Shown: piece by piece, positions 1 through 64,000 of the stretch
Position numbering within the stretch: the stretch's first letter is position 1
Layout of the letters: every line of letters starts with the position of its first letter
From: Microbacterium yannicii
GTDB lineage: Bacteria > Actinomycetota > Actinomycetes > Actinomycetales > Microbacteriaceae
DNA: 64,000 nucleotides
Direction of reading: 5' to 3'
Assembly (NCBI RefSeq): GCF_024055635.1
Contig: NZ_JAMXMB010000036.1
Coordinates: 186,001-250,000, forward strand
Notes under the pieces: generated by a model
Databases searched by the model: none
What the model saw: only the letters and a program-made list of their open reading frames with translations
What the model was told of the DNA's origin: nothing
Program-made: the position numbers and the translations under genes

Positions 1-108
1 CGCGGCTCCGACCCCGTCGCGAAGACCACGACGTGGGACGCGTCCACCGGCACGATCACGGTGCCGGCGCGCACTGCGGTGGTGCTGGTCGAGCCTCAGC
101 GCCGCTGA
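1..108 (+). CDS. C-terminal end of a secreted or glycosidase-type protein (5' truncated)
   Basis: The window opens inside a reading frame that runs in frame 1 and stops with TGA at 106-108. The visible 35 residues end in a beta-strand-like tail (TVPARTAVVLVEPQ) that resembles the closing strand of pullulanase or alpha-1,6-glucosidase C-terminal beta-sandwich domains. The family call is an inference from this short tail only; the catalytic domain lies outside the window. It is convergent with the lipoprotein gene that follows. Confidence 0.45.
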   Translation, partial: RGSDPVAKTTTWDASTGTITVPARTAVVLVEPQRR

Positions 109-157
109 CGACTCCGGCGCTCGCTCGTCGCGCGGCGGGCGGGCGCCGGACCGGTGG

Positions 158-601
158 CTACGGAAGCTCGAGCTCGTACATCTCGTCGTAGTCGGTGTAG
201 GCGATCGTGACGGTGATGGGACGGTCGATCAGCTCCGCGGGCAGCGTGAAGACGTGGGTGGTGGGCGACATGTCCGCGGTGCAGACCTCGTTGGGTGATG
301 GGCCGAACTCGATGCGCATCTCACCCGGACTCGTCACCTCCGGCTCGGAGGGGACGGGCGGGCAGCTGCCGCTGCCCATGGTGATGACCGCGAACTCGTC
401 GTCGTCGATCCAGCCCGCGGCCGGTTGACCGGTGAGCGGATCGGGGACGGGGCCGTCCCAGTCATCGGGGATGCCTTGCTCTGTGTCCTGCGCTGCGGAG
501 CCGTCGCTCCCCGAGCCGTCGCCGCATCCCGCGACCGCGAGCAGAGTCATCGCGGCCGAAGTGACGAGCCCGGCGGTCGCGAGCGAGCGGCGCAGCCTCA
601 C
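158..601 (-). CDS. small lipoprotein of unknown function
   Basis: A 147-residue product with a classical lipoprotein signal: basic MRLRR, a hydrophobic stretch, and lipobox LAVAGC with the lipidated Cys at residue 26. An acidic, Ser/Gly-rich linker follows, then a compact domain with several Cys (SCPP, EVCT) that may form a disulfide. The start is GTG and overlaps the stop of the upstream membrane gene in a GTGA tetramer, so the two are translationally coupled. No named family recognised; an extracytoplasmic, membrane-anchored role is inferred. Confidence 0.7.
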   Translation of the reverse strand: MRLRRSLATAGLVTSAAMTLLAVAGCGDGSGSDGSAAQDTEQGIPDDWDGPVPDPLTGQPAAGWIDDDEFAVITMGSGSCPPVPSEPEVTSPGEMRIEFGPSPNEVCTADMSPTTHVFTLPAELIDRPITVTIAYTDYDEMYELELP

Positions 602-945
602 AGACTCAGACGGACGAGAAGCTGCTCGGCGGCGCTGGAGATCACGCCGAGTTCGTAGGGCACCACGAAGAGGGCGATCACGGCGAAGATCGCGATCGTC
701 GAAACGGTCGCACGCCGGATGATGCGGTCGACCAGCAGTCCCAGCACCGTGGCGATGGCGAGAGTCGCCCCCGCCACGGCCGAGAAAGCCATGCGCACGT
801 ACGCCGCGTCATCGGGCGCCGACGAGCTGGTGTTGAGCAGGCTGAGCGCCGTCGGCACGATGATGAGACCGCCGATCAGCAGGATGGGGGCCGAGAAGCC
901 TCTCAGGCTCGTTCCGGGCCGGGGCTTCGTCGCGACGTCCGTCAT
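598..945 (-). CDS. small integral membrane protein
   Basis: A 115-residue protein starting at ATG 945 (MTDVATKPRPG) with three predicted transmembrane stretches, roughly residues 18-38, 50-72 and 80-100, and a short cytoplasmic N-terminus. A longer upstream frame exists, but this start is chosen because TATGCT lies exactly 6 nt before it, the spacing expected for a leaderless transcript. It overlaps the downstream lipoprotein start by 4 bp, so the two probably work together at the membrane. Function unknown. Confidence 0.65.
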   Translation of the reverse strand: MTDVATKPRPGTSLRGFSAPILLIGGLIIVPTALSLLNTSSSAPDDAAYVRMAFSAVAGATLAIATVLGLLVDRIIRRATVSTIAIFAVIALFVVPYELGVISSAAEQLLVRLSL

Positions 946-951
946 GGCGCG

Positions 952-957
952 AGCATA
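952..957 (-). promoter_or_regulatory. -10 hexamer TATGCT, leaderless start at 945
   Basis: TATGCT on the minus strand is separated by 6 nt from the ATG of the small membrane protein, and no ribosome binding site is visible. Confidence 0.5.
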
Positions 958-971
958 GCGCCGGGGCGGAG

Positions 972-1340
972 TCAGAGCGGGCTGCCGACGCGGACCAGAT
1001 TGCCGCTGCGGTCGACCACGGCGAACTCCCGCATGCCGTAGTCGGTGCTCACCGGGGCGACGATGCGGCTGCCGGTGGCCGGGTCGGGCACGACCTCCTT
1101 CTCCCACTCTTCGAACAGGCGCTGCGCGTCGTCGACATAGAGATAGCACATCGACGAGGTGCGCAGCGGGTCCACGGTGGCGTCTTCGGTGAAATGCAGT
1201 TCCGCGGTGCCGCGCCCGACGATGAGGTAGCCCCACTCCTCGGGAGGCGCTCCGCGATTCTCGAACCCCAGCCTCTCGAAGAAGCCGAGGGTCTCACGAA
1301 GGTCGCGGCTGAGGAGGATCGGGACGGCGCGCTCGGTCAC
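972..1340 (-). CDS. VOC superfamily (glyoxalase/bleomycin resistance/dioxygenase) protein
   Basis: A 122-residue single VOC module. The start (GTG 1340, MTERAVPILLSRDLRETLGFF) matches the first beta-alpha unit of the family, including the typical pattern of a conserved strand, then a helix ending in FFERLGFE. A paired betaalphabetabetabeta unit follows with E in AELHFTE, and a second unit begins near CYLYVDDAQRLFEEW. It probably folds as a dimer with two active sites; glyoxalase, antibiotic binding or dioxygenase activity cannot be told apart from sequence. TAGCCT 6 nt before GTG supports the start. Confidence 0.85.
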   Translation of the reverse strand: MTERAVPILLSRDLRETLGFFERLGFENRGAPPEEWGYLIVGRGTAELHFTEDATVDPLRTSSMCYLYVDDAQRLFEEWEKEVVPDPATGSRIVAPVSTDYGMREFAVVDRSGNLVRVGSPL

Positions 1341-1346
1341 ATCGGC

Positions 1347-1352
1347 AGGCTA
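1347..1352 (-). promoter_or_regulatory. -10 hexamer TAGCCT, leaderless start at 1340
   Basis: TAGCCT (minus strand) with a 6-nt gap to the GTG start of the VOC gene. Confidence 0.5.
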
Positions 1353-1380
1353 GCGCGGGGCGGACGCGTTCGACAGGTGG

Positions 1381-1560
1381 TCAGAGCGCGGCGAGAACGG
1401 CCGGACCGAACACCGCGACCGCGGCGACCGCGACGCCGGCCACCGCGACGGCGGCGATCCCGAGGACGAGGATGTTGCCGGCGATCGTGAGCAGCAGCGC
1501 TGCCGCGGGTGGCAGCTCGCGGCGCCGGGCGATGGGGACGGAGGTGGTGGTGCTGGCCAT
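1381..1560 (-). CDS. 59-residue single-span membrane protein
   Basis: A short frame from ATG 1560 to TGA 1381. The N-terminus is polar and basic (MASTTTSVPIARRRELPP) and is followed by about 40 residues made almost only of Ala, Val, Leu, Ile and Gly, enough for one long or two short membrane helices, ending AVLAAL. TAGCGT sits exactly 6 nt before the ATG, which together with high third-position GC argues that it is real. No family recognised. Overlapping longer frames on the same strand look like shadows. Confidence 0.55.
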   Translation of the reverse strand: MASTTTSVPIARRRELPPAAALLLTIAGNILVLGIAAVAVAGVAVAAVAVFGPAVLAAL

Positions 1561-1566
1561 GCTTCG

Positions 1567-1572
1567 ACGCTA
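1567..1572 (-). promoter_or_regulatory. -10 hexamer TAGCGT, leaderless start at 1560
   Basis: TAGCGT (minus strand), 6-nt gap to the ATG of the 59-residue membrane protein; it is one of the reasons for accepting that small gene. Confidence 0.45.
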
Positions 1573-1760
1573 CGGACGCGCCCGTCGCGCCGCGTCCACC
1601 GCGGGTCGGATCACCGTCAGCCCAAAGGATGATGCTGGTGCGCCGAACGTCGGCGGCAACCCGAAAAAAGAATCTCGAGCGAAGTGTCGACATCGGGCGA
1701 CCCCGTCCGACGACCCGAGTGAGGCTCGCGCCGGCCCGCCCGCAACGGAAGGATCAGACC

Positions 1761-2147
1761 ATGAAGTACATGATGTTCGTCGTCACCTCGCTCGAGCCCG
1801 ACGTCGAAACCGACGACTCCGACGTCGACCTCTGGGTCGACCCGCTCGACGCCAGCGGCAAGCGCGTCATCGGCGAGGTGCTGGCTCCGCAGACCGAGTC
1901 CACCGTCGTGAAGGTGCGCGGCGGCAAGGTGCTCACCGCGCGCGGCCCCTACGTGGAGACGTCCGAGGTGATCTGCGGCTTCGACATCCTCGAGGTCGAG
2001 GACCTCGACGAGGCGATCGAGATCGCCTCGCGGCACCCGATGGCACGCAACGGTCAGCTCGAGCTGCGACCGTTCATGGTCTGGCCCGACGCCGCCGCCG
2101 ACGCCGACGCCGAGCCCGCCGAGACTCACGCGCACGCCGACGCCTGA
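1761..2147 (+). CDS. YCII-related domain protein
   Basis: A 128-residue protein beginning MKYMMFVVTS, the first strand typical of YCII/DGPF dimeric alpha-beta-barrel proteins, with the usual later pattern VLTARGPYVETSEVICGFDILEVEDLDEAIEIA split over two strands and a helix, and LELRPF near the end. The last ~20 residues are an Asp/Ala/His-rich tail. ATG 1761 is chosen because the alignment-like core starts there and GGAAGGA lies just upstream; a longer upstream frame lacks family features. Members are often next to ECF sigma factors, but none is seen here. Biochemical function unknown. Confidence 0.8.
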   Translation: MKYMMFVVTSLEPDVETDDSDVDLWVDPLDASGKRVIGEVLAPQTESTVVKVRGGKVLTARGPYVETSEVICGFDILEVEDLDEAIEIASRHPMARNGQLELRPFMVWPDAAADADAEPAETHAHADA

Positions 2148-2166
2148 GCCGCGGCATCCGGAATCG

Positions 2167-2202
2167 CGAAAGGGCGGCTCCCATGCGGGAGCCGCCCTTT
2201 CG
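2167..2202. terminator. bidirectional terminator hairpin
   Basis: A perfect 16-bp stem (CGAAAGGGCGGCTCCC and its complement) closes on a 4-nt ATGC loop. It lies between two convergent genes, the YCII-like gene and the secreted beta-propeller gene, and flanking A/T is short, as is usual in high-GC actinobacteria. Confidence 0.85.
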
Positions 2203-2228
2203 ATCGGTGCAGCCGGATCCCTCCGGCC

Positions 2229-3923
2229 TCAGTCGACCAGCGCGGTGATCTCGAACAGCGTGGTCGTGCCCGAGACCTCATTGCCGACGGCGAGCAGCGG
2301 CGTGCCGGTCGCCGAAGCGGCGGCGGGGATGAAGGCGACGCCCTCGGGTCCGAGATCGCCGGCAGCCGCCAGGTCGCCGCCGTCCTCGACCGAGACAGAG
2401 AAGTCGCGGTTGTTGACGTAGGTGACGAAACGGGATGCCGCGGGGTCGGTGACATCGAACACGGCGACGCCGCCGACGCGCTCGAAGCCGATGAAGGCGT
2501 ACGTGCGGCCCTGCACCTTCCCGATCGCGACGCCCTCGGGCTCCGGGCCCTTGTCGTCGCTGCGCCCCTCGAAGTTCGACGCCGTGTGGTTCGAGTTCAC
2601 GAAGCTGGGGATCGCCGCCGCAGTGAGCTGCTCGAACTGCGAGCCGGAGTCGAAGACGAGCGTGCCGTCGGTGCTCCAGATCGAGAAGGACCGGCCGCCG
2701 AACGCATACAGCTCGCTGTAGCAGCCGGCAGCGGCATCGAAGCCGTCCTCGATCGTGACGTTCAGGCGGCCGAGTGCGGCGTCGCCGAGCGACGCGGCGA
2801 GCGGGCTCGTGGCGCACACCGCACCTCGGCCGTTCTTCGCCAGGTCCTTCACACGCGAGACCTCGCTGTACTCGCCCCACTCGCGGGCGTCGCCCTCGTT
2901 CGCGGTGACCAGGTAGGTCTTGCCGCCCGCGGTGTAGGACTGGATGCCGTCGGGCATGAACAGCCCCTTGAGTCCGGGGTAGCTGCGCAGCGCGAACGCC
3001 TTGTCCTTGTCGCTGGGGTCGAGCGCGTTCTCGGCGAGGCCGAGGTCCTTCGCGCCGAGCGGCAGGATGTCGGTGACCCGTGCGCTGGGGATCTGCACGA
3101 CGGCGATCGCATTCGCCTCCTGCAGTGCCACATAGGCGTTGTTGCCGTCCACGGCGATGTACTCCGGCTCCAGGTTGCGGCTCACCGGGTGGTCGTCGCC
3201 GTGCGGCTGCGGGCCGAAGACGCGCACATCCTGCGGCAGCGTCTTGCCGCCGCCGACCTCGTACGCATGGAAGTCCGCCGTCTTGACGTCCTTCTGCGTG
3301 GGCGCGGCGATGCGCTTCGGCAGTTTGACCACGCTGACCGACCCCTCGGGGTCGACCGAGAAGTCGTCGGCCGGCTCGCCCTCGTTGGCGATCAGCGCAT
3401 ACTTGCCGTCCGGCACGATCGTGACCATGTCGGGGAGCGCGCCCACCTGCACCGTGCCGAGCACGGCGGATGCGGCATCCGTCGCGCGCGCGTCGAAGAA
3501 CAGCAGGTGACCCGCGTCGGTCTTCGTGGTCGACTCCACTGCCACGACGCCGAGGCCGTCGGCGCGGACGGCGACCGAGTTCGCGACGCCGGGGGAGCTC
3601 AGCGCGAACTCCTCGGTGATCGCGGCCGGGTCGGAGTAGTCGAGGACGCTGACCGAACCGGCGAGCGCGTTCACCACGAACAGGCGGTCGCCGTACGCGG
3701 CGACGATCTCTGCCGCGGACTGGTCGAATGCCCCGGTCTCATAGGTGCCGATCGGGGCGAGCGAGAGGGCCGCGTCGTCGGCGGAGAACGTGATGGGGTC
3801 GGGGACGACCGCTGCGGAGGCGGCGGCGAGCGGCGTGAACGCGACGGCGCAGGCGGCGGCCACGGCGGCGAGAGCGGCCAGGCGCCTCGTCGATCGGTCA
3901 GGGCGAGGTGCAGGCGAAGGCAT
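2229..3923 (-). CDS. secreted choice-of-anchor I family protein
   Basis: A 564-residue exported protein. It has a long Sec signal (MPSPAPRPDRSTRR then an Ala/Val-rich core ending ASAAVV). The mature part has beta-propeller features: repeated blades containing SVSVLDYSDP, GLGVVAVEST, DGKYALIANEGEP, NNAYVALQEANAIAVVQIP and KTYLVTANEGDAREWGEY. The ANEGE and TANEGDARE motifs and the closing PLLAVGNEVSGTTTLFEI are typical of the choice-of-anchor I family, also annotated as alkaline phosphatase or phytase-like. No sorting signal or C-terminal helix is present, so it should be released. Catalytic residues are not identifiable by eye, and the enzymatic annotation of relatives is doubtful. Confidence 0.8.
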   Translation of the reverse strand: MPSPAPRPDRSTRRLAALAAVAAACAVAFTPLAAASAAVVPDPITFSADDAALSLAPIGTYETGAFDQSAAEIVAAYGDRLFVVNALAGSVSVLDYSDPAAITEEFALSSPGVANSVAVRADGLGVVAVESTTKTDAGHLLFFDARATDAASAVLGTVQVGALPDMVTIVPDGKYALIANEGEPADDFSVDPEGSVSVVKLPKRIAAPTQKDVKTADFHAYEVGGGKTLPQDVRVFGPQPHGDDHPVSRNLEPEYIAVDGNNAYVALQEANAIAVVQIPSARVTDILPLGAKDLGLAENALDPSDKDKAFALRSYPGLKGLFMPDGIQSYTAGGKTYLVTANEGDAREWGEYSEVSRVKDLAKNGRGAVCATSPLAASLGDAALGRLNVTIEDGFDAAAGCYSELYAFGGRSFSIWSTDGTLVFDSGSQFEQLTAAAIPSFVNSNHTASNFEGRSDDKGPEPEGVAIGKVQGRTYAFIGFERVGGVAVFDVTDPAASRFVTYVNNRDFSVSVEDGGDLAAAGDLGPEGVAFIPAAASATGTPLLAVGNEVSGTTTLFEITALVD

Positions 3924-4151
3924 CGGATTCCTCGTTCGAAGGGGCGGGCGGTGCGCAGAACGCGCAGGTCGTGACTATCGCGCCGCGGTGTCCGGCCGGT
4001 GAACGACGGGCGAACGCCGTGGTCGCCGGTGCATTCGATGGTTCACCTAGCAGATAGTTGGATGTCCATGTAAAATCGCCGATGTGCCAACGTCGGCACG
4101 ATCGCGTTGATCAGGATGCCCACAAGGGCGACCTGCATCTCTGAAGGAGCA
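3924..4151. promoter_or_regulatory. divergent promoter region with a short dyad
   Basis: 228 bp separate the secreted beta-propeller gene (minus) from the acyl-CoA dehydrogenase gene (plus). At 4084-4099 a dyad GTGCC-N6-GGCAC is extended by CGAT/ATCG at its flanks, a plausible repressor site about 55 bp before the plus-strand start. The local A/T-rich patch at 4064-4076 (GTCCATGTAAAAT) is the best candidate for a -10 region. Confidence 0.4.
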
Positions 4152-5330
4152 ATGGTGTCCACGATCACCCCCGTCACATCGAGCCTCACGACCGAGGAGC
4201 GCGCCGCGATCCTCGACGCCGTGCGCGACTTCGCGCAGAACGAGCTCGCACCGCACGCGCTGGAGTGGGACGCACAGTCCTTCTTCCCTCGCGACACCCT
4301 GCGCAGCGCCGGCGAACTCGGGCTCGGCGGCATCTATGCCCGCGACGACCTCGGCGGGTCCGGCCTGTCGCGCTCCGACGCGGCTGCCATCTTCGAGGAG
4401 CTGGCGCAGGGCGATCCGGCGATCGCCGCCTACATCTCGATCCACAACATGGTCGTGTGGATGATCGACACCTACGGCAGCGACGCGCAGCGCACCGAGT
4501 GGCTGCCGCTCCTGACCTCGATGGCGGGCTTCGGCAGCTACTGCCTCACCGAGCCGGGTGCCGGATCGGATGCCGCGGCCATCGCCACGAGCGCCATCCG
4601 CGTCGCGGGTGACGACGGTGGCGACGAGTACGTGCTCACCGGCGTCAAGCAGTTCATCTCCGGCGCGGGCGAGGCATCCGTCTACATCGTCATGGCCCGC
4701 ACGGGCGAACCGGGGGCGCGCGGCATCACGGCGTTCCTCGTGCCCGCTGACACCGCCGGCCTCTCATTCGGCGCGATCGAGCACAAGATGGGCTGGAACG
4801 CGCAGCCGACGCGTCAGGTGATCCTCGACGAGGTGCGCGTGCCGGCGGCGAACATCCTCGGTGCCGAGGGGCAGGGCTTCAAGATCGCGATGTCGGCCCT
4901 CGACGGCGGCCGCATCAACATCGCCGCCTGCTCGCTGGGCGGCGCGCAGTGGGCGCTCGACCGCGCCGTGCGCTACGTGCACGAGCGCTTCACATTCGGC
5001 GAGCCGCTGGCCGAGAGGCAGGCCGTCGTCTTCGCACTCGCCGACATGGCCACGGAGCTGCACGCCGCGCGTGCCCTCGTGCGCGGCGCCGCCGCCGCGC
5101 TCGACGAGAAGGCACCGGACGCCTCGATGCAGTGCGCGATGGCCAAGCGGTTCGCGACCGACGCGGGGTTCACCGTCGCCAACCAGGCACTGCAGCTCCA
5201 CGGCGGCTACGGCTATCTTCACGACTACGGGATCGAGAAGGTGGTGCGCGACCTGCGCGTGCATCAGATCCTGGAGGGGACGAACGAGATCATGCGCGTC
5301 ATCATCGGACGACAGCTGCTCGCCGGCTGA
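4152..5330 (+). CDS. acyl-CoA dehydrogenase (isobutyryl-CoA dehydrogenase-like)
   Basis: A 392-residue FAD-dependent acyl-CoA dehydrogenase acting in the cytosol and passing electrons to ETF. Visible hallmarks are the flavin-contact region YCLTEPGAGSDAAAI, KQFISGAG, the C-terminal GGYGYLHDYGIEKVVRDLR and the catalytic-Glu segment LEGTNEIMR. The GTNEIMR form and the neighbouring 3-hydroxyisobutyrate dehydrogenase fit the isobutyryl-CoA dehydrogenase step of valine breakdown. AAGGAG at 4144-4149 precedes ATG 4152; GTG 4155 would give slightly better spacing. It leads a run of three same-strand genes for short branched acyl-CoA degradation. Confidence 0.9.
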   Translation: MVSTITPVTSSLTTEERAAILDAVRDFAQNELAPHALEWDAQSFFPRDTLRSAGELGLGGIYARDDLGGSGLSRSDAAAIFEELAQGDPAIAAYISIHNMVVWMIDTYGSDAQRTEWLPLLTSMAGFGSYCLTEPGAGSDAAAIATSAIRVAGDDGGDEYVLTGVKQFISGAGEASVYIVMARTGEPGARGITAFLVPADTAGLSFGAIEHKMGWNAQPTRQVILDEVRVPAANILGAEGQGFKIAMSALDGGRINIAACSLGGAQWALDRAVRYVHERFTFGEPLAERQAVVFALADMATELHAARALVRGAAAALDEKAPDASMQCAMAKRFATDAGFTVANQALQLHGGYGYLHDYGIEKVVRDLRVHQILEGTNEIMRVIIGRQLLAG

Positions 5331-5371
5331 CGTTCGTCGACCGTTCCCGAACACCGACGAGGAGATCCGAG

Positions 5372-6271
5372 ATGAAGATCGCATTCCTGGGCCTCGGCCA
5401 CATGGGTCTGCCGATGGCGAAGAATCTGGCGGCCGCCGGCCACGAGGTGACGGGCTTCGACGTCATGCCGGCCGCCGTCGACACCGCCCGTGGCGCGGGG
5501 CTGACCACCGCGGAGTCGGGAACGGATGCCGCCACCGGTGCCGACGTCGTCATCACGATGTTCCAGACCGGCGCGCAGGTGCTCGACGCCTATCGCGGCA
5601 CCGACGGCGCTGCCGGGCTGCTCGAGGTCGCGGCATCCGGAGCACTGTTCATCGACTGCTCGACGATCGCGGTCGATGAGGCGCGCGCCGCGCACGCGCT
5701 CGCCGAAGCCGCGGGCCACCGCTCGCTCGATGCGCCGGTGTCGGGCGGCGTGGTCGGCGCCGAGAACGCGACGCTCGCCTTCATGGTCGGCGGGACCGAT
5801 GAGGACTTCGAGGCCGCGCGTCCCCTGCTCGAGGCGATGGGCCGCCGCGTCGTGCACTGCGGCGGTGCGGGGCTGGGGCAGGCGGCCAAGGTCTGCAACA
5901 ACATGATCCTGGCCGTGTCGCAGATCGCGGTCGCCGAGGCGTTCGTGCTGGGCGAGCGGCTCGGACTCTCGCACCAGGCGCTGTTCGACGTGGCGTCGAA
6001 CGCATCCGGCCAGTGCTGGGCGCTCACGACGAACTGCCCGGTGCCGGGGCCCGTGCCCACCAGCCCCGCGAACCGCGACTACCAGCCGGGCTTCGCGGGC
6101 GCGCTCATGAACAAGGACCTCGGCCTCGCCGAGCACGCCATCTCGGCAACCGGCGTCGAGGCGAGGATGGGCATGCTCGCCCGCGAGATGTATGCGCAGT
6201 ACGCGGCCGGTGAGGGTGCCTCGCAGGACTTCTCGGGCATCATCAACACGATCCGCGCCGACAGCGCCTGA
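5372..6271 (+). CDS. mmsB: 3-hydroxyisobutyrate dehydrogenase
   Basis: A 299-residue NAD-dependent beta-hydroxyacid dehydrogenase that oxidises 3-hydroxyisobutyrate to methylmalonate semialdehyde in valine catabolism. The Rossmann motif [10 protein letters not shown] lies at residues 6-15, the substrate-binding signature DAPVSGG around residue 120, and the catalytic Lys in GQAAKVCNN near residue 170; the end has the usual KDLGLA helix. AGGAG upstream and the short 41-bp gap to the acyl-CoA dehydrogenase suggest one operon. A 3-hydroxyisobutyryl-CoA hydrolase and mmsA are not in the window. Confidence 0.92.
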
Positions 6272-6374
6272 CGCGAATCGGCACCCCGTCACAAGGCGGG
6301 CTGTCACGAGGTGTCGTCGGAACGGACACAATGTGACAGCGGAGCAGCACACACGCACGCGGGACGGAGCAGAG

Positions 6375-7151
6375 ATGACCGAATACGAGACGATCCTCAC
6401 GGAGACGCGCGGCCGGGTCGGGTGGATCACGCTCAATCGCCCGGACGCGCTCAATGCGCTGAACACGCAGGTGTGCCGGGATGTCGTGGCCGCGGCATCC
6501 GCCTTCGATGCCGACGAGGCGATCGGCGCGATCGTCGTGACCGGCTCGGAGCGCGCGTTCGCGGCGGGCGCCGACATCAAGGAGATGGAGTCGAAGTCGG
6601 GACTCGACATGGTGATGAGCGACCATTTCGGCGGCTGGGCGCACTTCGCCGCCGTGCGCACGCCGGTGATCGCGGCCGTCTCCGGGTACGCCCTCGGCGG
6701 AGGATGCGAGCTGGCGATGATGTGTGACATCATCCTGGCCGCCGACACCGCGAAGTTCGGGCAGCCCGAGATCAACCTCGGCGTGATCCCCGGCATGGGC
6801 GGATCGCAGCGACTCGTGCGTGCGGTCGGGTACTACAAGGCCGCCGACCTGATCCTCACCGGACGGATGATGGATGCCGCCGAGGCCGAGCGCTCCGGAC
6901 TCGTCTCGCGCGTCGTGCCCGCTGCCGACCTGCTCGCCGAGGCGCAGAAGACCGCTGAGACCATCGCTTCCAAGAGCCTGCCGTCGCTGTACGCCGCGAA
7001 GGCCGTGCTCGACGCCGGACTGGAGACGTCGCTCGCCGAGGGACTGCGCCTCGAGCGCCAAGTGTTCGCCGGCCTCTTCGACACCGAGGACCAGAAGGAG
7101 GGCATGGCCGCCTTCCGCGAGAAGCGCGCTCCGGAGTTCGAGGGCCGCTGA
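6375..7151 (+). CDS. enoyl-CoA hydratase/isomerase family protein
   Basis: A 258-residue crotonase-fold enzyme. It has the oxyanion-hole segments [11 protein letters not shown] and [14 protein letters not shown], and the catalytic region [20 protein letters not shown] with both glutamates expected for hydratases. Start ATG 6375 is preceded by CGGAGC. It lies about 100 bp after mmsB, so it may hydrate methacrylyl-CoA in the same pathway or serve general beta-oxidation. It is very like the EchA8 type of actinobacterial hydratases. Confidence 0.92.
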
Positions 7152-7169
7152 CGCGCCGCGCCCGCCCGG

Positions 7170-7265
7170 TCGAGAGCCCCGTGTTTCGCCGAGACAGGGG
7201 GGTTGCGCCGAGACCGGGGGCGTTGCCCTGGGTTTCGCGGGGAACCCCCGGTTTCGCGAGGCGGC
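7170..7265. repeat. short GTTTCGC/GAGAC repeats with a terminator-like stem
   Basis: The gap between the convergent hydratase and marR genes contains four degenerate copies of a GTTTCGCCGAGAC-GGGGG motif in both senses (about 7181, 7203, 7231 and 7250). Copies at 7210-7220 and 7245-7255 pair as an 11-bp stem (GAGACCGGGGG with CCCCCGGTTTC, one wobble), which could terminate transcription from both sides. It does not code. Confidence 0.5.
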
Positions 7266-7283
7266 GGCGGTCGAGCCCGCAGG

Positions 7284-7820
7284 TCAGAGCGGCTCGGGCT
7301 GCGGACGCGGCTCGGTGAAGTCGCCCGCGTCCTTGCGGAACCGCGCGATGATCCGCACCAGCTCCGTCGTGTCGGCATCGCTCAGCCCGGGGTCCTCGAA
7401 CACCTCGCCGTTGAGGGCGGCGGTCGCCCGCTCCACCAGGTCACGGCCGGCGTCGGTCAGCACGAGCATCGCGGCCCGCCCGTCGCCGGGATGCGGCTCG
7501 CGCGACACGAGCCCGTCGCGGGCCAGCCGGTCGACGGTGTTGGTGACGCTGGTCGGGTGCACCTGCAGGCGGGCGATGGCGCTGGCCATCGGCATCCGTC
7601 CCTCGCGTGTGAAGCCGAGCAGTCGCAGCATCTCGTACCGGGCGAACGAGAGTCCGAACGGCCTGAGCGTCGTGTCGATGCGTGCGAACAGCAGCTGCTG
7701 CGCGCGGATGATCGACGTCACGGCGGTCATGCCCGCGGCGGCGGGTTCCCAGCCGTGGGCGATCCACTGGCGCTTGGCTTCGGCGATCGGATCGACCGGA
7801 AGACGCTTGGGTGCTGCCAT
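7284..7820 (-). CDS. MarR family transcriptional regulator
   Basis: A 178-residue winged-helix repressor. The core runs from TSIIRAQQLLFARIDTTLRPFGLSFARYEML through the recognition helix region VHPTSVTNTVDRLARDGLVSR and the wing PGDGRAAMLVLTDAGRDL, all typical MarR. AAAGGAGGAGG precedes ATG 7820. It lies between the acyl-CoA degradation genes and divergent etfBA, and probably senses an aromatic or acyl-CoA ligand to control one or both; that target assignment is inferred from position only. Confidence 0.88.
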   Translation of the reverse strand: MAAPKRLPVDPIAEAKRQWIAHGWEPAAAGMTAVTSIIRAQQLLFARIDTTLRPFGLSFARYEMLRLLGFTREGRMPMASAIARLQVHPTSVTNTVDRLARDGLVSREPHPGDGRAAMLVLTDAGRDLVERATAALNGEVFEDPGLSDADTTELVRIIARFRKDAGDFTEPRPQPEPL

Positions 7821-7999
7821 GACGACCTCCTCCTTTCACCGTACCGGTCCAGGGTGCAGACCACGGATCTCGGATGCCGCGCACCCGCGTTTATGTATAC
7901 ACACGGTGCGCCAGGCCGGGGTCTTCTCGGTGCATTTCCGGGGATTGGGTACATTGCGCGGGCGCGCCATAGACTCGTCCGCAGCGTGAGGAGATCGTG
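7821..7999. promoter_or_regulatory. marR/etfB divergent control region
   Basis: This 179-bp divergent spacer carries the palindrome TGTATACA at 7894-7901 in an A/T-rich island, the best candidate MarR operator in the window. For etfB a weak promoter TTGGGT near 7945 and TAGACT near 7970 can be drawn. The etfB ribosome binding site GAGGAG lies at 7987-7992. Confidence 0.45.
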
Positions 8000-8776
8000 A
8001 TGAAGATCGTCGTCCTGGTCAAGGAAGTCCCGGATACCTACGGGGATCGCAAGCTGTCGCTGGAGACCGGCCTGGCCGATCGCGCAGCGAGTGAGACCGT
8101 CCTCGACGAGATCGGCGAGCGGGCGCTCGAGGTCGCGCTGTCGTACGCCGACAAGACGCCGGGCACCGAGGTCGTCGTGCTCTCGATGACGCCCGAGTCC
8201 GCGTCGGCGACGGTGCGCAAGGGGCTCGCGATGGGCGCCGCGTCGGCGGTGCAGGTGGTCGACGACGCGCTCCTGGGCGCCGACCTGGGGCTGACGGCCG
8301 AGGTGCTCGCCGCGGCACTGCAGCGGACGGGTTTCGACCTGGTGATCGCCGGCAACCAGTCCACCGACGGCACGGGCGGGGTCATCCCGGCGATGGTCGC
8401 GGAGATCCTGGACGTGCCGAGCGCCACCTACCTCAGCTCTGTCGAGATCGGCGACGATGCCGTCTCGGGCACGCGCGCGTCGGACGGTGCGACGCTGCAG
8501 GTGAGCGCACCGCTTCCCGCCGTGATCTCGATCACCGAGGCGCTCCCCGACGCGCGGTTCCCCAACTTCAAGGGCATCATGGCGGCGAAGAAGAAGCCGT
8601 TCGAGACGCTGTCGCTCGCCGAGCTCGAGATCGAGCCGCACGACCCGACCGCGTCGCGGTCCATCGTCATCGCGCTGAGCGAGAAGCCGCCGCGCGAGGC
8701 CGGCGTGAAGATCGTCGACGAGGGCGACGCGGGCCAGAAGCTCGCGGAGTACCTGATCCAGAACCGGCTTGCGTGA
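8000..8776 (+). CDS. etfB: electron transfer flavoprotein subunit beta
   Basis: A 258-residue EtfB/FixA-type subunit that binds AMP and pairs with EtfA to carry electrons from acyl-CoA and other dehydrogenases. [19 protein letters not shown] at the start, the AMP/nucleotide segment [19 protein letters not shown], and [14 protein letters not shown] are diagnostic. ATG 8000 is preferred over the adjacent GTG 7997 because GGAG then sits 7 nt away. The stop overlaps the spacer to etfA by only 13 nt. Confidence 0.94.
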
Positions 8777-8789
8777 GGGTGCGTGCGTG

Positions 8790-9755
8790 ATGACGTTTGC
8801 AGATGACTCCATCCTGGTCTTCCTCGACACGACCCCCTCGGGCGGGCTCGCCAAGTCGGCGGCCGAGCTGCTGGGCGCGGCTGCGTCGGTGGGCACGCCG
8901 GTCGCGGTGGTGGTCGGCGACGCGGCGCTGGCAGCGGATGCCGCGGCCCTCGGCGCTGCGGCAGTGCTGGTCGCCGCTCCCGGCGACGGGCTCGGCGCCG
9001 CGGCGGTCGACGCGCTCACCTCGGCCGCCGACCAGGTGCGACCGGACGCCATCCTGGTCTCGCACTCGGTGGAGGGCCGCGAGGTCGCCGGCCGGTACGC
9101 CGCGCGCACCCGGTCGGGCCTCGCCGTCGATGCCGTCGGCGTCTCGCGCGACCCGGAGGGCGTGATCGCGCACCACTCCGTCTACGGCGGCGCCTACAAC
9201 GTCGACGCCGCCGTCACGTGGGGCGCCCCGGTCATCACGATCCGTCAGGGATCGGTGGATGCCCGCGCCGATGCCGTCGCGGGTGTCGAGGCCGAACCGC
9301 TCGAGGTGCGCGCCTCGGGGCGCCGCGCGGCGACGGTGACCTCGGTCGATGAGACCGTGGTGTCGTCCACGCGTCCGGAGCTGCGCGGTGCCGCGAAGGT
9401 CGTCTCGGGTGGCCGCGGGCTCGGATCGGGCGAGAAGTTCGCGCTCGTCGAGCAGCTCGCCGATGCGCTCGGCGCGGCTGTCGGAGCGTCGCGTGCCGCG
9501 GTCGACGCCGGCTACGTGCCCTACTCGTACCAGGTCGGCCAGACCGGTGTCTCGGTGGCGCCGCAGCTGTACGTGGCGCTCGGCATCTCGGGCGCGATCC
9601 AGCACAAGGCCGGCATGCAGACTGCGAAGACCATCGTCGCGATCAACAAGGACGCGGACGCCCCGATCTTCGAGATCGCCGACTTCGGCATCGTCGGCGA
9701 CCTCTTCACCGTCGTGCCGCAGCTGATCGCCGCGCTCGAGGCGAAGAAGGCGTAA
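8790..9755 (+). CDS. etfA: electron transfer flavoprotein subunit alpha
   Basis: A 321-residue EtfA with an N-terminal nucleotide-like domain and the conserved FAD-binding C-terminus: [45 protein letters not shown] and [20 protein letters not shown]. It forms the cytosolic ETF heterodimer with EtfB. The start chosen is ATG 8790 (MTFADD); a GTG lies directly before it. The cytochrome b-like gene starts 6 bp after its stop, so electron delivery to the membrane may be organised by this operon. Confidence 0.94.
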
Positions 9756-9761
9756 CCGGGT

Positions 9762-11633
9762 ATGGCGACGTTCGGTTCTGCGGTGCGGCGAGGACTGCCC
9801 CGTGTGCCCGGCGGCGAGCCCTGGCCGCCCGCCGGCGCCGCGCCGGTGCCGAACGGTGCGGCCGCAGCGGCGACGACCGCGATCCTTCCCCCGGCAGAGC
9901 CTGGGACCTCAGCGACGGCGTCGGCTCAGAACGTGACGGCGGAGGCATCTGCTGCCGGTGTCGCTCCTGCTCCGGTCGCTGAGCTTGTCGAAGCGTCCGA
10001 CGCGCGCGTCCCTTCGACAAGCTCAGGGACCGGGAGCGCCGATTCAGGGACCGGGAGCGCCGATTCAGGGACCGGGAGCGCCGATTCAGGGACCGGGAGC
10101 GCCGATTCAGGGACCGGGGGTGCCACTTCGGGTACCGGAGGTGTCACCGGCGGAGCCCGGCCCATCCGTCGTGGCCTGCCGCGTGTGCCCGGAGGCGAGC
10201 CGTGGCCCCCGGCGGGAACCGTGGTTCCGGATGCGGTCGTGGCCACCGTTGCGGCCACTCCCCAGACCCCGGCCCCGCAGCGATCGTCGCCCGCCCCCGC
10301 GGGGGCGGAGACCGCCGCGCCCACCGAGACCGCCGAGTCCAGCCCGGCCGCGTCCGGCCCCGTCGCTCCCGCCGCTGCGGCTGCAGCGGGCGCCGCCGGT
10401 GCCCAGGCGCTGCGCCGAGGCCTGCCGCGCGTGCCGGGCGGCGAGCCTTGGCCGCCCGCCGGCCTCGCTCCCGCAGCCACGCCGGCGCCGAATACGGCCG
10501 GAACGGCGACCGACACGTCCGTGACGGATGCCGCAGCTGCTCCGGCTGCGCCGGTCGCCGCCGAGGTCGTCCCCACGGAGCACGCGCCGGCGGCTCCCCG
10601 CACGCCGACCGGGCGGCCGCTGTCGGAGCCGCTGCCGTTCCCGCGCACCGTGTGGCCGGGTGCGGCGGCACGTGCTTCGGCCTCCTCGGCAGCCGCAGCC
10701 GAGCCGCAGCGGATCGGACCCTTCACCCGCGGGCAGTGGGCGGGCATCGTGATCGTCGGCGGAGCGGGCCTCCTGTACGCCGCGGCGATGGCCGTGCTCG
10801 CCGTGCGCTGGCTGCTGTCGACGTCGTGGGGCATCGACTTCCTCGAGACGTATCCGGGCGAGTACCACCTGCCCGCAGGCACACCGGTCGGATTCCCGGC
10901 GTGGCTCGGCTGGCAGCACTTCTTCAACGTGTTCCTGATGGTGCTCATCATCCGATCGGGTTTGCGCGTGCGCACCGAGAAGCGGCCGACCGCCTTCTGG
11001 TCGCCGCGGAACAACAACCGGCGCAAGATCAGCCTGAACCTGTGGTTCCACCAGTCGCTGGACATCCTGTGGCTGGTCAACGGCGTGGCGTTCGTCGTGC
11101 TGCTGTTCGTGACGGGCCAGTGGATGCGCATCGTGCCCACCTCGTGGGAGGTGTTCCCCAACGCCGTGTCGGCCGCGCTGCAGTACGTGTCGCTGGACTG
11201 GCCGACCGAGAACGGGTGGGTGAACTACAACGCGCTGCAGCAGCTGGCGTACTTCGCGACGGTGTTCATCGCCGCGCCGCTGGCCGCGATCACCGGCGTC
11301 CGCATGTCGGGGGTGTGGCCCAAGAACGCGGCGGGGCTCAACAAGGCGTACCCGGTGGAGTGGGCGCGTGCCGTGCACTTCCCGGTGATGCTGTACTTCG
11401 TGGCGTTCATCGCGGTGCACGTGTTCCTCGTGTTCGCGACCGGGGCGCTGCGCAACCTCAACCACATGTACGCGGCACAGGGCTCGGTCGATCCGAATGC
11501 CTATGCCGACAACTGGACGGGCTTCTGGTTCTTCGTCGCGTCGCTCGTGGTGATCGCGGCCGCCTGGATCGCCGCGCGGCCGCTCGTGCTGGCCCCGATC
11601 GCCCGTCTCTTCGGCAAGGTCTCCGGGCGCTGA
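9762..11633 (+). CDS. cytochrome b/b6 domain protein with repeat-rich N-terminus
   Basis: A 623-residue protein with two parts. Residues 1-310 are low-complexity Pro/Ala/Thr-rich and hold three copies of a 17-residue motif [17 protein letters not shown] (near 9, 136 and 213), a REP-derived stretch and six GTGSADS-like heptads. Residues 320-620 form a four- to five-helix diheme-type domain resembling formate dehydrogenase gamma or Ni/Fe-hydrogenase b-type cytochromes, with candidate heme ligands in [31 protein letters not shown] and AVHVFLVF. Directly after etfA, it is a candidate membrane acceptor for ETF or a partner of a molybdoenzyme; both are inferences. Confidence 0.75.
9974..10033. repeat. 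REP-like palindrome inside a coding sequence
   Basis: Two inverted arms (GGTCGCTGAGCTTGTCGAAG at 9974-9993 and CTTCGACAAGCTCAGGGACC at 10012-10031) flank a short centre. The element is translated in frame as AELVEAS...PSTSSGTG. A second copy of almost identical length lies at 61333-61393, between rhaB and the aldolase gene. Confidence 0.85.
10023..10148 (+). repeat. 21-bp tandem repeat (six units)
   Basis: Units of 21 bp beginning TCAGGGACCGGGAGCGCCGA: four are identical (10023-10106) and two are diverged. They encode SGTGSAD-type heptads. The first half of the unit is the end of the adjoining REP arm, so the array seems to have grown by duplication of a REP boundary. Confidence 0.9.
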
Positions 11634-11654
11634 GGCTTCACGGCGCGGAGGGTG

Positions 11655-11692
11655 GCGTTTCGTCTCGCTCGTTCCTCGCTCGCTCAACGACC
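11655..11692. repeat. REP-like intergenic palindrome, second type
   Basis: GCGTTTCGTCTCGCTCG followed by TTCCTCGCTCGCTCAACGACC is a known kind of imperfect palindrome in Microbacterium-like genomes. It fills the gap between the convergent cytochrome b-like and pentapeptide genes and may act as a terminator. Confidence 0.65.
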
Positions 11693-11719
11693 GGGGGACC
11701 CGCCGCGGCGCGGCGGTCG

Positions 11720-12409
11720 TCAGTCGTCGACGCGGATGCCCGCGAGGGCGGCGAGCGCAGGTGCCATGAGCTGGAGCTGCTCGGACGAGATCGTCGCTCC
11801 CCGCAGCCCTTCGAGGCCCACCACCTGAGCGATGTCGGCGCCCCGCAGATCGACGTCGGTGAGCCGCGCCCCGCTCGCGTTCACCGTGCCGATGCGCGTG
11901 GACTCGAACGTGACGCGCCGGGCCGCAGCATCCAGCAGATCGATCTCGTCGATGGTGCAGTCGATGAAGGCGACGTCGAGCAGCTGCGCCGCGCGCACGT
12001 TGACGTAGCCGAGTTTGCAGCGGGTGAAGCGGATGCCGCGCCACGACGCGTCATACGCCTCGAAGGATCCGAACCGGCTGTCGCGCAGCTCGACGTCGCG
12101 CCAGCCGCTGCGTGCGCCGGAGACCGCGGGGATGTCGGCGCCGGCGATCACCGATTCGGCGAGGTGTGCGCCACGCAGCGTCCAGGTGCCGATTCCGAGG
12201 CCCTGGAAGCGGCAGGCCTCGACGGTGTCGCCGACCTTGAGCTCCCACGTGTCGCGGATCACGTCGCTGTACGCGACACCTTCGAACAGGGCGGAGTCGA
12301 ACGACTCGGAGTCACCCGCGGCGAGGTCGGTAAGTGCCGTCTCGTCGAAGTCGAACTGGGGTGCCTGCGTGCCGCTGCCTCTGCGCGCCGCCTTCGTCCG
12401 TATCGCCAC
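11720..12409 (-). CDS. pentapeptide-repeat-like protein
   Basis: About 229 residues. After a short basic N-terminus the sequence is a degenerate right-handed quadrilateral beta-helix: five-residue periods such as ADIPA, RDSRF, GIRFT, VAFID, RVTFE and ADLRG-like turns (VDLRGADIA). Cytosolic; many such proteins are of unknown function and a few bind DNA gyrase, which cannot be concluded here. Two GTG codons are adjacent; the second (12409) is chosen because TAGGGT then lies exactly 6 nt upstream. Confidence 0.75.
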   Translation of the reverse strand: MAIRTKAARRGSGTQAPQFDFDETALTDLAAGDSESFDSALFEGVAYSDVIRDTWELKVGDTVEACRFQGLGIGTWTLRGAHLAESVIAGADIPAVSGARSGWRDVELRDSRFGSFEAYDASWRGIRFTRCKLGYVNVRAAQLLDVAFIDCTIDEIDLLDAAARRVTFESTRIGTVNASGARLTDVDLRGADIAQVVGLEGLRGATISSEQLQLMAPALAALAGIRVDD

Positions 12410-12415
12410 CACTGC

Positions 12416-12421
12416 ACCCTA
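12416..12421 (-). promoter_or_regulatory. -10 hexamer TAGGGT, leaderless start at 12409
   Basis: TAGGGT (minus strand), 6-nt gap to the second of two tandem GTG codons, which decides the start of the pentapeptide-like gene. Confidence 0.45.
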
Positions 12422-12468
12422 GCCCGTCGTCACGACACCGGCTGCCGCCGCGTGCCATCCTGAAACGC

Positions 12469-13344
12469 ATGACCCTGCGCCGCATCAGTCTGGTGATCCC
12501 TCCCGTCGGCCCGTGGCGCGCGCAGGCGCGCTGGTATCGCTGGGCGGAGGAGGTCGGCTACGACGTCGCCTACACGTACGACCACCTCACCCATGCGACC
12601 GCCAAGGGCGAATGGCTCGGCGAGGCATTCACCACCCTGACCGCGGCCGCGGCCGTCACTGAGCGGATCCGGCTCGGGACCCTCGTCGCGTCCGCCGTCT
12701 TCCGACGGCCGGTCGCGCTCGCGCGGGCCGCGATGACCGTGCAGGACATCTCCGCGGGGCGCCTTGTGCTGGGGCTCGGTCTGGGAGCACCCCCGTGCGA
12801 GCTCGCCGATCGCGGAGAGAACTCGACAATGGGGGAGATGTCCGCCCGTTTCGCCGATGTCGTCGAGGGCTACCGGGCGGTGCTCGACGGCGCCACGCAG
12901 TGGCAGGGCAAGACGATGTCGTTCACCGGCATCGAGACGACCGGTCGCCCGGAGGGCGTCGACGCCCCCGAGCTGCTGCTCGCCGCGCACGGTCCGCGCG
13001 CGCTGAGGCTGGCCGCGCGCTACGCGGACACCTGGAACACCTACGGCGGACCGGGGTCGACGCAGCTCGACGCGGAGGACTACTGGCGGCTGATCGCGCA
13101 GCAGGCCGCCGGCTTCGCGACCGAGTGCGACCGGGTCGGACGAGACCCGTCGACGGTGCGGCGCTCGCTGCTGCTGGGCTTCGGCCGGGTGCGCCCGACC
13201 ACCGATGTCGACGCCTTCCTCCAGGCAGCCGAGCAGGCGGAGAGCCTCGGCGTCGACGAGCTGGTGGTCTACAGCCCCGACTCGCCCGCCGGTATGGGCT
13301 CCGACCCGCGGGTGCACGAGCGGGCGCTCGCGCAGCTGCGCTGA
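12469..13344 (+). CDS. LLM class flavin-dependent oxidoreductase
   Basis: A 291-residue luciferase-like monooxygenase TIM barrel. It has the family segments WAEEVGYDVAYTYDHLTH, TERIRLGTLVASAVFRRPVALARAAMTVQDISAGRLVLGLGLG and a C-terminal ...AEQAESLGVDELVVYSP. Such proteins use FMN or coenzyme F420; F420 use is possible because cofE is 4 kb away. ATG 12469 is taken because the first strand of the barrel (RISLVIPP) follows directly. Substrate unknown. Confidence 0.85.
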   Translation: MTLRRISLVIPPVGPWRAQARWYRWAEEVGYDVAYTYDHLTHATAKGEWLGEAFTTLTAAAAVTERIRLGTLVASAVFRRPVALARAAMTVQDISAGRLVLGLGLGAPPCELADRGENSTMGEMSARFADVVEGYRAVLDGATQWQGKTMSFTGIETTGRPEGVDAPELLLAAHGPRALRLAARYADTWNTYGGPGSTQLDAEDYWRLIAQQAAGFATECDRVGRDPSTVRRSLLLGFGRVRPTTDVDAFLQAAEQAESLGVDELVVYSPDSPAGMGSDPRVHERALAQLR

Positions 13345-13457
13345 CCTCGCACGTGCCCCGCACCGCGGGCACGCTCGAGCTCAGTGCCCGGCCGCGTGGG
13401 GGATAACCCGAAGACAAGACTCCGGCTGCCTCGGGCGCGCCCGGCGGCCCGCACGCC

Positions 13458-13463
13458 TACCGT
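13458..13463 (+). promoter_or_regulatory. -10 hexamer TACCGT before the histidine kinase
   Basis: TACCGT with 7 nt to ATG 13471. AAGGGG also lies in the gap, so the site could work as leaderless promoter or the purine run as a very close ribosome binding site. Confidence 0.4.
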
Positions 13464-13470
13464 AAGGGGC

Positions 13471-14736
13471 ATGACCTCCTCGGACTCTCCCGCCGTCCAC
13501 CCGGTGACGCGGCCTGCCCAGGTGGCGGGCGCCATCGCACAGCTCGCCGCGCTCGGCGTGATCGGCGTCGCCGCGTTCACGCTCGTCCTCTCGCTGCTGA
13601 GCGTCGGCATCGCCCTCGTGTTCGTCGTCGGCATCGGCCTGCTGGTGCTCGCGGGGCTCGTCTACGTGCTCTTCGCGCTCGGATGGCTCGAGACGCAGCG
13701 GGTCGATGGTCTCTACGGTTTCGGCCTTCCCCTGCTCCGACTCCGCCGGAGCGGACGGCCCGGATTCGGCGGCGCCATGCGGACGCTCTGGCTGCAGGCG
13801 ATCGACCCTCTCACCTGGCGGGCGATCGCGAACCTCGCGATCGCGACGATCCTCGGATGGGTGGTGGTGGCCCTCGCGGGACTCCTGGTCTCGGGCGCCG
13901 TCCTGGCCTTCACGCCGCTGTTCGCGGAAGCGAGCTCCGTGCGACTGGCCCGCACCGGCATCGAGGTTCCGCTCTCGTGGGCGGTGCCGGTCGGCATCCT
14001 CGCCGTGCTCGTCGGCGCCGCCGGCCTGGTCGGGCTCGGCGTGCTCCACGGCATCATGGCGCGGGCGATCATGGTGCCCTCGCGCGAGGCCCAGCTGGCG
14101 GCCGAGGCGCGCGTCTCGAGCCAGCAGCACGCCGGCGCAGTCCGCGCCGCAGACGTCGAGCGCACGCGCATCGAGCGCGACCTTCACGACGGGGTGCAGC
14201 CGCGGCTGGTGTCGGTCGGCATGACGCTGGGCCTGGCGCAGCAGAAGATCGAGACCGACCCCGAGGCGGCACGCGCACTCATCGCCGAGGCTCACACCTC
14301 GACCAAGGCGGCCATCACCGAGCTGCGACAGCTGGCCCGCGGCATCCACACGTCCGTCCTCGACGATCGGGGTCTCGACGCCGCCCTGTCGGCCCTCGTG
14401 GCCCGCTCGGTCGTGCCGGTGCACACCGACGTGCGGCTCGACGGTCGCTGCAGCCGCGAGACCGAGGCGGCGGCGTACTTCGTGATCGCCGAAGCACTCA
14501 CCAACGCGGCGAAGCACTCCCGGGCCACCGAGGTGCGCGTCGTCGCGCGGCTGCGCGAACCGGGCACGCTGTGGGCGCGGGTGGAGGACAACGGCGTGGG
14601 CGGTGCGCGGGTGATCGCCGGCGGCGGGCTCGATGGCATCGTCAACCGCGTCCTCGCGGCCGGCGGCGAGGCCCGCATCGACAGTCCCGTCGGCGGACCG
14701 ACGAGCGTGGAGGTGAGCATCCCATGCGCATCCTGA
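13471..14736 (+). CDS. two-component sensor histidine kinase (HisKA_3 type)
   Basis: A 421-residue membrane kinase. Residues about 20-215 hold a sensor domain with paired membrane helices (residues 20-75 and 120-205). Then come the dimerisation/phospho-His box VERTRIERDLHDGVQPRLVS with the His near residue 236 and an HATPase domain with EALTNAAKHS, VEDNGVGG and GGGLDGIVNRV. This is the NarL/LiaS-like class. Its 3' end overlaps the response regulator start by 13 bp, so the two form a coupled pair. The downstream DUF4097 protein suggests cell-envelope stress sensing. Confidence 0.92.
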   Translation: MTSSDSPAVHPVTRPAQVAGAIAQLAALGVIGVAAFTLVLSLLSVGIALVFVVGIGLLVLAGLVYVLFALGWLETQRVDGLYGFGLPLLRLRRSGRPGFGGAMRTLWLQAIDPLTWRAIANLAIATILGWVVVALAGLLVSGAVLAFTPLFAEASSVRLARTGIEVPLSWAVPVGILAVLVGAAGLVGLGVLHGIMARAIMVPSREAQLAAEARVSSQQHAGAVRAADVERTRIERDLHDGVQPRLVSVGMTLGLAQQKIETDPEAARALIAEAHTSTKAAITELRQLARGIHTSVLDDRGLDAALSALVARSVVPVHTDVRLDGRCSRETEAAAYFVIAEALTNAAKHSRATEVRVVARLREPGTLWARVEDNGVGGARVIAGGGLDGIVNRVLAAGGEARIDSPVGGPTSVEVSIPCAS

Positions 14737-15473
14737 TCTGCGAGGACTCGGCCCTGCTGCGGGCAGGCCTGGTGCGGGTGCTCGAGGATGCCGGCCACCA
14801 GGTGGTCGCCGCTCTGCCAGACGCGTCGCAGCTCGACGAGACCGTCGACCGGACCGCCCCCGAGCTGTGCATCCTCGACGTGCGCCTGCCGCCGAGATGG
14901 ACGGACGAGGGCATCCGTGCGGCGCTGTCGCTGCGCGCGCGGCTGCCCGAGCTCGCCGTCCTCGTGCTGTCCCAGTACGTCGAGGAGCGGTACGCCGCCG
15001 ACCTCATCTCGTCCAGCGGCGGCGCGCTCGGCTACCTCCTCAAGGACCGCGTCGCCGACGTCACTGACTTCCTCGAGGCGATCGAACGCATCGCTTCGGG
15101 CGCCACCGTGCTCGACCCGGAGGTCGTCGCGCAGCTGCTCAGCCGTCGCACCCGGGACGAGCGGATGCTGCGCCTCACGGATCGCGAGGCCACGGTGCTC
15201 GCCCTCATCGCGGAGGGCCGGTCCAACCAGGCCATCGCGAAGACGCTGCACGTCACCGAGGGCAGCGTCGAGAAGCACATCACGGCCGTGTTCCAGAAGC
15301 TCGACCTCGAACCCGATGAGTCCGGCAATCGCCGCGTGCTGGCGGCGATCGCCCACCTCGAGCACGGCGGGACGACGCCGCCGGCGCCGCCCGCTCCACC
15401 GACACCTCCTTCGCACACACGTCCTTCGCAGACACCGGGCGGCCGCGGGCCGCAGACAGGAACGAACCGATGA
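14724..15473 (+). CDS. NarL/LuxR-family response regulator
   Basis: A 249-residue regulator with a receiver domain (MRILICEDSALLRAGL; phospho-acceptor Asp in CILDVRLPP; Lys in YLLKDRV) and a LuxR helix-turn-helix at about residues 145-210 (LTDREATVLALIAEGRSNQAIAKTL, then VTEGSVEKHI). The last ~35 residues are a Pro/Thr-rich tail that is longer than usual. It receives phosphate from the kinase encoded just upstream and probably regulates its own operon. Start ATG 14724 overlaps the kinase gene. Confidence 0.93.
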   Translation: MRILICEDSALLRAGLVRVLEDAGHQVVAALPDASQLDETVDRTAPELCILDVRLPPRWTDEGIRAALSLRARLPELAVLVLSQYVEERYAADLISSSGGALGYLLKDRVADVTDFLEAIERIASGATVLDPEVVAQLLSRRTRDERMLRLTDREATVLALIAEGRSNQAIAKTLHVTEGSVEKHITAVFQKLDLEPDESGNRRVLAAIAHLEHGGTTPPAPPAPPTPPSHTRPSQTPGGRGPQTGTNR

Positions 15474-16327
15474 GCACGACCATGACGCCTCCTCCTGCCG
15501 CTCCCGAACGACTCCCCGACGCGCCGAAGCCGCCCGCGGGCGGATCACGCGTCGTCGCGATCGTCATCATCGTGCTGGGCGCGGTCGTGCTGCTGGGCGC
15601 GATGACATCGGCGGTGGTCGGGACCATCGCATCGGCATCGGTCCACACGTCGTCGCGTTCCCTCGACGTCGCCGGAGTCGGCGAGCTGGACATCGACGCG
15701 GCGGCAGGAACGCTGCGCGTCGAGTTCACCGAGGTGCAGGAGGCCCAGCTCGAGGTCACCAGCTCGTGGGGCGCCGAGAACTGGCGGTTCGAGCGCGACG
15801 GCGACACGCTCGAGGTGGCATCACCCGATCGGTTCGGATGGTTCGGGTGGCGCGGGTGGTTCGGCGACGGGGGAGCGGATGCCGTGCTGCTGCTGCCCGC
15901 CGCGCTCGAGGGCCTCGACGCGGACGTCTCGCTCGCGGCCGGCGACTTCGTGACCGACGGGGACTTCGGCGAGCTCGACCTGTCGCTCGCAGCCGGGTCG
16001 TTCGACGTGTCGGGCTCGGCGGAGTCGCTGAGCGCCGACGTCAGCGCCGGACGCGGCACGCTCGAGCTCGACGGTGTGGGCGAGGCCGAGCTGACGGTCA
16101 GTGCCGGCTCGCTGGACGCAGTGCTCACCGGCAGCAGGCCGGACGTGATCGAGGCCGACGTGAGCGCCGGCACACTGCGGATGACGGTGCCGGAGGGCGA
16201 CTACGACGTCACATCCGACGTGTCGGCCGGAGAGTTCGAGAACGAGATCGGTTCGACGCCGGGGGCCTCGAGCGTGGTCCGGGTGCAGGTGTCGGCGGGT
16301 CAGGCCGTGCTCAAGGCAGGGCGCTGA
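15470..16327 (+). CDS. DUF4097-type membrane-anchored beta-helix protein
   Basis: A 285-residue protein with a Pro-rich cytosolic head, one transmembrane segment (about residues 28-55) and an outside domain built of repeated beta turns with D-V-S-A-G motifs (ADVSLAAGDF, DLSLAAGSF, ADVSAGRG, TVSAGSL, ADVSAGTL, SDVSAGEF), the pattern of DUF4097/LiaF-type adhesin-like domains. The ATGA overlap with the response regulator makes it the third gene of the operon. It may modulate the sensor kinase or respond to envelope damage; this is inferred. Confidence 0.85.
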   Translation: MSTTMTPPPAAPERLPDAPKPPAGGSRVVAIVIIVLGAVVLLGAMTSAVVGTIASASVHTSSRSLDVAGVGELDIDAAAGTLRVEFTEVQEAQLEVTSSWGAENWRFERDGDTLEVASPDRFGWFGWRGWFGDGGADAVLLLPAALEGLDADVSLAAGDFVTDGDFGELDLSLAAGSFDVSGSAESLSADVSAGRGTLELDGVGEAELTVSAGSLDAVLTGSRPDVIEADVSAGTLRMTVPEGDYDVTSDVSAGEFENEIGSTPGASSVVRVQVSAGQAVLKAGR

Positions 16328-16433
16328 CGCGCCGGCAGTGCCGGCTCGGGCCGGGCTCGGCCTCGGAAGGGCTCGGGCTCTGCTTGGCTCTGCGGCGCCG
16401 TTCCGGGTCCGGTGATGAGCCCGGTCGAGGCGT

Positions 16434-17210
16434 TCAGGCCGAGGCAGCGGCCTTGCCGGCGGCGAACCCCTCGGCGTAGGCCTCGTCAGCACCCAGGCGG
16501 AACATGTCGCGCTCGAGCGGACGCACGATCGACCGGGCACCGGGGAGGTCCAGACCCCCGACGAGGTCGGCGCGTCCGCGCACCACGGCGACCGGGCGGC
16601 GCGCTGCCTTGCCCTTGACGAGATCGGCGGCTGCCGCCAGCTCGTCCGCGACGCACGGCATCGTGACGATGAGGGGACGGCCCTCGGCATCCGTCCCCCC
16701 GCGGAGGTCCTCGAAGACCTGCACGCCGCCCGCACCGATCGCGTGGTCGGTCTGGCCCTCGCGCCACGCCCTGCCCAGGGTGTCCGACACGATCACGCCG
16801 ACCTGGACGCCCAGCCGCTCGCGCAGCCCGGCCGCGATCGCCCGGGCCGATGCGTCGGGGTCGACCGGAAGCAGCAGCACGGTTCCTGCGGGGGTGTTCG
16901 AGGCATCGACGCCTGCGGCCGCCGAGACCATGCCCAGGCGGTTCTCGACGATGCGGGTGGTGAATCCGGTGGGTGTCGTGCGGGATGCCACGACCCGCAC
17001 CGACTCGGAGGTGATCGCGTCCTCGCGATCATCGGCCTCGACGAATCGGTCCTCCGCCTTCGACACGATCTTGGAGGTCACGACGAGGATGTCGCCGTCC
17101 GCGAGCTCCTGCCCCCCGGCGTGCACGATGATGTCGACGAGGTCGGCACCGGCCTCGATCTCGGGGATGCCTTCGAGAGGCCAGACGGTGAGCGCGGTGC
17201 GAGACGGCAT
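16434..17210 (-). CDS. cofE: coenzyme F420-0:L-glutamate ligase
   Basis: A 258-residue GTP-dependent ligase that adds gamma-linked glutamates to F420-0. Diagnostic parts are [76 protein letters not shown] and [25 protein letters not shown]. It lacks the C-terminal nitroreductase extension of mycobacterial FbiB, so it is the single-domain form. Other F420 genes are not in the window. Start ATG 17210 has AAGACT 6 nt upstream. Confidence 0.9.
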
Positions 17211-17235
17211 GGGTCCAGTCTTCCGGAAACGACGA

Positions 17236-17268
17236 AGGGGCGCGTCCGGCGGAACCGGACACGCCCCT
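17236..17268. terminator. rho-independent-type hairpin between acetyltransferase and cofE
   Basis: A 14-bp stem (AGGGGCGCGTCCGG with CCGGACACGCCCCT, one mismatch) and a 5-nt loop, followed on the minus strand by TTCGTCGTTTCC. It would end the minus-strand acetyltransferase transcript before cofE, which then needs its own promoter. Confidence 0.75.
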
Positions 17269-17291
17269 CGTGAAAAGCGGACAGCGGGCGA

Positions 17292-17798
17292 TCAGCGCAC
17301 GAAGCGGACTTCGGTGAGCGTCTCACCGAGGAACGGCTCGGTGTGCGTCGCGCCGTCGAGCGTGAAGCCGTTGCGCGCGTAGAAGCGGTGCGCGCGGGGG
17401 TTGTCTTCGGCGACCCAGAGGTACAGGCCCTCGGCGGGCTCGACGACCGCGTCGAAGAGGCGCTGTCCGATGCCGGTGCCGTGGAACGCGTCCAGCAGGT
17501 AGATGAAGTACAGCTCGCGGAACCGCGGCGCATCCTTGTCGCGGGCGGGGCCGGAGCCCGCGAACCCGACGATCTCGCCGTCCACGAGGGCGGCGAACAT
17601 CTTGAACTCCGGGCCCTGGACGGCCCAGTGGGTCCAGAGCTCGGCGAGGCGCTTGGGTGAGACCGCCTCGAGCGCGGCCTTGCTGATCAGGTGGTCGTAT
17701 GTCTCGTGCCAGGCGGTCGCGTGAACGCGGCCGAGGGCCTCCGCGTCGACGTCACGCACCGGACGGACGACGATGTCGGTCTGGGTTTCGGCTTCCAT
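17292..17798 (-). CDS. GNAT family N-acetyltransferase
   Basis: A 168-residue GNAT protein. The acetyl-CoA loop is FHGTGIGQRLFDAV, preceded by the strand FRELYFIYLLDAF; the C-terminal strand LYLWVAEDNPRAHRFYARNGF is characteristic of the family. It resembles general small-molecule N-acetyltransferases; the substrate cannot be predicted. TAGAGT lies exactly 6 nt before ATG 17798. Confidence 0.9.
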   Translation of the reverse strand: MEAETQTDIVVRPVRDVDAEALGRVHATAWHETYDHLISKAALEAVSPKRLAELWTHWAVQGPEFKMFAALVDGEIVGFAGSGPARDKDAPRFRELYFIYLLDAFHGTGIGQRLFDAVVEPAEGLYLWVAEDNPRAHRFYARNGFTLDGATHTEPFLGETLTEVRFVR

Positions 17799-17804
17799 GG
17801 CCAG

Positions 17805-17810
17805 ACTCTA
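17805..17810 (-). promoter_or_regulatory. -10 hexamer TAGAGT, leaderless start at 17798
   Basis: TAGAGT (minus strand) with a 6-nt gap (CTGGCC) to the ATG of the GNAT gene; no purine-rich ribosome binding site is present. Confidence 0.5.
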
Positions 17811-17987
17811 CGCGGCTCGGCGCGAGACCAGAAATCCGGAGAACACCCGGTGAACACCGTATGGCGAACGGATGCCGCGGCCCTGGCGTGACGCACTTCA
17901 CGGCGCAGGCGGTGCGAGCGCCAGGTGTCCAGGAGCGCCCACATGTCAGGATTCGACAATCGAATGGGCGGATCCGTCGAGGATCGC

Positions 17988-17993
17988 TACCAT
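17988..17993 (+). promoter_or_regulatory. -10 hexamer TACCAT, leaderless start at 18002
   Basis: TACCAT lies 8 nt before GTG 18002, which favours that codon over GTG 18008 or ATG 18011 as the thioesterase start. Confidence 0.4.
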
Positions 17994-18001
17994 CACACCT
18001 C

Positions 18002-18562
18002 GTGAACGTGATGTGGCGGACCCTGATCGTGATGCTCACCGCGCGCCGGCGCCTGCGCCGCGGAGGGCGACTCGAGCCCACCGGGATCAGCCGCATTCGG
18101 CTGACCACGCTGCTCACCGACATCGACCTGCTGCGCCATATGAACAACGGCCGCTACCTGTCCCTGTTCGATCTCGGCCGCTGGGACCTCCTCATCCGCA
18201 CGGGTCTCTGGGATGTCATGAAGACCCACGGCTGGTACGCCGTCGTGTCGAGCGAGACCGTCACCTTCCGCAAGTCCCTCAACCTCTGGCAGCGCTTCGA
18301 CGTCGAGTCGCGCATGATCGGCCACGACAACAAGGCCGTGTACCTCGAGCACCGCGCCGTGGTCGATGGCGAGGTCTACGCCCGCGCCATCATCCGGGCG
18401 CGGATGATGAAGCGAGCGGGCGGAACACTGCCGCACGAGGAGCTGTTCGCCGCCATCGGGCGCCCTGAGGGCGTGCCGGAGGTGGACGAGTGGGTGCACG
18501 AGTGGGCTGCGGCATCCGCTCTTCCACCGACGCGTGCGCAGGCGCCGAGCGTCTGGAGCTGA
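18002..18562 (+). CDS. acyl-CoA thioesterase family (4HBT-like hotdog) protein
   Basis: A 186-residue hotdog-fold protein. The central signature TDIDLLRHMNNGRYLSLFDLGRWDLL is that of the 4HBT_2/THEM6-like thioesterases, with the conserved Asp and HMNN in the helix that forms the active site, followed by strands WYAVVSSETVTFRKSLNLW and NKAVYLEHRAVVDGEVYARAI. It probably hydrolyses acyl-CoA in the cytosol. Three possible starts lie within 9 nt; GTG 18002 is chosen from its promoter spacing. Confidence 0.82.
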   Translation: MNVMWRTLIVMLTARRRLRRGGRLEPTGISRIRLTTLLTDIDLLRHMNNGRYLSLFDLGRWDLLIRTGLWDVMKTHGWYAVVSSETVTFRKSLNLWQRFDVESRMIGHDNKAVYLEHRAVVDGEVYARAIIRARMMKRAGGTLPHEELFAAIGRPEGVPEVDEWVHEWAAASALPPTRAQAPSVWS

Positions 18563-18588
18563 CTTCCGGCCGGGCTACGTGGGATCGG

Positions 18589-18894
18589 CTAGGCGGGTGG
18601 GTCGGGCTCGGGCACCATCGTCAGACCGGCGGGGGAGTTGGCGGCCTTCGTGAGGGCCTCGATCCAGGCCGGGTTGAGGCGCGGCTGGCGTCCGCCGAAG
18701 TACTCGAACGTCAGCGTGACGTTCGGGCTCAGCCAGATCGACGTGCGGCCGAGGCCGCTGCGCATCGGGTCGGTCCAGGTGAAGGGGAATGCCTCGCCGC
18801 GCCGTAGCTTCGCCCAGATCACCTGCTGCAGGTGCGCGAGGATCCGGTCGTCGAACGAGACAGTGACCCGTGAATCGTAGGTGAGCGTTCCCAT
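18589..18894 (-). CDS. DUF7882 family protein (copy 1)
   Basis: A 101-residue protein (MGTLTYDSRVTVSFDDRI...). It matches the short Microbacteriaceae family often labelled ATP-dependent DNA ligase in databases, now DUF7882; no ligase motif (KxDG) is present. Conserved parts are FDDRILAHLQQVIWAKLRRGE, IWLSPNVTLTFEYFGG and the C-terminal WIEALTKAANSPAGLTMVPEP. A paralogue lies 1.3 kb away. ATG 18894 is chosen over a longer frame because the family starts with MGTL and TACTGT lies 7 nt upstream. Function unknown. Confidence 0.8.
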   Translation of the reverse strand: MGTLTYDSRVTVSFDDRILAHLQQVIWAKLRRGEAFPFTWTDPMRSGLGRTSIWLSPNVTLTFEYFGGRQPRLNPAWIEALTKAANSPAGLTMVPEPDPPA

Positions 18895-18901
18895 CGTCTC
18901 C

Positions 18902-18907
18902 ACAGTA
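18902..18907 (-). promoter_or_regulatory. -10 hexamer TACTGT, leaderless start at 18894
   Basis: TACTGT (minus strand) with a 7-nt gap to the MGTL start of the first DUF7882 gene. Confidence 0.45.
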
Positions 18908-19031
18908 GTCGTCGGTCCGGCGGATTCACGCCTATCAGCGTGCGTCCGCAGACGGGGAATCGCATCATAGTCGTTTGGCGGCACTTTGTCTGGTGTTGCG
19001 CCGGAACACGAAGCTCGTTGACGCTGGGTGG

Positions 19032-19820
19032 ATGGTCAGCTCGCCTCAACTCACTCGGGACCTGCGTTCGGCGCTCTCAGCCGGCGAGCTGTCCGTCGCA
19101 TTCCAACCTCAGTTCGATCTCGTGGGACCGATCGCAACGACCGGTGCGGTGCTCCCCGAGCCGGTCGCCGTCGAAGCGCTCTGCCGCTGGAACCACGCCC
19201 TGCTGGGTGCGGTGTCGCCCGAGCTGTTCATCCCGCTCGCGGAAGCCGGCGAGTTCCTCGACGAGATGGACGCCCACGTGTTCGCCCGCGCCGCGGCGCA
19301 GCTCACGCAGTGGCGGGCCGAAGGTCACCTGCTCAGCCTCGCGGTGAACGCGTCTCCGGCGCACTTCTCGTCGAAGTACGCCCACGCGGTTCTCGCCGGG
19401 CTCGATGCGCTCGACCTCGATCCCGCCGCGGTGACGATCGAGATCACCGAGGCGCCCTCACCGCAGCTTCGACCGCCGATGCTGGCCGCGATCCAGTCGC
19501 TCCACGCCGTCGGCGTCGCGATCTCGGTCGATGACTACGCCGCCGGCGACACCACCGTCGCCATGCTCGAGGCGATCCCCATCGACGAGGTCAAGATCGA
19601 CCGATCGCTCACCCAGCGCACGGACGCCGCCGCCGACGACGCGATCGCCGCGGTCGTGGAGAGCAGCGGCGCTCACGGCTGGCGCGTGGTCGCCGAAGGG
19701 ATCGAGACCATCGCGGATCTGGAACGCTCGCGCGCGCGGGGGTGCCACCGCGGTCAGGGATACCTGTTGGGCATGCCCATGTCGGCTGACGACATGGATG
19801 TCCGACTCGCCAAGGTCTGA
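19032..19820 (+). CDS. EAL domain protein, probable c-di-GMP phosphodiesterase
   Basis: A 262-residue stand-alone EAL domain without membrane helices or sensor. The signature glutamate is in VAVEALCRW; further metal and catalytic residues are visible in AVNASP, IEITEAP, VDDYAAGD, IPIDEVKIDRS, VVAEGIET and GCHRGQGYLLGMP. The usual DDFGTGYSS loop is replaced by DDYAAGDTT, which could weaken catalysis. It would act on cytosolic c-di-GMP, opposite the phytochrome-GGDEF protein nearby. The start is uncertain; a TTG at 18975 would add 19 residues. Confidence 0.85.
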   Translation: MVSSPQLTRDLRSALSAGELSVAFQPQFDLVGPIATTGAVLPEPVAVEALCRWNHALLGAVSPELFIPLAEAGEFLDEMDAHVFARAAAQLTQWRAEGHLLSLAVNASPAHFSSKYAHAVLAGLDALDLDPAAVTIEITEAPSPQLRPPMLAAIQSLHAVGVAISVDDYAAGDTTVAMLEAIPIDEVKIDRSLTQRTDAAADDAIAAVVESSGAHGWRVVAEGIETIADLERSRARGCHRGQGYLLGMPMSADDMDVRLAKV

Positions 19821-19908
19821 CGACCCCGCGGCCTCCTTGGAGGTCGATCCGCCTCCGGGCCCGAGTGCTCAGGCCGTCAGTTCTGCGCGGATGCGCAGCG
19901 CCCGAGAC

Positions 19909-20166
19909 TCAGAGCCCGTAGTCCGTCGCGTCGTCGGAGGACTCCTCGGCGGTGCCGGTCGCATCGCCCACCTCGAACTGGGACCACGTGACGGGCATCC
20001 CCGGTGAGAACAGGATGTCGACGCCCGGCCCACCCCGCAGCGGCGGGATGTTCACATAGCCGCCGCCGGCCTTGATCGCTTCGAGGATATTGCCCTTGAG
20101 CTCCGTCACCGGGTCGGGGAGGAAATAGTCGCGTCCGTCGACAGTCAGTCGGTTCACGATCGCCAT
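19909..20166 (-). CDS. conserved small hypothetical protein
   Basis: An 85-residue acidic protein (MAIVNRLTVDGRDYFLPDPVTELKG...). It has a beta-strand, a helix (ELKGNILEAIKAGGGYVNIP) and a strand with FSPGMPVTWSQFEV, then a Glu/Ser/Asp tail. This pattern is like a single-domain DUF4062-free Microbacteriaceae protein, but no family is recognised with confidence. TACTGT lies 6 nt before ATG 20166. It stands between the EAL gene and the second DUF7882 copy, and is divergent from the latter. Confidence 0.6.
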   Translation of the reverse strand: MAIVNRLTVDGRDYFLPDPVTELKGNILEAIKAGGGYVNIPPLRGGPGVDILFSPGMPVTWSQFEVGDATGTAEESSDDATDYGL

Positions 20167-20172
20167 GGCCCC

Positions 20173-20178
20173 ACAGTA
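20173..20178 (-). promoter_or_regulatory. -10 hexamer TACTGT, leaderless start at 20166
   Basis: Same hexamer as before the first DUF7882 gene, here with a 6-nt gap (GGGGCC) to ATG 20166. Confidence 0.45.
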
Positions 20179-20197
20179 CCCGCCCTTCGCCGCCGGT

Positions 20198-20203
20198 TAG
20201 GAT
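20198..20203 (+). promoter_or_regulatory. -10 hexamer TAGGAT, leaderless start at 20210
   Basis: TAGGAT with a 6-nt gap (CGAGCG) to GTG 20210; the divergent small gene leaves only 43 bp for both promoters. Confidence 0.5.
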
Positions 20204-20209
20204 CGAGCG

Positions 20210-20512
20210 GTGGGCACACTTCATTACGGCTCCCCGCCGGCCTCGTTCCAGATCGACGACCGCGCGCTCGCTCACATCGAACTCGTGGTGATGGCGAAGC
20301 TGCGCCGCCGCGAGAACCTGTCGTTCTCACTGGTCGACGAGCAGACCTCCGTGCGGCAGGCGATGTGGATCTCACCGGTCACCACGCTGCGCTTCTCCTA
20401 CGACGGCCCGATGCCGGAGATCAACCGGCTGTGGCTCCAGGAGCTCGTCGACACCGCCAACTCCTCCAGCGGACTGCGGCTCGTGCCCGAGCCGGAGCTG
20501 CCCTCACGCTGA
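20210..20512 (+). CDS. DUF7882 family protein (copy 2)
   Basis: A 100-residue paralogue of the gene at 18589-18894: MGTLHYGS, then DDRALAHIELVVMAKLRRREN, MWISPVTTLRFSYDG and LWLQELVDTANSSSGLRLVPEPELP. It shares the order and the spacing of all conserved blocks with copy 1 but differs at many positions, so the duplication is old. GTG start. Its last 9 bp overlap tail-to-tail with the phytochrome gene. Function unknown. Confidence 0.8.
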   Translation: MGTLHYGSPPASFQIDDRALAHIELVVMAKLRRRENLSFSLVDEQTSVRQAMWISPVTTLRFSYDGPMPEINRLWLQELVDTANSSSGLRLVPEPELPSR

Positions 20513-22456
20513 GACGCGTCCGCCGCCGTCACGCTTCGCCCGGTACATCGCCGCATCCGCGGCATCGATGAGCGCTCCGGGTGAACTGCCGCGCTCGGTG
20601 GCGACGACGCCGGCCGACGCGTTCACGGTGATCTGGGTTCCGCGAACGACGATCGGCTCCCTGATGGCGGCGACCGCGCGCCCGGCGATCGCGGCCGCCT
20701 CGGCCTGGCCTGCGCCGACGCATACCATCACGAACTCGTCGCCGCCCAGCCGCACGACGGCGTCCGAGCCGCGTGCCACGCCGCTCAGGCGCCGGCCGAT
20801 CGCCGCGAGAACCGCATCCCCCATCTCGTGCCCGTGTGTGTCGTTGACCGCCTTGAAGTCGTCGAGATCGAGGAACACGACGGCGAGCGCCTTCTCGGAG
20901 CCCTCCAGGAGCTCCTCCAGGCGGTCGTCGAGGAAGCGGCGGTTGTGCAGGCCCGTGAGCGGGTCCCGCAGTGCCAGCTCGGCGAGTTCGGCTTGCGTGC
21001 GGGCCACCATGGCCGAACGGATCTCCTCACCGAGCTCGAACGCGTCCTGCGCGTGCTCGCCCCACGGCAGGCTCCGGCCGGTGACGCTCTCGCGCCAGGC
21101 CGAGAACGACCGCCGCGGCGAGAGGGTGTGGTCGCGGTTCGCGGCGCTCTGATCTCCGAGCCAATCGACGGATCGCGCCACCTCGCTGCGGACGAACACG
21201 AGCATGTCGCCTTCGCCGCCGAGCGGGACGATGAGCAGCCCCGTGACGTCCGGGATCTCGACGGCGAGCTCCGGCCGTTCGAGGGGAAGGGACTCCCACA
21301 CGAACCGGCCCACCTCGAGTTCCTCGACCAGGGCGAACAGTCGGTCGGCCGGGGGGACGACGCCGACGGTGTGCACCAGATCGCCGATGCGCAGCAGGGC
21401 TCCGTCGGCAGGCACGACGTCGAGCACGGTGCGGGAACCCGTCATCAGCACCGTCCCCACGTCGGCGCGACTGTACAGCGGGGCGATGATCGACATCCGC
21501 CGCTCGCGGGATTCGAGCTGCCGACGCAGGCGATGGATCTGCTGGGCGGCGGTCAGCTGCGTGCCCACCTGCGTCGCCAGGACTTCGAGCGCACGCCGCA
21601 GGAGCACGGGCATCCGGCGGGGTGAACGGTGCGCGCAGGTGAACATGCCCACGAGGTGGTCGTCGATGACGATGCCGAACGACACCGTCGACGCCTGACC
21701 CATGTTCCGCATGAACTGCAGGTGATGCGGCGAGACGGCCCGAAGCTCTGCGGCGCCGAGATCCACGGGAGCCGCCTCGGGCAGCAGGGTGTGAAGAGCC
21801 AGGCCCCGGTCCTCCGTGTCGGCAATCACGCGCGAGCGCTTGTCGATGTAGAGGGCGCGCGCCTGCGAGGGGATGTCGGATGCCGGAAAGTGGAGTCCGA
21901 AGTACGGCTCCATGTCGGACTCGCGCTCGTCGGCGACGATCTGCCCGTGCCCGTCCTCGTGGAACTGGTAGCACATGACCCGGTCGAAGCCCGTGATGTC
22001 CTTGATCTCGCGGGCCGCGCGACGACGCAGCTCGTCGGGATCGGAGATCCCGGCCAGACGTTGGATCGCGCTGACCACACCGGTGCGCACGTAATCCAGG
22101 TCGGGCACGATGGGCTCGAGCTCGAGGAGCAGGGGACTCGTGCCGCGGTGTGCGATGACGTCGTACGCCCGGCCCTCGAACTCCGCGCGCACGGGGTCGA
22201 CAGCGACCCCCTCGCTGATCGCCCGGATGAGCATCTCGCTGCCGGACTCGCGCAGGTCACGGCCGAGCCAGTGCTCGACGTTCTCGCTGGCCACGACGAC
22301 GACACCCGTCGGCTCGTCGAGGCCGAAGAGGATCCCGTGGGACTGGATCCGGCCGATGGTGCGGATCGGCTCGGTCGCGCATTCCTGCAGGCGCAGATTC
22401 TCTGCGGCATCGCGTGCGCGGTCGCCGTCGAAGATCCGTGAAGAAAGGTCGGTCAA
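20504..22456 (-). CDS. bacteriophytochrome with GGDEF output (red/far-red light-controlled diguanylate cyclase)
   Basis: A 650-residue photoreceptor. PAS-like start with bilin-attaching Cys26 in LQECATEPIRTIGRIQSHG; GAF domain with DRVMCYQFHEDGHGQIVADE, HFPASDIPSQARALY near residue 190 and SPHHLQFMRNMG; PHY domain with tongue motif SPRRSFSAW; C-terminal GGDEF domain (FLDLDDFKAVNDTHGHEMGD, RLGGDEF near residue 570). All residues needed for biliverdin binding and catalysis appear present, so it should make c-di-GMP under light control. The start is TTG, with GAAGGG 8 nt upstream. No heme oxygenase gene lies nearby, so biliverdin must come from elsewhere. Confidence 0.92.
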   Translation of the reverse strand: MTDLSSRIFDGDRARDAAENLRLQECATEPIRTIGRIQSHGILFGLDEPTGVVVVASENVEHWLGRDLRESGSEMLIRAISEGVAVDPVRAEFEGRAYDVIAHRGTSPLLLELEPIVPDLDYVRTGVVSAIQRLAGISDPDELRRRAAREIKDITGFDRVMCYQFHEDGHGQIVADERESDMEPYFGLHFPASDIPSQARALYIDKRSRVIADTEDRGLALHTLLPEAAPVDLGAAELRAVSPHHLQFMRNMGQASTVSFGIVIDDHLVGMFTCAHRSPRRMPVLLRRALEVLATQVGTQLTAAQQIHRLRRQLESRERRMSIIAPLYSRADVGTVLMTGSRTVLDVVPADGALLRIGDLVHTVGVVPPADRLFALVEELEVGRFVWESLPLERPELAVEIPDVTGLLIVPLGGEGDMLVFVRSEVARSVDWLGDQSAANRDHTLSPRRSFSAWRESVTGRSLPWGEHAQDAFELGEEIRSAMVARTQAELAELALRDPLTGLHNRRFLDDRLEELLEGSEKALAVVFLDLDDFKAVNDTHGHEMGDAVLAAIGRRLSGVARGSDAVVRLGGDEFVMVCVGAGQAEAAAIAGRAVAAIREPIVVRGTQITVNASAGVVATERGSSPGALIDAADAAMYRAKRDGGGRVSA

Positions 22457-22679
22457 CGCATGCCCTTCGGTACATGTGGGGGGACGGGGGGAACTGCGTT
22501 GGCGAGAGTCCCATCATAGGCGCGAGCCGAGTCGGCGTCGAAGAGCCCTCCCCGGCGGGTGGCCCGCTAGCGCACGGCGATGTGCGGCGCAAGCGGTTTG
22601 CCCGGGTGGTCTGCGTGCTGTTGCCTGGACGATCGGAGGCGCCGGCGATCCCGCCGGTGCGGGAGGGAAGGAGTGCGCC

Positions 22680-23321
22680 GTGGATACGAGCACCCTCATC
22701 TGGATCATCGTCGGCATCGCCATCGTCCTGGTCATCGTCGTCGTCGCCCTGCTGGTGACGGCGAAGGGGCGCCGCGCGCGCCGGATGGAGCAGCAGCACG
22801 GGCGCGCCGAGAAGCTTCGCGCCGACGCGCGGGAGACCGAGCTGCAGGCCCGTGAGCACGAGGCGGAAGCAGCCCGCGCCCGTGCCGACGCTGCGGCGGC
22901 CTCCGCGGCCGCCGAGGCCGCGAAGGCGCGCGCCGCCGAGGCGTCGATCGATGCCGAGCGCCGCGCCGGAACGATCGACGACCACAGCACGGAGGCCGAG
23001 AAGCTGCGCCAGCAGCAGGCGGAGACGTTGCGCAAGGCGGACGATGTCGACCCGTACGTCGGCGATGACGGGCGAGCGGCGGCGAGCACCGGCGCTGCGG
23101 TCACCGACGACCGCGCGGCGGTCCGTGACGGTGACACTGCCGGCGACCGCGCGGTCGTCCGCGACGCCGACACGGTCGACGACCGTACGCCGGCCGGCGA
23201 GACGAGCGGGGGCGACCGCGCCGCGGTGCGCGACGCCGACACGGTCGACGATCGCACCACGGTCGCCGACGAGCAGATCACCCGGCCGCCGGCCCCGCCG
23301 ACGCGCAACGACCGCGCCTGA
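22680..23321 (+). CDS. membrane-anchored coiled-coil protein
   Basis: A 213-residue protein with one N-terminal membrane helix (LIWIIVGIAIVLVIVVVALLV split by no charge), a basic RRARR stop-transfer and a long Ala/Glu/Arg-rich coiled coil (about residues 30-110). The rest is an acidic disordered tail with three copies of a D-R-A-V-V-R-D-A-D-T-V-D-D-R-T motif. GTG 22680 follows a strong GGAGGGAAGGAG. Architecture resembles ATP synthase b-like stalk or scaffold proteins, but no family is recognised. Confidence 0.7.
   Translation: MDTSTLIWIIVGIAIVLVIVVVALLVTAKGRRARRMEQQHGRAEKLRADARETELQAREHEAEAARARADAAAASAAAEAAKARAAEASIDAERRAGTIDDHSTEAEKLRQQQAETLRKADDVDPYVGDDGRAAASTGAAVTDDRAAVRDGDTAGDRAVVRDADTVDDRTPAGETSGGDRAAVRDADTVDDRTTVADEQITRPPAPPTRNDRA
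23109..23255 (+). repeat. imperfect coding repeat
   Basis: Three units of about 40 bp (near 23109, 23145 and 23214) sharing GACCGCGCGGTCGTCCGCGA and GCCGACACGGTCGACGA; units two and three are nearly identical. They encode the D-R-A-V-R-D-A-D-T-V-D-D-R motif in the tail of the coiled-coil protein. Confidence 0.7.
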
Positions 23322-23354
23322 CGCCCACGTCGAGCACGACGGCACGCGGCCCGC

Positions 23355-23360
23355 TAGCGT
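23355..23360 (+). promoter_or_regulatory. -10 hexamer TAGCGT, leaderless start at 23367
   Basis: TAGCGT with a 6-nt gap (GGGGGC) to GTG 23367. Confidence 0.45.
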
Positions 23361-23366
23361 GGGGGC

Positions 23367-24776
23367 GTGATCGCCGTGCTCGACGTGCTCCGCACCGCGG
23401 GCCGCCTGCTGTGGCGGCACTGGCCGGCGCTGCTCGCGTGGTATGCGGCAGGGGTGCTCGGACGCTATGTCGTGATCGAGGCGGCCGGCTTCGTCGGCGC
23501 CTACAACGCCGTCGCCGGGTCCCTCCTGCTGCCCCTGGCGATCCTCTCGCGCCTGGTGGCGCTCGTCGCGATGCTCCTCGTCGTGCGGGACGGGATGCGG
23601 CAGCTGGATGCCATCTCCCCGCTGCCGGAGGACGCCGCCACGCGTCGCCGGCAGTTCGCGGACGCGCTCCTCGCCGGCATCCTGCCGTTCTTCGCCTTCT
23701 ATGCGGCGTGGGGTCTCCTGCGCGAGGATGCCGCGGCGTACTCGGCGCGCGCGCTGGAGGTGAGCGCGGGGCTCAACTTCACCGCGATCGTGGACAAGAC
23801 CGACCCGGCGGGCGACGGCTTGGCGGGCGCGCTGACGCTCACCCCGCTGACGTTCGCGATCGTGGTCGTCGCGTTCGCGCTGCGGTGGGTGCTGAAGCGC
23901 TATCGTCAGCGACTGCCGCGCTGGTTCGGCGTCATCGTGGTCTACCTCGAAGCGGTCTGGGTGTACTTCGCCGCCCTCGTCCTGTCTGTCGCGATCGAAG
24001 CCGTCACCGGGTGGGTGCAGACGCGGCAGGCGATGGTGTGGCTCGACGACCTCCGGGCCACCGTCTCCGCGGCGTTCGCACCGCTCGCCTGGATCTGGGA
24101 GGGCGTGGAGTGGTTGCTCGGCGAAGCCGGCGGCATCATCCTCCTTCCTCTCGCGTGGCTCGCGATCGCCGGCGTCGTGTACGGGCAGGCGGTCGCGCCC
24201 GAGCCGGTGCCCACGGATGCGCTCGGGGGCGCGGTGGCGGCGCGCGTTCGCAGCCGCTACCGCACGCTGCCGGCCCGGCTGCGTGCGCGCCTCCGTGACA
24301 TCTGGGCGGACATCGCCTCGCGGTTCACCCCGATCGGCGAGGCGATCGTGCTGATGTGGCGAGCCGGCCCGGTGCTCATCGGCGGATTCGTGCTGCTCTA
24401 CACCGTGCTGCTGGCCGTGCAGGGGTGGGCGGAATGGGGTCTGCTGCGCCTCATCGGCCCGCACGACCTCAACGACTTCTGGCTCGTGTTCGATCAGGCG
24501 ATCTTCCTCGTCGTCCCGGTGCTCATCGAGCCCATCCGCATTGCGCTGGTGGCGGGCGGCTACGACGCCGTCATCGGCCGGCTGGTCTCGCGCCGCGCGG
24601 CCGCGGCCGCGCCCTCGAGTGCGGTCGCGCCCTCGACGGAGCAGGCGGTGCCTGCGGCACCCGCGGAATCAGAGAGCGATCACGGCTCGACGACGAAGCG
24701 GACGTTGTCGGGCCAGAGTTCGGACGAGATCACGTCCACCCCGAACGGGCCGACGGCGTCTCGCGGCACGACGTAG
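23367..24776 (+). CDS. large integral membrane protein of unknown function
   Basis: A 469-residue membrane protein with about eight hydrophobic segments (for example residues 17-37, 45-75, 105-120, 165-185, 200-225, 250-280, 335-360 and 385-405). A cytosolic-looking arginine-rich loop (ARVRSRYRTLPARLRARLRD) is at about residue 300. The last 60 residues are Ala/Ser/Thr-rich and end inside the coding region of the convergent next gene: the two overlap for 97 bp. No family is recognised. Confidence 0.7.
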   Translation: MIAVLDVLRTAGRLLWRHWPALLAWYAAGVLGRYVVIEAAGFVGAYNAVAGSLLLPLAILSRLVALVAMLLVVRDGMRQLDAISPLPEDAATRRRQFADALLAGILPFFAFYAAWGLLREDAAAYSARALEVSAGLNFTAIVDKTDPAGDGLAGALTLTPLTFAIVVVAFALRWVLKRYRQRLPRWFGVIVVYLEAVWVYFAALVLSVAIEAVTGWVQTRQAMVWLDDLRATVSAAFAPLAWIWEGVEWLLGEAGGIILLPLAWLAIAGVVYGQAVAPEPVPTDALGGAVAARVRSRYRTLPARLRARLRDIWADIASRFTPIGEAIVLMWRAGPVLIGGFVLLYTVLLAVQGWAEWGLLRLIGPHDLNDFWLVFDQAIFLVVPVLIEPIRIALVAGGYDAVIGRLVSRRAAAAAPSSAVAPSTEQAVPAAPAESESDHGSTTKRTLSGQSSDEITSTPNGPTASRGTT

Positions 24777-25207
24777 CGCACGTCGAGGGTGTACGGCTCG
24801 GTCAGATCCGACGAGCACGATGCCGGACGCAGCGGGTCCCAGTCCGTGGTGAGCGACGACGTGTCGGGGTCCCACTCGCGCTGCGCCCCTTCCAGCTCGC
24901 GGAGCATCGGCTCCGCGCAGGCGAGTCCCGATGCGCCGGGGTCGATATCGATCTGCACTCTGAGCACCCTGGCATTGCTCGGCGCGAGCGGGTCGTCGAC
25001 GAAGTCCGCCACCGCGGGACCGACCTGCGCCTTCCCGTAGTGCGCGTCCTGCCCCGGTTCGACCACGACGGGCGCGGCCGGGACGCCGGAGTCCGCCTCG
25101 CTCCACTCGTGCCAGGCGACCGTCGCCCCCAGCGCCGGAAGGACGACTACCAGCGCGCCGAGCGCCACGGCATTCCTACGCCACCACCCGGTCACGGGTT
25201 CGCCCAT
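24680..25207 (-). CDS. membrane-anchored extracytoplasmic protein
   Basis: A 175-residue protein with a single N-terminal membrane segment (residues 12-32) and an outside domain rich in beta-strands; two Cys (LACAEPM and PASCSSDL) may form a disulfide. It is the third gene of a minus-strand operon whose members share the same plan and start positions overlapping the upstream stops (16 bp here). Its 3' end overlaps the convergent membrane gene by 97 bp. Function unknown. Confidence 0.7.
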   Translation of the reverse strand: MGEPVTGWWRRNAVALGALVVVLPALGATVAWHEWSEADSGVPAAPVVVEPGQDAHYGKAQVGPAVADFVDDPLAPSNARVLRVQIDIDPGASGLACAEPMLRELEGAQREWDPDTSSLTTDWDPLRPASCSSDLTEPYTLDVRYVVPRDAVGPFGVDVISSELWPDNVRFVVEP

Positions 25208-25758
25208 CCCGTCTCGGGAAGCTCATCGCGAGGAGCCGTGGGAACCGCGTCGAGGTCGAATTCCACGACGATCATCGAATCGAGCCGCCGGTCGGAGGAC
25301 AGCGCGAGCTCCAGTTCGGCGGTTCCCGAGTCCACGTCGGCCGGCAGCTCGAACGCGAGACCGCCACGCGTGGCGACGCCCGCCGACAGCGGCTGTCCGG
25401 ACAGCGAGTCCGGACGTTCGCTGGCGCCGTAGCGCACGCCGTCGACAACGATCTCGGCGTGACGAAGACTCACGAGGTCCTCCGAGGTCACCGCCGCGAC
25501 GTCGACATCGACGACGAGCCAGTTGCCCTCTGCCGACCAGTCGCCCGCGTGCAGTTCGGACGTCCGACGGACGTCGGTGACGGTGGCGGCGAGGTTGCGT
25601 CCGATGCCCTTCTCGCCGACGGCCACGGGCACCGGCATGGGGGCCTGGATCTGCTCTTCGCCGGGCGTGGCGAGGGCGACGAACCACGCGGCGATCACGA
25701 GACCCGCCCCGATGGACCAGGCCGCCCAACGCGGCAGTGTGCGATCAGCCCTGGCCAT
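25192..25758 (-). CDS. membrane-anchored extracytoplasmic protein, middle gene of operon
   Basis: About 188 residues: an N-terminal membrane helix (WAAWSIGAGLVIAAWFVALA) and a beta-rich outside domain containing NWLVVDVDVAAV and VVDGVRYGASERPDSL, similar in layout to DUF4352-like immunoglobulin-type domains. ATG 25758 is preferred over ATG 25764 because GGAGG then lies 6 nt away. It overlaps both neighbours by a few bases, which suggests coupled translation and a shared complex. Confidence 0.65.
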   Translation of the reverse strand: MARADRTLPRWAAWSIGAGLVIAAWFVALATPGEEQIQAPMPVPVAVGEKGIGRNLAATVTDVRRTSELHAGDWSAEGNWLVVDVDVAAVTSEDLVSLRHAEIVVDGVRYGASERPDSLSGQPLSAGVATRGGLAFELPADVDSGTAELELALSSDRRLDSMIVVEFDLDAVPTAPRDELPETGWANP

Positions 25759-26413
25759 CGGCATCCTCCGCGTCCGCACCGGCTCCCACATCCTCGACCT
25801 CGACCATGACCACGGCGTCGCGCACCGGATCGGACCACTGCTGGCCGGTCAAGACGAACGAGCCGGTGTACAGCGACCGCGCGTAGAGCGTGACGGGCAC
25901 GTCATCACCTGCCTCGAACGCGCCGCCCGGAACGACCCATGCGAAGACGATGCGCGCGGGCACATGCGGCTGCAGCCATGGTCCGAACGTCGTGTCGTCG
26001 TAGCGCACCGCACCCGTGTCGGCGGTTGCCTTGACGCCCTCGACGGTGAGTGTCGCGGCGATCCCTTCGCCGCTCGCCGCCACGGGGCGATCCCACTCGT
26101 TCTCGACGTCGACGATGATCGCGAGGACACGCTCCCACGTCTCGGGGTAGAGGCCGGCGTCAGGCAGCTCGTCGATGAGCACCGCCCGCTGCACCGTGAG
26201 CGAGCGCTCGTCCGTGACGTGCGTGTCACCCGGCTGAAGCTGGGCGATCTCGGGCGTGGCCGCGGTCGCCAGCCCGCCGAAGGCCGCCGTCGCGAGGAGG
26301 AACGCGCCCGTGGCGATGGCTGCGAACCATCGCGTCGGAACGCGATCGGTCGCGGCGCGTACCCAGGCGAACCGACGTTTCGGCTGCGCGGGGGCGGTCG
26401 GCGACTCGGACAC
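25745..26413 (-). CDS. membrane-anchored extracytoplasmic protein, first gene of operon
   Basis: A 222-residue protein with a basic cytosolic head, one membrane segment (about residues 30-52) and an outside domain with RVLAIIVDVENEWDRPV, DDTTFGPWLQPHVPARIVFAWVVP split over several strands, and VVMVEVEDV at the end. The plan matches the two genes after it; DUF4352-like telokin/Ig folds are the closest recognisable type. GTG start with TAGGCT 6 nt upstream. Confidence 0.65.
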   Translation of the reverse strand: MSESPTAPAQPKRRFAWVRAATDRVPTRWFAAIATGAFLLATAAFGGLATAATPEIAQLQPGDTHVTDERSLTVQRAVLIDELPDAGLYPETWERVLAIIVDVENEWDRPVAASGEGIAATLTVEGVKATADTGAVRYDDTTFGPWLQPHVPARIVFAWVVPGGAFEAGDDVPVTLYARSLYTGSFVLTGQQWSDPVRDAVVMVEVEDVGAGADAEDADGQG

Positions 26414-26419
26414 GAGGCC

Positions 26420-26425
26420 AGCCTA
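26420..26425 (-). promoter_or_regulatory. -10 hexamer TAGGCT, leaderless start at 26413
   Basis: TAGGCT (minus strand), 6-nt gap (GGCCTC) to GTG 26413; it overlaps the 3' end of the LysR gene, whose stop is at 26423. Confidence 0.5.
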
Positions 26426-27328
26426 GGGCGAGACGCGCCGGGTCTCGGATGCCGCGGGGAAGGCGTCGCGCAGTGCCCGCCGTACCTCGAGGATGCCCGC
26501 GCGAGCCCGTGAGGCCGTCCGCTGGGCGCTGAAGATCTCACGTGCGGGGTGGCCGGGCAGCTCCAGCAGGCGCACCGGAGCATGCGTGCCCGCCCAGAGC
26601 AGATCCGGCAGGACGGCGACCGCCTGCCCCGCGGCCACCAGTCGCGCGTGCGCCGACAGGTCGGCGAGCTCGTAGCGCACGTCGGGTTCGTAGCCGGCGG
26701 CTCGGCACTGCTGCACCGCCCAGAGCCGTGCCGCCGTGCCCGCGGGCTCCATCACCCAGGCCTTCTCCCGCAGGTCGATCAGCGACTGGGCGGGATCGGC
26801 GGGGCCGACGGCGAGACGGATCGGATCGGTGCCGAGCGTCTCGCGATCCAGCCCGTCGGCATGGGCGCGGGTGTGCCCTGGATACTGCTCGGCGATGACG
26901 AGGTCGACGCCCCGGGCGGTGAGCTCGAAGAGTCCGAGCTCGGGCGGCATCTCGACCAGCTCGACGCGGAGCCGTGGAGCTCTGGCGGCGACGAGGGCGA
27001 GCGCGGCGGGGACGATCGCGAGCGCCGCGGTCTGCATCACCGCGACGCGGACCGGCGCGAGACCGGGGTGCAGCGACTCGAGCTCGCCGCGGGCGTGCTC
27101 GTCGAGGTCGAGTGCGCGAGCCGCGTGGGCGGCGAGGATGCGCCCGTGCTCGGTGAGTCGCACCCGGCGGCCCTCCGGCTCGAGGAGGGTCACGCCTGCC
27201 TCCTTCTCGAGCAGCGCCAGCTGCTGCGAGATCGTCGACGGGCTGTATGACAGCGCGTCAGCCACGGCGGACAGGGTGCCGCGCAGCGCCAGCTCGTGCA
27301 GCAGCCGAAGGCGCCTCAGCTCGAACAT
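26423..27328 (-). CDS. LysR family transcriptional regulator
   Basis: A 301-residue LysR protein: winged helix at residues 1-65 (MFELRRLRLLHELALRGTLSAVADAL, YSPSTISQQLALLEKEAGVTLLE) and a periplasmic-binding-like effector domain (VRVAVMQTAALAIVPAAL, DLVIAEQYPG). It is divergent from putA and probably controls it in response to proline or an intermediate. ATG 27328 begins the conserved helix; a further upstream in-frame codon would add 18 residues with no family match and run into the operator. Confidence 0.88.
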   Translation of the reverse strand: MFELRRLRLLHELALRGTLSAVADALSYSPSTISQQLALLEKEAGVTLLEPEGRRVRLTEHGRILAAHAARALDLDEHARGELESLHPGLAPVRVAVMQTAALAIVPAALALVAARAPRLRVELVEMPPELGLFELTARGVDLVIAEQYPGHTRAHADGLDRETLGTDPIRLAVGPADPAQSLIDLREKAWVMEPAGTAARLWAVQQCRAAGYEPDVRYELADLSAHARLVAAGQAVAVLPDLLWAGTHAPVRLLELPGHPAREIFSAQRTASRARAGILEVRRALRDAFPAASETRRVSP

Positions 27329-27513
27329 GCCGATCCCATCGATGATCTCGAACGATACTGATCGTAGATCATCGCTATTCACGAATGAACGGATGCCGCA
27401 CCCTGGAGTTCATGCAGCAAGTGGACCGCGCATCGCCTCCGGGCGCGCAGGCTGGGCACATCGAGGTGCAGGCTGGACTCACGGAGTCGATCGATGTGAC
27501 GTCGGGAGTGCGA
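27329..27513. promoter_or_regulatory. lysR/putA control region with nested dyad
   Basis: CGATGATCT at 27340-27348 and AGATCATCG at 27366-27374 are exact inverted repeats, and ACGAT (27352-27356) with ATCGT (27361-27365) form a second dyad inside them. This is a strong candidate for LysR binding between the two divergent genes. The region downstream to 27513 could also be the coding N-terminus of putA if ATG 27385 or 27412 is used. Confidence 0.6.
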
Positions 27514-30500
27514 ATGCGAGACGGAGCCGACCAGCGTCTGGCCGCCGAGGCGGTGGCGCTCGCGCAGCGCTGGGTGGCGGAGAGCGCCGAGGCCGAGGTG
27601 GACCCGGCGGCCGAACGGCTCGCCGGCGTGCTCAAGGATCCGAACGGCCTGCCGTTCACCATCGGCTTCGTGGACGGCGTCATGCGGCCCGAGAGCCTCT
27701 CGGCCGCGGCATCCCATCTGCACCGCGTCGCACCGCTCGTACCCGGCTTCCTGCCGTGGCACCTCCGCGGTGCCGTGCGGGTCGGCGGTGCGGTCGCCCC
27801 CGTGCTGCCGTCGCCGGTCGTGCCGATCGCACGGCGGGTGCTGCGCGGCATGGTCGGCCATCTCGTCGTCGACGCACGCCCCGACAAGCTCGGACCAGCC
27901 ATTGCGGCGCTGCGCGAGAGCGGCGCGCGGCTGAACCTCAACCTGCTCGGCGAGGCCGTGCTCGGTGAGAAGGAGGCGCTGCGGCGGCTCGAGGGCATCC
28001 ATGAGCTCATCCGCCGGCCCGACGTGGACTACGTCTCGGTCAAGGTCTCGGCCATCGCCAGCCACATCTCGATGTGGGCGTTCGACGAGGTCGTCGACAA
28101 GGTCGTCCAGCGACTGCTGCCGCTGTACCTCACCGCCGCGTCGGATCCTTCGGCAGGCTCAGGACAGGCCGGCTCGCAGAGCTCGCCGACCTTCATCAAC
28201 CTCGACATGGAGGAGTACCGCGACCTCGACCTGACGATCGCGGTGTTCACGCGGCTGCTCGAAGATCCGAGGCTGCGTCTGCTCGAGGCGGGCATCGTGC
28301 TGCAGGCCTACCTGCCGGACGCGCTGCCGGCTCTCGAGCGGCTCACCGCATGGGCGCAGCAGCGCGTCGCGGGCGGCGGAGCACGCATCAAGGTGCGGCT
28401 CGTGAAGGGCGCGAACCTCGCGATGGAGCACGTCGACGCGATCATGCACGACTGGAGCCTCGCCACCTACGGCCAGAAGGTCGACTCGGACGCCAACTAC
28501 ATCCGCTGCCTGCGCTTCGCGCTGCAGCCGGCGCGCACCGCCGCCGTGCGCATCGGCGTCGCGGGCCACAACCTCTTCGACATCGCGTACGCCTGGCTGC
28601 TCGCCCGATCGCACGGGGTGAGCCTGTCGAGCGCCGCCGGCGCGTCGCCGGATGTGGAGTTCGAGATGCTTCTCGGCATGGCGCAGGGTCAGGTGCAGGC
28701 CGTCGCGCGCGAGGTCGGTCACGTGCTGCTGTACGTGCCGGTCGTGCGCCCCGACGAGTTCGACGTGGCGATCAGCTACCTCGTGCGGCGCTTGGAGGAG
28801 AACGCCTCCAGCGACAACTTCCTGTCGGCCGCGTTCGATCTGGCCGACGACCCCGCCATGTTCGAGCGGGAACGCGACCGCTTCCTCGCCTCGCTCGCGC
28901 GCGCCGACGACGACGGGCTCGCCACCGGCCCGAACCGCGCGCAGGACCGCGCCGCAGAGGCCGCCGCCGCGGCGACCGCGACCGACGCAGCGCAGGCCGT
29001 CGACCGGGCAGACTCGCCGCGCGCGCAGGCCCGCCTGCGCCGGGCTGCAGCCGCCGACGAGGCCGGCCTCACGCAGGCCGTGATCGGCATCGCCCGCTCG
29101 GCCGTGCCGGGCGACACTGCGCCGCTCGAACGAGCCGTCCCCGAGCAGGTCTTCGGCGCCGAGGCGTTCGTCGAGACCGCTGTCTTCGCACCGCGAGAGG
29201 GCGGCTTCCGGGCGTCCGGCGCCCCGGGTTTCCGGAACGCGGCAGACAGCGACCCGGCGCTGCCGGGCAACCGCGACTGGGCACGCGACATCCTGTCGCG
29301 CGTGGAGACCTCCCGCGCCGGTGACGCGACCATCGCGGCCGCCCGCGTCACCGACGAGCCGGCGCTGGAGGGGATCGTGGCGCGCGTGCGCGCCGCGGCC
29401 CCCGCCTGGGGCGCTCTGCCGGCCGCCGATCGCGCCGCCGTGCTGGCCGCCGCCGGGAAGGCCCTGGAGGCGCGGCGCGGCGAGCTCATCGAGGTCGCGG
29501 CCTCCGAGACCGGCAAGGTCTTCGCCGAGGCCGACGTCGAGGTGAGCGAGGCCGTCGACTTCGCCAACTACTACGCGGCGACGGCGCGCGAGCTCGACCG
29601 TGTGAGCGGGGCGGTCTTCGAGCCTGCGCGACTCACCGTGGTGACGCCCCCGTGGAACTTCCCGATCGCGATCCCCGCGGGCGGCGTCATCGCCGCGCTC
29701 GCCGCGGGGTCGGGGGTCGTGTTCAAGCCCGCACCGCAGGCTCGACGATGCGCCGCCGTCGTCGCCGAGGCGCTGTGGGACGCCGGCGTGCCGCGCGATG
29801 TGCTGGCGCTCGTCGACATCGACGAGGGCGGGCTCGGGCAGACGCTCCTGTCGCACCCGGACGTCGACCGGGTGATCCTCACCGGCGCATGGGAGACGGC
29901 CGCGCTGTTCCGCTCGTGGCGTCCTGACCTGCCGCTCCTCGCCGAGACCAGCGGCAAGAACGCGATGATCGTCATGCCGACCGCCGACCTAGACCTCGCC
30001 GCCGGCGACGTGATCAAGAGCGCGTTCGGACATGCGGGGCAGAAGTGCTCGGCGGCGTCGCTCGCGATCCTCGTCGGACCTGTCGGCCACTCGCAGCGCT
30101 TCGCGCGTCAGTTGGTGGATGCCGCGACCTCCCTCCGCGTGGGACCGCCGTCCGATCCGCTCAGCGAGGTCGGGCCCGTCGTCGAGGTGCCGCGCGGCAA
30201 GCTCGAGTGGGCGCTCACGACCCTCGGCGAGGGGGAGTCCTGGCTCGTCGAGCCTCGACGCGTGGACGGCCCACCGGAGTACGCCGGCCGGCTCTGGACC
30301 CCCGGCATCCGCACCGGCGTGCAGCCGGGGTCGCGCTTCCACCAGGAGGAGTTCTTCGGCCCCGTTCTCGGGATCATGCACGCCTCGTCGCTCGCGCAGG
30401 CCATCGAGCTGCAGAACGCCGTGTCGTACGGACTCACGGCCGGCCTCTACACGCAGCACCCCGACGACCTGGCCCTCTGGCTCGACCGCGTCGAAGCCGG

Positions 30501-31329
30501 AAACCTCTACGTCAACCGCGGCATCACCGGTGCCATCGTGCAGCGGCAGCCGTTCGGCGGCTGGAAGCGCTCGTCCGTCGGAGGCGGTGCGAAGGCCGGT
30601 GGACCCAACTACCTCGTCGGACTCGGCCGCTGGCGCGCCACCGCCGGAGTGCCGGCGTCGGCGACCCTGCACCTGCGCGGGCTCGACAGCCGCATCGCCG
30701 CGCTTATCGAGGCGGCTCAGCCGTCGCTCGGCTACGAGGCGTTCGAGTGGCTGCGCCGCGGCGCCCTCTCGGATGCGATCGCCTGGGACCGCGAGTTCGG
30801 GCAGGTCAAGGACGTCTCGGGTCTCGGCATCGAGCGCAACCTGTTCCGCTACCGGCCGATCCCGTCGGTCGCGCTGCGGGCCACGGGGGACGCCTCGTGG
30901 CAGGCGGTGCTGCGCGTGGTCGTCGCCGGCATCCGGGCGGGGTCGGCTCTGACGCTGAGCGCCCCCGTCGGGCTCCCGGCGGCCGTGCGCCGCGTGCTCG
31001 CCGACGAGGACGTCGCGGTGTACGTCGAGACGGACGAGCAGTGGCTGCAGCGCATCGCGCGGGGCGACGACCTCCTGGCGGCGGTCGCCGACGCGGACCC
31101 GGCTCCCCGGCCGTCGCGCGTGCGTCTCATCGGCCCGCCCGACTCCGTCGCGGCACTCCACGCCACGGTGGCGCGGGCGGTCGGGGGCGACCCCGACCTC
31201 GCGATCTACGACAACGAGGTCACCACCGCCGGGCGGCTCGAGCTGCTGCCGTTCCTGCGCGAGCAGTCGGTGACGATCACCGCGCACCGCTTCGGCAACC
31301 CCGACCCGTGGTCGGAGACCGTGATCTGA
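27514..31329 (+). CDS. putA: bifunctional proline dehydrogenase/L-glutamate gamma-semialdehyde dehydrogenase
   Basis: About 1271 residues from ATG 27514. The FAD-dependent proline dehydrogenase barrel covers residues 50-450 (FINLDMEEYRDLDLT, RIKVRLVKGANLAMEHVDA, GVAGHNLFDIAYAW). The NAD-dependent aldehyde dehydrogenase covers 580-1060, with catalytic Glu811 in LLAETSGKN and Cys845 in HAGQKCSAAS. The C-terminal 200 residues are the usual actinobacterial extension. Proline becomes glutamate through channelled P5C. ATG 27514 has GGGAG 6 nt upstream; ATG 27385 or 27412 would add a divergent N-terminus. A REP-like sequence is translated in frame near residue 212. Confidence 0.93.
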   Translation: MRDGADQRLAAEAVALAQRWVAESAEAEVDPAAERLAGVLKDPNGLPFTIGFVDGVMRPESLSAAASHLHRVAPLVPGFLPWHLRGAVRVGGAVAPVLPSPVVPIARRVLRGMVGHLVVDARPDKLGPAIAALRESGARLNLNLLGEAVLGEKEALRRLEGIHELIRRPDVDYVSVKVSAIASHISMWAFDEVVDKVVQRLLPLYLTAASDPSAGSGQAGSQSSPTFINLDMEEYRDLDLTIAVFTRLLEDPRLRLLEAGIVLQAYLPDALPALERLTAWAQQRVAGGGARIKVRLVKGANLAMEHVDAIMHDWSLATYGQKVDSDANYIRCLRFALQPARTAAVRIGVAGHNLFDIAYAWLLARSHGVSLSSAAGASPDVEFEMLLGMAQGQVQAVAREVGHVLLYVPVVRPDEFDVAISYLVRRLEENASSDNFLSAAFDLADDPAMFERERDRFLASLARADDDGLATGPNRAQDRAAEAAAAATATDAAQAVDRADSPRAQARLRRAAAADEAGLTQAVIGIARSAVPGDTAPLERAVPEQVFGAEAFVETAVFAPREGGFRASGAPGFRNAADSDPALPGNRDWARDILSRVETSRAGDATIAAARVTDEPALEGIVARVRAAAPAWGALPAADRAAVLAAAGKALEARRGELIEVAASETGKVFAEADVEVSEAVDFANYYAATARELDRVSGAVFEPARLTVVTPPWNFPIAIPAGGVIAALAAGSGVVFKPAPQARRCAAVVAEALWDAGVPRDVLALVDIDEGGLGQTLLSHPDVDRVILTGAWETAALFRSWRPDLPLLAETSGKNAMIVMPTADLDLAAGDVIKSAFGHAGQKCSAASLAILVGPVGHSQRFARQLVDAATSLRVGPPSDPLSEVGPVVEVPRGKLEWALTTLGEGESWLVEPRRVDGPPEYAGRLWTPGIRTGVQPGSRFHQEEFFGPVLGIMHASSLAQAIELQNAVSYGLTAGLYTQHPDDLALWLDRVEAGNLYVNRGITGAIVQRQPFGGWKRSSVGGGAKAGGPNYLVGLGRWRATAGVPASATLHLRGLDSRIAALIEAAQPSLGYEAFEWLRRGALSDAIAWDREFGQVKDVSGLGIERNLFRYRPIPSVALRATGDASWQAVLRVVVAGIRAGSALTLSAPVGLPAAVRRVLADEDVAVYVETDEQWLQRIARGDDLLAAVADADPAPRPSRVRLIGPPDSVAALHATVARAVGGDPDLAIYDNEVTTAGRLELLPFLREQSVTITAHRFGNPDPWSETVI
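28147..28170. repeat. REP-like fragment inside putA
   Basis: CCTTCGGCAGGCTCAGGACA (28147-28166) resembles the REP arm CTTCGACAAGCTCAGGGACC. It adds an in-frame DPSAGSGQAGSQSS loop between a helix (LLPLYLTAAS) and the next conserved strand (TFINLDMEEY), where related PutA proteins need no such insert. Confidence 0.6.
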
Positions 31330-31339
31330 CGGAGGGATC

Positions 31340-31366
31340 ACGGATGCCGCGTGCCGCGGCATCCGT
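31340..31366. terminator. bidirectional terminator hairpin
   Basis: A perfect 12-bp stem (ACGGATGCCGCG with CGCGGCATCCGT) and 3-nt loop between the convergent putA and LacI genes. The stem is made of the window's common GGATGCCG motif meeting its own complement; an outer GGAGG/CCTCC pair can extend it. Confidence 0.75.
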
Positions 31367-31378
31367 CCTCCTCCAGGC

Positions 31379-32419
31379 CTACTCGGGCGGAGTGTGGGCG
31401 AAACCTGTCGACTCGCGGCGCACGATGCGGAAGTCCGGCTTGACGGTGTCGGGCGGCCGGCGCTCGCCCTTCTCGTTGATGCGCGCGATGAGCCGGTCGA
31501 CCGCGATGGCTGCGATCTCGGCGCGGCCGGTGTCGACCGTCGACATCGACGGAACCGAGTAGTTGCTCTCGTCGATGTTGTCGAAGCCGATGACGGCCAC
31601 GTCGTCGGGCACACGCAGGCCCTCTTCGCGCAACGCGCGCAGCACGCCGAGGCCGAGCGTGTCGTTGAGGGCGAACACGGCGTCGAATTCGACGCCCTCA
31701 CGGACCATGAGGTGGGTCGCCGCAGCGCCGCCGGCCCGGTTCCAGCGGAGCATCGCGGTCGGGCGGACCAGCGCCGGGTCGAGCGGGATGCCCGCCTGCT
31801 CGAGGGCACGGAGGTAGCCCTTCAGCCGCAGACTCGCCGAACTCGCCTCGTCGCGGCCGTGCAGGTCGGCGCCGACCAGCGCGATGCGGCGGCGGCCGAT
31901 CTCGAGCAGGTGCTCGACGGCCGCCTGCGACGACGACGTGTTGTGCATGGTGACGTGATCGGTGGGTCCGCCGAAGATGCGCTCGCCGAGGAGCACGAGC
32001 GGCCCGTCGACGGCGAGCGCTTCGGCATCGTCCTGTCCGAGGCTCACGGGGCTGAACAGCAGGCCGTCGAGGAAGCGCGGGCGGTTGCCGGTGACGGCGC
32101 GCAGCTCGGCGTCGCGCTCGCCGCTCGTCTGCTCCACCATGACACCGAGGCCGCGCTTCTCGGCGGCACGGATCACCTCGTCCGCCAATTCGGCGAAGTA
32201 GTTCTCTCGCAGCGACGGCACCGCCAGCCCGATGACACCGGTGCGGCCGGACCGCAGCCCCCGCGCCGAGAGGTTGGGGCGGTAGTCGAGCTGCTCGATC
32301 GCCTCGTTGACGCGATCGCGCGTGCCGGGGCGGACGTGCGGGTAGTCGTTGATGACGTTCGACACCGTCTTGATGGAGACGCCGGCCACCCGGGCGACGT
32401 CATGCATCGTTGCCCCCAT
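31379..32419 (-). CDS. LacI family transcriptional regulator (regulon candidate 1)
   Basis: A 346-residue repressor: helix-turn-helix at the N-terminus (MHDVARVAGVSIKTVSNVIN, then YPHVRPGTRDRVNEAIEQLDYRPNLSARGLRS hinge) and a sugar-binding domain (TGVIGLAVPSLRENYFAEL, GVEFDAVFALNDTLGLGVLRAL, DDVAVIGFDNIDESNYSVPSMSTV). GGGAG lies 5 nt before ATG 32419. It is divergent from the isomerase-kinase operon and shares its control region, which carries a TGCAACGTTGTA box, so it is a likely controller of the nearby regulon. Confidence 0.9.
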   Translation of the reverse strand: MGATMHDVARVAGVSIKTVSNVINDYPHVRPGTRDRVNEAIEQLDYRPNLSARGLRSGRTGVIGLAVPSLRENYFAELADEVIRAAEKRGLGVMVEQTSGERDAELRAVTGNRPRFLDGLLFSPVSLGQDDAEALAVDGPLVLLGERIFGGPTDHVTMHNTSSSQAAVEHLLEIGRRRIALVGADLHGRDEASSASLRLKGYLRALEQAGIPLDPALVRPTAMLRWNRAGGAAATHLMVREGVEFDAVFALNDTLGLGVLRALREEGLRVPDDVAVIGFDNIDESNYSVPSMSTVDTGRAEIAAIAVDRLIARINEKGERRPPDTVKPDFRIVRRESTGFAHTPPE

Positions 32420-32508
32420 CGATGCTCCCGCCTTCCCATGTGCGATCACTGCACTCTACTGCGTTCCCGCGTCGGCGAGCGGCGTGCGCCGGGGAGCTGC
32501 GGAGTGGG

Positions 32509-32534
32509 TTGCAACGTCGAAATGCAACGTTGTA
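32509..32534. promoter_or_regulatory. LacI-type operator upstream of the isomerase-kinase operon
   Basis: TGCAACGTTGTA at 32523-32534 has the CAACGTTG palindrome core shared with boxes at 36778 and 42900; a degenerate half-copy TTGCAACGTCGA lies at 32509-32520. It lies 45 bp before ATG 32579 and about 100 bp from the divergent lacI start. Confidence 0.7.
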
Positions 32535-32578
32535 AAACTAGTGTATCGTGCCGGTGTGCGCGTCATGGAGGACCGACA

Positions 32579-33556
32579 ATGCTGATGTCGAACGACTGGC
32601 CGATCGCTGCGGCGATGCTCCCGATGGGCGACGCCCATCCCGCGACCGGAGGGGCTGAGCCCAGCATCCGGTGGCTGGCGGATCTCACCGAGGTCGGCGA
32701 TGCCGGCTTCACCCAGGTGGACCTGACCGACTCGTGGGTCCGCTACGGCGACCTGTCGCCCGCGCAGGCCGACGAGCTCGCCGGATGCCTGACCGCGACC
32801 GGGCTCACGGCGGCCTCGCTGTCGGCGATCCGGCGCAGCGTGATCGACGAGGAGCACGGCGCCGATCATCTGGCCTACGCGCACCGCTGCCTCGAGTTCG
32901 CGGCTCGCCTCGGGATCGGGGTGGTGTCGGTCGGGCTGCACCGGGCCCTCACCGACGCGCAGCGGGCGCAACTGTGGTTCTGGACCGTCGACGGCCATCG
33001 CGACCCGTTCGGCGATTCGGAGGCGTGGTCGCTGGCGGTGTCACGGCTGCGCGAACTGGGCCGACACGCACAGGACCTCGGCATCCTCCTCTCGCTCGAG
33101 CTCTACGAGCACACCTTCCTGGGCACGGCGGAGTCCGCCGTGCGGCTGGTCGAGGACATCGGCCTGGACGCCGTCGGCCTCAACCCCGACATCGGCAACC
33201 TCATCCGCCTCCACGAGCCCGTCGAGGACTGGCGCGTGATCGCCGAAGCGACCATGCCGTACGCCAACTTCTGGCACGTCAAGAACTACACGCGGGACGA
33301 GGATGCCGCGGGCGGCGTCATCTCGACGGTGCCGACGAGCCTGGAGCTGGGCGTCATCAACTACCGAGAAGCCGTCAAGATCGCGTTGCGCAACGGCTTC
33401 CAGGGCGTCATCTGCGTCGAGCACTACGGCGGCGACGGCCTGAGTGTCAGTGCGACGAACCGCGACTACCTTCGCGACCGCGTGCTGCCGCGTCGCGACT
33501 ACGAAGCCGGACGCAGCCGGGTGCGGCAGCCGCAGCACGGGCGGGTCGCCTCATGA
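32579..33556 (+). CDS. sugar phosphate isomerase/epimerase-like TIM-barrel protein
   Basis: A 325-residue AP-endonuclease-2/xylose-isomerase-like TIM barrel. Likely divalent metal ligands are the Glu in LSLELYEHTF, Asp in LNPDIGN, His in NFWHVKNY and Glu in ICVEHYGGD. The substrate cannot be read from sequence, but the operon (kinase, RpiB-like isomerase, L-gulonate-3-dehydrogenase-like enzyme) suggests isomerisation or epimerisation of a ketose or ketose phosphate. GGAGG lies 8 nt before ATG 32579. Its stop overlaps the kinase start (ATGA). Confidence 0.8.
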   Translation: MLMSNDWPIAAAMLPMGDAHPATGGAEPSIRWLADLTEVGDAGFTQVDLTDSWVRYGDLSPAQADELAGCLTATGLTAASLSAIRRSVIDEEHGADHLAYAHRCLEFAARLGIGVVSVGLHRALTDAQRAQLWFWTVDGHRDPFGDSEAWSLAVSRLRELGRHAQDLGILLSLELYEHTFLGTAESAVRLVEDIGLDAVGLNPDIGNLIRLHEPVEDWRVIAEATMPYANFWHVKNYTRDEDAAGGVISTVPTSLELGVINYREAVKIALRNGFQGVICVEHYGGDGLSVSATNRDYLRDRVLPRRDYEAGRSRVRQPQHGRVAS

Positions 33557-35286
33557 CGCGCATCTTCGCGGACCCCGACGCCTTCGTCACCGATGCGCTC
33601 CGCGGCTTCGCCGCCGCCCACCCTGACGAGGTCGCCCTGGTCGACGGGGGCGTCGTCCGTGCCGCGCCGCTGGAGCCGGGTCGCGTGGCGGTTCTCATCG
33701 GCGGCGGCTCGGGGCATTACCCCGCGTTCGCGGGCTTCGTCGGTCGAGGACTCGCGGCCGGAGCCGTCTGCGGGAACGTCTTCACATCCCCGTCGACCGC
33801 TCAGGCCGTCCGCGTCGCCCACGCGGCCGATGCCGGCGGGGGAGTGCTCTTCACCTACGGCCGCTACGCGGGCGACGTCATCCACTTCGGCGAAGCGGAG
33901 CGGCGACTGCGCGCCGAGGGCGTGGACGCCCGCACCGTGCTCATCACCGACGATGTGGCGAGCGGTCCGCCGGATGCGCGGGACGAGCGTCGCGGCATCG
34001 CCGGGATCCTGTGCGTGTTCCACGTCGCCGGTGCGGCGGCCGACCGCGGGGATACGATCGACGAGGTGGAACGCCTCGCCGCACATGCCAACAGCCGCAC
34101 GCGCAGTCACGGCGTCGCCTTCGCCGGCTGCACGCTGCCGGGTGCGACCCATCCGCTGTTCGAGGTGCCCGAGGGTCAGATGTCGATCGGGCTCGGCATC
34201 CACGGCGAGCCCGGCGTGCGGGACGTCCCCCTGCAGTCCGCGCCGGAACTCGCCGCGACCCTCGCCGAGCCGCTGCTCGCCGAACGCCCCGAGGGCTGCC
34301 GACGTGCCGCGGTCGTGCTGAACGGCCTCGGGTCGGTGAAGTACGAGGAGCTCTTCGTCCTCTTCGGCTACGTCTCCGACCACCTCGAGAGTCAGGGGAT
34401 CGAGATCGTCGAGCCCGAATGCGGCGAGTTCGTGACGAGCCTCGACATGGCGGGGGTGTCGCTCACGATGCTCTGGCTCGACGACGAGCTCGAGGAGCTG
34501 TGGCGCGCACCCGCGGCGTCGCCGGCCTTCCGCAAGGGTGCGTCGGCGGCCGGCGCGCGTCCGGTGCAGCCGGCGACGCCGCCCACCATGGCCGGGACGG
34601 AGTTTCGCCGGGAGATCGTCCCGGCGACGCCCGCCTCACGTGCGGCCGCATCTACGGCCCGTCGTCTCCTCGGGGCCGCGCGCGACGCGATCGCCGTCGA
34701 GGCCGAGCATCTCGGAGAGCTCGACGCCGTCGCCGGTGACGGCGATCACGGCATCGGCATGCTGCGGGGCTTGAACGCCGCCGTCGGTGCGGCCGACGCC
34801 CTGGCCGACGCCGTCGGCGTGCGGGAGCTGTTGGAGACAGCGGGCGACGCGTGGTCGGAGACCGCCGGCGGCACCTCGGGCGCGCTCTGGGGCAGCGGAC
34901 TGGCAGAGCTCGGACGAGCGCTGGGCGATCGCGAGCAGTTCCTGCCGGTGGATGCCGCGGCCGCCGTGACCGCGGCCTGCACCCGCATCGCCGAGCTCGG
35001 CGGGGCGGCACCCGGTGACAAGACGATGCTGGACGCGATGGTGCCGTTCCAGCACGCTCTCACCGCGCAGGTCGACAGCGGCGCGGACCTCGGATCCGCA
35101 CTGGTCGTCGCCGCTGCGGCGGCGGAGGAAGGCGCCGCGGCCACCGCCGCGATGCTGCCGCGCCGCGGGCGGGCGAAACCGCTCGCGGAGCGCAGTCTCG
35201 GGCATCCGGACCCGGGTGCGACCTCCTTCCACGTCATCGTCGACACCGTCGCAGGCCTCGCGTCTGCGCGAGAAGAACAGGAGTGA
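33553..35286 (+). CDS. dihydroxyacetone-kinase family kinase (DhaK-DhaL fusion; erythrulose kinase-like)
   Basis: A 577-residue single-chain ATP-dependent kinase. The DhaK part (residues 1-330) has IGGGSGHYPAF, GNVFTSPS and IGLGIHGEPG, whose His217 matches the substrate-bonding His of DhaK. The DhaL part (about 360-577) has AVAGDGDHGIGM for Mg-ATP, GGTSGALWG and GDKTMLDAM. It does not need PTS phosphate. Because the next gene is RpiB-like, the closest characterised parallel is DerK/LerK with DerI/EryI in mycobacterial erythrulose use; the substrate here is inferred as a short ketose rather than dihydroxyacetone alone. Confidence 0.88.
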   Translation: MTRIFADPDAFVTDALRGFAAAHPDEVALVDGGVVRAAPLEPGRVAVLIGGGSGHYPAFAGFVGRGLAAGAVCGNVFTSPSTAQAVRVAHAADAGGGVLFTYGRYAGDVIHFGEAERRLRAEGVDARTVLITDDVASGPPDARDERRGIAGILCVFHVAGAAADRGDTIDEVERLAAHANSRTRSHGVAFAGCTLPGATHPLFEVPEGQMSIGLGIHGEPGVRDVPLQSAPELAATLAEPLLAERPEGCRRAAVVLNGLGSVKYEELFVLFGYVSDHLESQGIEIVEPECGEFVTSLDMAGVSLTMLWLDDELEELWRAPAASPAFRKGASAAGARPVQPATPPTMAGTEFRREIVPATPASRAAASTARRLLGAARDAIAVEAEHLGELDAVAGDGDHGIGMLRGLNAAVGAADALADAVGVRELLETAGDAWSETAGGTSGALWGSGLAELGRALGDREQFLPVDAAAAVTAACTRIAELGGAAPGDKTMLDAMVPFQHALTAQVDSGADLGSALVVAAAAAEEGAAATAAMLPRRGRAKPLAERSLGHPDPGATSFHVIVDTVAGLASAREEQE

Positions 35287-35289
35287 GGC

Positions 35290-35751
35290 ATGGGCTGGAC
35301 CATCGTCGTCGGTGCCGATGACGCCGGCTACGAGTACAAAGAGGTGCTCCGGGAGATGCTGTCGGCTGATCCACGGGTGAGCAGCGTGGTGGATGTGGGT
35401 GTGGCCGGCGCCGACTCCACGCCGTATCCGCGCGTCGCCATCGAGGCGGCCACCCGCGTGGCGAGAGGTGAAGCCGACCGAGCGCTCCTCGTCTGCGGCA
35501 CAGGACTCGGGGTGGCGATCGCCGCGAACAAGGTGCGCGGCATCCGCGCTGTCACCGCTCACGACGCCTACTCGGTGGAGCGTTCGGTCAAGAGCAACAA
35601 CGCCCAGGTTCTGACGCTGGGCGCACGGGTCATCGGGATGGAGCTCGCCAAGAAGCTCGTCTCGGACTGGCTCGACCATCATTTCGACCCCTTGTCGGCG
35701 TCTGCCGAGAAGGTGCAGTTGATCGGGCGATACGAGGAGGGTGAGAGATGA
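35290..35751 (+). CDS. RpiB/LacAB family sugar-phosphate isomerase
   Basis: A 153-residue RpiB-fold isomerase. The catalytic Cys69 lies in [16 protein letters not shown], with DDAGYEYKE near the start and [31 protein letters not shown] typical of the family. Starting 3 bp after the kinase and overlapping the dehydrogenase (ATGA), it belongs to the same operon. Members act on ribose 5-phosphate, galactose 6-phosphate or D-erythrulose 4-phosphate; the kinase partner favours the tetrulose reaction yielding erythrose 4-phosphate. Confidence 0.88.
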
Positions 35752-36701
35752 TCTCGACGGCGGCGGTTGTGGGGTCCGGCTACATGGGAGGCGGCATCGC
35801 CCAGGTGCTGGCGCTCTCCGGGCGGGACGTGGTCCTCGCGGATGCGAGTGCCGAGCTGGCCGAGACGAACCGGCAGCGCATCATCCGAGAGGCGGGCGAC
35901 TACGCCGCCCGCGGGATCTTCCCCGAGGACGCCGGCGAGCGCGTCGCCGCCCGGGTGACCGCGGCGCGCTCGATCGAGGAGGCCGTCGCCGAGGTCGACT
36001 TCATCGAGGAGGCCGTGCCGGAGGTGATCGCCATCAAGCACGAGACTCTGGGACGGATCAGCCGCAGCTGTCGGGCCGACGCGCTGATCGGCAGCAACAC
36101 GTCGACGATCTCCATCGGCACGCTCGCAGAGGGCGTCGACGGGGTGGAGCGCTTCCTGGGCGTGCATTTCAGCAACCCGGCCCCCTTCATCCCCGGCGTC
36201 GAGGTCATTCCGCATGCCGCCACGCGCCCGGACGCCGTGGCCGCGGTGGTGGAGCTCCTCCGTGACTGCGGCAAGGTCGGCGTGCCCATCACCGACGTCA
36301 CCGGATTCGTGCTCAACAGGCTGCAGTACGCGCTGTTCGGCGAGGCGGCCCGCCTGGTGGAGGAGGGGGTGGCGACTCCCGAGGCGATCGATCTCATCGC
36401 TCGCACCACGTTCGGGTTCCGCCTGCCGTTCTTCGGGCCGTTCGCCATCGCCGACATCGCAGGCCTGGACGTCTATCAGTACTGCTATCGATCCCTCCAC
36501 GGCGCCTATCCGGACCGCTTCTCCGCACCCGGCATCCTGGAGGACCACGTCGCGCGGGGAGAGCACGGGCTCAAGTCCGGCGCCGGATTCCTCGCCACCC
36601 CGCCGGAGCGCGCACCGGAGCTCGCGGCCTACCGGGACGAGGCGTACGCGGCCCTGTCGGCGCTCCTTGCCCGTCTCGGCGAGGCGCCGGTCACCTACTG
36701 A
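35748..36701 (+). CDS. 3-hydroxyacyl-CoA dehydrogenase-fold protein, L-gulonate 3-dehydrogenase-like
   Basis: A 317-residue NAD-dependent dehydrogenase. Rossmann motif VGSGYMGGG at residues 8-16, catalytic His in GVHFSNPAP and Glu in PGVEVIPHA, and [21 protein letters not shown] followed by [14 protein letters not shown] and [12 protein letters not shown]. The run [10 protein letters not shown] with RLVEEG and the later F-x-GP is the pattern of lambda-crystallin/L-gulonate 3-dehydrogenase, which oxidises the C3 hydroxyl of sugar acids, more than of acyl-CoA enzymes. Its place at the end of a sugar operon supports that. Substrate inferred. Confidence 0.8.
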
Positions 36702-36897
36702 CGGCAGAAGTTTCGCTCCCCACGCAGAAAATCCCGTCGGCGTCTTGACACTCGATGCGGCCGGTGGGAAAGTGTCTACAACGTTGCTCTACAACGTTGT
36801 AGACCACGCGTGGACCACCCGCCGCCACCCGGGGCGGACGGCCCTCGCAACGGTCGTGCACCGACGAAGAAGTCAGCAATACCGAAAGGAAACTCCA
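36702..36897 (+). promoter_or_regulatory. promoter and twin LacI-type operators of the ABC/GH51 operon
   Basis: TTGACA at 36745-36750 is a good -35; the -10 is weak (GAAAGT or AAGTGT near 36768-36775). Directly after come two operators: TACAACGTTGCT at 36777-36788 and a perfect 16-bp palindrome TCTACAACGTTGTAGA at 36788-36803, 14 bp centre to centre, placed where a repressor would block RNA polymerase. A purine-rich AAAGGAAA lies 9 nt before GTG 36898. Confidence 0.75.
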
Positions 36898-38259
36898 GTG
36901 AAGACGAAGCCTGTCCTTGCTGCAGTCACAGCGCTCGCCTTGGTCGGCGCTCTGTCTGCCTGCACCGCCGGAGGTGGCGGCGACAACGCCGACGGCGGCG
37001 GCAACGACGACGCCAACTGCACCAACACCATCCCCAAGGAGGACCTGCCGGTCGTCACCATGTGGGCCTGGTATCCGAACATGGAGCTCGTCGTCGACAA
37101 CTTCAACGAGCAGAACGACGAGGTCCAGGTCTGCTGGACGAACGCGGGCGCGGGCGGTGACGCCTATGACAAGTTCCAGACCGCCATCTCGGCCGGCAGC
37201 GGCGCCCCCGACGTCATGATGGTCGAGGCCGACCGCATCGCGACCTTCCAGGCCCAGGACGCCCTGGTCGAACTGAACGACCTCGGCTACGAGGACGTCA
37301 AGGACAACTTCAGCGAGGGCGCGTGGAAGGACGTTTCCGTCGGCGACGGCGTCTACGGGGCCCCGGTCGACGGCGGCCCCATGGGCATGATCTACCGCAC
37401 CGACATCTTCGACCAGTACGGCATCACCCCGCCCACGACGTGGGCCGAGCTCGAGACCGCGGCGCAGACGGTGAAGGATGCCGGCGGCCCGGTCTTCGCG
37501 AGCTTCGCGGCGAACCAGCCGGCCGAGGTCACGGCGCTGATGTACCAGAACGGTGCGCAGCCGTTCGAGTACGACCCTGCCAACGAGGGTGAGATCGGCA
37601 TCGAACTCAACAGCCCCGAGGTCAAGGAGGTCCTCGACTACTGGGCCGGTCTCGTCGAGAAGGGTCTGGTCGGCACGGAGGATCAGTTCACTCCCGAGTA
37701 CATCGCCGGTGTGATCAACGGCGACTACGCCACGTACCTCTCGGCCGCGTGGGCTCCGGGCTACCTCCAGGGCGCCGGTGTCGGCGAGGGCGCGGATGCC
37801 GGCGTCTGGGCGACAGCCCCGATGCCGCAGTGGGATCCCAGCAACCCGATCGCGATCAACTGGGGCGGCTCGGCCATGGCCGTCTCGAGCCAGGCGAACG
37901 ACCCCGACCTCGCCGCCCAGGTGGCGTTCGGCGTCTACGCGGATCAGGCTTCGCTGGACGACGGCTGGCAGAACCAGATCATCTTCCCGCTGAACGTCAA
38001 CGTGCTCGATTCGCCGGAGTTCCAGGACTACGAGGTGCCCTTCTTCGGAGGCCAGCAGGCCAACAAGGAGGTGTACGTGCCGGCGGCCAACGCCTATGAG
38101 GGCATGACGTACACGCCGATCGGCCAGTACTACTACTCGCAGCTGACGGAGCAGATCGCGCGCATCAACGAGGGGTCCGCAACCGGCTCCGAGGCGGCGG
38201 ACGCCTTGCAGGACGCCGTCGTGGCCTACGCGGAGGAGCAGGGGTTCACCGTCAAGTGA
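36898..38259 (+). CDS. ABC transporter extracellular sugar-binding lipoprotein
   Basis: A 453-residue family-1 solute-binding protein. Lipobox ALVGALSAC places the lipidated Cys at residue 22, then a Gly/Asp-rich linker. The mature part has LPVVTMWAWYPNMELVVDNFNEQNDEVQVCW, AGSGAPDVMMVEADRI, LNDLGYEDVKDNF and many aromatic residues suited to oligosaccharide binding. It delivers sugar to the two permeases encoded next. The start is GTG. Because a GH51 arabinofuranosidase lies in the same operon, arabino-oligosaccharides are a likely ligand. Confidence 0.9.
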   Translation: MKTKPVLAAVTALALVGALSACTAGGGGDNADGGGNDDANCTNTIPKEDLPVVTMWAWYPNMELVVDNFNEQNDEVQVCWTNAGAGGDAYDKFQTAISAGSGAPDVMMVEADRIATFQAQDALVELNDLGYEDVKDNFSEGAWKDVSVGDGVYGAPVDGGPMGMIYRTDIFDQYGITPPTTWAELETAAQTVKDAGGPVFASFAANQPAEVTALMYQNGAQPFEYDPANEGEIGIELNSPEVKEVLDYWAGLVEKGLVGTEDQFTPEYIAGVINGDYATYLSAAWAPGYLQGAGVGEGADAGVWATAPMPQWDPSNPIAINWGGSAMAVSSQANDPDLAAQVAFGVYADQASLDDGWQNQIIFPLNVNVLDSPEFQDYEVPFFGGQQANKEVYVPAANAYEGMTYTPIGQYYYSQLTEQIARINEGSATGSEAADALQDAVVAYAEEQGFTVK

Positions 38260-38270
38260 CGTGACCGCAG

Positions 38271-38298
38271 GGCCGGTCCGTGCTCCTGCGGACCGGCC
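38271..38298 (+). terminator. hairpin between binding protein and permease genes
   Basis: A perfect 10-bp stem (GGCCGGTCCG with CGGACCGGCC), 8-nt loop and TT. In this position it probably attenuates read-through or protects the mRNA so that binding protein exceeds permease. Confidence 0.65.
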
Positions 38299-38330
38299 TT
38301 CGGGCATCCCCTGCCAGACCTGGAGAAATC

Positions 38331-39257
38331 ATGACCACGTCAACCGCAACTCCCGCGAACAGGAAGCACAGAACGTCGACCACGCGGCGCCAGAACCTCT
38401 ACGGCTGGCTCTTCGTCGGACCCTTCGGGATCGTCTTCCTCGCCCTCCTCGTGCTCCCGATCGGGTTCGCGCTCTATCTGAGCCTGTTCCAGAAGTCCCT
38501 CATCGGCGGCACGAGGTTCGTCCTCTTCGGCAACTACGTGAAGGCCTTCACCGACCCGTCCTTCCTCGACGGCATGTGGTTCGTCATCCGGTTCTCGCTG
38601 GTGCTCATCCCGCTGCAGATGGCGATCTCGCTCGCGGTCGCGCTGATCCTCGACATCGTGATCACACGGTTCGCGCGATTCTCGCGCCTGATGATCTTCA
38701 TGCCGTACGCGATCCCGACCGTGATCGGTGCGCTGATGTGGGGGTTCCTCTACAGCGACAACTTCGGTCCGCTCGCGGAGATCTTCGAAAGTTTCGGCAT
38801 GCAGGCCCCTGATTTCCTGAGCAGCAGCCTGATCTTCTACGGCCTGCTCAACATCGTCACGTGGCAGTGGGTCGGCTACTACATGATCATCCTGTTCGCG
38901 GCGCTGCAGGGCATCGATCCGACGCTCTACGAGGCCGCGCGCATCGACGGCGCGTCCCAATGGCAGATCGTCCTGCGGATCAAGATCCCGCTGCTCTCTC
39001 CAGCGCTGCTGCTCATCCTGGTGTTCGCCCTCATCGGCACCCTGCAGTTCTTCAACGAGCCCCAGATCCTGCAGCAGCTGGCCGCCGGAGCGATCCCCAA
39101 CGACTTCACGCCGAACATGTACGCCTACCAGCAGGCGTTCTCGCTGGCGAACTACAACTACGGGTCGGCGATCTCGTTCGCGCTCGGGGCGGTCGTCTTC
39201 CTCTGCGTCTACATCTTCCTGTTCGCCACCCGCAAGCGAGGGAGCTTCTTCTCATGA
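38331..39257 (+). CDS. carbohydrate ABC transporter permease (MalF-type)
   Basis: A 308-residue inner membrane permease with six transmembrane helices. The cytosolic EAA loop reads YEAARIDGASQWQIVLRIKIPLLSPAL. The N-terminus is basic and includes LYGWLFVGPFGIVFL, typical of UgpA/MalF. The stop overlaps the second permease start (ATGA). No ATP-binding subunit is encoded nearby, so a shared MsiK-type ATPase is expected. Confidence 0.93.
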   Translation: MTTSTATPANRKHRTSTTRRQNLYGWLFVGPFGIVFLALLVLPIGFALYLSLFQKSLIGGTRFVLFGNYVKAFTDPSFLDGMWFVIRFSLVLIPLQMAISLAVALILDIVITRFARFSRLMIFMPYAIPTVIGALMWGFLYSDNFGPLAEIFESFGMQAPDFLSSSLIFYGLLNIVTWQWVGYYMIILFAALQGIDPTLYEAARIDGASQWQIVLRIKIPLLSPALLLILVFALIGTLQFFNEPQILQQLAAGAIPNDFTPNMYAYQQAFSLANYNYGSAISFALGAVVFLCVYIFLFATRKRGSFFS

Positions 39258-40180
39258 CCGTCACACCCATGGAGCTCACCGGGACGAACCCGAAGCCGCG
39301 CAGACGCGTCGAGCGCCGGACGACCCCGCGCACACGCGGCCGCATACCGATGAATGTCGTGCTCGCGCTGCTGATGGTGTACTTCCTCATCCCGTTCTGG
39401 TGGCTCATCGTCAACAGCTCGAAGAGTTCGGCCGGTCTGTTCGGGGGTGGCAGTGCGCTCTGGTTCTCGGACGACATCGACTACATCGGCAATCTGGTCG
39501 AACTCTTCACCTACAGCGGGGGCATCTACGCACGGTGGCTGGCGAACTCCGCCCTCTATGCGATCGCCGGCGGTGTCGGCGCGACGGTGCTCGCGGTGCT
39601 GGCCGGCTATGGATTCGCGAAGTACAGCTTCACCGGCCGGCGTGCCGCGTTCGCGATCCTGCTGGGCGCGGTCATGATCCCGACGACGGCCCTCGTCATC
39701 CCCACCTTCGTGCTGTTCGCTCAGGTCGGTTGGACGAACACCATCTGGGCGGTGATCTTCCCCAGCCTGCTCAATCCGTTCGGCGTGTACCTGATGAACG
39801 TGTATGCGCGAGACGCGGTGCCCGACGAGCTGCTGGACGCCGCACGGGTCGACGGTGCGGGGGAGTTCCGCACCTTCCTCCAGGTGGCGCTGCCGCTTCT
39901 TCGCCCCGCTATCGTGACGGTGGTGCTGCTGTCCGTCGTGGCGTCGTGGAACAACTACTTCCTCCCGCTCGTGATGCTCTCCGACAACCGCCTCTATCCC
40001 GTGACCGTGGGCATCGGGCTCTGGCAGTCCACCGCATCGACGTACGGGGCGGCGGGCGGGCAGAGCCTGTGGAGCATCATCATCCTCGGCGCGCTCGTCT
40101 CGGTGATCCCGCTCATCATCGCGTTCCTGGGCCTCCAGAAGTACTGGCAGGGCGGGCTGTCGATCGGAAGCCTCAAGTGA
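39254..40180 (+). CDS. carbohydrate ABC transporter permease (MalG-type)
   Basis: A 308-residue permease with an EAA-like loop DELLDAARVDGAGEFRTFLQVALPLLRPA and the usual C-terminal FLGLQKYWQGGLSIGSLK. About six transmembrane helices. It pairs with the preceding MalF-type protein to form the membrane pore of the importer; the loop contacts the shared ATPase. Confidence 0.93.
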   Translation: MTVTPMELTGTNPKPRRRVERRTTPRTRGRIPMNVVLALLMVYFLIPFWWLIVNSSKSSAGLFGGGSALWFSDDIDYIGNLVELFTYSGGIYARWLANSALYAIAGGVGATVLAVLAGYGFAKYSFTGRRAAFAILLGAVMIPTTALVIPTFVLFAQVGWTNTIWAVIFPSLLNPFGVYLMNVYARDAVPDELLDAARVDGAGEFRTFLQVALPLLRPAIVTVVLLSVVASWNNYFLPLVMLSDNRLYPVTVGIGLWQSTASTYGAAGGQSLWSIIILGALVSVIPLIIAFLGLQKYWQGGLSIGSLK

Positions 40181-40229
40181 GCCGGCGGTCCACGCCCCTG
40201 CCCCTTTCCCCTGTCCTTGGAAGAGAAGA

Positions 40230-41741
40230 ATGAACCGAGCACACCTCACCCTCGACCCGCAGTTCACCATCGGTCCCGTCAATCGCCGCCTCTTCGGATC
40301 CTTCGTCGAGCACCTGGGCCGCTGCGTGTACGACGGCATCTACGAGCCGGGGCACGAGAGCGCCGACGAGGACGGCTTCCGCACCGACGTCATCGAACTC
40401 GTGCGCGAACTCGGCGTCTCGACGATCCGCTACCCCGGCGGCAACTTCGTGTCGGGGTACCGCTGGGAGGACGGCGTCGGACCGCGAGAAGAGCGACCGC
40501 GGCGGCTCGACCTGGCATGGCACTCGACCGAGAGCAACGAGATCGGACTGGACGAGTTCGCAACCTGGCTGAAGAGGGTCGACAGCGAGCTGATGTACGC
40601 GGTCAACCTCGGCACGCGAGGCGTGCTGGAGGCTCTCGACGTCCTCGAGTACGCCAACCTGCGCTCGGACACGCACTGGGCGCAGCGCCGCGCGGCCAAC
40701 GGGCATCCCGAACCTCACGGCATCCGGATGTGGTGCCTGGGCAACGAGATGGACGGCCCCTGGCAGCTCGGACACAGCACGGCCGAGGAGTACGCTCGGC
40801 TCGCAGCGAAGACCGCCAGCGCGATGCGACAGATCGACCCCGATCTCGAGCTCGTCGTCTGCGGCAGCTCGAGCGCTCAGATGCCGACGTTCGGCGAATG
40901 GGAACGCGTGGTCCTCGAGCACACCTACGACGACGTCGACTTCATCTCGTGCCACGCCTACTACGAGCCCCGCGGCGACGACTACGGCAGCTTCCTCGCC
41001 TCGAGCGTGAACATGGACCGCTTCATCGAGGCCGTCGTGGCGACCGCCGACCACGTCAAGGCCACGCGACGAAGCGACAAGACCATCAACATCTCGTTCG
41101 ACGAGTGGAACGTCTGGTACCAGTCCCGCTACCACGAGGTCGACAGGATCACCGACGTGGCGGAGTGGCCGGTCGCGCCGCGCCTGCTCGAGGACTCGTA
41201 CTCGGTGCTGGATGCCGTCGTGCTCGGCAGCCTCATGATCTCGCTGATCCGTCATGCCGATCGGGTGACGGCGGCCAGCCTCGCGCAGCTCGTCAACGTC
41301 ATCGCGCCGATCATGACCGAGCCGGGTGGCCCGGCGTGGCGGCAGACCACGTTCCACCCGTTCTCGCTCACCTCGCGGCTGGCGCGGGGCGTCGCGCTGG
41401 AGCTCAAGCTCGACAGCCCCACCTACGACACGCAGCTCTACGGCGAGGTGCCGGTCGTCGACGCCGTCGCGACCTACGACGAGGTCGGCGGCGGCACGAC
41501 GGTCTTCGCCGTCAACCGCAGCCTCACGGAGGAGCTCACCCTCGACATCGACACCCGCGCGATGGGGGCCGTCGGAGACGCCCGGGCGACGTCGCTCTTC
41601 GACGGCGACATCCACGCGGCGAACACGCTGGACGATCCCGAGCGCGTCACCCCGAAGGAGAACACATCGGTGAGGATCGGTGACGGCACGGTCAGCATCA
41701 CGCTGCCGCCCGTCTCATGGACGGTGCTGACGCTCGACTGA
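40230..41741 (+). CDS. abfA: alpha-L-arabinofuranosidase, glycoside hydrolase family 51
   Basis: A 503-residue GH51 enzyme that removes arabinofuranosyl residues from oligosaccharides. GSFVEHLGRCVYDGIYEP, IRYPGGNFVSGYRWEDGVG, acid/base Glu173 in LGNEMDGPWQ and nucleophile Glu292 in ISFDEWNVWY are all visible. A C-terminal beta-sandwich follows. There is no signal peptide, so it works inside the cell on imported oligosaccharides. It lies between the importer and a LacI gene, in one operon. Confidence 0.93.
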   Translation: MNRAHLTLDPQFTIGPVNRRLFGSFVEHLGRCVYDGIYEPGHESADEDGFRTDVIELVRELGVSTIRYPGGNFVSGYRWEDGVGPREERPRRLDLAWHSTESNEIGLDEFATWLKRVDSELMYAVNLGTRGVLEALDVLEYANLRSDTHWAQRRAANGHPEPHGIRMWCLGNEMDGPWQLGHSTAEEYARLAAKTASAMRQIDPDLELVVCGSSSAQMPTFGEWERVVLEHTYDDVDFISCHAYYEPRGDDYGSFLASSVNMDRFIEAVVATADHVKATRRSDKTINISFDEWNVWYQSRYHEVDRITDVAEWPVAPRLLEDSYSVLDAVVLGSLMISLIRHADRVTAASLAQLVNVIAPIMTEPGGPAWRQTTFHPFSLTSRLARGVALELKLDSPTYDTQLYGEVPVVDAVATYDEVGGGTTVFAVNRSLTEELTLDIDTRAMGAVGDARATSLFDGDIHAANTLDDPERVTPKENTSVRIGDGTVSITLPPVSWTVLTLD

Positions 41742-41783
41742 GCGCAGCCCGATCGATCCGTCTCGCAAAGTCCAGGTGGTGTG

Positions 41784-42791
41784 ATGGCGCCGACCCAGCG
41801 GGTGACCCTGAAGGAGATCGCCGCGCAGACCGGGGTGTCGCTGACGACCATCTCCAAGGTGCTCAACGGCGCGGCAGACGTGTCGTCGGCGACGCGCGCC
41901 CTCGTCGAGGAGCAGTTGCGCCGCAGCGGCTATCGACGCCGGAAGAGCAAGGACCGGCGCGAGTACATCGAGGTCGTGCTCCACGAACTCGACGGCGACT
42001 GGGCGCTCGCCGTCATCGAGGGGGTCCGCGAGAGCGCCGCCGAGGTGGGGCTGGCCATCTCGCTGTCGGTCAGCGGTGACAGGCGCGCGCCCGGTGCCGA
42101 GTGGCTCGATGCTGTCGTGCGTCGCGGCCCCACCGGGATCATCCTGCTGTTCGCCGACGTCCCTCCACAGGGTCGCGCCACGCTGAAGGCGCGAGGCATC
42201 CCGTTCGTCGTCATAGATCCCGCAGGCGACCCGGCGCCGGGCATCCCCTCGGTCGGGTCGGCGAACTGGTCCGGCGGCCTCGCCGCGACGAGGCACCTGC
42301 TGGAGCTCGGCCATCGCCGGATCGCGGTCATCACCGGCCCCGAGGAGGTCATGTCCTCCCTCGCGCGGCTCGACGGCTACCGTGCCGCGATGACCTCCGC
42401 CGGGATGGCGATCGAGCCGGAATGGATCCGGTACGGCGACTTCCAGCGAGAGGGCGGCGAGAGGCATGCGGGGGAGCTGCTGGGCCTCGCCGACCCGCCG
42501 ACCGCCATCTTCGCGGGCAACGATCTGCAGGCGCTCGGGGTGCTCTACGCGGCGCAGGCGAGGGGTGTCGCGGTTCCCGGGGGACTGTCTGTGGTCGGCT
42601 ACGACGACCTCGCGATCGCCGAGCTCGCCAGCCCGCGGCTGACGACCGTTCACCAGCCCCTGCGCGAGATGGCCGAGCAGGCGACGAAGCTGCTCCTGCA
42701 GCAGCTCGACGACCCGCAGCCCGAAGTCACCCGGGTCGAGCTGGCGACCAGCCTCGTCCTCCGCGATTCGACCGCCGCGCCTGCACGCTAG
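41784..42791 (+). CDS. LacI family transcriptional regulator (regulon candidate 2)
   Basis: A 335-residue LacI protein: helix-turn-helix VTLKEIAAQTGVSLTTISKVLN, hinge RRSGYRRRKSKDR, effector domain with SANWSGGLAATRHLLELGHRRIAVITG, AIFAGNDLQALGVLYAA and LSVVGYDDLAIAELASPRLTTVHQPL. It is the last gene of the importer-GH51 operon, which carries twin ACAACGTTGT boxes, and lies next to the esterase gene with three more, so it may be autoregulated through them. ATG 41784 follows AGGTGG and an adjacent in-frame GTG. Confidence 0.9.
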   Translation: MAPTQRVTLKEIAAQTGVSLTTISKVLNGAADVSSATRALVEEQLRRSGYRRRKSKDRREYIEVVLHELDGDWALAVIEGVRESAAEVGLAISLSVSGDRRAPGAEWLDAVVRRGPTGIILLFADVPPQGRATLKARGIPFVVIDPAGDPAPGIPSVGSANWSGGLAATRHLLELGHRRIAVITGPEEVMSSLARLDGYRAAMTSAGMAIEPEWIRYGDFQREGGERHAGELLGLADPPTAIFAGNDLQALGVLYAAQARGVAVPGGLSVVGYDDLAIAELASPRLTTVHQPLREMAEQATKLLLQQLDDPQPEVTRVELATSLVLRDSTAAPAR

Positions 42792-43097
42792 CGCCCACCT
42801 GCGAGGACGCGAGCGGCCGCGAGGTCTCCGCCTGATCCTCCTCGATTGGCCGTTGAGTGCCGGGCGATCCCGCTCGGAGGGGTCAGGCTACCGCTGGTCT
42901 ACGACGTTGTAAAGGGATTCTTTACGACGTTGTACTTGCCCTTGACCGCACGCGAGCGCCTCTGTCAGAGTGAGCGAGGACGGGAGTTACTACGTTGTAA
43001 AAATCGCACGTCGCCGTGCATCCGCCCGTCTCAGCCAGTCGGCCCCCGGGGTCAGCGTGCTCCGGGAGCCGGTCGAGTCACACGAGATGAGGAGTCG
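42792..43097 (+). promoter_or_regulatory. 306-bp control region of the esterase gene with three operators
   Basis: It contains no gene. Operators TACGACGTTGTA at 42900-42911, TACGACGTTGTA at 42923-42934 and TACTACGTTGTA at 42988-42999 share the box of the other two units. The first two also create a hairpin-like GTAAAG/CTTTAC in between (42909-42925). TTGACC at 42942-42947 with TCAGAG or GTCAGA 17-18 nt later is the best promoter, so the boxes bracket it. AGGAG lies at 43089-43093 before ATG 43098. Confidence 0.75.
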
Positions 43098-45296
43098 ATG
43101 GAGATCACATCCGAAGACCGGCGCTCCGGCCGGTTCAGGGGAGCGAGACGAACCGTGGCCGTCGTCACGGCCGCAGTCCTGGCGTTCGCCGGGTTGATGG
43201 CGGCGGCGCCGGCGAACGCCGCAGACCCGTGGATCGCTCAGCAGGACGGCGGCTATCTGCGGATCGCGGTGCCGAACGCCGCCGTCGAAGCCGCGGTCGG
43301 GCCGGTGTCGCAGGTCGTGGTCGAGGGCAACTTCGGACCTTCGCACAACTGGGCGCAGATCGGACTGCAGCGCAGCGGCGCCAACTGGACCGCGACCTAC
43401 GGGCCCTTCGAGCCCGGTCTGTACTACTACCAGGTCACCGGTGACGACAGCAAAGTGCTGAAGGACACGAGCAACCCCACCAGCGTGGCATCCGAACCGG
43501 AATGGAGCACGTTCTTCATCCCCGGCGAGTCGGCCGCGCTGCTGGCCGATGCCCCGCAAGAGGCGGGGGTCGTCCAGACGCTGACGTACCAGAGCTCGGT
43601 CGCAGGCGAGGAGCGTCAGGCGCTCGTCTGGGTGCCGCCGACCTACAAGGCCAAGGGCAAGAAGCTGCCGGTGCTCTACCTCCAGCACGGAGGCGGCCAG
43701 AGCTACCGCGACTGGGTCGAGGTGGGCCGTGCCGAGCAGATCCTCGACAACCTGTGGCTGGCCGGACAGCTCGAGGACATGCTCGTGGTGATGGGCAACG
43801 GCAACGTCGACGACTTCTCGGCGGAGCTGCTGGACAACATCGTCCCGGCCGTCGAGCGCACGTACAACGTCTCGCCTTCCAAGCAGCAGCGGGCGTTGGC
43901 CGGCCTCTCGATGGGCGGCGGCCAGACCTTCGAGGTGTTCAGCGAGCACCCGGGCTCATTCGGTGCGATCGGCACCTTCGGAGCCGGGCGATTCGGTGCC
44001 CTCGACGACCGCGCGGTCGACCGGATGAACGCCCGCACCGGCCTGTTCCGGGTCTACGTCGGCAACAAGACGGACATCGCGTACAACGACGTCTACGACT
44101 CGCTCCAGAAGTTCGACGCGATCGGTCTGGACTACCAGTTCGACGGCGTGAACCCGGATGCCGGGCACAACTGGAACGCCTGGCAGGAGAACCTCATCGA
44201 CTTCGCGCCGCGGCTGTTCACCGGCGAAGCGTCGGACCCTGCGATGAGCGAGGGCCACACGGCGCTCACCGAGCGCTTCGAGCCGCCGGCCGCCGGTACG
44301 ACGCCCACGCCGTGGCTCACCGCGGACGACTTCGTGACGTTCGAGACGACGACCGACTTCGCCGATGCCGAGTACGTCTCGGTGTGGGCCAACTGGGCGC
44401 CCGGTGGCAGCTGGCTGCGCGTCGAGATGACCAAGGTGGGTGATCGCTGGAGGGCGACCGTCGGTCCGCTCGAGGAGAAGTTCTACCACTACCGGCTCAT
44501 CGTCGATCGCCAGGCCGTCAAGGACACGTCGAACCCGACGAAGGTGACATCGGAGCCGGCCTGGAGCACCTTCCTCGTCCCAGGAGAGGGGTCGCGGCTG
44601 CTTGCCGACGTGCCCCAGGGGCAGGGCGGGAACCTGGAGGTCATGACGTACCAGAGCACGGTGGCGGCTCAGGAGCGCAGCGCCTATGTGTGGACGCCGC
44701 CGGGGTACGACCCCGCCCGCGCCGAGCCCTACCCGCTGTTCGTGCTGAACCACGGTGGCGGCCAGAGCTGGACCGACTGGGTCGAGGTCGGACGCGCGCG
44801 TCAGATCCTCGACAACCTCTCGCTGGACGGTGCCATCGAGCCGATGGTCGTCGTGATGCCCAACGGCAACGTCGGCGACTACCCGCGCGAGCTGCTCGAG
44901 AACGTGGTGCCGGTGACGGAGGAGCGCTACAACGTCAGCAGCGATCCACTCGATCGCGCGCTGGCCGGCCTGTCCGCGGGCGGCGCGCGCACGGTCTCGG
45001 TGCTCAAGGCGCACCCGGGCGAGTTCGCCTGGATCGGCACCTTCGCGGCGGGCTTCGGCGCCACGGCGGGCGTCGATGTCGCGGCGATCAACGAGGGCAC
45101 CGAGCTGTATCGGCTGTACACCGGCGACATCACGGACTTCACGTATGGGTCGGTGATGAGCTCCCTGCCGGTGCTGGACCAGCTGGGAATCGAGTACGAG
45201 TTCAACGGCGTGACGATCGGCCCCCACGGGTGGGACGTCTGGCAGCAGAACCTGATCGACCTGGCTCCGCGTCTCTTCCGGGACGGCGGCGAGTAA
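43098..45296 (+). CDS. secreted tandem CE1-type esterase with two CBM48/E-set modules
   Basis: A 732-residue exported protein with a twin-basic signal peptide (GARRTVAVVTAAVLAF ... ANAADP). Two homologous halves follow: each has an early-set/CBM48-like domain (YYYQVTGDDSKVLKDTSNP; HYRLIVDRQAVKDTSNP) and an esterase-D/CE1 alpha/beta-hydrolase domain. Nucleophile Ser271 is in GLSMGG and Ser626 in GLSAGG; His357 (DAGHNWN) and His710 (GPHGWD) are the likely partners. Feruloyl or acetyl esters on arabinose-containing polysaccharide are the likely targets, judging by the GH51 in the same regulon. Confidence 0.85.
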   Translation: MEITSEDRRSGRFRGARRTVAVVTAAVLAFAGLMAAAPANAADPWIAQQDGGYLRIAVPNAAVEAAVGPVSQVVVEGNFGPSHNWAQIGLQRSGANWTATYGPFEPGLYYYQVTGDDSKVLKDTSNPTSVASEPEWSTFFIPGESAALLADAPQEAGVVQTLTYQSSVAGEERQALVWVPPTYKAKGKKLPVLYLQHGGGQSYRDWVEVGRAEQILDNLWLAGQLEDMLVVMGNGNVDDFSAELLDNIVPAVERTYNVSPSKQQRALAGLSMGGGQTFEVFSEHPGSFGAIGTFGAGRFGALDDRAVDRMNARTGLFRVYVGNKTDIAYNDVYDSLQKFDAIGLDYQFDGVNPDAGHNWNAWQENLIDFAPRLFTGEASDPAMSEGHTALTERFEPPAAGTTPTPWLTADDFVTFETTTDFADAEYVSVWANWAPGGSWLRVEMTKVGDRWRATVGPLEEKFYHYRLIVDRQAVKDTSNPTKVTSEPAWSTFLVPGEGSRLLADVPQGQGGNLEVMTYQSTVAAQERSAYVWTPPGYDPARAEPYPLFVLNHGGGQSWTDWVEVGRARQILDNLSLDGAIEPMVVVMPNGNVGDYPRELLENVVPVTEERYNVSSDPLDRALAGLSAGGARTVSVLKAHPGEFAWIGTFAAGFGATAGVDVAAINEGTELYRLYTGDITDFTYGSVMSSLPVLDQLGIEYEFNGVTIGPHGWDVWQQNLIDLAPRLFRDGGE

Positions 45297-45311
45297 GAGG
45301 AACGACGATGG

Positions 45312-45346
45312 CGCACCGGCGCCCCCTTTTCCGGGGCGCCGGTGCG
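45312..45346 (+). terminator. strong terminator hairpin after the esterase gene
   Basis: A perfect 14-bp stem (CGCACCGGCGCCCC with GGGGCGCCGGTGCG) with a CTTTTCC loop, 15 bp after the esterase stop. Confidence 0.85.
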
Positions 45347-45519
45347 TCGTCGCGTGCGGCGTGTTCGAGTGCCGCGATGTGGGTCTGCCGGGCGTCGGCA
45401 CCCAGAACGCGCCACCCGAACGGATGCCTCGGGGGAGCCGATGCCGTTGGGTGAGCGGATGCCTCGACTGAACGGATGCCACGGGCCGCGGCATCCGCGA
45501 TCCTGGGAGACTGAGGCGG

Positions 45520-46122
45520 GTGAGCGCACATCGAGTGATCGGGCGGAGCGGCGGCATCGTCGTCCGCGCTTTCGAGGAAGACGATCTCGCGGCGTACCGC
45601 CATTGGCTGCAGCCCGAGCAGGAGTGGCACCGGTGGGACGGACCGTACTTCGCCAAGGCCTCGGCCGGGGAGATCGACGAGCGCCTCGATCGGTTCCGCG
45701 GCCGCCTCGCGTCGGGGGAGTACGCCGCCGAGTCGCCGCTGTCGCGAGCGGTGATCGTGAGGGAGGACACACCCGGCGAGATGGTCGGCTCGGTGTCGTG
45801 GCACTGGGAATCCGAGGAGTCGGACTGGCGTCGCATGGGCCTGACCGTCTACGACCCGGCGACCCGGGGACGCGGCGTCGGCACCGAGGCGCTGCGTATC
45901 TGGACCGACTACCTCTTCTCGACGACCGACGTCGTGCGTCTGGACTACTCGACGTGGTCGGGCAACGCGCGCATGCTCGGAGTCGGGCATCGGCTCGGAT
46001 TCAGCGAGGAGGCACGCTTCCGCGACGCTCGCGAGGTGCGGGGCGAACGCTACGACTCCGTCGTGATGGGCGTGCTGCGGGTGGAATGGGAGGCGCTGCC
46101 GGTGCATGCAGTGCTCGGGTAG
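45520..46122 (+). CDS. GNAT family N-acetyltransferase (RimJ/RimL-like)
   Basis: A 200-residue acetyltransferase: VVRAFEEDDLAAYRHWLQ at the start, acetyl-CoA loop PATRGRGVGTEALRIWTDYLF, and STWSGNARMLGVGHRLGFSEEARFRDAREVRGERYDSVVMG near the end, the classic RimJ/RimL layout. The peptide FAKASAGEIDE in the first third looks like a translated REP-type insert. GTG 45520. The 173 bp before it hold three GGATGCC copies and no other gene. Confidence 0.87.
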   Translation: MSAHRVIGRSGGIVVRAFEEDDLAAYRHWLQPEQEWHRWDGPYFAKASAGEIDERLDRFRGRLASGEYAAESPLSRAVIVREDTPGEMVGSVSWHWESEESDWRRMGLTVYDPATRGRGVGTEALRIWTDYLFSTTDVVRLDYSTWSGNARMLGVGHRLGFSEEARFRDAREVRGERYDSVVMGVLRVEWEALPVHAVLG

Positions 46123-46230
46123 ACCGCGCTCTCCGGCTGCTGCACGCGGCATGCAGAGCACTCGGACGGGTCGGGGCATCCTCATCAGAGGCCCTGTGGC
46201 GCTCGACGAGATCCGGTGTGTAAAGAATTA

Positions 46231-46285
46231 TTGACATGGATGCCGCGCGCGGCGTAGCCTGCGGATGTCAAAGATTCTAGACATC
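46231..46285 (+). promoter_or_regulatory. promoter with overlapping dyad, membrane/HTH operon
   Basis: TTGACA (46231-46236), 18-nt spacer and TAGCCT (46255-46260) form the best sigma-70-like promoter in the window. A perfect GATGTC-N10-GACATC dyad lies at 46264-46285 over the expected start of transcription, and a GACAT half-site is embedded in the -35. The HTH protein of the operon is the natural candidate to bind it. Confidence 0.75.
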
Positions 46286-46295
46286 GGAGCGAGCC

Positions 46296-46730
46296 ATGGT
46301 CTACGAAGAGCGCAACATCTGGGCGAGCCTCATCGCGGGCGTGGTCGGGGTCGCCGTCTACGTGATCCTGGTCCTGCAGCAGGCGAGCGGCGGGCCGTTG
46401 ACGGATGTCGACTGGGTGCCGCTGATGCTCTGGACGATCGGCGGCAGCATCGTCGCGGCGATCGTCATCAGCATCGCGTGGGGCATGCTCGCCGGTCTGA
46501 CGGATCCCGAGGGGGTCGGCAAGAGCGATCAGCGCGACCGCGACATCGCACACATGTCCACTCGGGTAGGGCAGGCGTTCCTCGTGATCGCCGGTCTCGG
46601 CGTCATCGTCCTGTGCGCCTTCGAGGCTGACTGGTTCTGGATCGCCAACTGCATGTTCCTCGGCTTCGCGGTCTCGTCGATCATCGGCGGGATCGCGAGC
46701 GTCATCGCCTACCGCCGCGGGCTCGTCTGA
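46296..46730 (+). CDS. four-helix integral membrane protein linked to an HTH repressor
   Basis: A 144-residue membrane protein with four predicted helices (about residues 8-28, 42-65, 92-110 and 115-138). It resembles the DUF2178-type proteins that sit before a small Cro/CI-like regulator in many Gram-positive bacteria. Its last base is shared with the ATG of the HTH gene. Function of the pair unknown. Confidence 0.75.
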   Translation: MVYEERNIWASLIAGVVGVAVYVILVLQQASGGPLTDVDWVPLMLWTIGGSIVAAIVISIAWGMLAGLTDPEGVGKSDQRDRDIAHMSTRVGQAFLVIAGLGVIVLCAFEADWFWIANCMFLGFAVSSIIGGIASVIAYRRGLV

Positions 46731-46945
46731 TGGTCAAGCCCACCAGGGTCACCAATTCGATCCGCGCCGTCCGCGAGGCGGCCGGGATCACGCAGGCCGA
46801 GCTCGCCCGTCGTGTCGGAGTCACCCGGCAGACCCTCATCGCGATCGAGCAGGGCAGGTACTCGCCCACCCTCGAGCTGGCCTTCCAGCTCTCCCGCGCG
46901 TTCGGCGTGGGTCTCGACGACCTCTTCGACTACCCGGAGGAATGA
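46730..46945 (+). CDS. XRE-family helix-turn-helix regulator
   Basis: A 71-residue single-domain repressor: NSIRAVREAAGITQAELARRVGVTRQTLIAIEQGRYSPTLELAFQLSRAF, then the usual LDDLFDYPEE end. It is coupled to the membrane protein gene by TGATG overlap and probably represses the shared promoter upstream through the GATGTC/GACATC dyad. Confidence 0.92.
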   Translation: MVKPTRVTNSIRAVREAAGITQAELARRVGVTRQTLIAIEQGRYSPTLELAFQLSRAFGVGLDDLFDYPEE

Positions 46946-46946
46946 C

Positions 46947-47966
46947 ATGCCCGAATCGCCCGCCTCGACGCAGCGCTCAGACACGATGCCGGCATGGGCC
47001 CAGCGCCGGTACGGCGGGCCCGACGTCGTTTCACAGGAGACGGTCGACGTCCCCGCACCCGGGCGCGGGGAGGCCCTCTTGCGGCTGCGCGCCACCGGCC
47101 TCAACAACGGCGACATCCGCGTGATGCGCGGGGAGCCGCTCCTCGTCCGTTTCGCGTTCGGGCTGCGCCGTCCGCGCCAGGCGGTGCGGGGGATGGATGC
47201 CGCAGCCACCGTGGTCGCGATCGGCGACGGCGTGACCGGCGTGGCGGTGGGCGATGAGGTCGTCGGCGAACTGCCCGGCGGCGGCGGGCTCGCACGCTAC
47301 GCACTCGCACCCGCCGCCCGGCTCGTCTCCCGCCCGCCCGCTCTCGACGCCGTCGTCGCGGCCGCGCTTCCGGTCGCCGGCGGGACGGCGTGGCAGGCGC
47401 TCGAACGCGGGGGCGCGGCATCCGGTCATCGCGTGCTGGTGATCGGGGCCTCCGGAGGTGTCGGCACGTTCGTCGTGCAGCTCGCGGTGCTGCGCGGGGC
47501 CGAGGTGTGGGCGCTGTGCGGAGAGCGCAACCGCGCGCTCGTGGAAGGTCTGGGCGCCACGCGCACCTTCGACTACCGCCGCGTGCGGCCGGGCGCGCCG
47601 GAGCTCGAGGACGGCTCGTTCGACGTGGTGATCGACATCGCCGGCACCGCACCCCTCCGCGTGCTGCAGCACCTGCTGCGCGAGGGCGGCCGCGTCGTGC
47701 TCGTGTCGGGGGAAGGGGGACGCGTGCTGGGTCCGATCGGCCGCATCCTCGGCGCCTCCGTGCGCTCGATCGCCTCGCGGCGGCCGCTCCGCCCGCTCGC
47801 CGCGACGGCGAAGCCTGAAGTGCTCTCCGAACTCGTCGCCCTTGCTGCCGCCGGGTCGTTGCGGCCGGTCATCGAGCGCACGCTCCCCTTCGCCGATGCG
47901 CCCGTCGCGCTCGCGCACGTCGCCGCGGGCCACGCGGTGGGCAAGGTCGTGGTGCTCGCAGACTGA
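46947..47966 (+). CDS. NAD(P)-dependent quinone oxidoreductase/zinc-free alcohol dehydrogenase family
   Basis: A 339-residue MDR-superfamily protein. GroES-like N-terminus (AQRRYGGPDVVSQETVDVPAPG, LRATGLNNGDIRVMRGEP, GMDAAATVVAIGDGVTGVAVGDEVVG) and Rossmann domain with VLVIGASGGVGTFVVQLA. The zinc ligands of true alcohol dehydrogenases are missing, as in quinone oxidoreductases. It starts 1 nt after the HTH stop with GGAGG before ATG 46947, so it is the third gene of that operon. Confidence 0.88.
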   Translation: MPESPASTQRSDTMPAWAQRRYGGPDVVSQETVDVPAPGRGEALLRLRATGLNNGDIRVMRGEPLLVRFAFGLRRPRQAVRGMDAAATVVAIGDGVTGVAVGDEVVGELPGGGGLARYALAPAARLVSRPPALDAVVAAALPVAGGTAWQALERGGAASGHRVLVIGASGGVGTFVVQLAVLRGAEVWALCGERNRALVEGLGATRTFDYRRVRPGAPELEDGSFDVVIDIAGTAPLRVLQHLLREGGRVVLVSGEGGRVLGPIGRILGASVRSIASRRPLRPLAATAKPEVLSELVALAAAGSLRPVIERTLPFADAPVALAHVAAGHAVGKVVVLAD

Positions 47967-48043
47967 GGCTGCCGCTTGAGGGTCGGGTTCGATGTCCGTG
48001 AGAGAATGATGGCGGCGTGCCCGGTTGTCCCCTTCCGTCGCGG

Positions 48044-48070
48044 TTCCTGAACGAGCGCAGCGAGTCGAAG
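48044..48070. repeat. degenerate REP-like half element
   Basis: TTCCTGAACGAGCGCAGCGAG followed by TCGAAGG resembles half of the TTTCGTCTCGCTC-type palindrome at 11655-11692, here just before the dimethylargininase gene. Confidence 0.35.
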
Positions 48071-48119
48071 GGCCGCCGGGCCCCTGGACAGCGTCCGCCG
48101 CCCCTCGTACAGGAGCAAG

Positions 48120-49046
48120 ATGTCCACGCAGAACACCGCGCCCGTCACCTCGACCACCTCGCCCGTCGCAGAAGGCGCCGCCACCGAAGGTGCGACCCAG
48201 ACCGCCGTCGCGGCGGGTCGCATCCAGCAGGTCCGCCGCTACCTGATGTGCCGTCCGGAGCACTTCACGGTGAGCTACACGATCAACCCGTGGATGGTGC
48301 CCGCCAACCCGACCGATACCGCCCTGGCGGTCCGCCAGTGGCAGGCGCTGTACGACACCTACATCGGACTCGGTCACGAGGTGCACCTGATCGATCCCAT
48401 CGAGGGCCTGCCCGACATGGTGTACACCGCCAACGGCGGCTTCGTGATCGACAACGTCGCGTACGGCGCGAAGTTCCGGTTCCAGGAACGCGTGCCCGAA
48501 GGGCCGGCGTTCATGGACTGGTTCCGCGCCAACGGCTACGACGTGGCCGAACCCGTCGAGGTCAACGAGGGCGAAGGCGACTTCCTCCTGGTCGGCGAGA
48601 CGATCCTCGCCGGCACCGGCTTCCGCTCGACGGGCGACAGCCACCGCGAGCTCGCCGACGTGTTCGGCAAGGAGGTCGTGAGCCTCAACCTCGTCGACCC
48701 GCGGTTCTACCACCTCGACACCGCGATCTCGGTGCTCGATCCCGTCGAGGGCCCGGGCGGCGTCGAGAAGGCCAACATCGCCTACCTCGAGCACGCGTTC
48801 GACGAGCGCAGCCAGGCGATCCTCGCCGAGCGCTACCCCGACGCGATCCACGTCGCCGATGCCGACGGCGCCGTGTTCGGCCTCAACTCGGCCAGCGACG
48901 GCCGCAACGTCATCATCTCGCCGCGCGCGAAGGGCTTCGAGGCGCAGCTGCGTGAGCGGGGTTACAACCCGGTGCTCGTCGACCTGTCCGAGCTGCTGCT
49001 CGGCGGCGGCGGCATCAAGTGCTGCACGCTCGAGCTGCGGCGCTGA
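48120..49046 (+). CDS. ddaH: dimethylargininase (amidinotransferase fold)
   Basis: A 308-residue N-omega,N-omega-dimethylarginine dimethylaminohydrolase-type protein. PDMVYTANGGFVIDNVAYGAKF, the His in RFYHLDTAISVL and the nucleophilic Cys in GGGIKCCTLELRR (two adjacent Cys, residues 301-302) match the family; the N-terminal 35 residues are a flexible Thr/Ala-rich extension. It hydrolyses methylarginine, or possibly arginine-like substrates, to citrulline. AGGAG is close to ATG 48120. It is paired with rocD. Confidence 0.88.
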   Translation: MSTQNTAPVTSTTSPVAEGAATEGATQTAVAAGRIQQVRRYLMCRPEHFTVSYTINPWMVPANPTDTALAVRQWQALYDTYIGLGHEVHLIDPIEGLPDMVYTANGGFVIDNVAYGAKFRFQERVPEGPAFMDWFRANGYDVAEPVEVNEGEGDFLLVGETILAGTGFRSTGDSHRELADVFGKEVVSLNLVDPRFYHLDTAISVLDPVEGPGGVEKANIAYLEHAFDERSQAILAERYPDAIHVADADGAVFGLNSASDGRNVIISPRAKGFEAQLRERGYNPVLVDLSELLLGGGGIKCCTLELRR

Positions 49047-49066
49047 CGGCGGGAAAGAGGAGCACC

Positions 49067-50293
49067 ATGACCGCCACCACCCCCTCCGTCGATGCGGCGA
49101 TGAGTCAGATCATCGCCGCCGAAGAGGAGCACGTCGCGCACAACTACCACCCACTGCCCGTCGTCATCTCACGGGGTGAGGGCGCGTGGGTGACGGATGT
49201 CGAGGGCAAGCGCTACCTCGACCTGCTGTCGGCGTATTCGGCGCTCAACTTCGGGCACGGCCATCCGGCGCTCCTCGCCGCTGCGCAGGAGCAGCTGAAC
49301 CGCCTCACGCTCACCAGCCGGGCGTACCACAACGACCGCCTGGGTCCCTTCGCGGCCGCGCTCGCGGAGCTCTGCGGCAAGGACCTCGTGCTCCCCATGA
49401 ACACGGGCGCGGAGGCCGTCGAGACCGGCATCAAACTGGCACGCGCGTGGGGCTACCGGGTGAAGGGCGTGGCACCGGATGCTGCGACCATCGTCGTGGC
49501 CCACGGCAACTTCCACGGCCGGACGACCACGATCGTCGGCTTCAGCGACGACCCGCAGGCACAGGCCGACTTCGGCCCGTTCACCCCGGGCTTCGCCTCG
49601 GTGCCGTTCGGCGACGCCGCAGCGATCGAGTCGGCCATCACGGACGACACCGTGGCGGTCCTGGTCGAGCCGATCCAGGGCGAGGCCGGCGTGGTCGTCC
49701 CACCGGAGGGTTACCTGCGGGCTGTGCGCGAGATCTGCACCCGCCGTGGCGTGCTGCTCATCGCCGACGAGATCCAGTCAGGCCTCGGCCGCGTCGGCGA
49801 GACGTTCGCGTGCGACCGCGAAGGCGTCGTGCCCGATGTCTATCTGCTCGGCAAGGCGCTGGGCGGCGGCATCCTTCCGCTGTCGGCCGTCGTGGCCGAT
49901 CGCGATGTGCTCGGCGTGATCCGCCCGGGCGAGCACGGCTCGACGTTCGGAGGCAACCCGCTCGCCGCCGCGATCGGCCTGCGCGTGGTCGAGATGCTGC
50001 AGACCGGCGAGTTCCAGCGTCGCGCGAAGCTGCTGGGCGAGCACCTCGAGTCGAGTCTCCAGGCGCTCATCGGTCACGGCGTCACCGGCGTGCGCGTCGC
50101 AGGGCTCTGGGCGGGCGTCGACATCGATCCCGCGGCCGGTACCGGCCGCGAGATCGCTGAGCGGCTCATCGGCCGAGGCGTGCTCGTCAAGGACACGCAC
50201 GGACAGACCATCCGGATCGCCCCGCCGCTCGTCATCCGCGGCACCGAACTGGACTGGGCGGTCGAGCAGCTGCGCGTGGTGCTCGCGGCCTGA
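49067..50293 (+). CDS. rocD: ornithine aminotransferase
   Basis: A 408-residue class-III PLP aminotransferase. YLDLLSAYSALNFGHGHP, PMNTGAEAVETGIKLAR, HGNFHGRTTTIVGFS, VLVEPIQGEAGVVVP, LLIADEIQSGLGRVG and Lys263 in LLGKALGGGILP are the family hallmarks of ornithine-oxo-acid transaminase. It gives glutamate semialdehyde, which PutA of this same window could oxidise. AAAGAGG lies before ATG 49067; 20 bp from ddaH, so one operon. Confidence 0.93.
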   Translation: MTATTPSVDAAMSQIIAAEEEHVAHNYHPLPVVISRGEGAWVTDVEGKRYLDLLSAYSALNFGHGHPALLAAAQEQLNRLTLTSRAYHNDRLGPFAAALAELCGKDLVLPMNTGAEAVETGIKLARAWGYRVKGVAPDAATIVVAHGNFHGRTTTIVGFSDDPQAQADFGPFTPGFASVPFGDAAAIESAITDDTVAVLVEPIQGEAGVVVPPEGYLRAVREICTRRGVLLIADEIQSGLGRVGETFACDREGVVPDVYLLGKALGGGILPLSAVVADRDVLGVIRPGEHGSTFGGNPLAAAIGLRVVEMLQTGEFQRRAKLLGEHLESSLQALIGHGVTGVRVAGLWAGVDIDPAAGTGREIAERLIGRGVLVKDTHGQTIRIAPPLVIRGTELDWAVEQLRVVLAA

Positions 50294-50307
50294 CCCGCGT
50301 CGGATCC

Positions 50308-51951
50308 TCAGTCGAAGACCGACACCGTCCGCCAGTGCCAGCCGCTGGCACCGTCCGGGGCCGGCGGCGCCGTGTCCTCGGTCTGCACCTCTCCGGTGGT
50401 GCTGGTCGCCCGGCACTGGATGACGTGGTCGCCGGGCGTCGCCGTCCACGGCACGCTCCACTGCACCCACGTGTCGTCCGAGATCGCCGCCGCCAGGGCC
50501 GCCGGCATCCACTCGCCCTCGTCGATGCGCACCTCGACGCCCTCGACGCCGACATGCTGCTGCCAGGCGACGCCGGCGATCACGACCTCGCCGGCCTTCA
50601 GCCCCTGTCCCTTGCGGGGGACGTCGATGCGCGACTGCAGCTTGATCGGGCCGCGCTCGGACCAGCCGCGCGTCGTCCAGTACGCGGTGGCGCGGTCGAA
50701 CCGCGTCACCTCGAGATCGACGACCCACTTCGTCGCCGACACATAGCCGTAGAGCCCTGGCACCACCATGCGCACCGGGAAGCCGTGCTCGAGCGGCAGG
50801 GGCTCGCCGTTCATGCCGACGGCGAGGATCGCGTTGCGGTCATCGGTGAGGGCCTCGAGGGGCGTGGATGCCGTGAACCCGTCGATCGACCGTGACAGCA
50901 CCATGTCGGCGTCCGCGGTGGGGCGGGCGCGTGCCAGCAGCTCGCGGAGCGGGTAGCCCAGCCAGCGCGCGTTGCCGATCAGGTTGCCGCCGACCTCGTT
51001 GGAGACGCACGTGAGCGTGGTCCACGACTCCTCGAGCGGCAGCGCCAGCAGCTCGTCCCACGTCAGCTCGAACTCGTTCGCCACCATGCCGTGCACGCGC
51101 AGCCGCCAGTCGGCGGTGTCCACCTCGGGCACGATGAGGGCGGTGTCGATGCGGTAGAACTGGGCGTTCGGGGTGACGACGTCGGTCAGCCCGGCGATGT
51201 CGAGCTCCGCGCCGGCAGGGACAGCGGATGCCGCGGCCGCCGGCTGCGGAAGCTTCACCGCCCGCCGCACGGCGGCGACCGTCGCCGACGTCGCACCGCG
51301 CACGCCGACGACCGCCGCGAGGATGCCGGCTGCCGCGGCGGCACCCGCCCACGCGAAGAACGCGCGGCGGCTCGGTGGCTGTGTGGCGCGGAGGTCGGAG
51401 GTCGGACCGGCGACGGGCGTTGCGGGTTCGGCCGATGCACGCTCTGCCGGTGCCGGTGCCGGTGCCGGTGCCGGTGCGGTGCGTGCGGTATCGGCCCGTG
51501 CCGGCTGGAGCAGCCGGACCAGCAGCCACAGGGAGACGGCGCCCACGGCGCCGGCGACGAGCGAGGGGAGCCACGCGAGGGCGCCGGCGCCGGGTCGTGT
51601 CGCCGCGACGATCGCGCCGGTGATGCCGAAGAGGGCGATCACGACGACCCCCCACGGCGGCCGGCGGGCCTGAAGCCAGCCGGCAAGGGCGGCGAGCACC
51701 AGCATCGCGAGGGCGATGCCGACGACGAGAGCGATCTTGTCGGCCGTGCCGAACAGGGCGATGGCGGAGTCTTTCGCCCACGGCGGCGCCACGTCGATGA
51801 GGGCGGCGCCGATCGCCGCCACCGGGCTGGACGAAGGGCTGACGACCATCGCCGCCAATTCGCCGAGCCCGGCCGCGAGCAAGACGGCGGCCACTCCCGC
51901 GATCCAGGTCAGCAGCGCGGGCGCGCGTCCGTCCGATCGGTTCGCAGCCAT
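50308..51951 (-). CDS. membrane-anchored molybdopterin oxidoreductase, sulfite oxidase family
   Basis: A 547-residue protein. Residues 1-155 contain four to five transmembrane helices; an Ala/Pro linker with a (AP)n run follows; a further hydrophobic segment with RRAFFAWAGAAAAAGI lies near residue 195. The C-terminal part (about 245-547) is a SUOX/MsrP-like molybdopterin domain with the molybdenum-coordinating Cys315 in LTCVSNEVGGNLIGN and a Mo-co dimerisation Ig-like end (VAWQQHVGVEGVEVRIDEG). Substrate and electron partner unknown. ATG 51951 has TACGCT 6 nt upstream. Confidence 0.88.
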   Translation of the reverse strand: MAANRSDGRAPALLTWIAGVAAVLLAAGLGELAAMVVSPSSSPVAAIGAALIDVAPPWAKDSAIALFGTADKIALVVGIALAMLVLAALAGWLQARRPPWGVVVIALFGITGAIVAATRPGAGALAWLPSLVAGAVGAVSLWLLVRLLQPARADTARTAPAPAPAPAPAERASAEPATPVAGPTSDLRATQPPSRRAFFAWAGAAAAAGILAAVVGVRGATSATVAAVRRAVKLPQPAAAASAVPAGAELDIAGLTDVVTPNAQFYRIDTALIVPEVDTADWRLRVHGMVANEFELTWDELLALPLEESWTTLTCVSNEVGGNLIGNARWLGYPLRELLARARPTADADMVLSRSIDGFTASTPLEALTDDRNAILAVGMNGEPLPLEHGFPVRMVVPGLYGYVSATKWVVDLEVTRFDRATAYWTTRGWSERGPIKLQSRIDVPRKGQGLKAGEVVIAGVAWQQHVGVEGVEVRIDEGEWMPAALAAAISDDTWVQWSVPWTATPGDHVIQCRATSTTGEVQTEDTAPPAPDGASGWHWRTVSVFD

Positions 51952-51957
51952 GGTGCC

Positions 51958-51963
51958 AGCGTA
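51958..51963 (-). promoter_or_regulatory. -10 hexamer TACGCT, leaderless start at 51951
   Basis: TACGCT (minus strand), 6-nt gap (GGCACC) to the ATG of the molybdoprotein gene. Confidence 0.5.
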
Positions 51964-52148
51964 TGGTTCGCGGGCGTCCGCGGGGCGGTGTCGGGGGTTA
52001 CGGGGTTCTTACGGCGGCCTGCGTACGGCGTGGCGCGGCCGTGCATCGAGTTGCGCAGGCCGGGACGGCGGTGTGGGGGGCACCGCCGCTGCTCGCGCTC
52101 GCGGGGCCGCCGGCATCCGTCGAAACACCGTGGCAACACGCCCCGCAT

Positions 52149-52154
52149 TAGGCT
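52149..52154 (+). promoter_or_regulatory. -10 hexamer TAGGCT, leaderless start at 52161
   Basis: TAGGCT with a 6-nt gap (GTCCGG) to ATG 52161; it would drive the ATP-grasp/alpha-E/transglutaminase operon. Confidence 0.5.
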
Positions 52155-52160
52155 GTCCGG

Positions 52161-53936
52161 ATGGGTGATCTGTTCGACGGCTACGGCTCCACGCTCGCGC
52201 CGCGCAAGACGCCCTCGGGGGTCGCCGCGTTCGACGAGATGTTCGGGAACCCGGCTCACCCGGGTGCGCCGGCCGAGTCCCGCGAGGCCTATCGAGAGCT
52301 GTACCAGGCGCTCGCGCAGATGACTCAGGAAGAACTGCGCGGACGCACCGATTCCCTCGCGAGCTCGTATCTCGCGCAGGGTGTGACGTTCGACTTCGCG
52401 GGCGAGGAGCGTCCCTTCCCGCTGGATGCCGTGCCCCGCGTGATCACGTTCGACGAGTGGTCGCGCATCGAGGCCGGTGTCAAGCAGCGGGTGCGCGCGC
52501 TCGAGGCGTTCCTCGACGACGCGTACGGGCACCAGTACTGCGTGCGTGACGAGGTCCTGCCCGCCGGGCTGATCGCGAGCTCGCAGTACTTCTACCGCCA
52601 GGCCGCCGGCATCCACTCCGCCAACGGCGTGCGCATACAGGTGTCGGGCATCGACCTGATCCGCGACGAGCACGGCGAGATGCGCGTGCTCGAGGACAAC
52701 GTCCGCGTGCCGTCGGGCGTCAGCTACGTCATCTCGAACCGCCGGGTCATGGCGCAGACCCTGCCCGAGCTCTTCGTCTCGATGCGGGTGCGTCCGGTCG
52801 GCGACTACCCCAACAAGCTGCTCGCGGCGCTCCGCGCCTCGGCCCCGGCCGGCATCGAAGAGCCGAACGTCGTCGTTCTCACGCCGGGCGTCTACAACTC
52901 CGCCTATTTCGAGCACACGCTGCTCGCGCGCCTCATGGGCGTGGAGCTCGTCGAGGGTCGCGACCTGCTGTGCATCGGCGGCAAGGTGTTCATGCGCACC
53001 ACCCGCGGACCCAAGCGCGTCGACGTGATCTATCGACGTGTCGACGACGAGTTCCTCGACCCGCTGCAGTTCCGCGCAGACTCGATGCTCGGTGCGCCCG
53101 GACTCATGCTCGCCGCGCGCCTGGGCAACGTGACGATCGCCAACGCCGTGGGCAACGGGGTCGCCGACGACAAGCTGCTCTATACCTACGTGCCCGACCT
53201 CATCCGCTACTACCTGGCGGAGGAGCCGATCCTCAAGAACGTCGACACGTGGCGGCTCGAAGACCCGGGGGCCCTCGAAGAGGTGCTCGACCGGCTGGAC
53301 GAGCTCGTCGTGAAGCCGGTCGACGGCTCGGGCGGCAAGGGTCTCGTCGTCGGACCGGACGCCTCGCCCTCCGAGCTCGAGAAGCTGCGCCAGCGCGTGC
53401 TCGCCGACCCGCGCGGCTGGATCGCGCAGCCCGTGGTCATGCTGTCCACCATCCCCACGCTCGTCGAGGACGGTATGCGTCCGCGCCACGCCGACCTGCG
53501 GCCGTTCGCGGTCAACGACGGCGAGGACGTCTGGGTGCTGCCGGGCGGCCTCACCCGCGTCGCCCTGCCGGAGGGCCAGCTCGTGGTCAACTCCAGCCAG
53601 GGCGGTGGCTCGAAGGACACCTGGATCGTGGGCGGCTCCGCGCCCTCCGGAGGCGAGTACGGCCCCGGCAAGGTGCCCGAGCTCGTCGCCGATCAGGCAG
53701 CGGTCACCGCCGCGATCCCGATCATCTACGACGCACAGAGCGAGCCGGCCCACTCCCCGCGGGATCCGGTGCGGGGCAACCGCGAGCAGCAGGAGCAGCA
53801 GCAGCAGGCCGCGGCCGAGGCATCCGTCTTCCCGCACCGCGTCCCGATGTCGGCGGAGAACGTCCCGGCCTCCGCCGCAAGAACGCGCGGGAACGACCGA
53901 AATCGGGACATGTCGGGTGGTGAGCGGGCATGCTGA
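52161..53936 (+). CDS. circularly permuted ATP-grasp protein (DUF404/DUF407 type)
   Basis: A 591-residue protein of the circularly permuted ATP-grasp type 2 class. Typical parts are RVITFDEWSRIEAGVKQRVRALEAFLDDAYG, GVRIQVSGIDLIRDEHGEMRVLEDNVRVPSGVSYV split over strands, YNSAYFEHTLLARLMGVELVEGRDL, NAVGNGVADDKLLYTYVPDLIRYYL and VVKPVDGSGGKGLVVGP, the last a nucleotide-binding loop. It is thought to ligate an amide bond on an unknown substrate together with its alpha-E and transglutaminase neighbours. The C-terminal 70 residues are a Gln-rich tail. It overlaps the next gene by 7 bp. Confidence 0.9.
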   Translation: MGDLFDGYGSTLAPRKTPSGVAAFDEMFGNPAHPGAPAESREAYRELYQALAQMTQEELRGRTDSLASSYLAQGVTFDFAGEERPFPLDAVPRVITFDEWSRIEAGVKQRVRALEAFLDDAYGHQYCVRDEVLPAGLIASSQYFYRQAAGIHSANGVRIQVSGIDLIRDEHGEMRVLEDNVRVPSGVSYVISNRRVMAQTLPELFVSMRVRPVGDYPNKLLAALRASAPAGIEEPNVVVLTPGVYNSAYFEHTLLARLMGVELVEGRDLLCIGGKVFMRTTRGPKRVDVIYRRVDDEFLDPLQFRADSMLGAPGLMLAARLGNVTIANAVGNGVADDKLLYTYVPDLIRYYLAEEPILKNVDTWRLEDPGALEEVLDRLDELVVKPVDGSGGKGLVVGPDASPSELEKLRQRVLADPRGWIAQPVVMLSTIPTLVEDGMRPRHADLRPFAVNDGEDVWVLPGGLTRVALPEGQLVVNSSQGGGSKDTWIVGGSAPSGGEYGPGKVPELVADQAAVTAAIPIIYDAQSEPAHSPRDPVRGNREQQEQQQQAAAEASVFPHRVPMSAENVPASAARTRGNDRNRDMSGGERAC

Positions 53937-54862
53937 GTCGCATCGCGGAGAGCCTGTTCTGGATCGGGCGCTACATCGAGCGGTCCGACGGCACCGCGCG
54001 GATCCTCGACGTGCACCTCCAGCTGCTGCTCGAGGACCCGTGGGTCGACGAGGACATCGCGTGCCGTTCGCTCCTCAGCGTCATGGGCTCTGTTCCTCCC
54101 GACGGCATCGACCTGGTACGCCGTGAGGACGTGTTGGCGCGCCTCGCCGTCGACCGCATGAACCCGTCGAGCATCGCCTACGCGCTGACCGCCGCCCGCG
54201 AGAACGCGCGCCGGGCGCGCGAGATCGTCTCGACGGAGCTGTGGGAGACGTTGAACACCACGAGCGCCCGGATGCCGCGACGCCTGCAGAACGACCGCGT
54301 CCACGAGTTCTTCCAGTGGGTGCGCGAGCGCGCGGCGCTGGCCATCGGCATCGTCGACTCCTCGACGAGCCGGGACGAGGCGTGGCAGTTCTTCACGCTC
54401 GGACGCAGCATCGAGCGCACCGACATGACGGCCCGGCTGCTGGCGACGCGATCGCTCACCGAAGCCTCGGGCCCGTCGTGGACGACCATCCTGCGCTCGT
54501 GCGGCGCCTACGAGGCCTACCTGCGCACGTATCGCGGCATGCCGAGCGCTCGCAACGCGGCCGAGTTCCTGCTGCTCGACCGGCTCTTCCCGCGCTCGAT
54601 CATCTACTCGATCCAGCGGGCCGAGGAGTGCATGAGCGCCATCGACCCGCGTGCGGACCGCGTCGGCCACTCGAACACCGTGCTGCGCGCGCTCGGGCAG
54701 ATCCGCAACGACCTCGAGTACCGGCCGATCTCCGAGATCCTGGGCGAGCTGCCCATCCACATGGATCGGGTGCAGACCGTCACGCGCGAGGCATCCGAGG
54801 CGATCCGCGGCCGCTTCTTCCCGACGCAGGCCGAGCCCAGCTGGATCGGAGAGATCTCATGA
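53930..54862 (+). CDS. alpha-E domain-containing protein
   Basis: A 310-residue all-helical protein of the alpha-E family, beginning MLSRIAESLFWIGRYIERSDGTARILDVHLQLLLED, with later motifs NAREVV-like ENARRAREIVSTELWETLN, DEAWQFFTLGRSIERTDMTARLL and GRFFPTQ. Its exact role is unknown; it always travels with ATP-grasp and transglutaminase genes and may supply a binding scaffold. The start overlaps the ATP-grasp stop. Confidence 0.92.
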   Translation: MLSRIAESLFWIGRYIERSDGTARILDVHLQLLLEDPWVDEDIACRSLLSVMGSVPPDGIDLVRREDVLARLAVDRMNPSSIAYALTAARENARRAREIVSTELWETLNTTSARMPRRLQNDRVHEFFQWVRERAALAIGIVDSSTSRDEAWQFFTLGRSIERTDMTARLLATRSLTEASGPSWTTILRSCGAYEAYLRTYRGMPSARNAAEFLLLDRLFPRSIIYSIQRAEECMSAIDPRADRVGHSNTVLRALGQIRNDLEYRPISEILGELPIHMDRVQTVTREASEAIRGRFFPTQAEPSWIGEIS

Positions 54863-54926
54863 TGGTTCGACGAGCTCACCAACCGGGCGCGTCTCGACGT
54901 CCCGCTCATCCCTCGGGGTGGCGGTC

Positions 54927-55772
54927 ATGAAGAGACTCCGCATCGAGCACCAGACCGGGTTCAGCTATCTGGGAGACGTGACGGCCTCCTACAACGAGGC
55001 CCGCATGCTGCCCGGCTCCACCGACAGCCAATTCGTGCTCAACTCGTCGCTCGACATCGAGCCGTCGACATCCGTCAACCAGTACGTCGACTACTTCGGA
55101 ACGAGGGTGGCCGCGTTCGACGTCCTCTCGCCCCACTCGTCCCTGACCATCACCGCGCGCTCGCTGGTGGAGGTGCGCCCGCGCCCGCTCGAGCACATCG
55201 ACCTCACGTGGGACGACCTCGCCCGGGAGTCCGCGCGATCGATCGAGACCGTCGAGCAACTCTCGCAGACCGGTCGCACCCGCCCGCACGCCGAGGTCGC
55301 CGAGCTCGCCCGCAGCATCGCGGCGCAGCACGATCACCCCGGCCGCGCCGCGCACGCGATCTCGGTCGCGATCGGCGACGCCGTGGAGTACATGCACGGC
55401 ATCACCGGAGTGCACTCGACGGCCAGCGAGGCGTGGGAGGCGCGCAAGGGCGTCTGCCAGGACATGGCGCACATCGCCCTCGGCGCCCTGCGCGAGGTCG
55501 GGATCCCGGCGCGTTACGTGTCGGGCTACCTGCACCCTCGCCCCTCCGCCGACGTGGGCGTCGCCGTGACGGGCGAGTCCCACGCGTGGATCGAGTGGTT
55601 CGCGGGGGAGTGGCAGGGCTTCGACCCCACGAACAACATCGAGATCGGCGACCGGCACGTGCTCGTGGGCCGCGGGCGCGACTACGGCGACGTGCCGCCG
55701 CTGCGCGGCGTGTACGCCGGCCCGTTCAAGAGCAACCTGCACGTCAAGGTGACGATCACGCGCGAGGCGTAG
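54927..55772 (+). CDS. transglutaminase-like cysteine peptidase
   Basis: A 281-residue protein with an N-terminal bacterial transglutaminase-like beta domain (KRLRIEHQTGFSYLGDVTASYNEARMLP) and a papain-like core. The triad is visible: Cys177 in ARKGVCQDMAHIALG, His219 in GESHAWIEWF and Asp233 in GFDPTNNIEIGD. It probably hydrolyses or transfers an amide, as third member of the conserved trio. ATG 54927, 64 bp after the alpha-E gene. Confidence 0.92.
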   Translation: MKRLRIEHQTGFSYLGDVTASYNEARMLPGSTDSQFVLNSSLDIEPSTSVNQYVDYFGTRVAAFDVLSPHSSLTITARSLVEVRPRPLEHIDLTWDDLARESARSIETVEQLSQTGRTRPHAEVAELARSIAAQHDHPGRAAHAISVAIGDAVEYMHGITGVHSTASEAWEARKGVCQDMAHIALGALREVGIPARYVSGYLHPRPSADVGVAVTGESHAWIEWFAGEWQGFDPTNNIEIGDRHVLVGRGRDYGDVPPLRGVYAGPFKSNLHVKVTITREA

Positions 55773-55801
55773 CCCGGCGCGGGCCTCGCCGGGCAGTGGG
55801 A

Positions 55802-57436
55802 TCAGGCGTTCTCCGGAGCCTCCGCGGCGCCCGTCTCGACCTTTGCGTCATCTTCGTCGCGCCCGGCCCCGCGACCTCGGCCACCGCCCAGCGACAGTGT
55901 CGCCAGCAGGCCGACCGCGAGGAAGCCGGCCGCCGCGAAGCTGGCGTACTTCGTGCCCTGGGAGAATGCGGCCTTCGCATCGTCGGCGAACTGCGCCGTC
56001 TGGGGTGACCGCTCGAGCCCCGCGATGGCGCCGCCCGCGCTGTCGACGACGGCCGAGACGACCTGATCGCGTTGTTCGGCGGGCACACCGCGGTCGTCGA
56101 GCGTCGCGGTCAGGACCGCAGAGGTCGTCGAGAAGAGGATCGTGCCAAGGATGGCGATGCTCAGGGCGGCACCGAGCTGGCGCGAGGTGGACTGCGTGCC
56201 CGATGCCTGCCCGCCTTCCGTGGTCGGGACATCGGCGAGGACCACTCCGGTGAGCTGCGCCGTCGCGAGGCCGACGCCGAACCCGTAGACGAACAGTGCG
56301 GGGATCAGCGGCACCCAGGACGCATCGGGCGAGATGACGAAGCCCACGGCGGCCACGCCGATGATCTCGGCGGCGATGCCCGTGCGGACGATCCACACCG
56401 GGGCGACGCGGCCGCTCAGCGCGCCCGCCAGCCCGCTCGCCGCGAACGATCCGATGGCGAGCGCGAGCAGGATGAGCCCGGTCTGCACCGCCTCGAAACC
56501 CAGCACGAACTGGAGCCACAGCGGCAGCGCGAGGATGAGTCCGAACTCGCCGAGCGCCACCACCATCGCGGCGATGTTGCCGTTGCGGAACGACGGGATG
56601 CGGAACAGCCCGAACGCGATGAGCGTGGGCTTGCCCGCCCGTCGTCGACGACCGCCCCACAGGATGAAGAGCACGACGCCGATGGCTGCGACGAGGAAGG
56701 CGACGGCGACGGGGGAGAGATCCCAGGGCCACGTCCAGCCGCCGAGCTCGAGGGGCTTGTCGGTGAGGAGCCAGCCGTAGGTGCGGCCTTCGATCAGTCC
56801 GAAGACCAGCGCCCCCACGGTGACGACCGACAGGATCGCACCCACCACGTCGATCGACACGGCGTCGCCGCGCGACTCGTCCACGGTGAGGAGCACGCCG
56901 ATGACGATCGCGATGCCGAGCGGAACGTTGATGAGGAAGGCCCAGTGCCATGAGAACTCGGTGGTGAGCCACCCGCCGAGGAGCGGTCCGACCGCCGCCA
57001 TGCCTCCGATCGTCGATCCCCACACCGCGAAGGCGATGGCGCGCTCGCGACCGCGGAAGGTCGCATTGAGGAGCGAGAGCGTCGTAGGCAGCATCATGGC
57101 GCCGCCCACGCCCTGTACGAGGCGCGCAGCGATGAGCATGTCGCCGGTCGTCGCGAGTGCAGCCCCGACCGACGCCAGCACGAAGATGACGACGCCGATC
57201 AGCAGCATCCGTCGTCGTCCGACCCGGTCAGCCAGGCTGCCGAACACGAGCAGCAGGGAGGCGAAGACGAGCGTGTACGCCTCCTGCACCCACTGCACCT
57301 GGCTGGACGTGATGCCGAGATCGTCGACGATCGCCGGGATCGCGACGTTGACGATCGTCGAGTCGACGATGATGAGCGCGACGGCGACGCTGATGAACAC
57401 CAGCCCCGTCCAGCGGCGGCGCGAACCCTGAGTCAT
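55802..57436 (-). CDS. MFS transporter, DHA2 family drug exporter
   Basis: A 544-residue proton-driven exporter with about 14 transmembrane helices. The motif-C-like region and signatures DSTIVNVAIPAI, VQWVQEAYTLVFASLLLVFGSLADRVGRRRML, AARLVQGVGGAMMLPTTLSLL and GPLLGGWLTTEFSWHWAFLINVPLG are typical of EmrB/QacA. A soluble segment with DDRGVPAEQRDQ lies near the end. The start ATG 57436 is overlapped upstream by a 7-bp dyad that covers the -10, so it is probably repressed by a TetR or MarR-type protein not seen here. Confidence 0.92.
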   Translation of the reverse strand: MTQGSRRRWTGLVFISVAVALIIVDSTIVNVAIPAIVDDLGITSSQVQWVQEAYTLVFASLLLVFGSLADRVGRRRMLLIGVVIFVLASVGAALATTGDMLIAARLVQGVGGAMMLPTTLSLLNATFRGRERAIAFAVWGSTIGGMAAVGPLLGGWLTTEFSWHWAFLINVPLGIAIVIGVLLTVDESRGDAVSIDVVGAILSVVTVGALVFGLIEGRTYGWLLTDKPLELGGWTWPWDLSPVAVAFLVAAIGVVLFILWGGRRRRAGKPTLIAFGLFRIPSFRNGNIAAMVVALGEFGLILALPLWLQFVLGFEAVQTGLILLALAIGSFAASGLAGALSGRVAPVWIVRTGIAAEIIGVAAVGFVISPDASWVPLIPALFVYGFGVGLATAQLTGVVLADVPTTEGGQASGTQSTSRQLGAALSIAILGTILFSTTSAVLTATLDDRGVPAEQRDQVVSAVVDSAGGAIAGLERSPQTAQFADDAKAAFSQGTKYASFAAAGFLAVGLLATLSLGGGRGRGAGRDEDDAKVETGAAEAPENA

Positions 57437-57437
57437 C

Positions 57438-57456
57438 TCGCTAGCTTATCTAGCGA
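57438..57456 (-). promoter_or_regulatory. operator dyad TCGCTAG-N5-CTAGCGA over the MFS promoter
   Basis: Exact 7-bp arms and a 5-nt centre, 1 nt from the start codon. TAAGCT, exactly 6 nt before ATG 57436, lies inside the dyad, so a bound repressor would cover both -10 and start. Confidence 0.8.
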
Positions 57457-57492
57457 AATGACTTTTCTCACCCTGCGGCGTCGGCCGCGTCG

Positions 57493-57645
57493 TCAGGCCG
57501 GCGGGTTGTCGGGATCGAGCGTTTCGAGCGTGTCCTCTTCGACGGGATTGTCGGCCTCGACCTGTTCCTCGGTGGTCTGGTCGCCGCCGACCGGGTTCTC
57601 GTCGCCGCTGGCCGGCCGCTCGTCGCTGCTCCGTTGTTCACTCAT
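57493..57645 (-). CDS. 50-residue acidic hypothetical protein
   Basis: A 50-residue frame (MSEQRSSDERPASGDENPVG...) rich in Glu, Asp, Pro and Asn, likely disordered, with a repeated ENPVG/DNPVE/DNPPA motif. It runs divergently from the LacI gene and upstream of the MFS gene, and uses third-position GC as expected of real genes. Similar short acidic proteins are common in Microbacterium. Function unknown. Confidence 0.5.
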   Translation of the reverse strand: MSEQRSSDERPASGDENPVGGDQTTEEQVEADNPVEEDTLETLDPDNPPA

Positions 57646-57855
57646 GTCGTCACGCTAGCCCCGGACGGATGCCGCGGCCCGGGCCTTGACGAAACCCCCG
57701 ACCCGTGACCCGATTGCCGACGACGTAGCGCGGCGGTGGGCAGCGGCATCCGGTCGCCCTCCTGGCATGCGCCGCCCCGTCGGCCCCGGGGTGTCACGAC
57801 GAGGCGCATGTCACGGGGTACGTTGGGCCTGCAGAGCCGCACGCGAAGGAGAAGA

Positions 57856-58866
57856 ATGACGGATGCTCCAGCCCGGCGCCAGGCGACGATCGAAGATGTC
57901 GCGCAGGCCGCCGGCGTCTCGCGCGCGGCAGTGTCGAAGGTGCTGCGCAACGCCTACGGCGTGAGCGATGGGATGCGCGAGCGCGTGACGGCGGCGATGA
58001 CGCAGCTGAACTACCGCCCTCGGATCGCCGCACGCGCGATGCGCGGACGCACCTACACGCTCGGCATCGAGCTCCCGGACCTGTCCAACCACTTCTTCGC
58101 CCGAATCGCGCGCGGCGCGACGGCCGCCCTCGACGGCACGTCCTACCAGTTGATCATCGCCCCCGCCGAGGCGGGATCGCGCGAGGGCATGCGTGCCCTG
58201 GATGCACTCGTCGACCGCCAGGTCGACGGTGTCATCGCGGTGTCGCCCCGCGTGGACGAGGCCAGGCTGGAGCGCATCTCCGCCTCGGTGCCCGTCGTCA
58301 TGTTCGGGAGGCACGACACCTCGGACCGCTACGACGTCGTCGCGGGTGACGACGCAGCTGGCGGCCGAGCGGTGATGACGCACCTGCTCGGTCTCGGACA
58401 TCGTCGCATCGCCCACCTGACGCTGCACGAGTCCGGCGCGCACGAGCCGTTCCCGCACGGCGTGCGACTGCGGGAGTACGAGGCCGCCATGGCGGCCGCG
58501 GGGGAGGACACGGTGGTCTGGCGCACCGACGAAGGTGAGACTGCCTCGTACGAGGTCGTACGTCGCATGCTCGCTGACGGCTCGCCCATGACGGCGGTCT
58601 TCGCTGCCCACGACGAACTCGCCTTCGGAGCGATGCGTGCCGCGGCGGAGGCGCGCGTACCGCTGGCGGTGATCGGCTACGACGACGTGCCGATGGCGTC
58701 GCATCCGGCGCTCGGCCTCACGACAGTGCACCAGCCCGGCGAGGCGATGGGCGCGCGGGCGGTGGAGATGCTCCTGGAGCGGATCGCGGGGCGGACGGAG
58801 GCGGCGCGTGAGATCTTCGACGTCGAGCTGAAGGTACGCACGTCCGCAGGTGCGCCGGCGGCCTGA
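57856..58866 (+). CDS. LacI family regulator, probable rhamnose regulator
   Basis: A 336-residue repressor: helix-turn-helix ATIEDVAQAAGVSRAAVSKVLR, then the hinge, and the effector domain with LGIELPDLSNHFFARIARG, FGRHDTSDRYDVVAGDDAAGGRAV and MTAVFAAHDELAFGAMRAA. AAGGAG is 5 nt before ATG 57856. It is convergent with the rhamnose genes, which makes it their likely controller; the operators would lie upstream of that operon, outside the window. Confidence 0.85.
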   Translation: MTDAPARRQATIEDVAQAAGVSRAAVSKVLRNAYGVSDGMRERVTAAMTQLNYRPRIAARAMRGRTYTLGIELPDLSNHFFARIARGATAALDGTSYQLIIAPAEAGSREGMRALDALVDRQVDGVIAVSPRVDEARLERISASVPVVMFGRHDTSDRYDVVAGDDAAGGRAVMTHLLGLGHRRIAHLTLHESGAHEPFPHGVRLREYEAAMAAAGEDTVVWRTDEGETASYEVVRRMLADGSPMTAVFAAHDELAFGAMRAAAEARVPLAVIGYDDVPMASHPALGLTTVHQPGEAMGARAVEMLLERIAGRTEAAREIFDVELKVRTSAGAPAA

Positions 58867-58913
58867 CGCCGACGCGTGGGGCGCGCAGCGCCGTCACGCG
58901 CGCCTGGGTGCCG

Positions 58914-59903
58914 TCAGACGCCGGCCACCACCGCGTTGTCGAGCTCGTCGAGCTCGACGCCGGGCCGTTCGGCCGCGTTCGTGAGCAGCACGTAGGCGAG
59001 ACCCGCGGTCGGATGGATCCAGAACTCGGTGCCGGCCCAGCCGCCGTGCCCGTACGCGTCGCGGTCGATGAGGCCGGGAGCGCGCGTGCGCAGGTTGAAC
59101 GTGAAGCCCCAGTCCTGCCCTCGTTCGGCGGGATAGGGCTCGAGCCGCGGGATGTCGCCGGTGAAAGGCCGGCGCATCATGGCGAGCGTGCCCGGCTGCA
59201 CGACGCCGCCGGCCTCGCCCTCGCCGATGCGCAGCAGCGCAGAGCCGACGGCGAGGAGGTCGGCGGCCGTGCCGATCAGGCCGGCGCCCGGACTGCGGTG
59301 GCGCGCGAATCCGCGCATGTCGAGCCCGAGGCGCTCGGCGTCGACCACGCGGTGCGGGTCGGCTGCGGGGTCCAACGTGAAGCCGTTCGCACCGAGCGCG
59401 GGCGCCCACGCCGCGATCGCGACATCCCAGTCCTCACCGGTGGTGTGACGCAGCAGCTCGGCGATCCCCTGGAACGCGACCGTCGAGTAGCGGGAGGCTG
59501 TGCCGGCGACGAAGTCGCGGCCGGGTGCGCGCAGGGCGGCGGGAAGGCCCTCAGCGGGGTCGAGCGACGGTTCACGGATGCCGGCGGTGTGGCTCACGAG
59601 ATGGCGCAGGCGCACCACGTCGTCGCGCCCGCTCGAGAACTCGGGCACGGCGACGGTGAGCGGCGTCTCGGTGGTGAGGAGTCCCCGCTCGATGGCCCGC
59701 GCGGCTGTCAGGCCGGTGAGCACCTTCGTGATCGAGAACAGCCAATACGGGTCGTCGGCGCGTGCCGGGCGACCGTCGGTCGCTCCGAACGCGTCGAGCG
59801 CGACGATGCCGTCGCTCGTCGCGACGCCGAGCACCGCCGTCGGCAGTCTTTCGGCCTCCACGTGCCGTCGCGCCCAGTCGAACGCCGCCGCATAGGCGGT
59901 CAC
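58914..59903 (-). CDS. serine hydrolase (beta-lactamase class C fold)
   Basis: A 329-residue class-C beta-lactamase-like hydrolase. The SxxK motif is SITK (YWLFSITKVLTGL), the HxG-type motif is YGHGGWAG, and HLVSHTAGI lies between; the YxN position appears as YSTV, so hydrolytic range may differ from beta-lactamases. There is no signal peptide, suggesting a cytosolic esterase or peptidase. It overlaps rhaB by 4 bp (GTGA), which places it in the rhamnose operon; it could remove acyl groups from rhamnosides. Confidence 0.87.
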   Translation of the reverse strand: MTAYAAAFDWARRHVEAERLPTAVLGVATSDGIVALDAFGATDGRPARADDPYWLFSITKVLTGLTAARAIERGLLTTETPLTVAVPEFSSGRDDVVRLRHLVSHTAGIREPSLDPAEGLPAALRAPGRDFVAGTASRYSTVAFQGIAELLRHTTGEDWDVAIAAWAPALGANGFTLDPAADPHRVVDAERLGLDMRGFARHRSPGAGLIGTAADLLAVGSALLRIGEGEAGGVVQPGTLAMMRRPFTGDIPRLEPYPAERGQDWGFTFNLRTRAPGLIDRDAYGHGGWAGTEFWIHPTAGLAYVLLTNAAERPGVELDELDNAVVAGV

Positions 59904-61315
59904 GAGCGCGGCTCGTACCGTTCGGGCGATACGGATGCCGCGACCACGCGCCGCAGATCCTCCAGAGACGCGTCGGGCCCGAACCAGCCGTGCGCGCGTG
60001 CCTGCACGAGCACGTTGCCGAGCGCGGTCGCCTCGACCGGCCCGGCCAGTACAGGAAGTCCCGAGCGGTCGGCGGTCGCCTGGCAGAGGAGACGGTTGAG
60101 CGCTCCGCCGCCGACGATGTGGACCACGTCGATGTCGCGGCCGGTGAGCCGGCCGGCGGTGGCGACGGCGTCGGCGAACGCCTGCGCGATGCTCTCGACG
60201 ATCGTCCGCGCGAATGCCTCCCGGGTCGCGGGCACCACGGCGCCCGCGTCATCGAGGACCGCCGCGATGCGCGCGGGCATGTCGCCGGGCGCCGACAGAC
60301 GCGCGTCATCGGCGTCGAACAGCGGGATGTCGCCGGTGACGGCGGCCGCGGCATCCAGCAATCCCGGAAGGTCTATCGGCGCGCCGTCTTCGGCCTCCCA
60401 CGTGCGGACGGCCTCGCTCAGCAGCCAGAGCCCCGTCACGTTGTGGAGGAACCGGACCCGCCCGTCGACGCCGCCCTCGTTGGTGAAGTTCGCCTCGCGC
60501 GCCGCGTCGCTCACGACCGGTTCGTCGAGCTCGACGCCGACCAGACCCCACGTGCCGCAGGAGATGTAGGCGGCGTCGGGGGTGCTCAGCGGCACCGCCA
60601 CGACTGCCGAGGCGGTGTCGTGCGAGCCGACCGCGATCACCTCGAGCGGGGCGCCGATGCGCTCGCGCGCCTCACCGTGCAGCGTGCCGAGCGTGGTGCC
60701 CGGGTCGACCAGCGGCGGAAGCGCGGATGCCGGGATCCCGAGCCGCGCGGCGAGCTCGTGGTCCCACTGGCCGGTGCGGACGTCGACCAGGCCGGTCGTG
60801 GACGCGTTCGTTCGCTCGGCGAATCGCGCGCCGGTGAGGAGGAACGCGACGAGGTCGGGGATGAGGAGCGCGACGTCGGCGTCGGCCAGGCGATCCTCGA
60901 CGGCGTACTGGTACAGCGTGTTGAACGGCAGGAACTGCAGGCCGTTGCGGCGGTACAGCTCCTCGAACGGAGCCTCGCCGTGCACGGCCTCGACCCCGCG
61001 CGCGGTGCGCTCGTCGCGGTAGTGGAACGGTTCGCCGAGCAGTTCGTCGCCGTGGACGAGGCCGTAGTCGACCGCCCACGAGTCGATGCCGATGCTCGCG
61101 ATGCCGGGCTCGCGCCGCAGCGCCTCGGTGAGCCCCTGGACGATGTGGCGGTACAGCGCCGAGAAGTCCCAGTGCAGGCCGTCCGGCCCGGGCACGGGAC
61201 CGTTCGGGAACCGCGCGACCTGCTCGAGGCGCAGCATCCCGTCGTCCACGTAGCCGAGCATGACGCGCCCGCTGGTCGCGCCGAGGTCGACCGCGGCGAC
61301 CACCCCGCCGGTCAT
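59900..61315 (-). CDS. rhaB: rhamnulokinase
   Basis: A 471-residue FGGY-family kinase phosphorylating L-rhamnulose with ATP. AAVDLGATSGRVMLGYV, IDSWAVDYGLVHGD, FNTLYQYAVEDR, GSHDTASAVVAVPL, YISCGTWGLVGVELDEP and VVHIVGGGALNRLLCQATAD are strong rhamnulokinase features. It lies after the aldolase/dehydrogenase gene in the operon and overlaps the hydrolase gene. Confidence 0.94.
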   Translation of the reverse strand: MTGGVVAAVDLGATSGRVMLGYVDDGMLRLEQVARFPNGPVPGPDGLHWDFSALYRHIVQGLTEALRREPGIASIGIDSWAVDYGLVHGDELLGEPFHYRDERTARGVEAVHGEAPFEELYRRNGLQFLPFNTLYQYAVEDRLADADVALLIPDLVAFLLTGARFAERTNASTTGLVDVRTGQWDHELAARLGIPASALPPLVDPGTTLGTLHGEARERIGAPLEVIAVGSHDTASAVVAVPLSTPDAAYISCGTWGLVGVELDEPVVSDAAREANFTNEGGVDGRVRFLHNVTGLWLLSEAVRTWEAEDGAPIDLPGLLDAAAAVTGDIPLFDADDARLSAPGDMPARIAAVLDDAGAVVPATREAFARTIVESIAQAFADAVATAGRLTGRDIDVVHIVGGGALNRLLCQATADRSGLPVLAGPVEATALGNVLVQARAHGWFGPDASLEDLRRVVAASVSPERYEPRS

Positions 61316-61332
61316 CGGGGAGACTCCGAATT

Positions 61333-61393
61333 GGTCGCTGAGCTTGTCGAAGCGCCGGAGCGCCGAGCGCCCTTCGACAAGCTCAGGGACCGG
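61333..61393. repeat. REP-like palindrome between rhaB and the aldolase gene
   Basis: GGTCGCTGAGCTTGTCGAAG and CTTCGACAAGCTCAGGGACC in the same arrangement as at 9974-10033, 61 bp in total. Being intergenic within an operon, it could alter mRNA stability of the neighbours. Confidence 0.85.
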
Positions 61394-61406
61394 TGGCGGA
61401 GCGCTG

Positions 61407-63443
61407 TCATCGCAGGAACGCGGCGGCGACGCCGGAGTCGACCGGGATGTGCAGGCCCGTGGTTCGGCTCAGCTCAGGGCCGGTCAGCACGAAGACCGCG
61501 TCGGCGACGTTCTCGGGCACGACCTCGCGCTTGAGGATGGTGCGGTTCGCGTAGAACTGGCCGAGGTCCTCTTCCTTCACGCCGTAGGTCGCGGCGCGGT
61601 TGGCGCCCCAGCCGGAGGCGAAGATGCCGGAACCGCGCACGACGCCGTCGGGGTTGATGCCGTTGACGCGCACACCGTGCTCGCCGAGCTCGACCGCGAG
61701 CAGCCGCACCTGGTGGGCCTGGTCGGCCTTGGTCGCCGAGTACGCGATGTTGTTCGGGCCGGCGAAGACGGAGTTCTTCGACGAGATGTAGATCACGTCG
61801 CCGCCGAGCTTCTGCTCGATGAGGATCTTCGCGGCGGCCTTCGAGACGAGGAACGAACCCTTCGCCATCACATCGTGCTGCAGGTCCCAGTCTTTCTCGC
61901 TGGTCTCCAGCAGCGGCTTCGACAGCGACAGTCCGGCGTTGTTCACGACGAGGTCGACGCCGCCGAAGGCGAGCACCGCTTCGTCGAAGGCAGCCTGGAT
62001 CGCGTCGGCGTCGGCGACGTTCGCGGCGACGCCGATGGCGACATCCGCGTTCCCCAGTTCGGCTGCGGCAGCCTGCGCCTTCTCGAGGTCGAGGTCGGCG
62101 ATGACAACGCACGCGCCCTCGGCGGCGAGCCGGGTCGCGATGGCCTTGCCGATGCCGGATGCCGCGCCCGTGACGAGGGCGATGCGGCCCTGGTGGGTCT
62201 TGGGCTTCGGCATGCGCTGCAGCTTCGCCTCTTCGAGCGCCCAGTACTCGATGCGGAACTTCTCGGCGTCGGAGATCGGGGAGTAGGTCGACAGCGCCTC
62301 GGCGCCGCGCATCACGTTGATGGCGTTGACGTAGAACTCGCCCGCCACCCGGGCGGTCTGCTTGTTCGCACCGTACGAGAACATGCCGACGCCCGGGATC
62401 AGCACGATGAGCGGGTCGGCCCCGCGGATCGCGGGGCTGTCGGCGGTCGCGTGGGCGTCGTAGTACGCCTGGTAGTCGGCGCGGTACGTCTCGTGCAGCT
62501 CCTTCAGCCGCGCGATCGAGTCGTCGACGCTCGCGTCGGCCGGCAGGTCGAGGATGAGCGGCTTGACCTTGGTGCGCAGGAAGTGGTCGGGGCAGCTGGT
62601 GCCGAGCGCGGCGAGCTCGGGCGCGCGCTCGGACGCGAGGAAGTCGGTGACCACCTCGGCGTCGGTGAAGTGGCCGACCATCGGCTTGTCGGTCGACGCG
62701 AGCCCGCGGACGGTCGGCGCGAGCGCGGCGGCCTTGGCCCGGCGCTCCGCCTCCGGCAGCGCCTCGAAGCCGCCACGAACTCCTCCGAACGGGTCGGCCT
62801 TGCCATGCTCGGCGATGTACGCCGCGGCGGTCTCGATGATCCAGAGCGAGTTCTGCTCGGCCTCCTCGGACGTGTCGCCCCACGCCGTGATGCCGTGACC
62901 GCCGAGGATGCACCCGATCGCCTGGGGGTTGTTCGCCTTGATCTCGGCGATGTCCAGGCCCAGCTGGAAGCCCGGACGGCGCCACGGCACCCAGACGACC
63001 CTGTCGCCGAAGATCTTGGGCGTGAGCTCCTCGCCGTCGGCGGCGGTCGCGATGGCGATGCCCGAGTCGGGGTGCAGGTGGTCGACGTGCGCAGCGTCGA
63101 CGAGGCCGTGCATCGCGGTGTCGATCGACGGCGCGGCGCCGCCCTTGCCGTGCAGGCAGTAGTCGAACGCGGCGACCATCTCGTCCTCGCGCTCGACGCC
63201 GGGGTACACGTTCACAAGCGCGCGCATGCGGTCCAGGCGCAGCACCGCGAGGCCCGACTCCTTCAGCGTGCCGAGGTCGCCTCCCGAACCCTTGACCCAC
63301 AGCAGCTCGACGGGCTCACCGGTGACCGGGTCGGTCTCGGTGCCCTTCGCCGACGTGTTGCCGCCGGCGTAGTTCGTGTTCTTCGGATCGGCGCCGAGGC
63401 GATTGGACCGCGTGATGAGGTCGGAGACGGCCGGGTTGGTCAT
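61407..63443 (-). CDS. rhaEW: bifunctional rhamnulose-1-phosphate aldolase/short-chain dehydrogenase
   Basis: A 678-residue fusion. The class II aldolase half (1-410) shows TNYAGGNTSAKG, WVKGSGGDLGTL and metal-ligand motifs VDHLHPDSGIAIA and LGGHGITAWG. The short-chain dehydrogenase half (about 430-678) shows ALVTGAASGIGKAIA, VVNNAGLS, the Ser/Tyr/Lys triad in ISSKNSVF and AYSATKADQAHQVR. It splits rhamnulose 1-phosphate into dihydroxyacetone phosphate and L-lactaldehyde and oxidises the latter to lactate. AAGGAAT is placed before ATG 63443. Confidence 0.93.
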   Translation of the reverse strand: MTNPAVSDLITRSNRLGADPKNTNYAGGNTSAKGTETDPVTGEPVELLWVKGSGGDLGTLKESGLAVLRLDRMRALVNVYPGVEREDEMVAAFDYCLHGKGGAAPSIDTAMHGLVDAAHVDHLHPDSGIAIATAADGEELTPKIFGDRVVWVPWRRPGFQLGLDIAEIKANNPQAIGCILGGHGITAWGDTSEEAEQNSLWIIETAAAYIAEHGKADPFGGVRGGFEALPEAERRAKAAALAPTVRGLASTDKPMVGHFTDAEVVTDFLASERAPELAALGTSCPDHFLRTKVKPLILDLPADASVDDSIARLKELHETYRADYQAYYDAHATADSPAIRGADPLIVLIPGVGMFSYGANKQTARVAGEFYVNAINVMRGAEALSTYSPISDAEKFRIEYWALEEAKLQRMPKPKTHQGRIALVTGAASGIGKAIATRLAAEGACVVIADLDLEKAQAAAAELGNADVAIGVAANVADADAIQAAFDEAVLAFGGVDLVVNNAGLSLSKPLLETSEKDWDLQHDVMAKGSFLVSKAAAKILIEQKLGGDVIYISSKNSVFAGPNNIAYSATKADQAHQVRLLAVELGEHGVRVNGINPDGVVRGSGIFASGWGANRAATYGVKEEDLGQFYANRTILKREVVPENVADAVFVLTGPELSRTTGLHIPVDSGVAAAFLR

Positions 63444-63475
63444 GTCGGGATTCCTTCTGGTGTGGCTGGTGTCGC

Positions 63476-64000
63476 TCAGGCGACGGAGGCCGGAGCGGGG
63501 GCGGGTGTCGCCGTGGGGCGAGCACCGGCGAGGGACAGAGAGGCGAGGCGGGTCGCGAAGCGGTCGAGGGTGACGGATGCCGCGGGCTCCTGCGGCCGGT
63601 TCAGGTGACCGTGATCGGTGCCGGGCTCGCTGAGCACCTGGATGTCGCGGCCCGCGGCGCGCAGTGACGCGGCGAACGCCTCACCCGAGACGCGGAGCTC
63701 GTCGACGTCGCCGTTGACCATGAACGTGGGCGGGAACTCCACGAGGTCGTCGGGGCGGGCGTTGCCGGGAATCGCCGCGAGAGGCGCGTCGTCGATCGGA
63801 CCGCCCAGGTAGTTCTCGTACATCGCGCGCACCATCTCCGGGCGGAAGCGGTCGGCCTCGGGCTGGGCATCCAGTGCGGCACGGAGCGCGGCGTCGGGCG
63901 CCGGCTGCACCGCGAGCAGTGTCGGGTAGGCCAGCAGCACGAGGGCCGGAAGCGCGGCCCGCTGCTCGATGAGCCGGAGCGTGGCGCCGGCGGCGAGGTT
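63476..64000 (-). CDS. alpha/beta hydrolase, HSL-like (5' part outside the window)
   Basis: The frame is open to the window end; the first visible residues NLAAGATLRLIEQR correspond to the region after the nucleophile in GDSAGGNLAAG-type esterases. Further down FPPTFMVNGDVDELRVSGEAF carries the expected acid Asp and SEPGTDHGHLN the catalytic His. The Ala/Pro/Thr tail is short. It precedes the aldolase gene by 32 bp, so it is probably the promoter-proximal member of the rhamnose operon and may deacetylate rhamnose oligosaccharides. Confidence 0.82.
   Translation of the reverse strand, partial: NLAAGATLRLIEQRAALPALVLLAYPTLLAVQPAPDAALRAALDAQPEADRFRPEMVRAMYENYLGGPIDDAPLAAIPGNARPDDLVEFPPTFMVNGDVDELRVSGEAFAASLRAAGRDIQVLSEPGTDHGHLNRPQEPAASVTLDRFATRLASLSLAGARPTATPAPAPASVA

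Follow-up and report, generated by a model that had tools for sequence, protein, structure and literature searches.

We identified a phytochrome-linked diguanylate cyclase of Microbacterium yannicii within a five-gene block whose order is conserved beyond chance, being kept in 16/16 other genomes of the genus that carry an ortholog of the phytochrome (58–91% identity). The phytochrome is of a known kind, PadC, and what is new is the unit around it: a stand-alone EAL protein, an 85-residue protein that we call sm85, and two members of the small family DUF7882. We read the block, with a probability of roughly 0.6, as one c-di-GMP signaling unit in which a constant core is served by an exchangeable input.

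The block lies in a 64,000-nucleotide stretch of contig NZ_JAMXMB010000036.1, hereafter the window (Table 1). A preliminary description had named these genes and had placed the EAL gene about 0.7 kb from the phytochrome, flanked by two DUF7882 copies and an 85-residue gene. Open reading frames and Pfam recovered every gene at its position, the phytochrome and EAL stops are 0.68 kb apart, and gene order and matches to PF25355 (122.8 bits for DUF7882a and 105 bits for DUF7882b, against a cut-off of 27) agree with the flanking arrangement. The order is DUF7882a, EAL, sm85, DUF7882b, phytochrome-GGDEF on strands that alternate throughout; the five genes do not form one operon. DUF7882b and sm85 are divergent with starts 43 bp apart, and the phytochrome and DUF7882b stops overlap. 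Judging from orthologs, the ATGs at 18894 and 19032 are probably the better starts for DUF7882a and EAL, respectively. Comparison of upstream regions suggests that starts in the block may be leaderless.

Table 1. Features of the five-gene block, in window coordinates.
Feature	Coordinates	Strand	Description
DUF7882a	18589..18894	-	101 aa; Pfam PF25355 E 5.9e-36; longest ORF to 18984
13-bp element TGTCTGGTGTTGC	18987..18999	+	divergent DUF7882a/EAL upstream region, 32 nt 5' of EAL ATG
EAL, stand-alone predicted phosphodiesterase	19032..19820	+	262 aa; Pfam EAL E 1.3e-48 for the longer ORF from 18975
sm85	19909..20166	-	85 aa; no Pfam family
DUF7882b	20210..20512	+	100 aa, GTG start; Pfam PF25355 E 2e-30
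PadC-type phytochrome-diguanylate cyclase	20504..22456	-	650 aa, TTG start; PAS-GAF-PHY-GGDEF

The phytochrome carries PAS_2, GAF, PHY and GGDEF domains in one chain, and its best solved relative is IsPadC (5llw, E 1.3e-65, residues 25–648). Cys26, the PASDIP motif, the PRRSF tongue and the GGDEF motif, all claimed in the preliminary description, are present and invariant in 12/12 aligned genus orthologs (12 of the 17 available sequences were taken in), as are the residues of the I-site, R562xxD565. Domain order, Cys, PASDIP and tongue are common to the PadC-4 branch (MtPadC, AsPadC and MmPadC; PMC9587094). The orthologs in Microbacterium trichothecenolyticum (81% identity, with a linker that aligns to the window phytochrome ungapped) and M. 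mangrovi (58%) come from species whose PadCs have been assayed and found to be cyclases activated by red light, according to PMC9587094. The expectation that photoreceptor-linked c-di-GMP control is little studied in Microbacterium is thus only partly right, because these two assays are published. The main text of PMC9587094 holds no account of the genes neighboring PadC-4 that we could find (the terms ‘genomic context’, ‘gene neighbourhood’ and ‘DUF’ are absent). PadC-EAL fusions such as BphG1, described in the same paper, couple phytochrome, GGDEF and EAL as here; unlike in those fusions, EAL is encoded on its own in the window, next to genes for small proteins.

The preliminary description had asked for a biliverdin source, and the genome does contain one heme oxygenase gene at another place. 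A heme oxygenase occurs in 17/17 genomes with the block, yet also in 96/119 genomes of the genus, and we therefore rejected it as a specific partner of the block. The conserved residues, this gene and the published assays of two Microbacterium PadCs (PMC9587094) lend good support to the proposal that a likely red/far-red cyclase adjoins a phosphodiesterase.

The EAL protein is itself predicted to hydrolyze c-di-GMP: residues E48, N106, E137, D167, D168, K188, E222 and Q242, which we take to be the catalytic metal and general-base residues of EAL phosphodiesterases, are invariant in 15/15 aligned rows (15 of the 21 available sequences were taken in).

Orthologs of both the a-type and the b-type DUF7882 are found in the 16 phytochrome blocks of the genus. 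The same five-gene order was observed in 14/14 named loci at ≥50% identity among the matches listed (11 Microbacterium and 3 Agromyces), a set that overlaps in species with the 16 genus genomes. Flanking genes are likewise syntenic in most genus loci; two loci (L051 and L055) retain the block with no other queried window gene found at >40% coverage in the 20-kb locus. In one genome (G012) the phytochrome is missing, and its four companion genes stand in the corresponding position. PadCs of 42–48% identity without the sm85/EAL block occur, among the matches listed, in Mycetocola, Okibacterium, Demequina, Frondihabitans and Naasia, and likewise at four further loci (L056–L059, 42–48% identity), two of which belong to the same genus.

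To follow the block beyond the genus, we surveyed 38 loci with a strong sm85 match, which come from 19 other genera of the Microbacteriaceae. EAL lies near sm85 in 36/38 of these and DUF7882 in 34/38, and the cyclase input differs. RsbQ is present in 21/38 loci, a count from which one 27% match (L293) was left out; a PAS-GAF-GGDEF cyclase is seen in 19 of the 21, the other two being truncated by contig ends. A phytochrome-GGDEF is found in 6/38, a PAS-GAF-GGDEF without RsbQ in 2/38 (L303 and L318), and no cyclase was seen in the fetched stretch of 9/38, one of which ends at a contig edge. One locus has RsbQ/PAS-GAF-GGDEF and neither EAL nor DUF7882 (L308), and another has sm85 alone (L323). 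The hydrolase of one such genome (G047) matches Bacillus subtilis RsbQ at E 3e-86, and the RsbQ-linked cyclase has an N-terminal PAS and a GGDEF output. RsbQ and the RsbP-PAS domain form a bipartite sensor whose outputs include diguanylate cyclases; in the accessible part of that paper, EAL is mentioned solely in fusion with some of the cyclases (PMC3183031). The RsbQ/RsbP-PAS system is absent from the window and is the alternative input at the same core in other genomes. EAL, sm85 and DUF7882 persist while the cyclase input differs, which suggests that they form a fixed core to which inputs of several kinds can be joined. The light-controlled module proposed in the preliminary description is therefore supported in part: the unit as such is not tied to light, its core outside the genus being seen more often with RsbQ and a PAS-GAF cyclase (21/38) than with a phytochrome (6/38).

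An EAL tree of 63 rows – with labels set by hand, L303 and L318 labeled together with cyclase-less rows, and L289 (short EAL), L308 and L323 (no EAL) left out – requires at least four changes of the phytochrome label on starred branches. Phytochrome-less rows within the main group (L089 and L306) may be included in the four forced changes, and two long rows (L293 and L299) are of unsure placement, so that the number of separate pairings with a phytochrome could be as low as two.

In the signaling unit that we propose, biliverdin would be bound at phytochrome Cys26 and red light would raise GGDEF cyclase activity, as the residues and the published ortholog assays suggest, and the neighboring EAL protein would, by its residues, degrade the product. 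Together the pair would set a local c-di-GMP signal level. sm85 and the two DUF7882 proteins, to which the preliminary description had assigned no role, may then act as an adaptor or receptor layer that passes this state onward – a role suggested by conserved linkage, the CryoRhodopsin link described below and the scarcity of PilZ. Elsewhere in the Microbacteriaceae, this core would be fed by RsbQ and a PAS-GAF-GGDEF cyclase rather than by light. The block links c-di-GMP enzymes and a second photoreceptor class with DUF7882, a published and unexplained family described as a putative transducer of rhodopsins. It provides a defined set of partners for a genus in which PilZ, the common c-di-GMP receptor domain, is almost absent, and raises a testable question for Microbacterium and its relatives: what reads c-di-GMP, and by what route does light reach the reader? 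For optogenetics, the assayed M. trichothecenolyticum PadC gains candidate native partners.

PilZ was found in 1/119 genus genomes and not in this genome. The genome-wide receptor search covered PilZ, one class of c-di-GMP receptor beside others such as BldD, RsiG, MshEN and riboswitches. From the near absence of PilZ we infer a candidate role as adaptor or receptor for sm85 and DUF7882, though neither matched a known receptor family or fold in sequence and structure comparisons.

sm85 consists of a strongly conserved core of ~66 amino acids and an acidic tail whose last residue is hydrophobic. A 21-row alignment has 44 invariant columns, and the segments RLTVDGxDYFLP and GGGYVxIPPLRxGPG are near-invariant across 66 sequences. 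Searches of Pfam and the PDB with the sequence gave chance-level matches only. The predicted monomer (bbabbb; AF2 mean pLDDT 75.9) had no Foldseek match at E ≤0.001; its closest structure is Rv3208A (Z 5.7, rmsd 2.5, 60 residues aligned; next protein Z 3.5), which we take to be a DUF3107 protein (PF11305). Rv3208A/DUF3107 is an octameric ring protein of bbabbb fold; the comparison with sm85 covered its predicted monomer. The sm85-DUF3107 profile score was reached by 0/300 and 1/200 column shuffles at an hhalign probability of only 31%, and none of 21 sm85 members had a listed PF11305 match at E ≤10. sm85 and DUF7882 share their predicted strand order (hhalign probability 18%, with 1/300 shuffles equally high); a comparison with small alignments gave no signal.

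DUF7882 (PF25355) was first described beside CryoRhodopsins, as a putative transducer (PMC12227055). The window proteins belong to the same family and likewise adjoin a photoreceptor; unlike in the CryoRhodopsin system, two diverged copies here accompany c-di-GMP enzymes. The putative CryoRhodopsin transducer is described as a pentameric PH-like ring; for DUF7882 here, the structure comparison covered a predicted monomer (bbabbb-a, pLDDT 87.6), with no Foldseek match at E ≤0.001 and a best Z of 2.0 in a further structure comparison. Comparison with DUF3107 gave no signal (116/200 shuffles equally high; 3/34 DUF7882 profile rows were wrong-strand translations). This genome has no rhodopsin (PF01036) match and hence no adjacent CryoRhodopsin. 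Among rhodopsins sampled elsewhere by match score rather than by CryoRhodopsin motif (70 of the matches listed, the weakest left out), DUF7882 adjoins 10/20 low-scoring and 0/20 middle-scoring ones, and none of the 70 fetched loci has a GGDEF, EAL or phytochrome match. By eye, the ten DUF7882-linked rhodopsins have an extended tail with an EVYLAEGA-like segment, which is absent from the other 30 of the 40 examined. The idea that the acidic tail of sm85 mimics this docking tail was not supported, as the segment is likewise absent by eye.

DUF7882 is multicopy, with eight copies in this genome and matches in 113/119 genus genomes. For six of the eight, neither an EAL nor a GGDEF match lies within ~9–10 kb on each side, and we rejected the idea that all copies are tied to light or c-di-GMP; at five loci, the one neighbor scanned at each was a cation efflux protein, a luciferase-like monooxygenase, an AraC regulator, an EI24 protein and a TetR regulator. 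This scatter, and the synteny of the flanking genes, would fit a functional pair of phytochrome and EAL only, with sm85 and DUF7882 kept as neighbors by vertical inheritance and serving something else. We consider this improbable: the core genes stay associated across 19 other genera although the cyclases differ, and in those loci sm85 (61–87% identical to the window copy) is better conserved than EAL (36–49% identity to whichever of two EAL queries matched better). Should sm85 and/or DUF7882 themselves be c-di-GMP receptors for the neighboring cyclase's product, the retention of a cyclase and an EAL protein in a genus nearly devoid of PilZ would find an explanation, as would the near-invariant segments of sm85; the lack of any matched receptor family or fold, and the rhodopsin-linked DUF7882s, around which the fetched DNA shows no c-di-GMP gene, make this unlikely.

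The phytochrome might instead act in vivo as a largely constitutive cyclase, or one controlled by redox or apo-state, with EAL setting the level. Phe248, on which the preliminary description had not remarked, naturally occupies the position of DrBphP Tyr263 in 12/12 aligned orthologs, a feature shared with the subfamily of PMC9630206, and could reduce the dynamic range as the engineered Y263F did (PMC9630206); for the PadC-4 group, PMC9587094 reports light-state spectra that are non-canonical and dynamic ranges that are smaller (2.2–13 fold). Yet the assayed members, including those of two Microbacterium species, are red-light activated in that study, and Cys26 and the tongue motif are invariant in the aligned rows, so we doubt this reading strongly. 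A broader extension of the signaling-unit reading, that sm85 is related to DUF7882 and both are small ring proteins forming a general Microbacteriaceae adaptor or receptor layer for CryoRhodopsins, phytochrome cyclases and RsbQ/PAS-GAF cyclases, and the c-di-GMP-responsive output in bacteria without PilZ, is speculative and rather unlikely.

No riboswitch or other known RNA was detected at the gathering threshold between positions 16000 and 26000. The 13-bp element upstream of EAL recurs exactly (TGTCNGGTGTTGC) upstream of EAL in 12/16 loci L040–L055 and in L089, and is found in 48/357 loci overall, many of these being repeat copies of the same places.

We searched 198 genomes, the window genome included, for orthologs of the phytochrome-GGDEF gene. 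Full-length orthologs (58–91% identity) were present in 16 other Microbacterium genomes, and all 16 encode the five block genes in the same order and orientation. The preliminary description had placed two DUF7882 (PF25355) copies and an 85-residue gene, here called sm85, around the EAL gene; they were found there, in the layout tabulated below. In the window, the DUF7882a/EAL pair is divergent, the EAL/sm85 pair convergent, the sm85/DUF7882b pair divergent (43 bp start to start), and the DUF7882b/phytochrome pair convergent with overlapping stops.

Features of the block and of related loci
Feature	Sequence	Coordinates	Remark
DUF7882a(-), EAL(+), sm85(-), DUF7882b(+), phytochrome-GGDEF(-)	window	18589-22456	strands alternating
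13-bp element TGTCNGGTGTTGC	window	18987-18999	5' of EAL gene
Gene adjoining the phytochrome	window	22680-23321	longer ORF 22110-23321
DUF7882	L123 (Frondihabitans)	4849-5151	within 6 kb of distant PadC
DUF7882	L120 (Okibacterium)	11967-12254	within 6 kb of distant PadC
Ser/Thr protein kinase gene	L320	4222-5532	between EAL and DUF7882-sm85 pair

Among the 80 named loci listed, 14 matched at 50% identity or more (11 Microbacterium, one of them a MAG, and 3 Agromyces), and the block is present in all 14. Because several of these loci come from the same species as loci of the genome search, the two block counts are not independent. Among the named loci listed, the block was not found beside five related phytochrome-activated diguanylate cyclases (PadCs) of 42–44% identity; nor was it found at loci L056-L059 (43–47%), two of which are from Microbacterium. 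DUF7882 occurs near two of the five distant PadCs (table). Strong sm85 matches were obtained in 21 of the 198 genomes, all from Microbacterium: the 17 with the block plus G012, G047, G079, and G110. Three further genomes gave weak matches only. In G012, which gave no phytochrome match, the remaining four genes are retained and have the same neighbours on either side. No report of the five-gene block was found in the open-access literature, a search with subscription papers mostly outside its reach.

In G047, G079, and G110, the DUF7882-sm85-EAL set adjoins an alpha/beta hydrolase and a PAS-GAF-GGDEF protein. The G047 hydrolase matches Bacillus subtilis RsbQ (1wom) with an E-value of 3e-86; the accessible text of PMC3183031 reports RsbQ alongside RsbP-PAS, the latter in fusions with several outputs, diguanylate cyclase among them. 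A profile search of 299 Microbacteriaceae genomes identified sm85 in 56. Two of the 40 matches below 1e-36 lie in Microbacterium; the remaining 38 loci span 19 other genera and are represented mostly by 12 kb of DNA each, some cut by contig ends. An EAL gene lies near sm85 in 36 of these 38 loci and DUF7882 in 34, with many partners no more than 2–3 kb away and some more distant. Tallied by hand, the cyclase inputs comprise RsbQ in 21 loci (a PAS-GAF-GGDEF protein is seen with it in 19; L292 and L295 are cut by contig ends), phytochrome-GGDEF in six, and PAS-GAF-GGDEF without RsbQ in two, with no cyclase seen in the fetched DNA (mostly 12 kb) of nine. At L320, where no cyclase was seen, a kinase gene separates EAL from the DUF7882-sm85 pair (table).

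A tree of 63 EAL domains, 30 of them phytochrome-linked, contains one supported group that unites 26 of the 30 with two domains lacking a cyclase. The EAL domain of locus L304, together with that of L309, falls outside this main group, as do those of L293 and L299, whose long branches leave their placement unsure. The phytochrome label must change at least four times on starred branches, and part of these changes may be losses, as for the cyclase-less rows within the main group. EAL, sm85, and DUF7882 therefore look like the constant part. As far as our literature searches reach, a family-wide core with exchangeable cyclases is undescribed.

Among solved EAL proteins, the window EAL protein matches 8arv best (E 2.7e-34), and eight residues that we take to be catalytic are invariant in 15/15 rows. 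A family search found two EAL genes in the window genome.

The window phytochrome belongs to a known kind, PadC. Pfam assigns it PAS_2, GAF, PHY, and GGDEF domains, and its best solved relative is IsPadC (5llw). Cys26, PASDIP, the PRRSF tongue, and GGDEF, which the preliminary description had read from the sequence, are present and, together with the His of SPxH and the RxxD site, invariant in the 12 orthologs aligned of 17. Position 248, which by eye corresponds to DrBphP Tyr263, carries Phe in each of the 12; the accessible text of PMC9630206 places the M. trichothecenolyticum PadC in a subfamily with natural Phe and reports a lower dynamic range for engineered Y263F. According to the accessible text of PMC9587094, assays covered PadCs from M. 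trichothecenolyticum, Agromyces sp. Leaf222, and M. mangrovi, and in their group red light raised activity 2.2 to 13 fold. Two block loci share species names with these PadCs, a match at species level: L111 (M. trichothecenolyticum DSM 8608) and L121 (M. mangrovi MUSC 115), whose PadCs are 81% and 58% identical to that of the window. The window linker aligns gap-free with that of L044 and the L055 linker is three residues shorter, lengths that agree with the -4 and -7 classes in that text. For phytochrome, diguanylate cyclase, and Microbacterium combined, open-access searches found these two PadC papers.

A search for heme oxygenase elsewhere in the genome, proposed in the preliminary description, located a gene on a separate contig. 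Every one of the 17 block genomes has heme oxygenase, but so do 96 of the 119 Microbacterium genomes overall. PilZ was not found in the window genome and occurs in one of the 119, itself 83% complete. For Microbacteriaceae and c-di-GMP, open-access searches gave nothing related by title.

An alignment of 21 sm85 rows has 44 invariant columns. The C-terminal residue is Leu, Ile, or Val in 61/66 sequences, and the tail, where markable (64 sequences), averages 21 residues, 6.3 acidic and 0.4 basic. AF2 models have strand order bbabbb for sm85 (pLDDT 75.9) and bbabbb-a for DUF7882a (pLDDT 87.6). The best structural match of the sm85 model is octameric Rv3208A (Z 5.7, rmsd 2.5, 60 aligned), though a Z under 8 may reflect a common arrangement only. 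Profile comparisons gave probabilities of 31% with DUF3107 (as high in 1/200 and 0/300 shuffles) and 18% with DUF7882 (1/300), suggestive, not proof, that sm85 may be distantly related to both. Divergent sm85-like small proteins occur at other Microbacteriaceae loci (L083-L088, 28–40% identity; L325; L326), and some look, by eye, intermediate towards DUF3107.

The CryoRhodopsin paper PMC12227055 was the sole open-access source found for DUF7882/PF25355; in its accessible text, the domain was entered into Pfam by the paper's own authors as a putative CryoRhodopsin transducer and is modelled as a pentamer similar to PH-domain rings. DUF7882 is adjacent at 10/20 low-scoring rhodopsin loci, 0/20 mid-scoring loci, and 0/30 top-scoring loci (flanks just 1.5 kb). 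By eye, the ten DUF7882-linked rhodopsins (within L217-L236) have a C-terminal extension with an EVYLAEGA-like segment and a later RPP (KPP in L218), and this tail is missing from the 30 others of 40 compared, including the ten in L217-L236 without DUF7882. GGDEF, EAL, and phytochrome were found at 0/70 rhodopsin loci, so this setting lends no support to a c-di-GMP role for DUF7882.

A TAnnnT-like box lies, by eye, a few bases 5' of the sm85 and DUF7882 starts in many genus orthologs, a proximity that suggests leaderless messages. The 13-bp element 5' of the EAL gene (table) is kept in 12/16 genus loci and in L089; the window has a perfect copy plus a second that differs at two positions, and when two mismatches are allowed, 19/100 shuffles contain two or more matches. 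Searched as the longer ORF, the gene adjoining the phytochrome (table) had just two NCBIfam matches, both far under cut-offs; by eye it looks membrane-anchored and repeat-rich, and it lies on the same side in 13/16 block loci.
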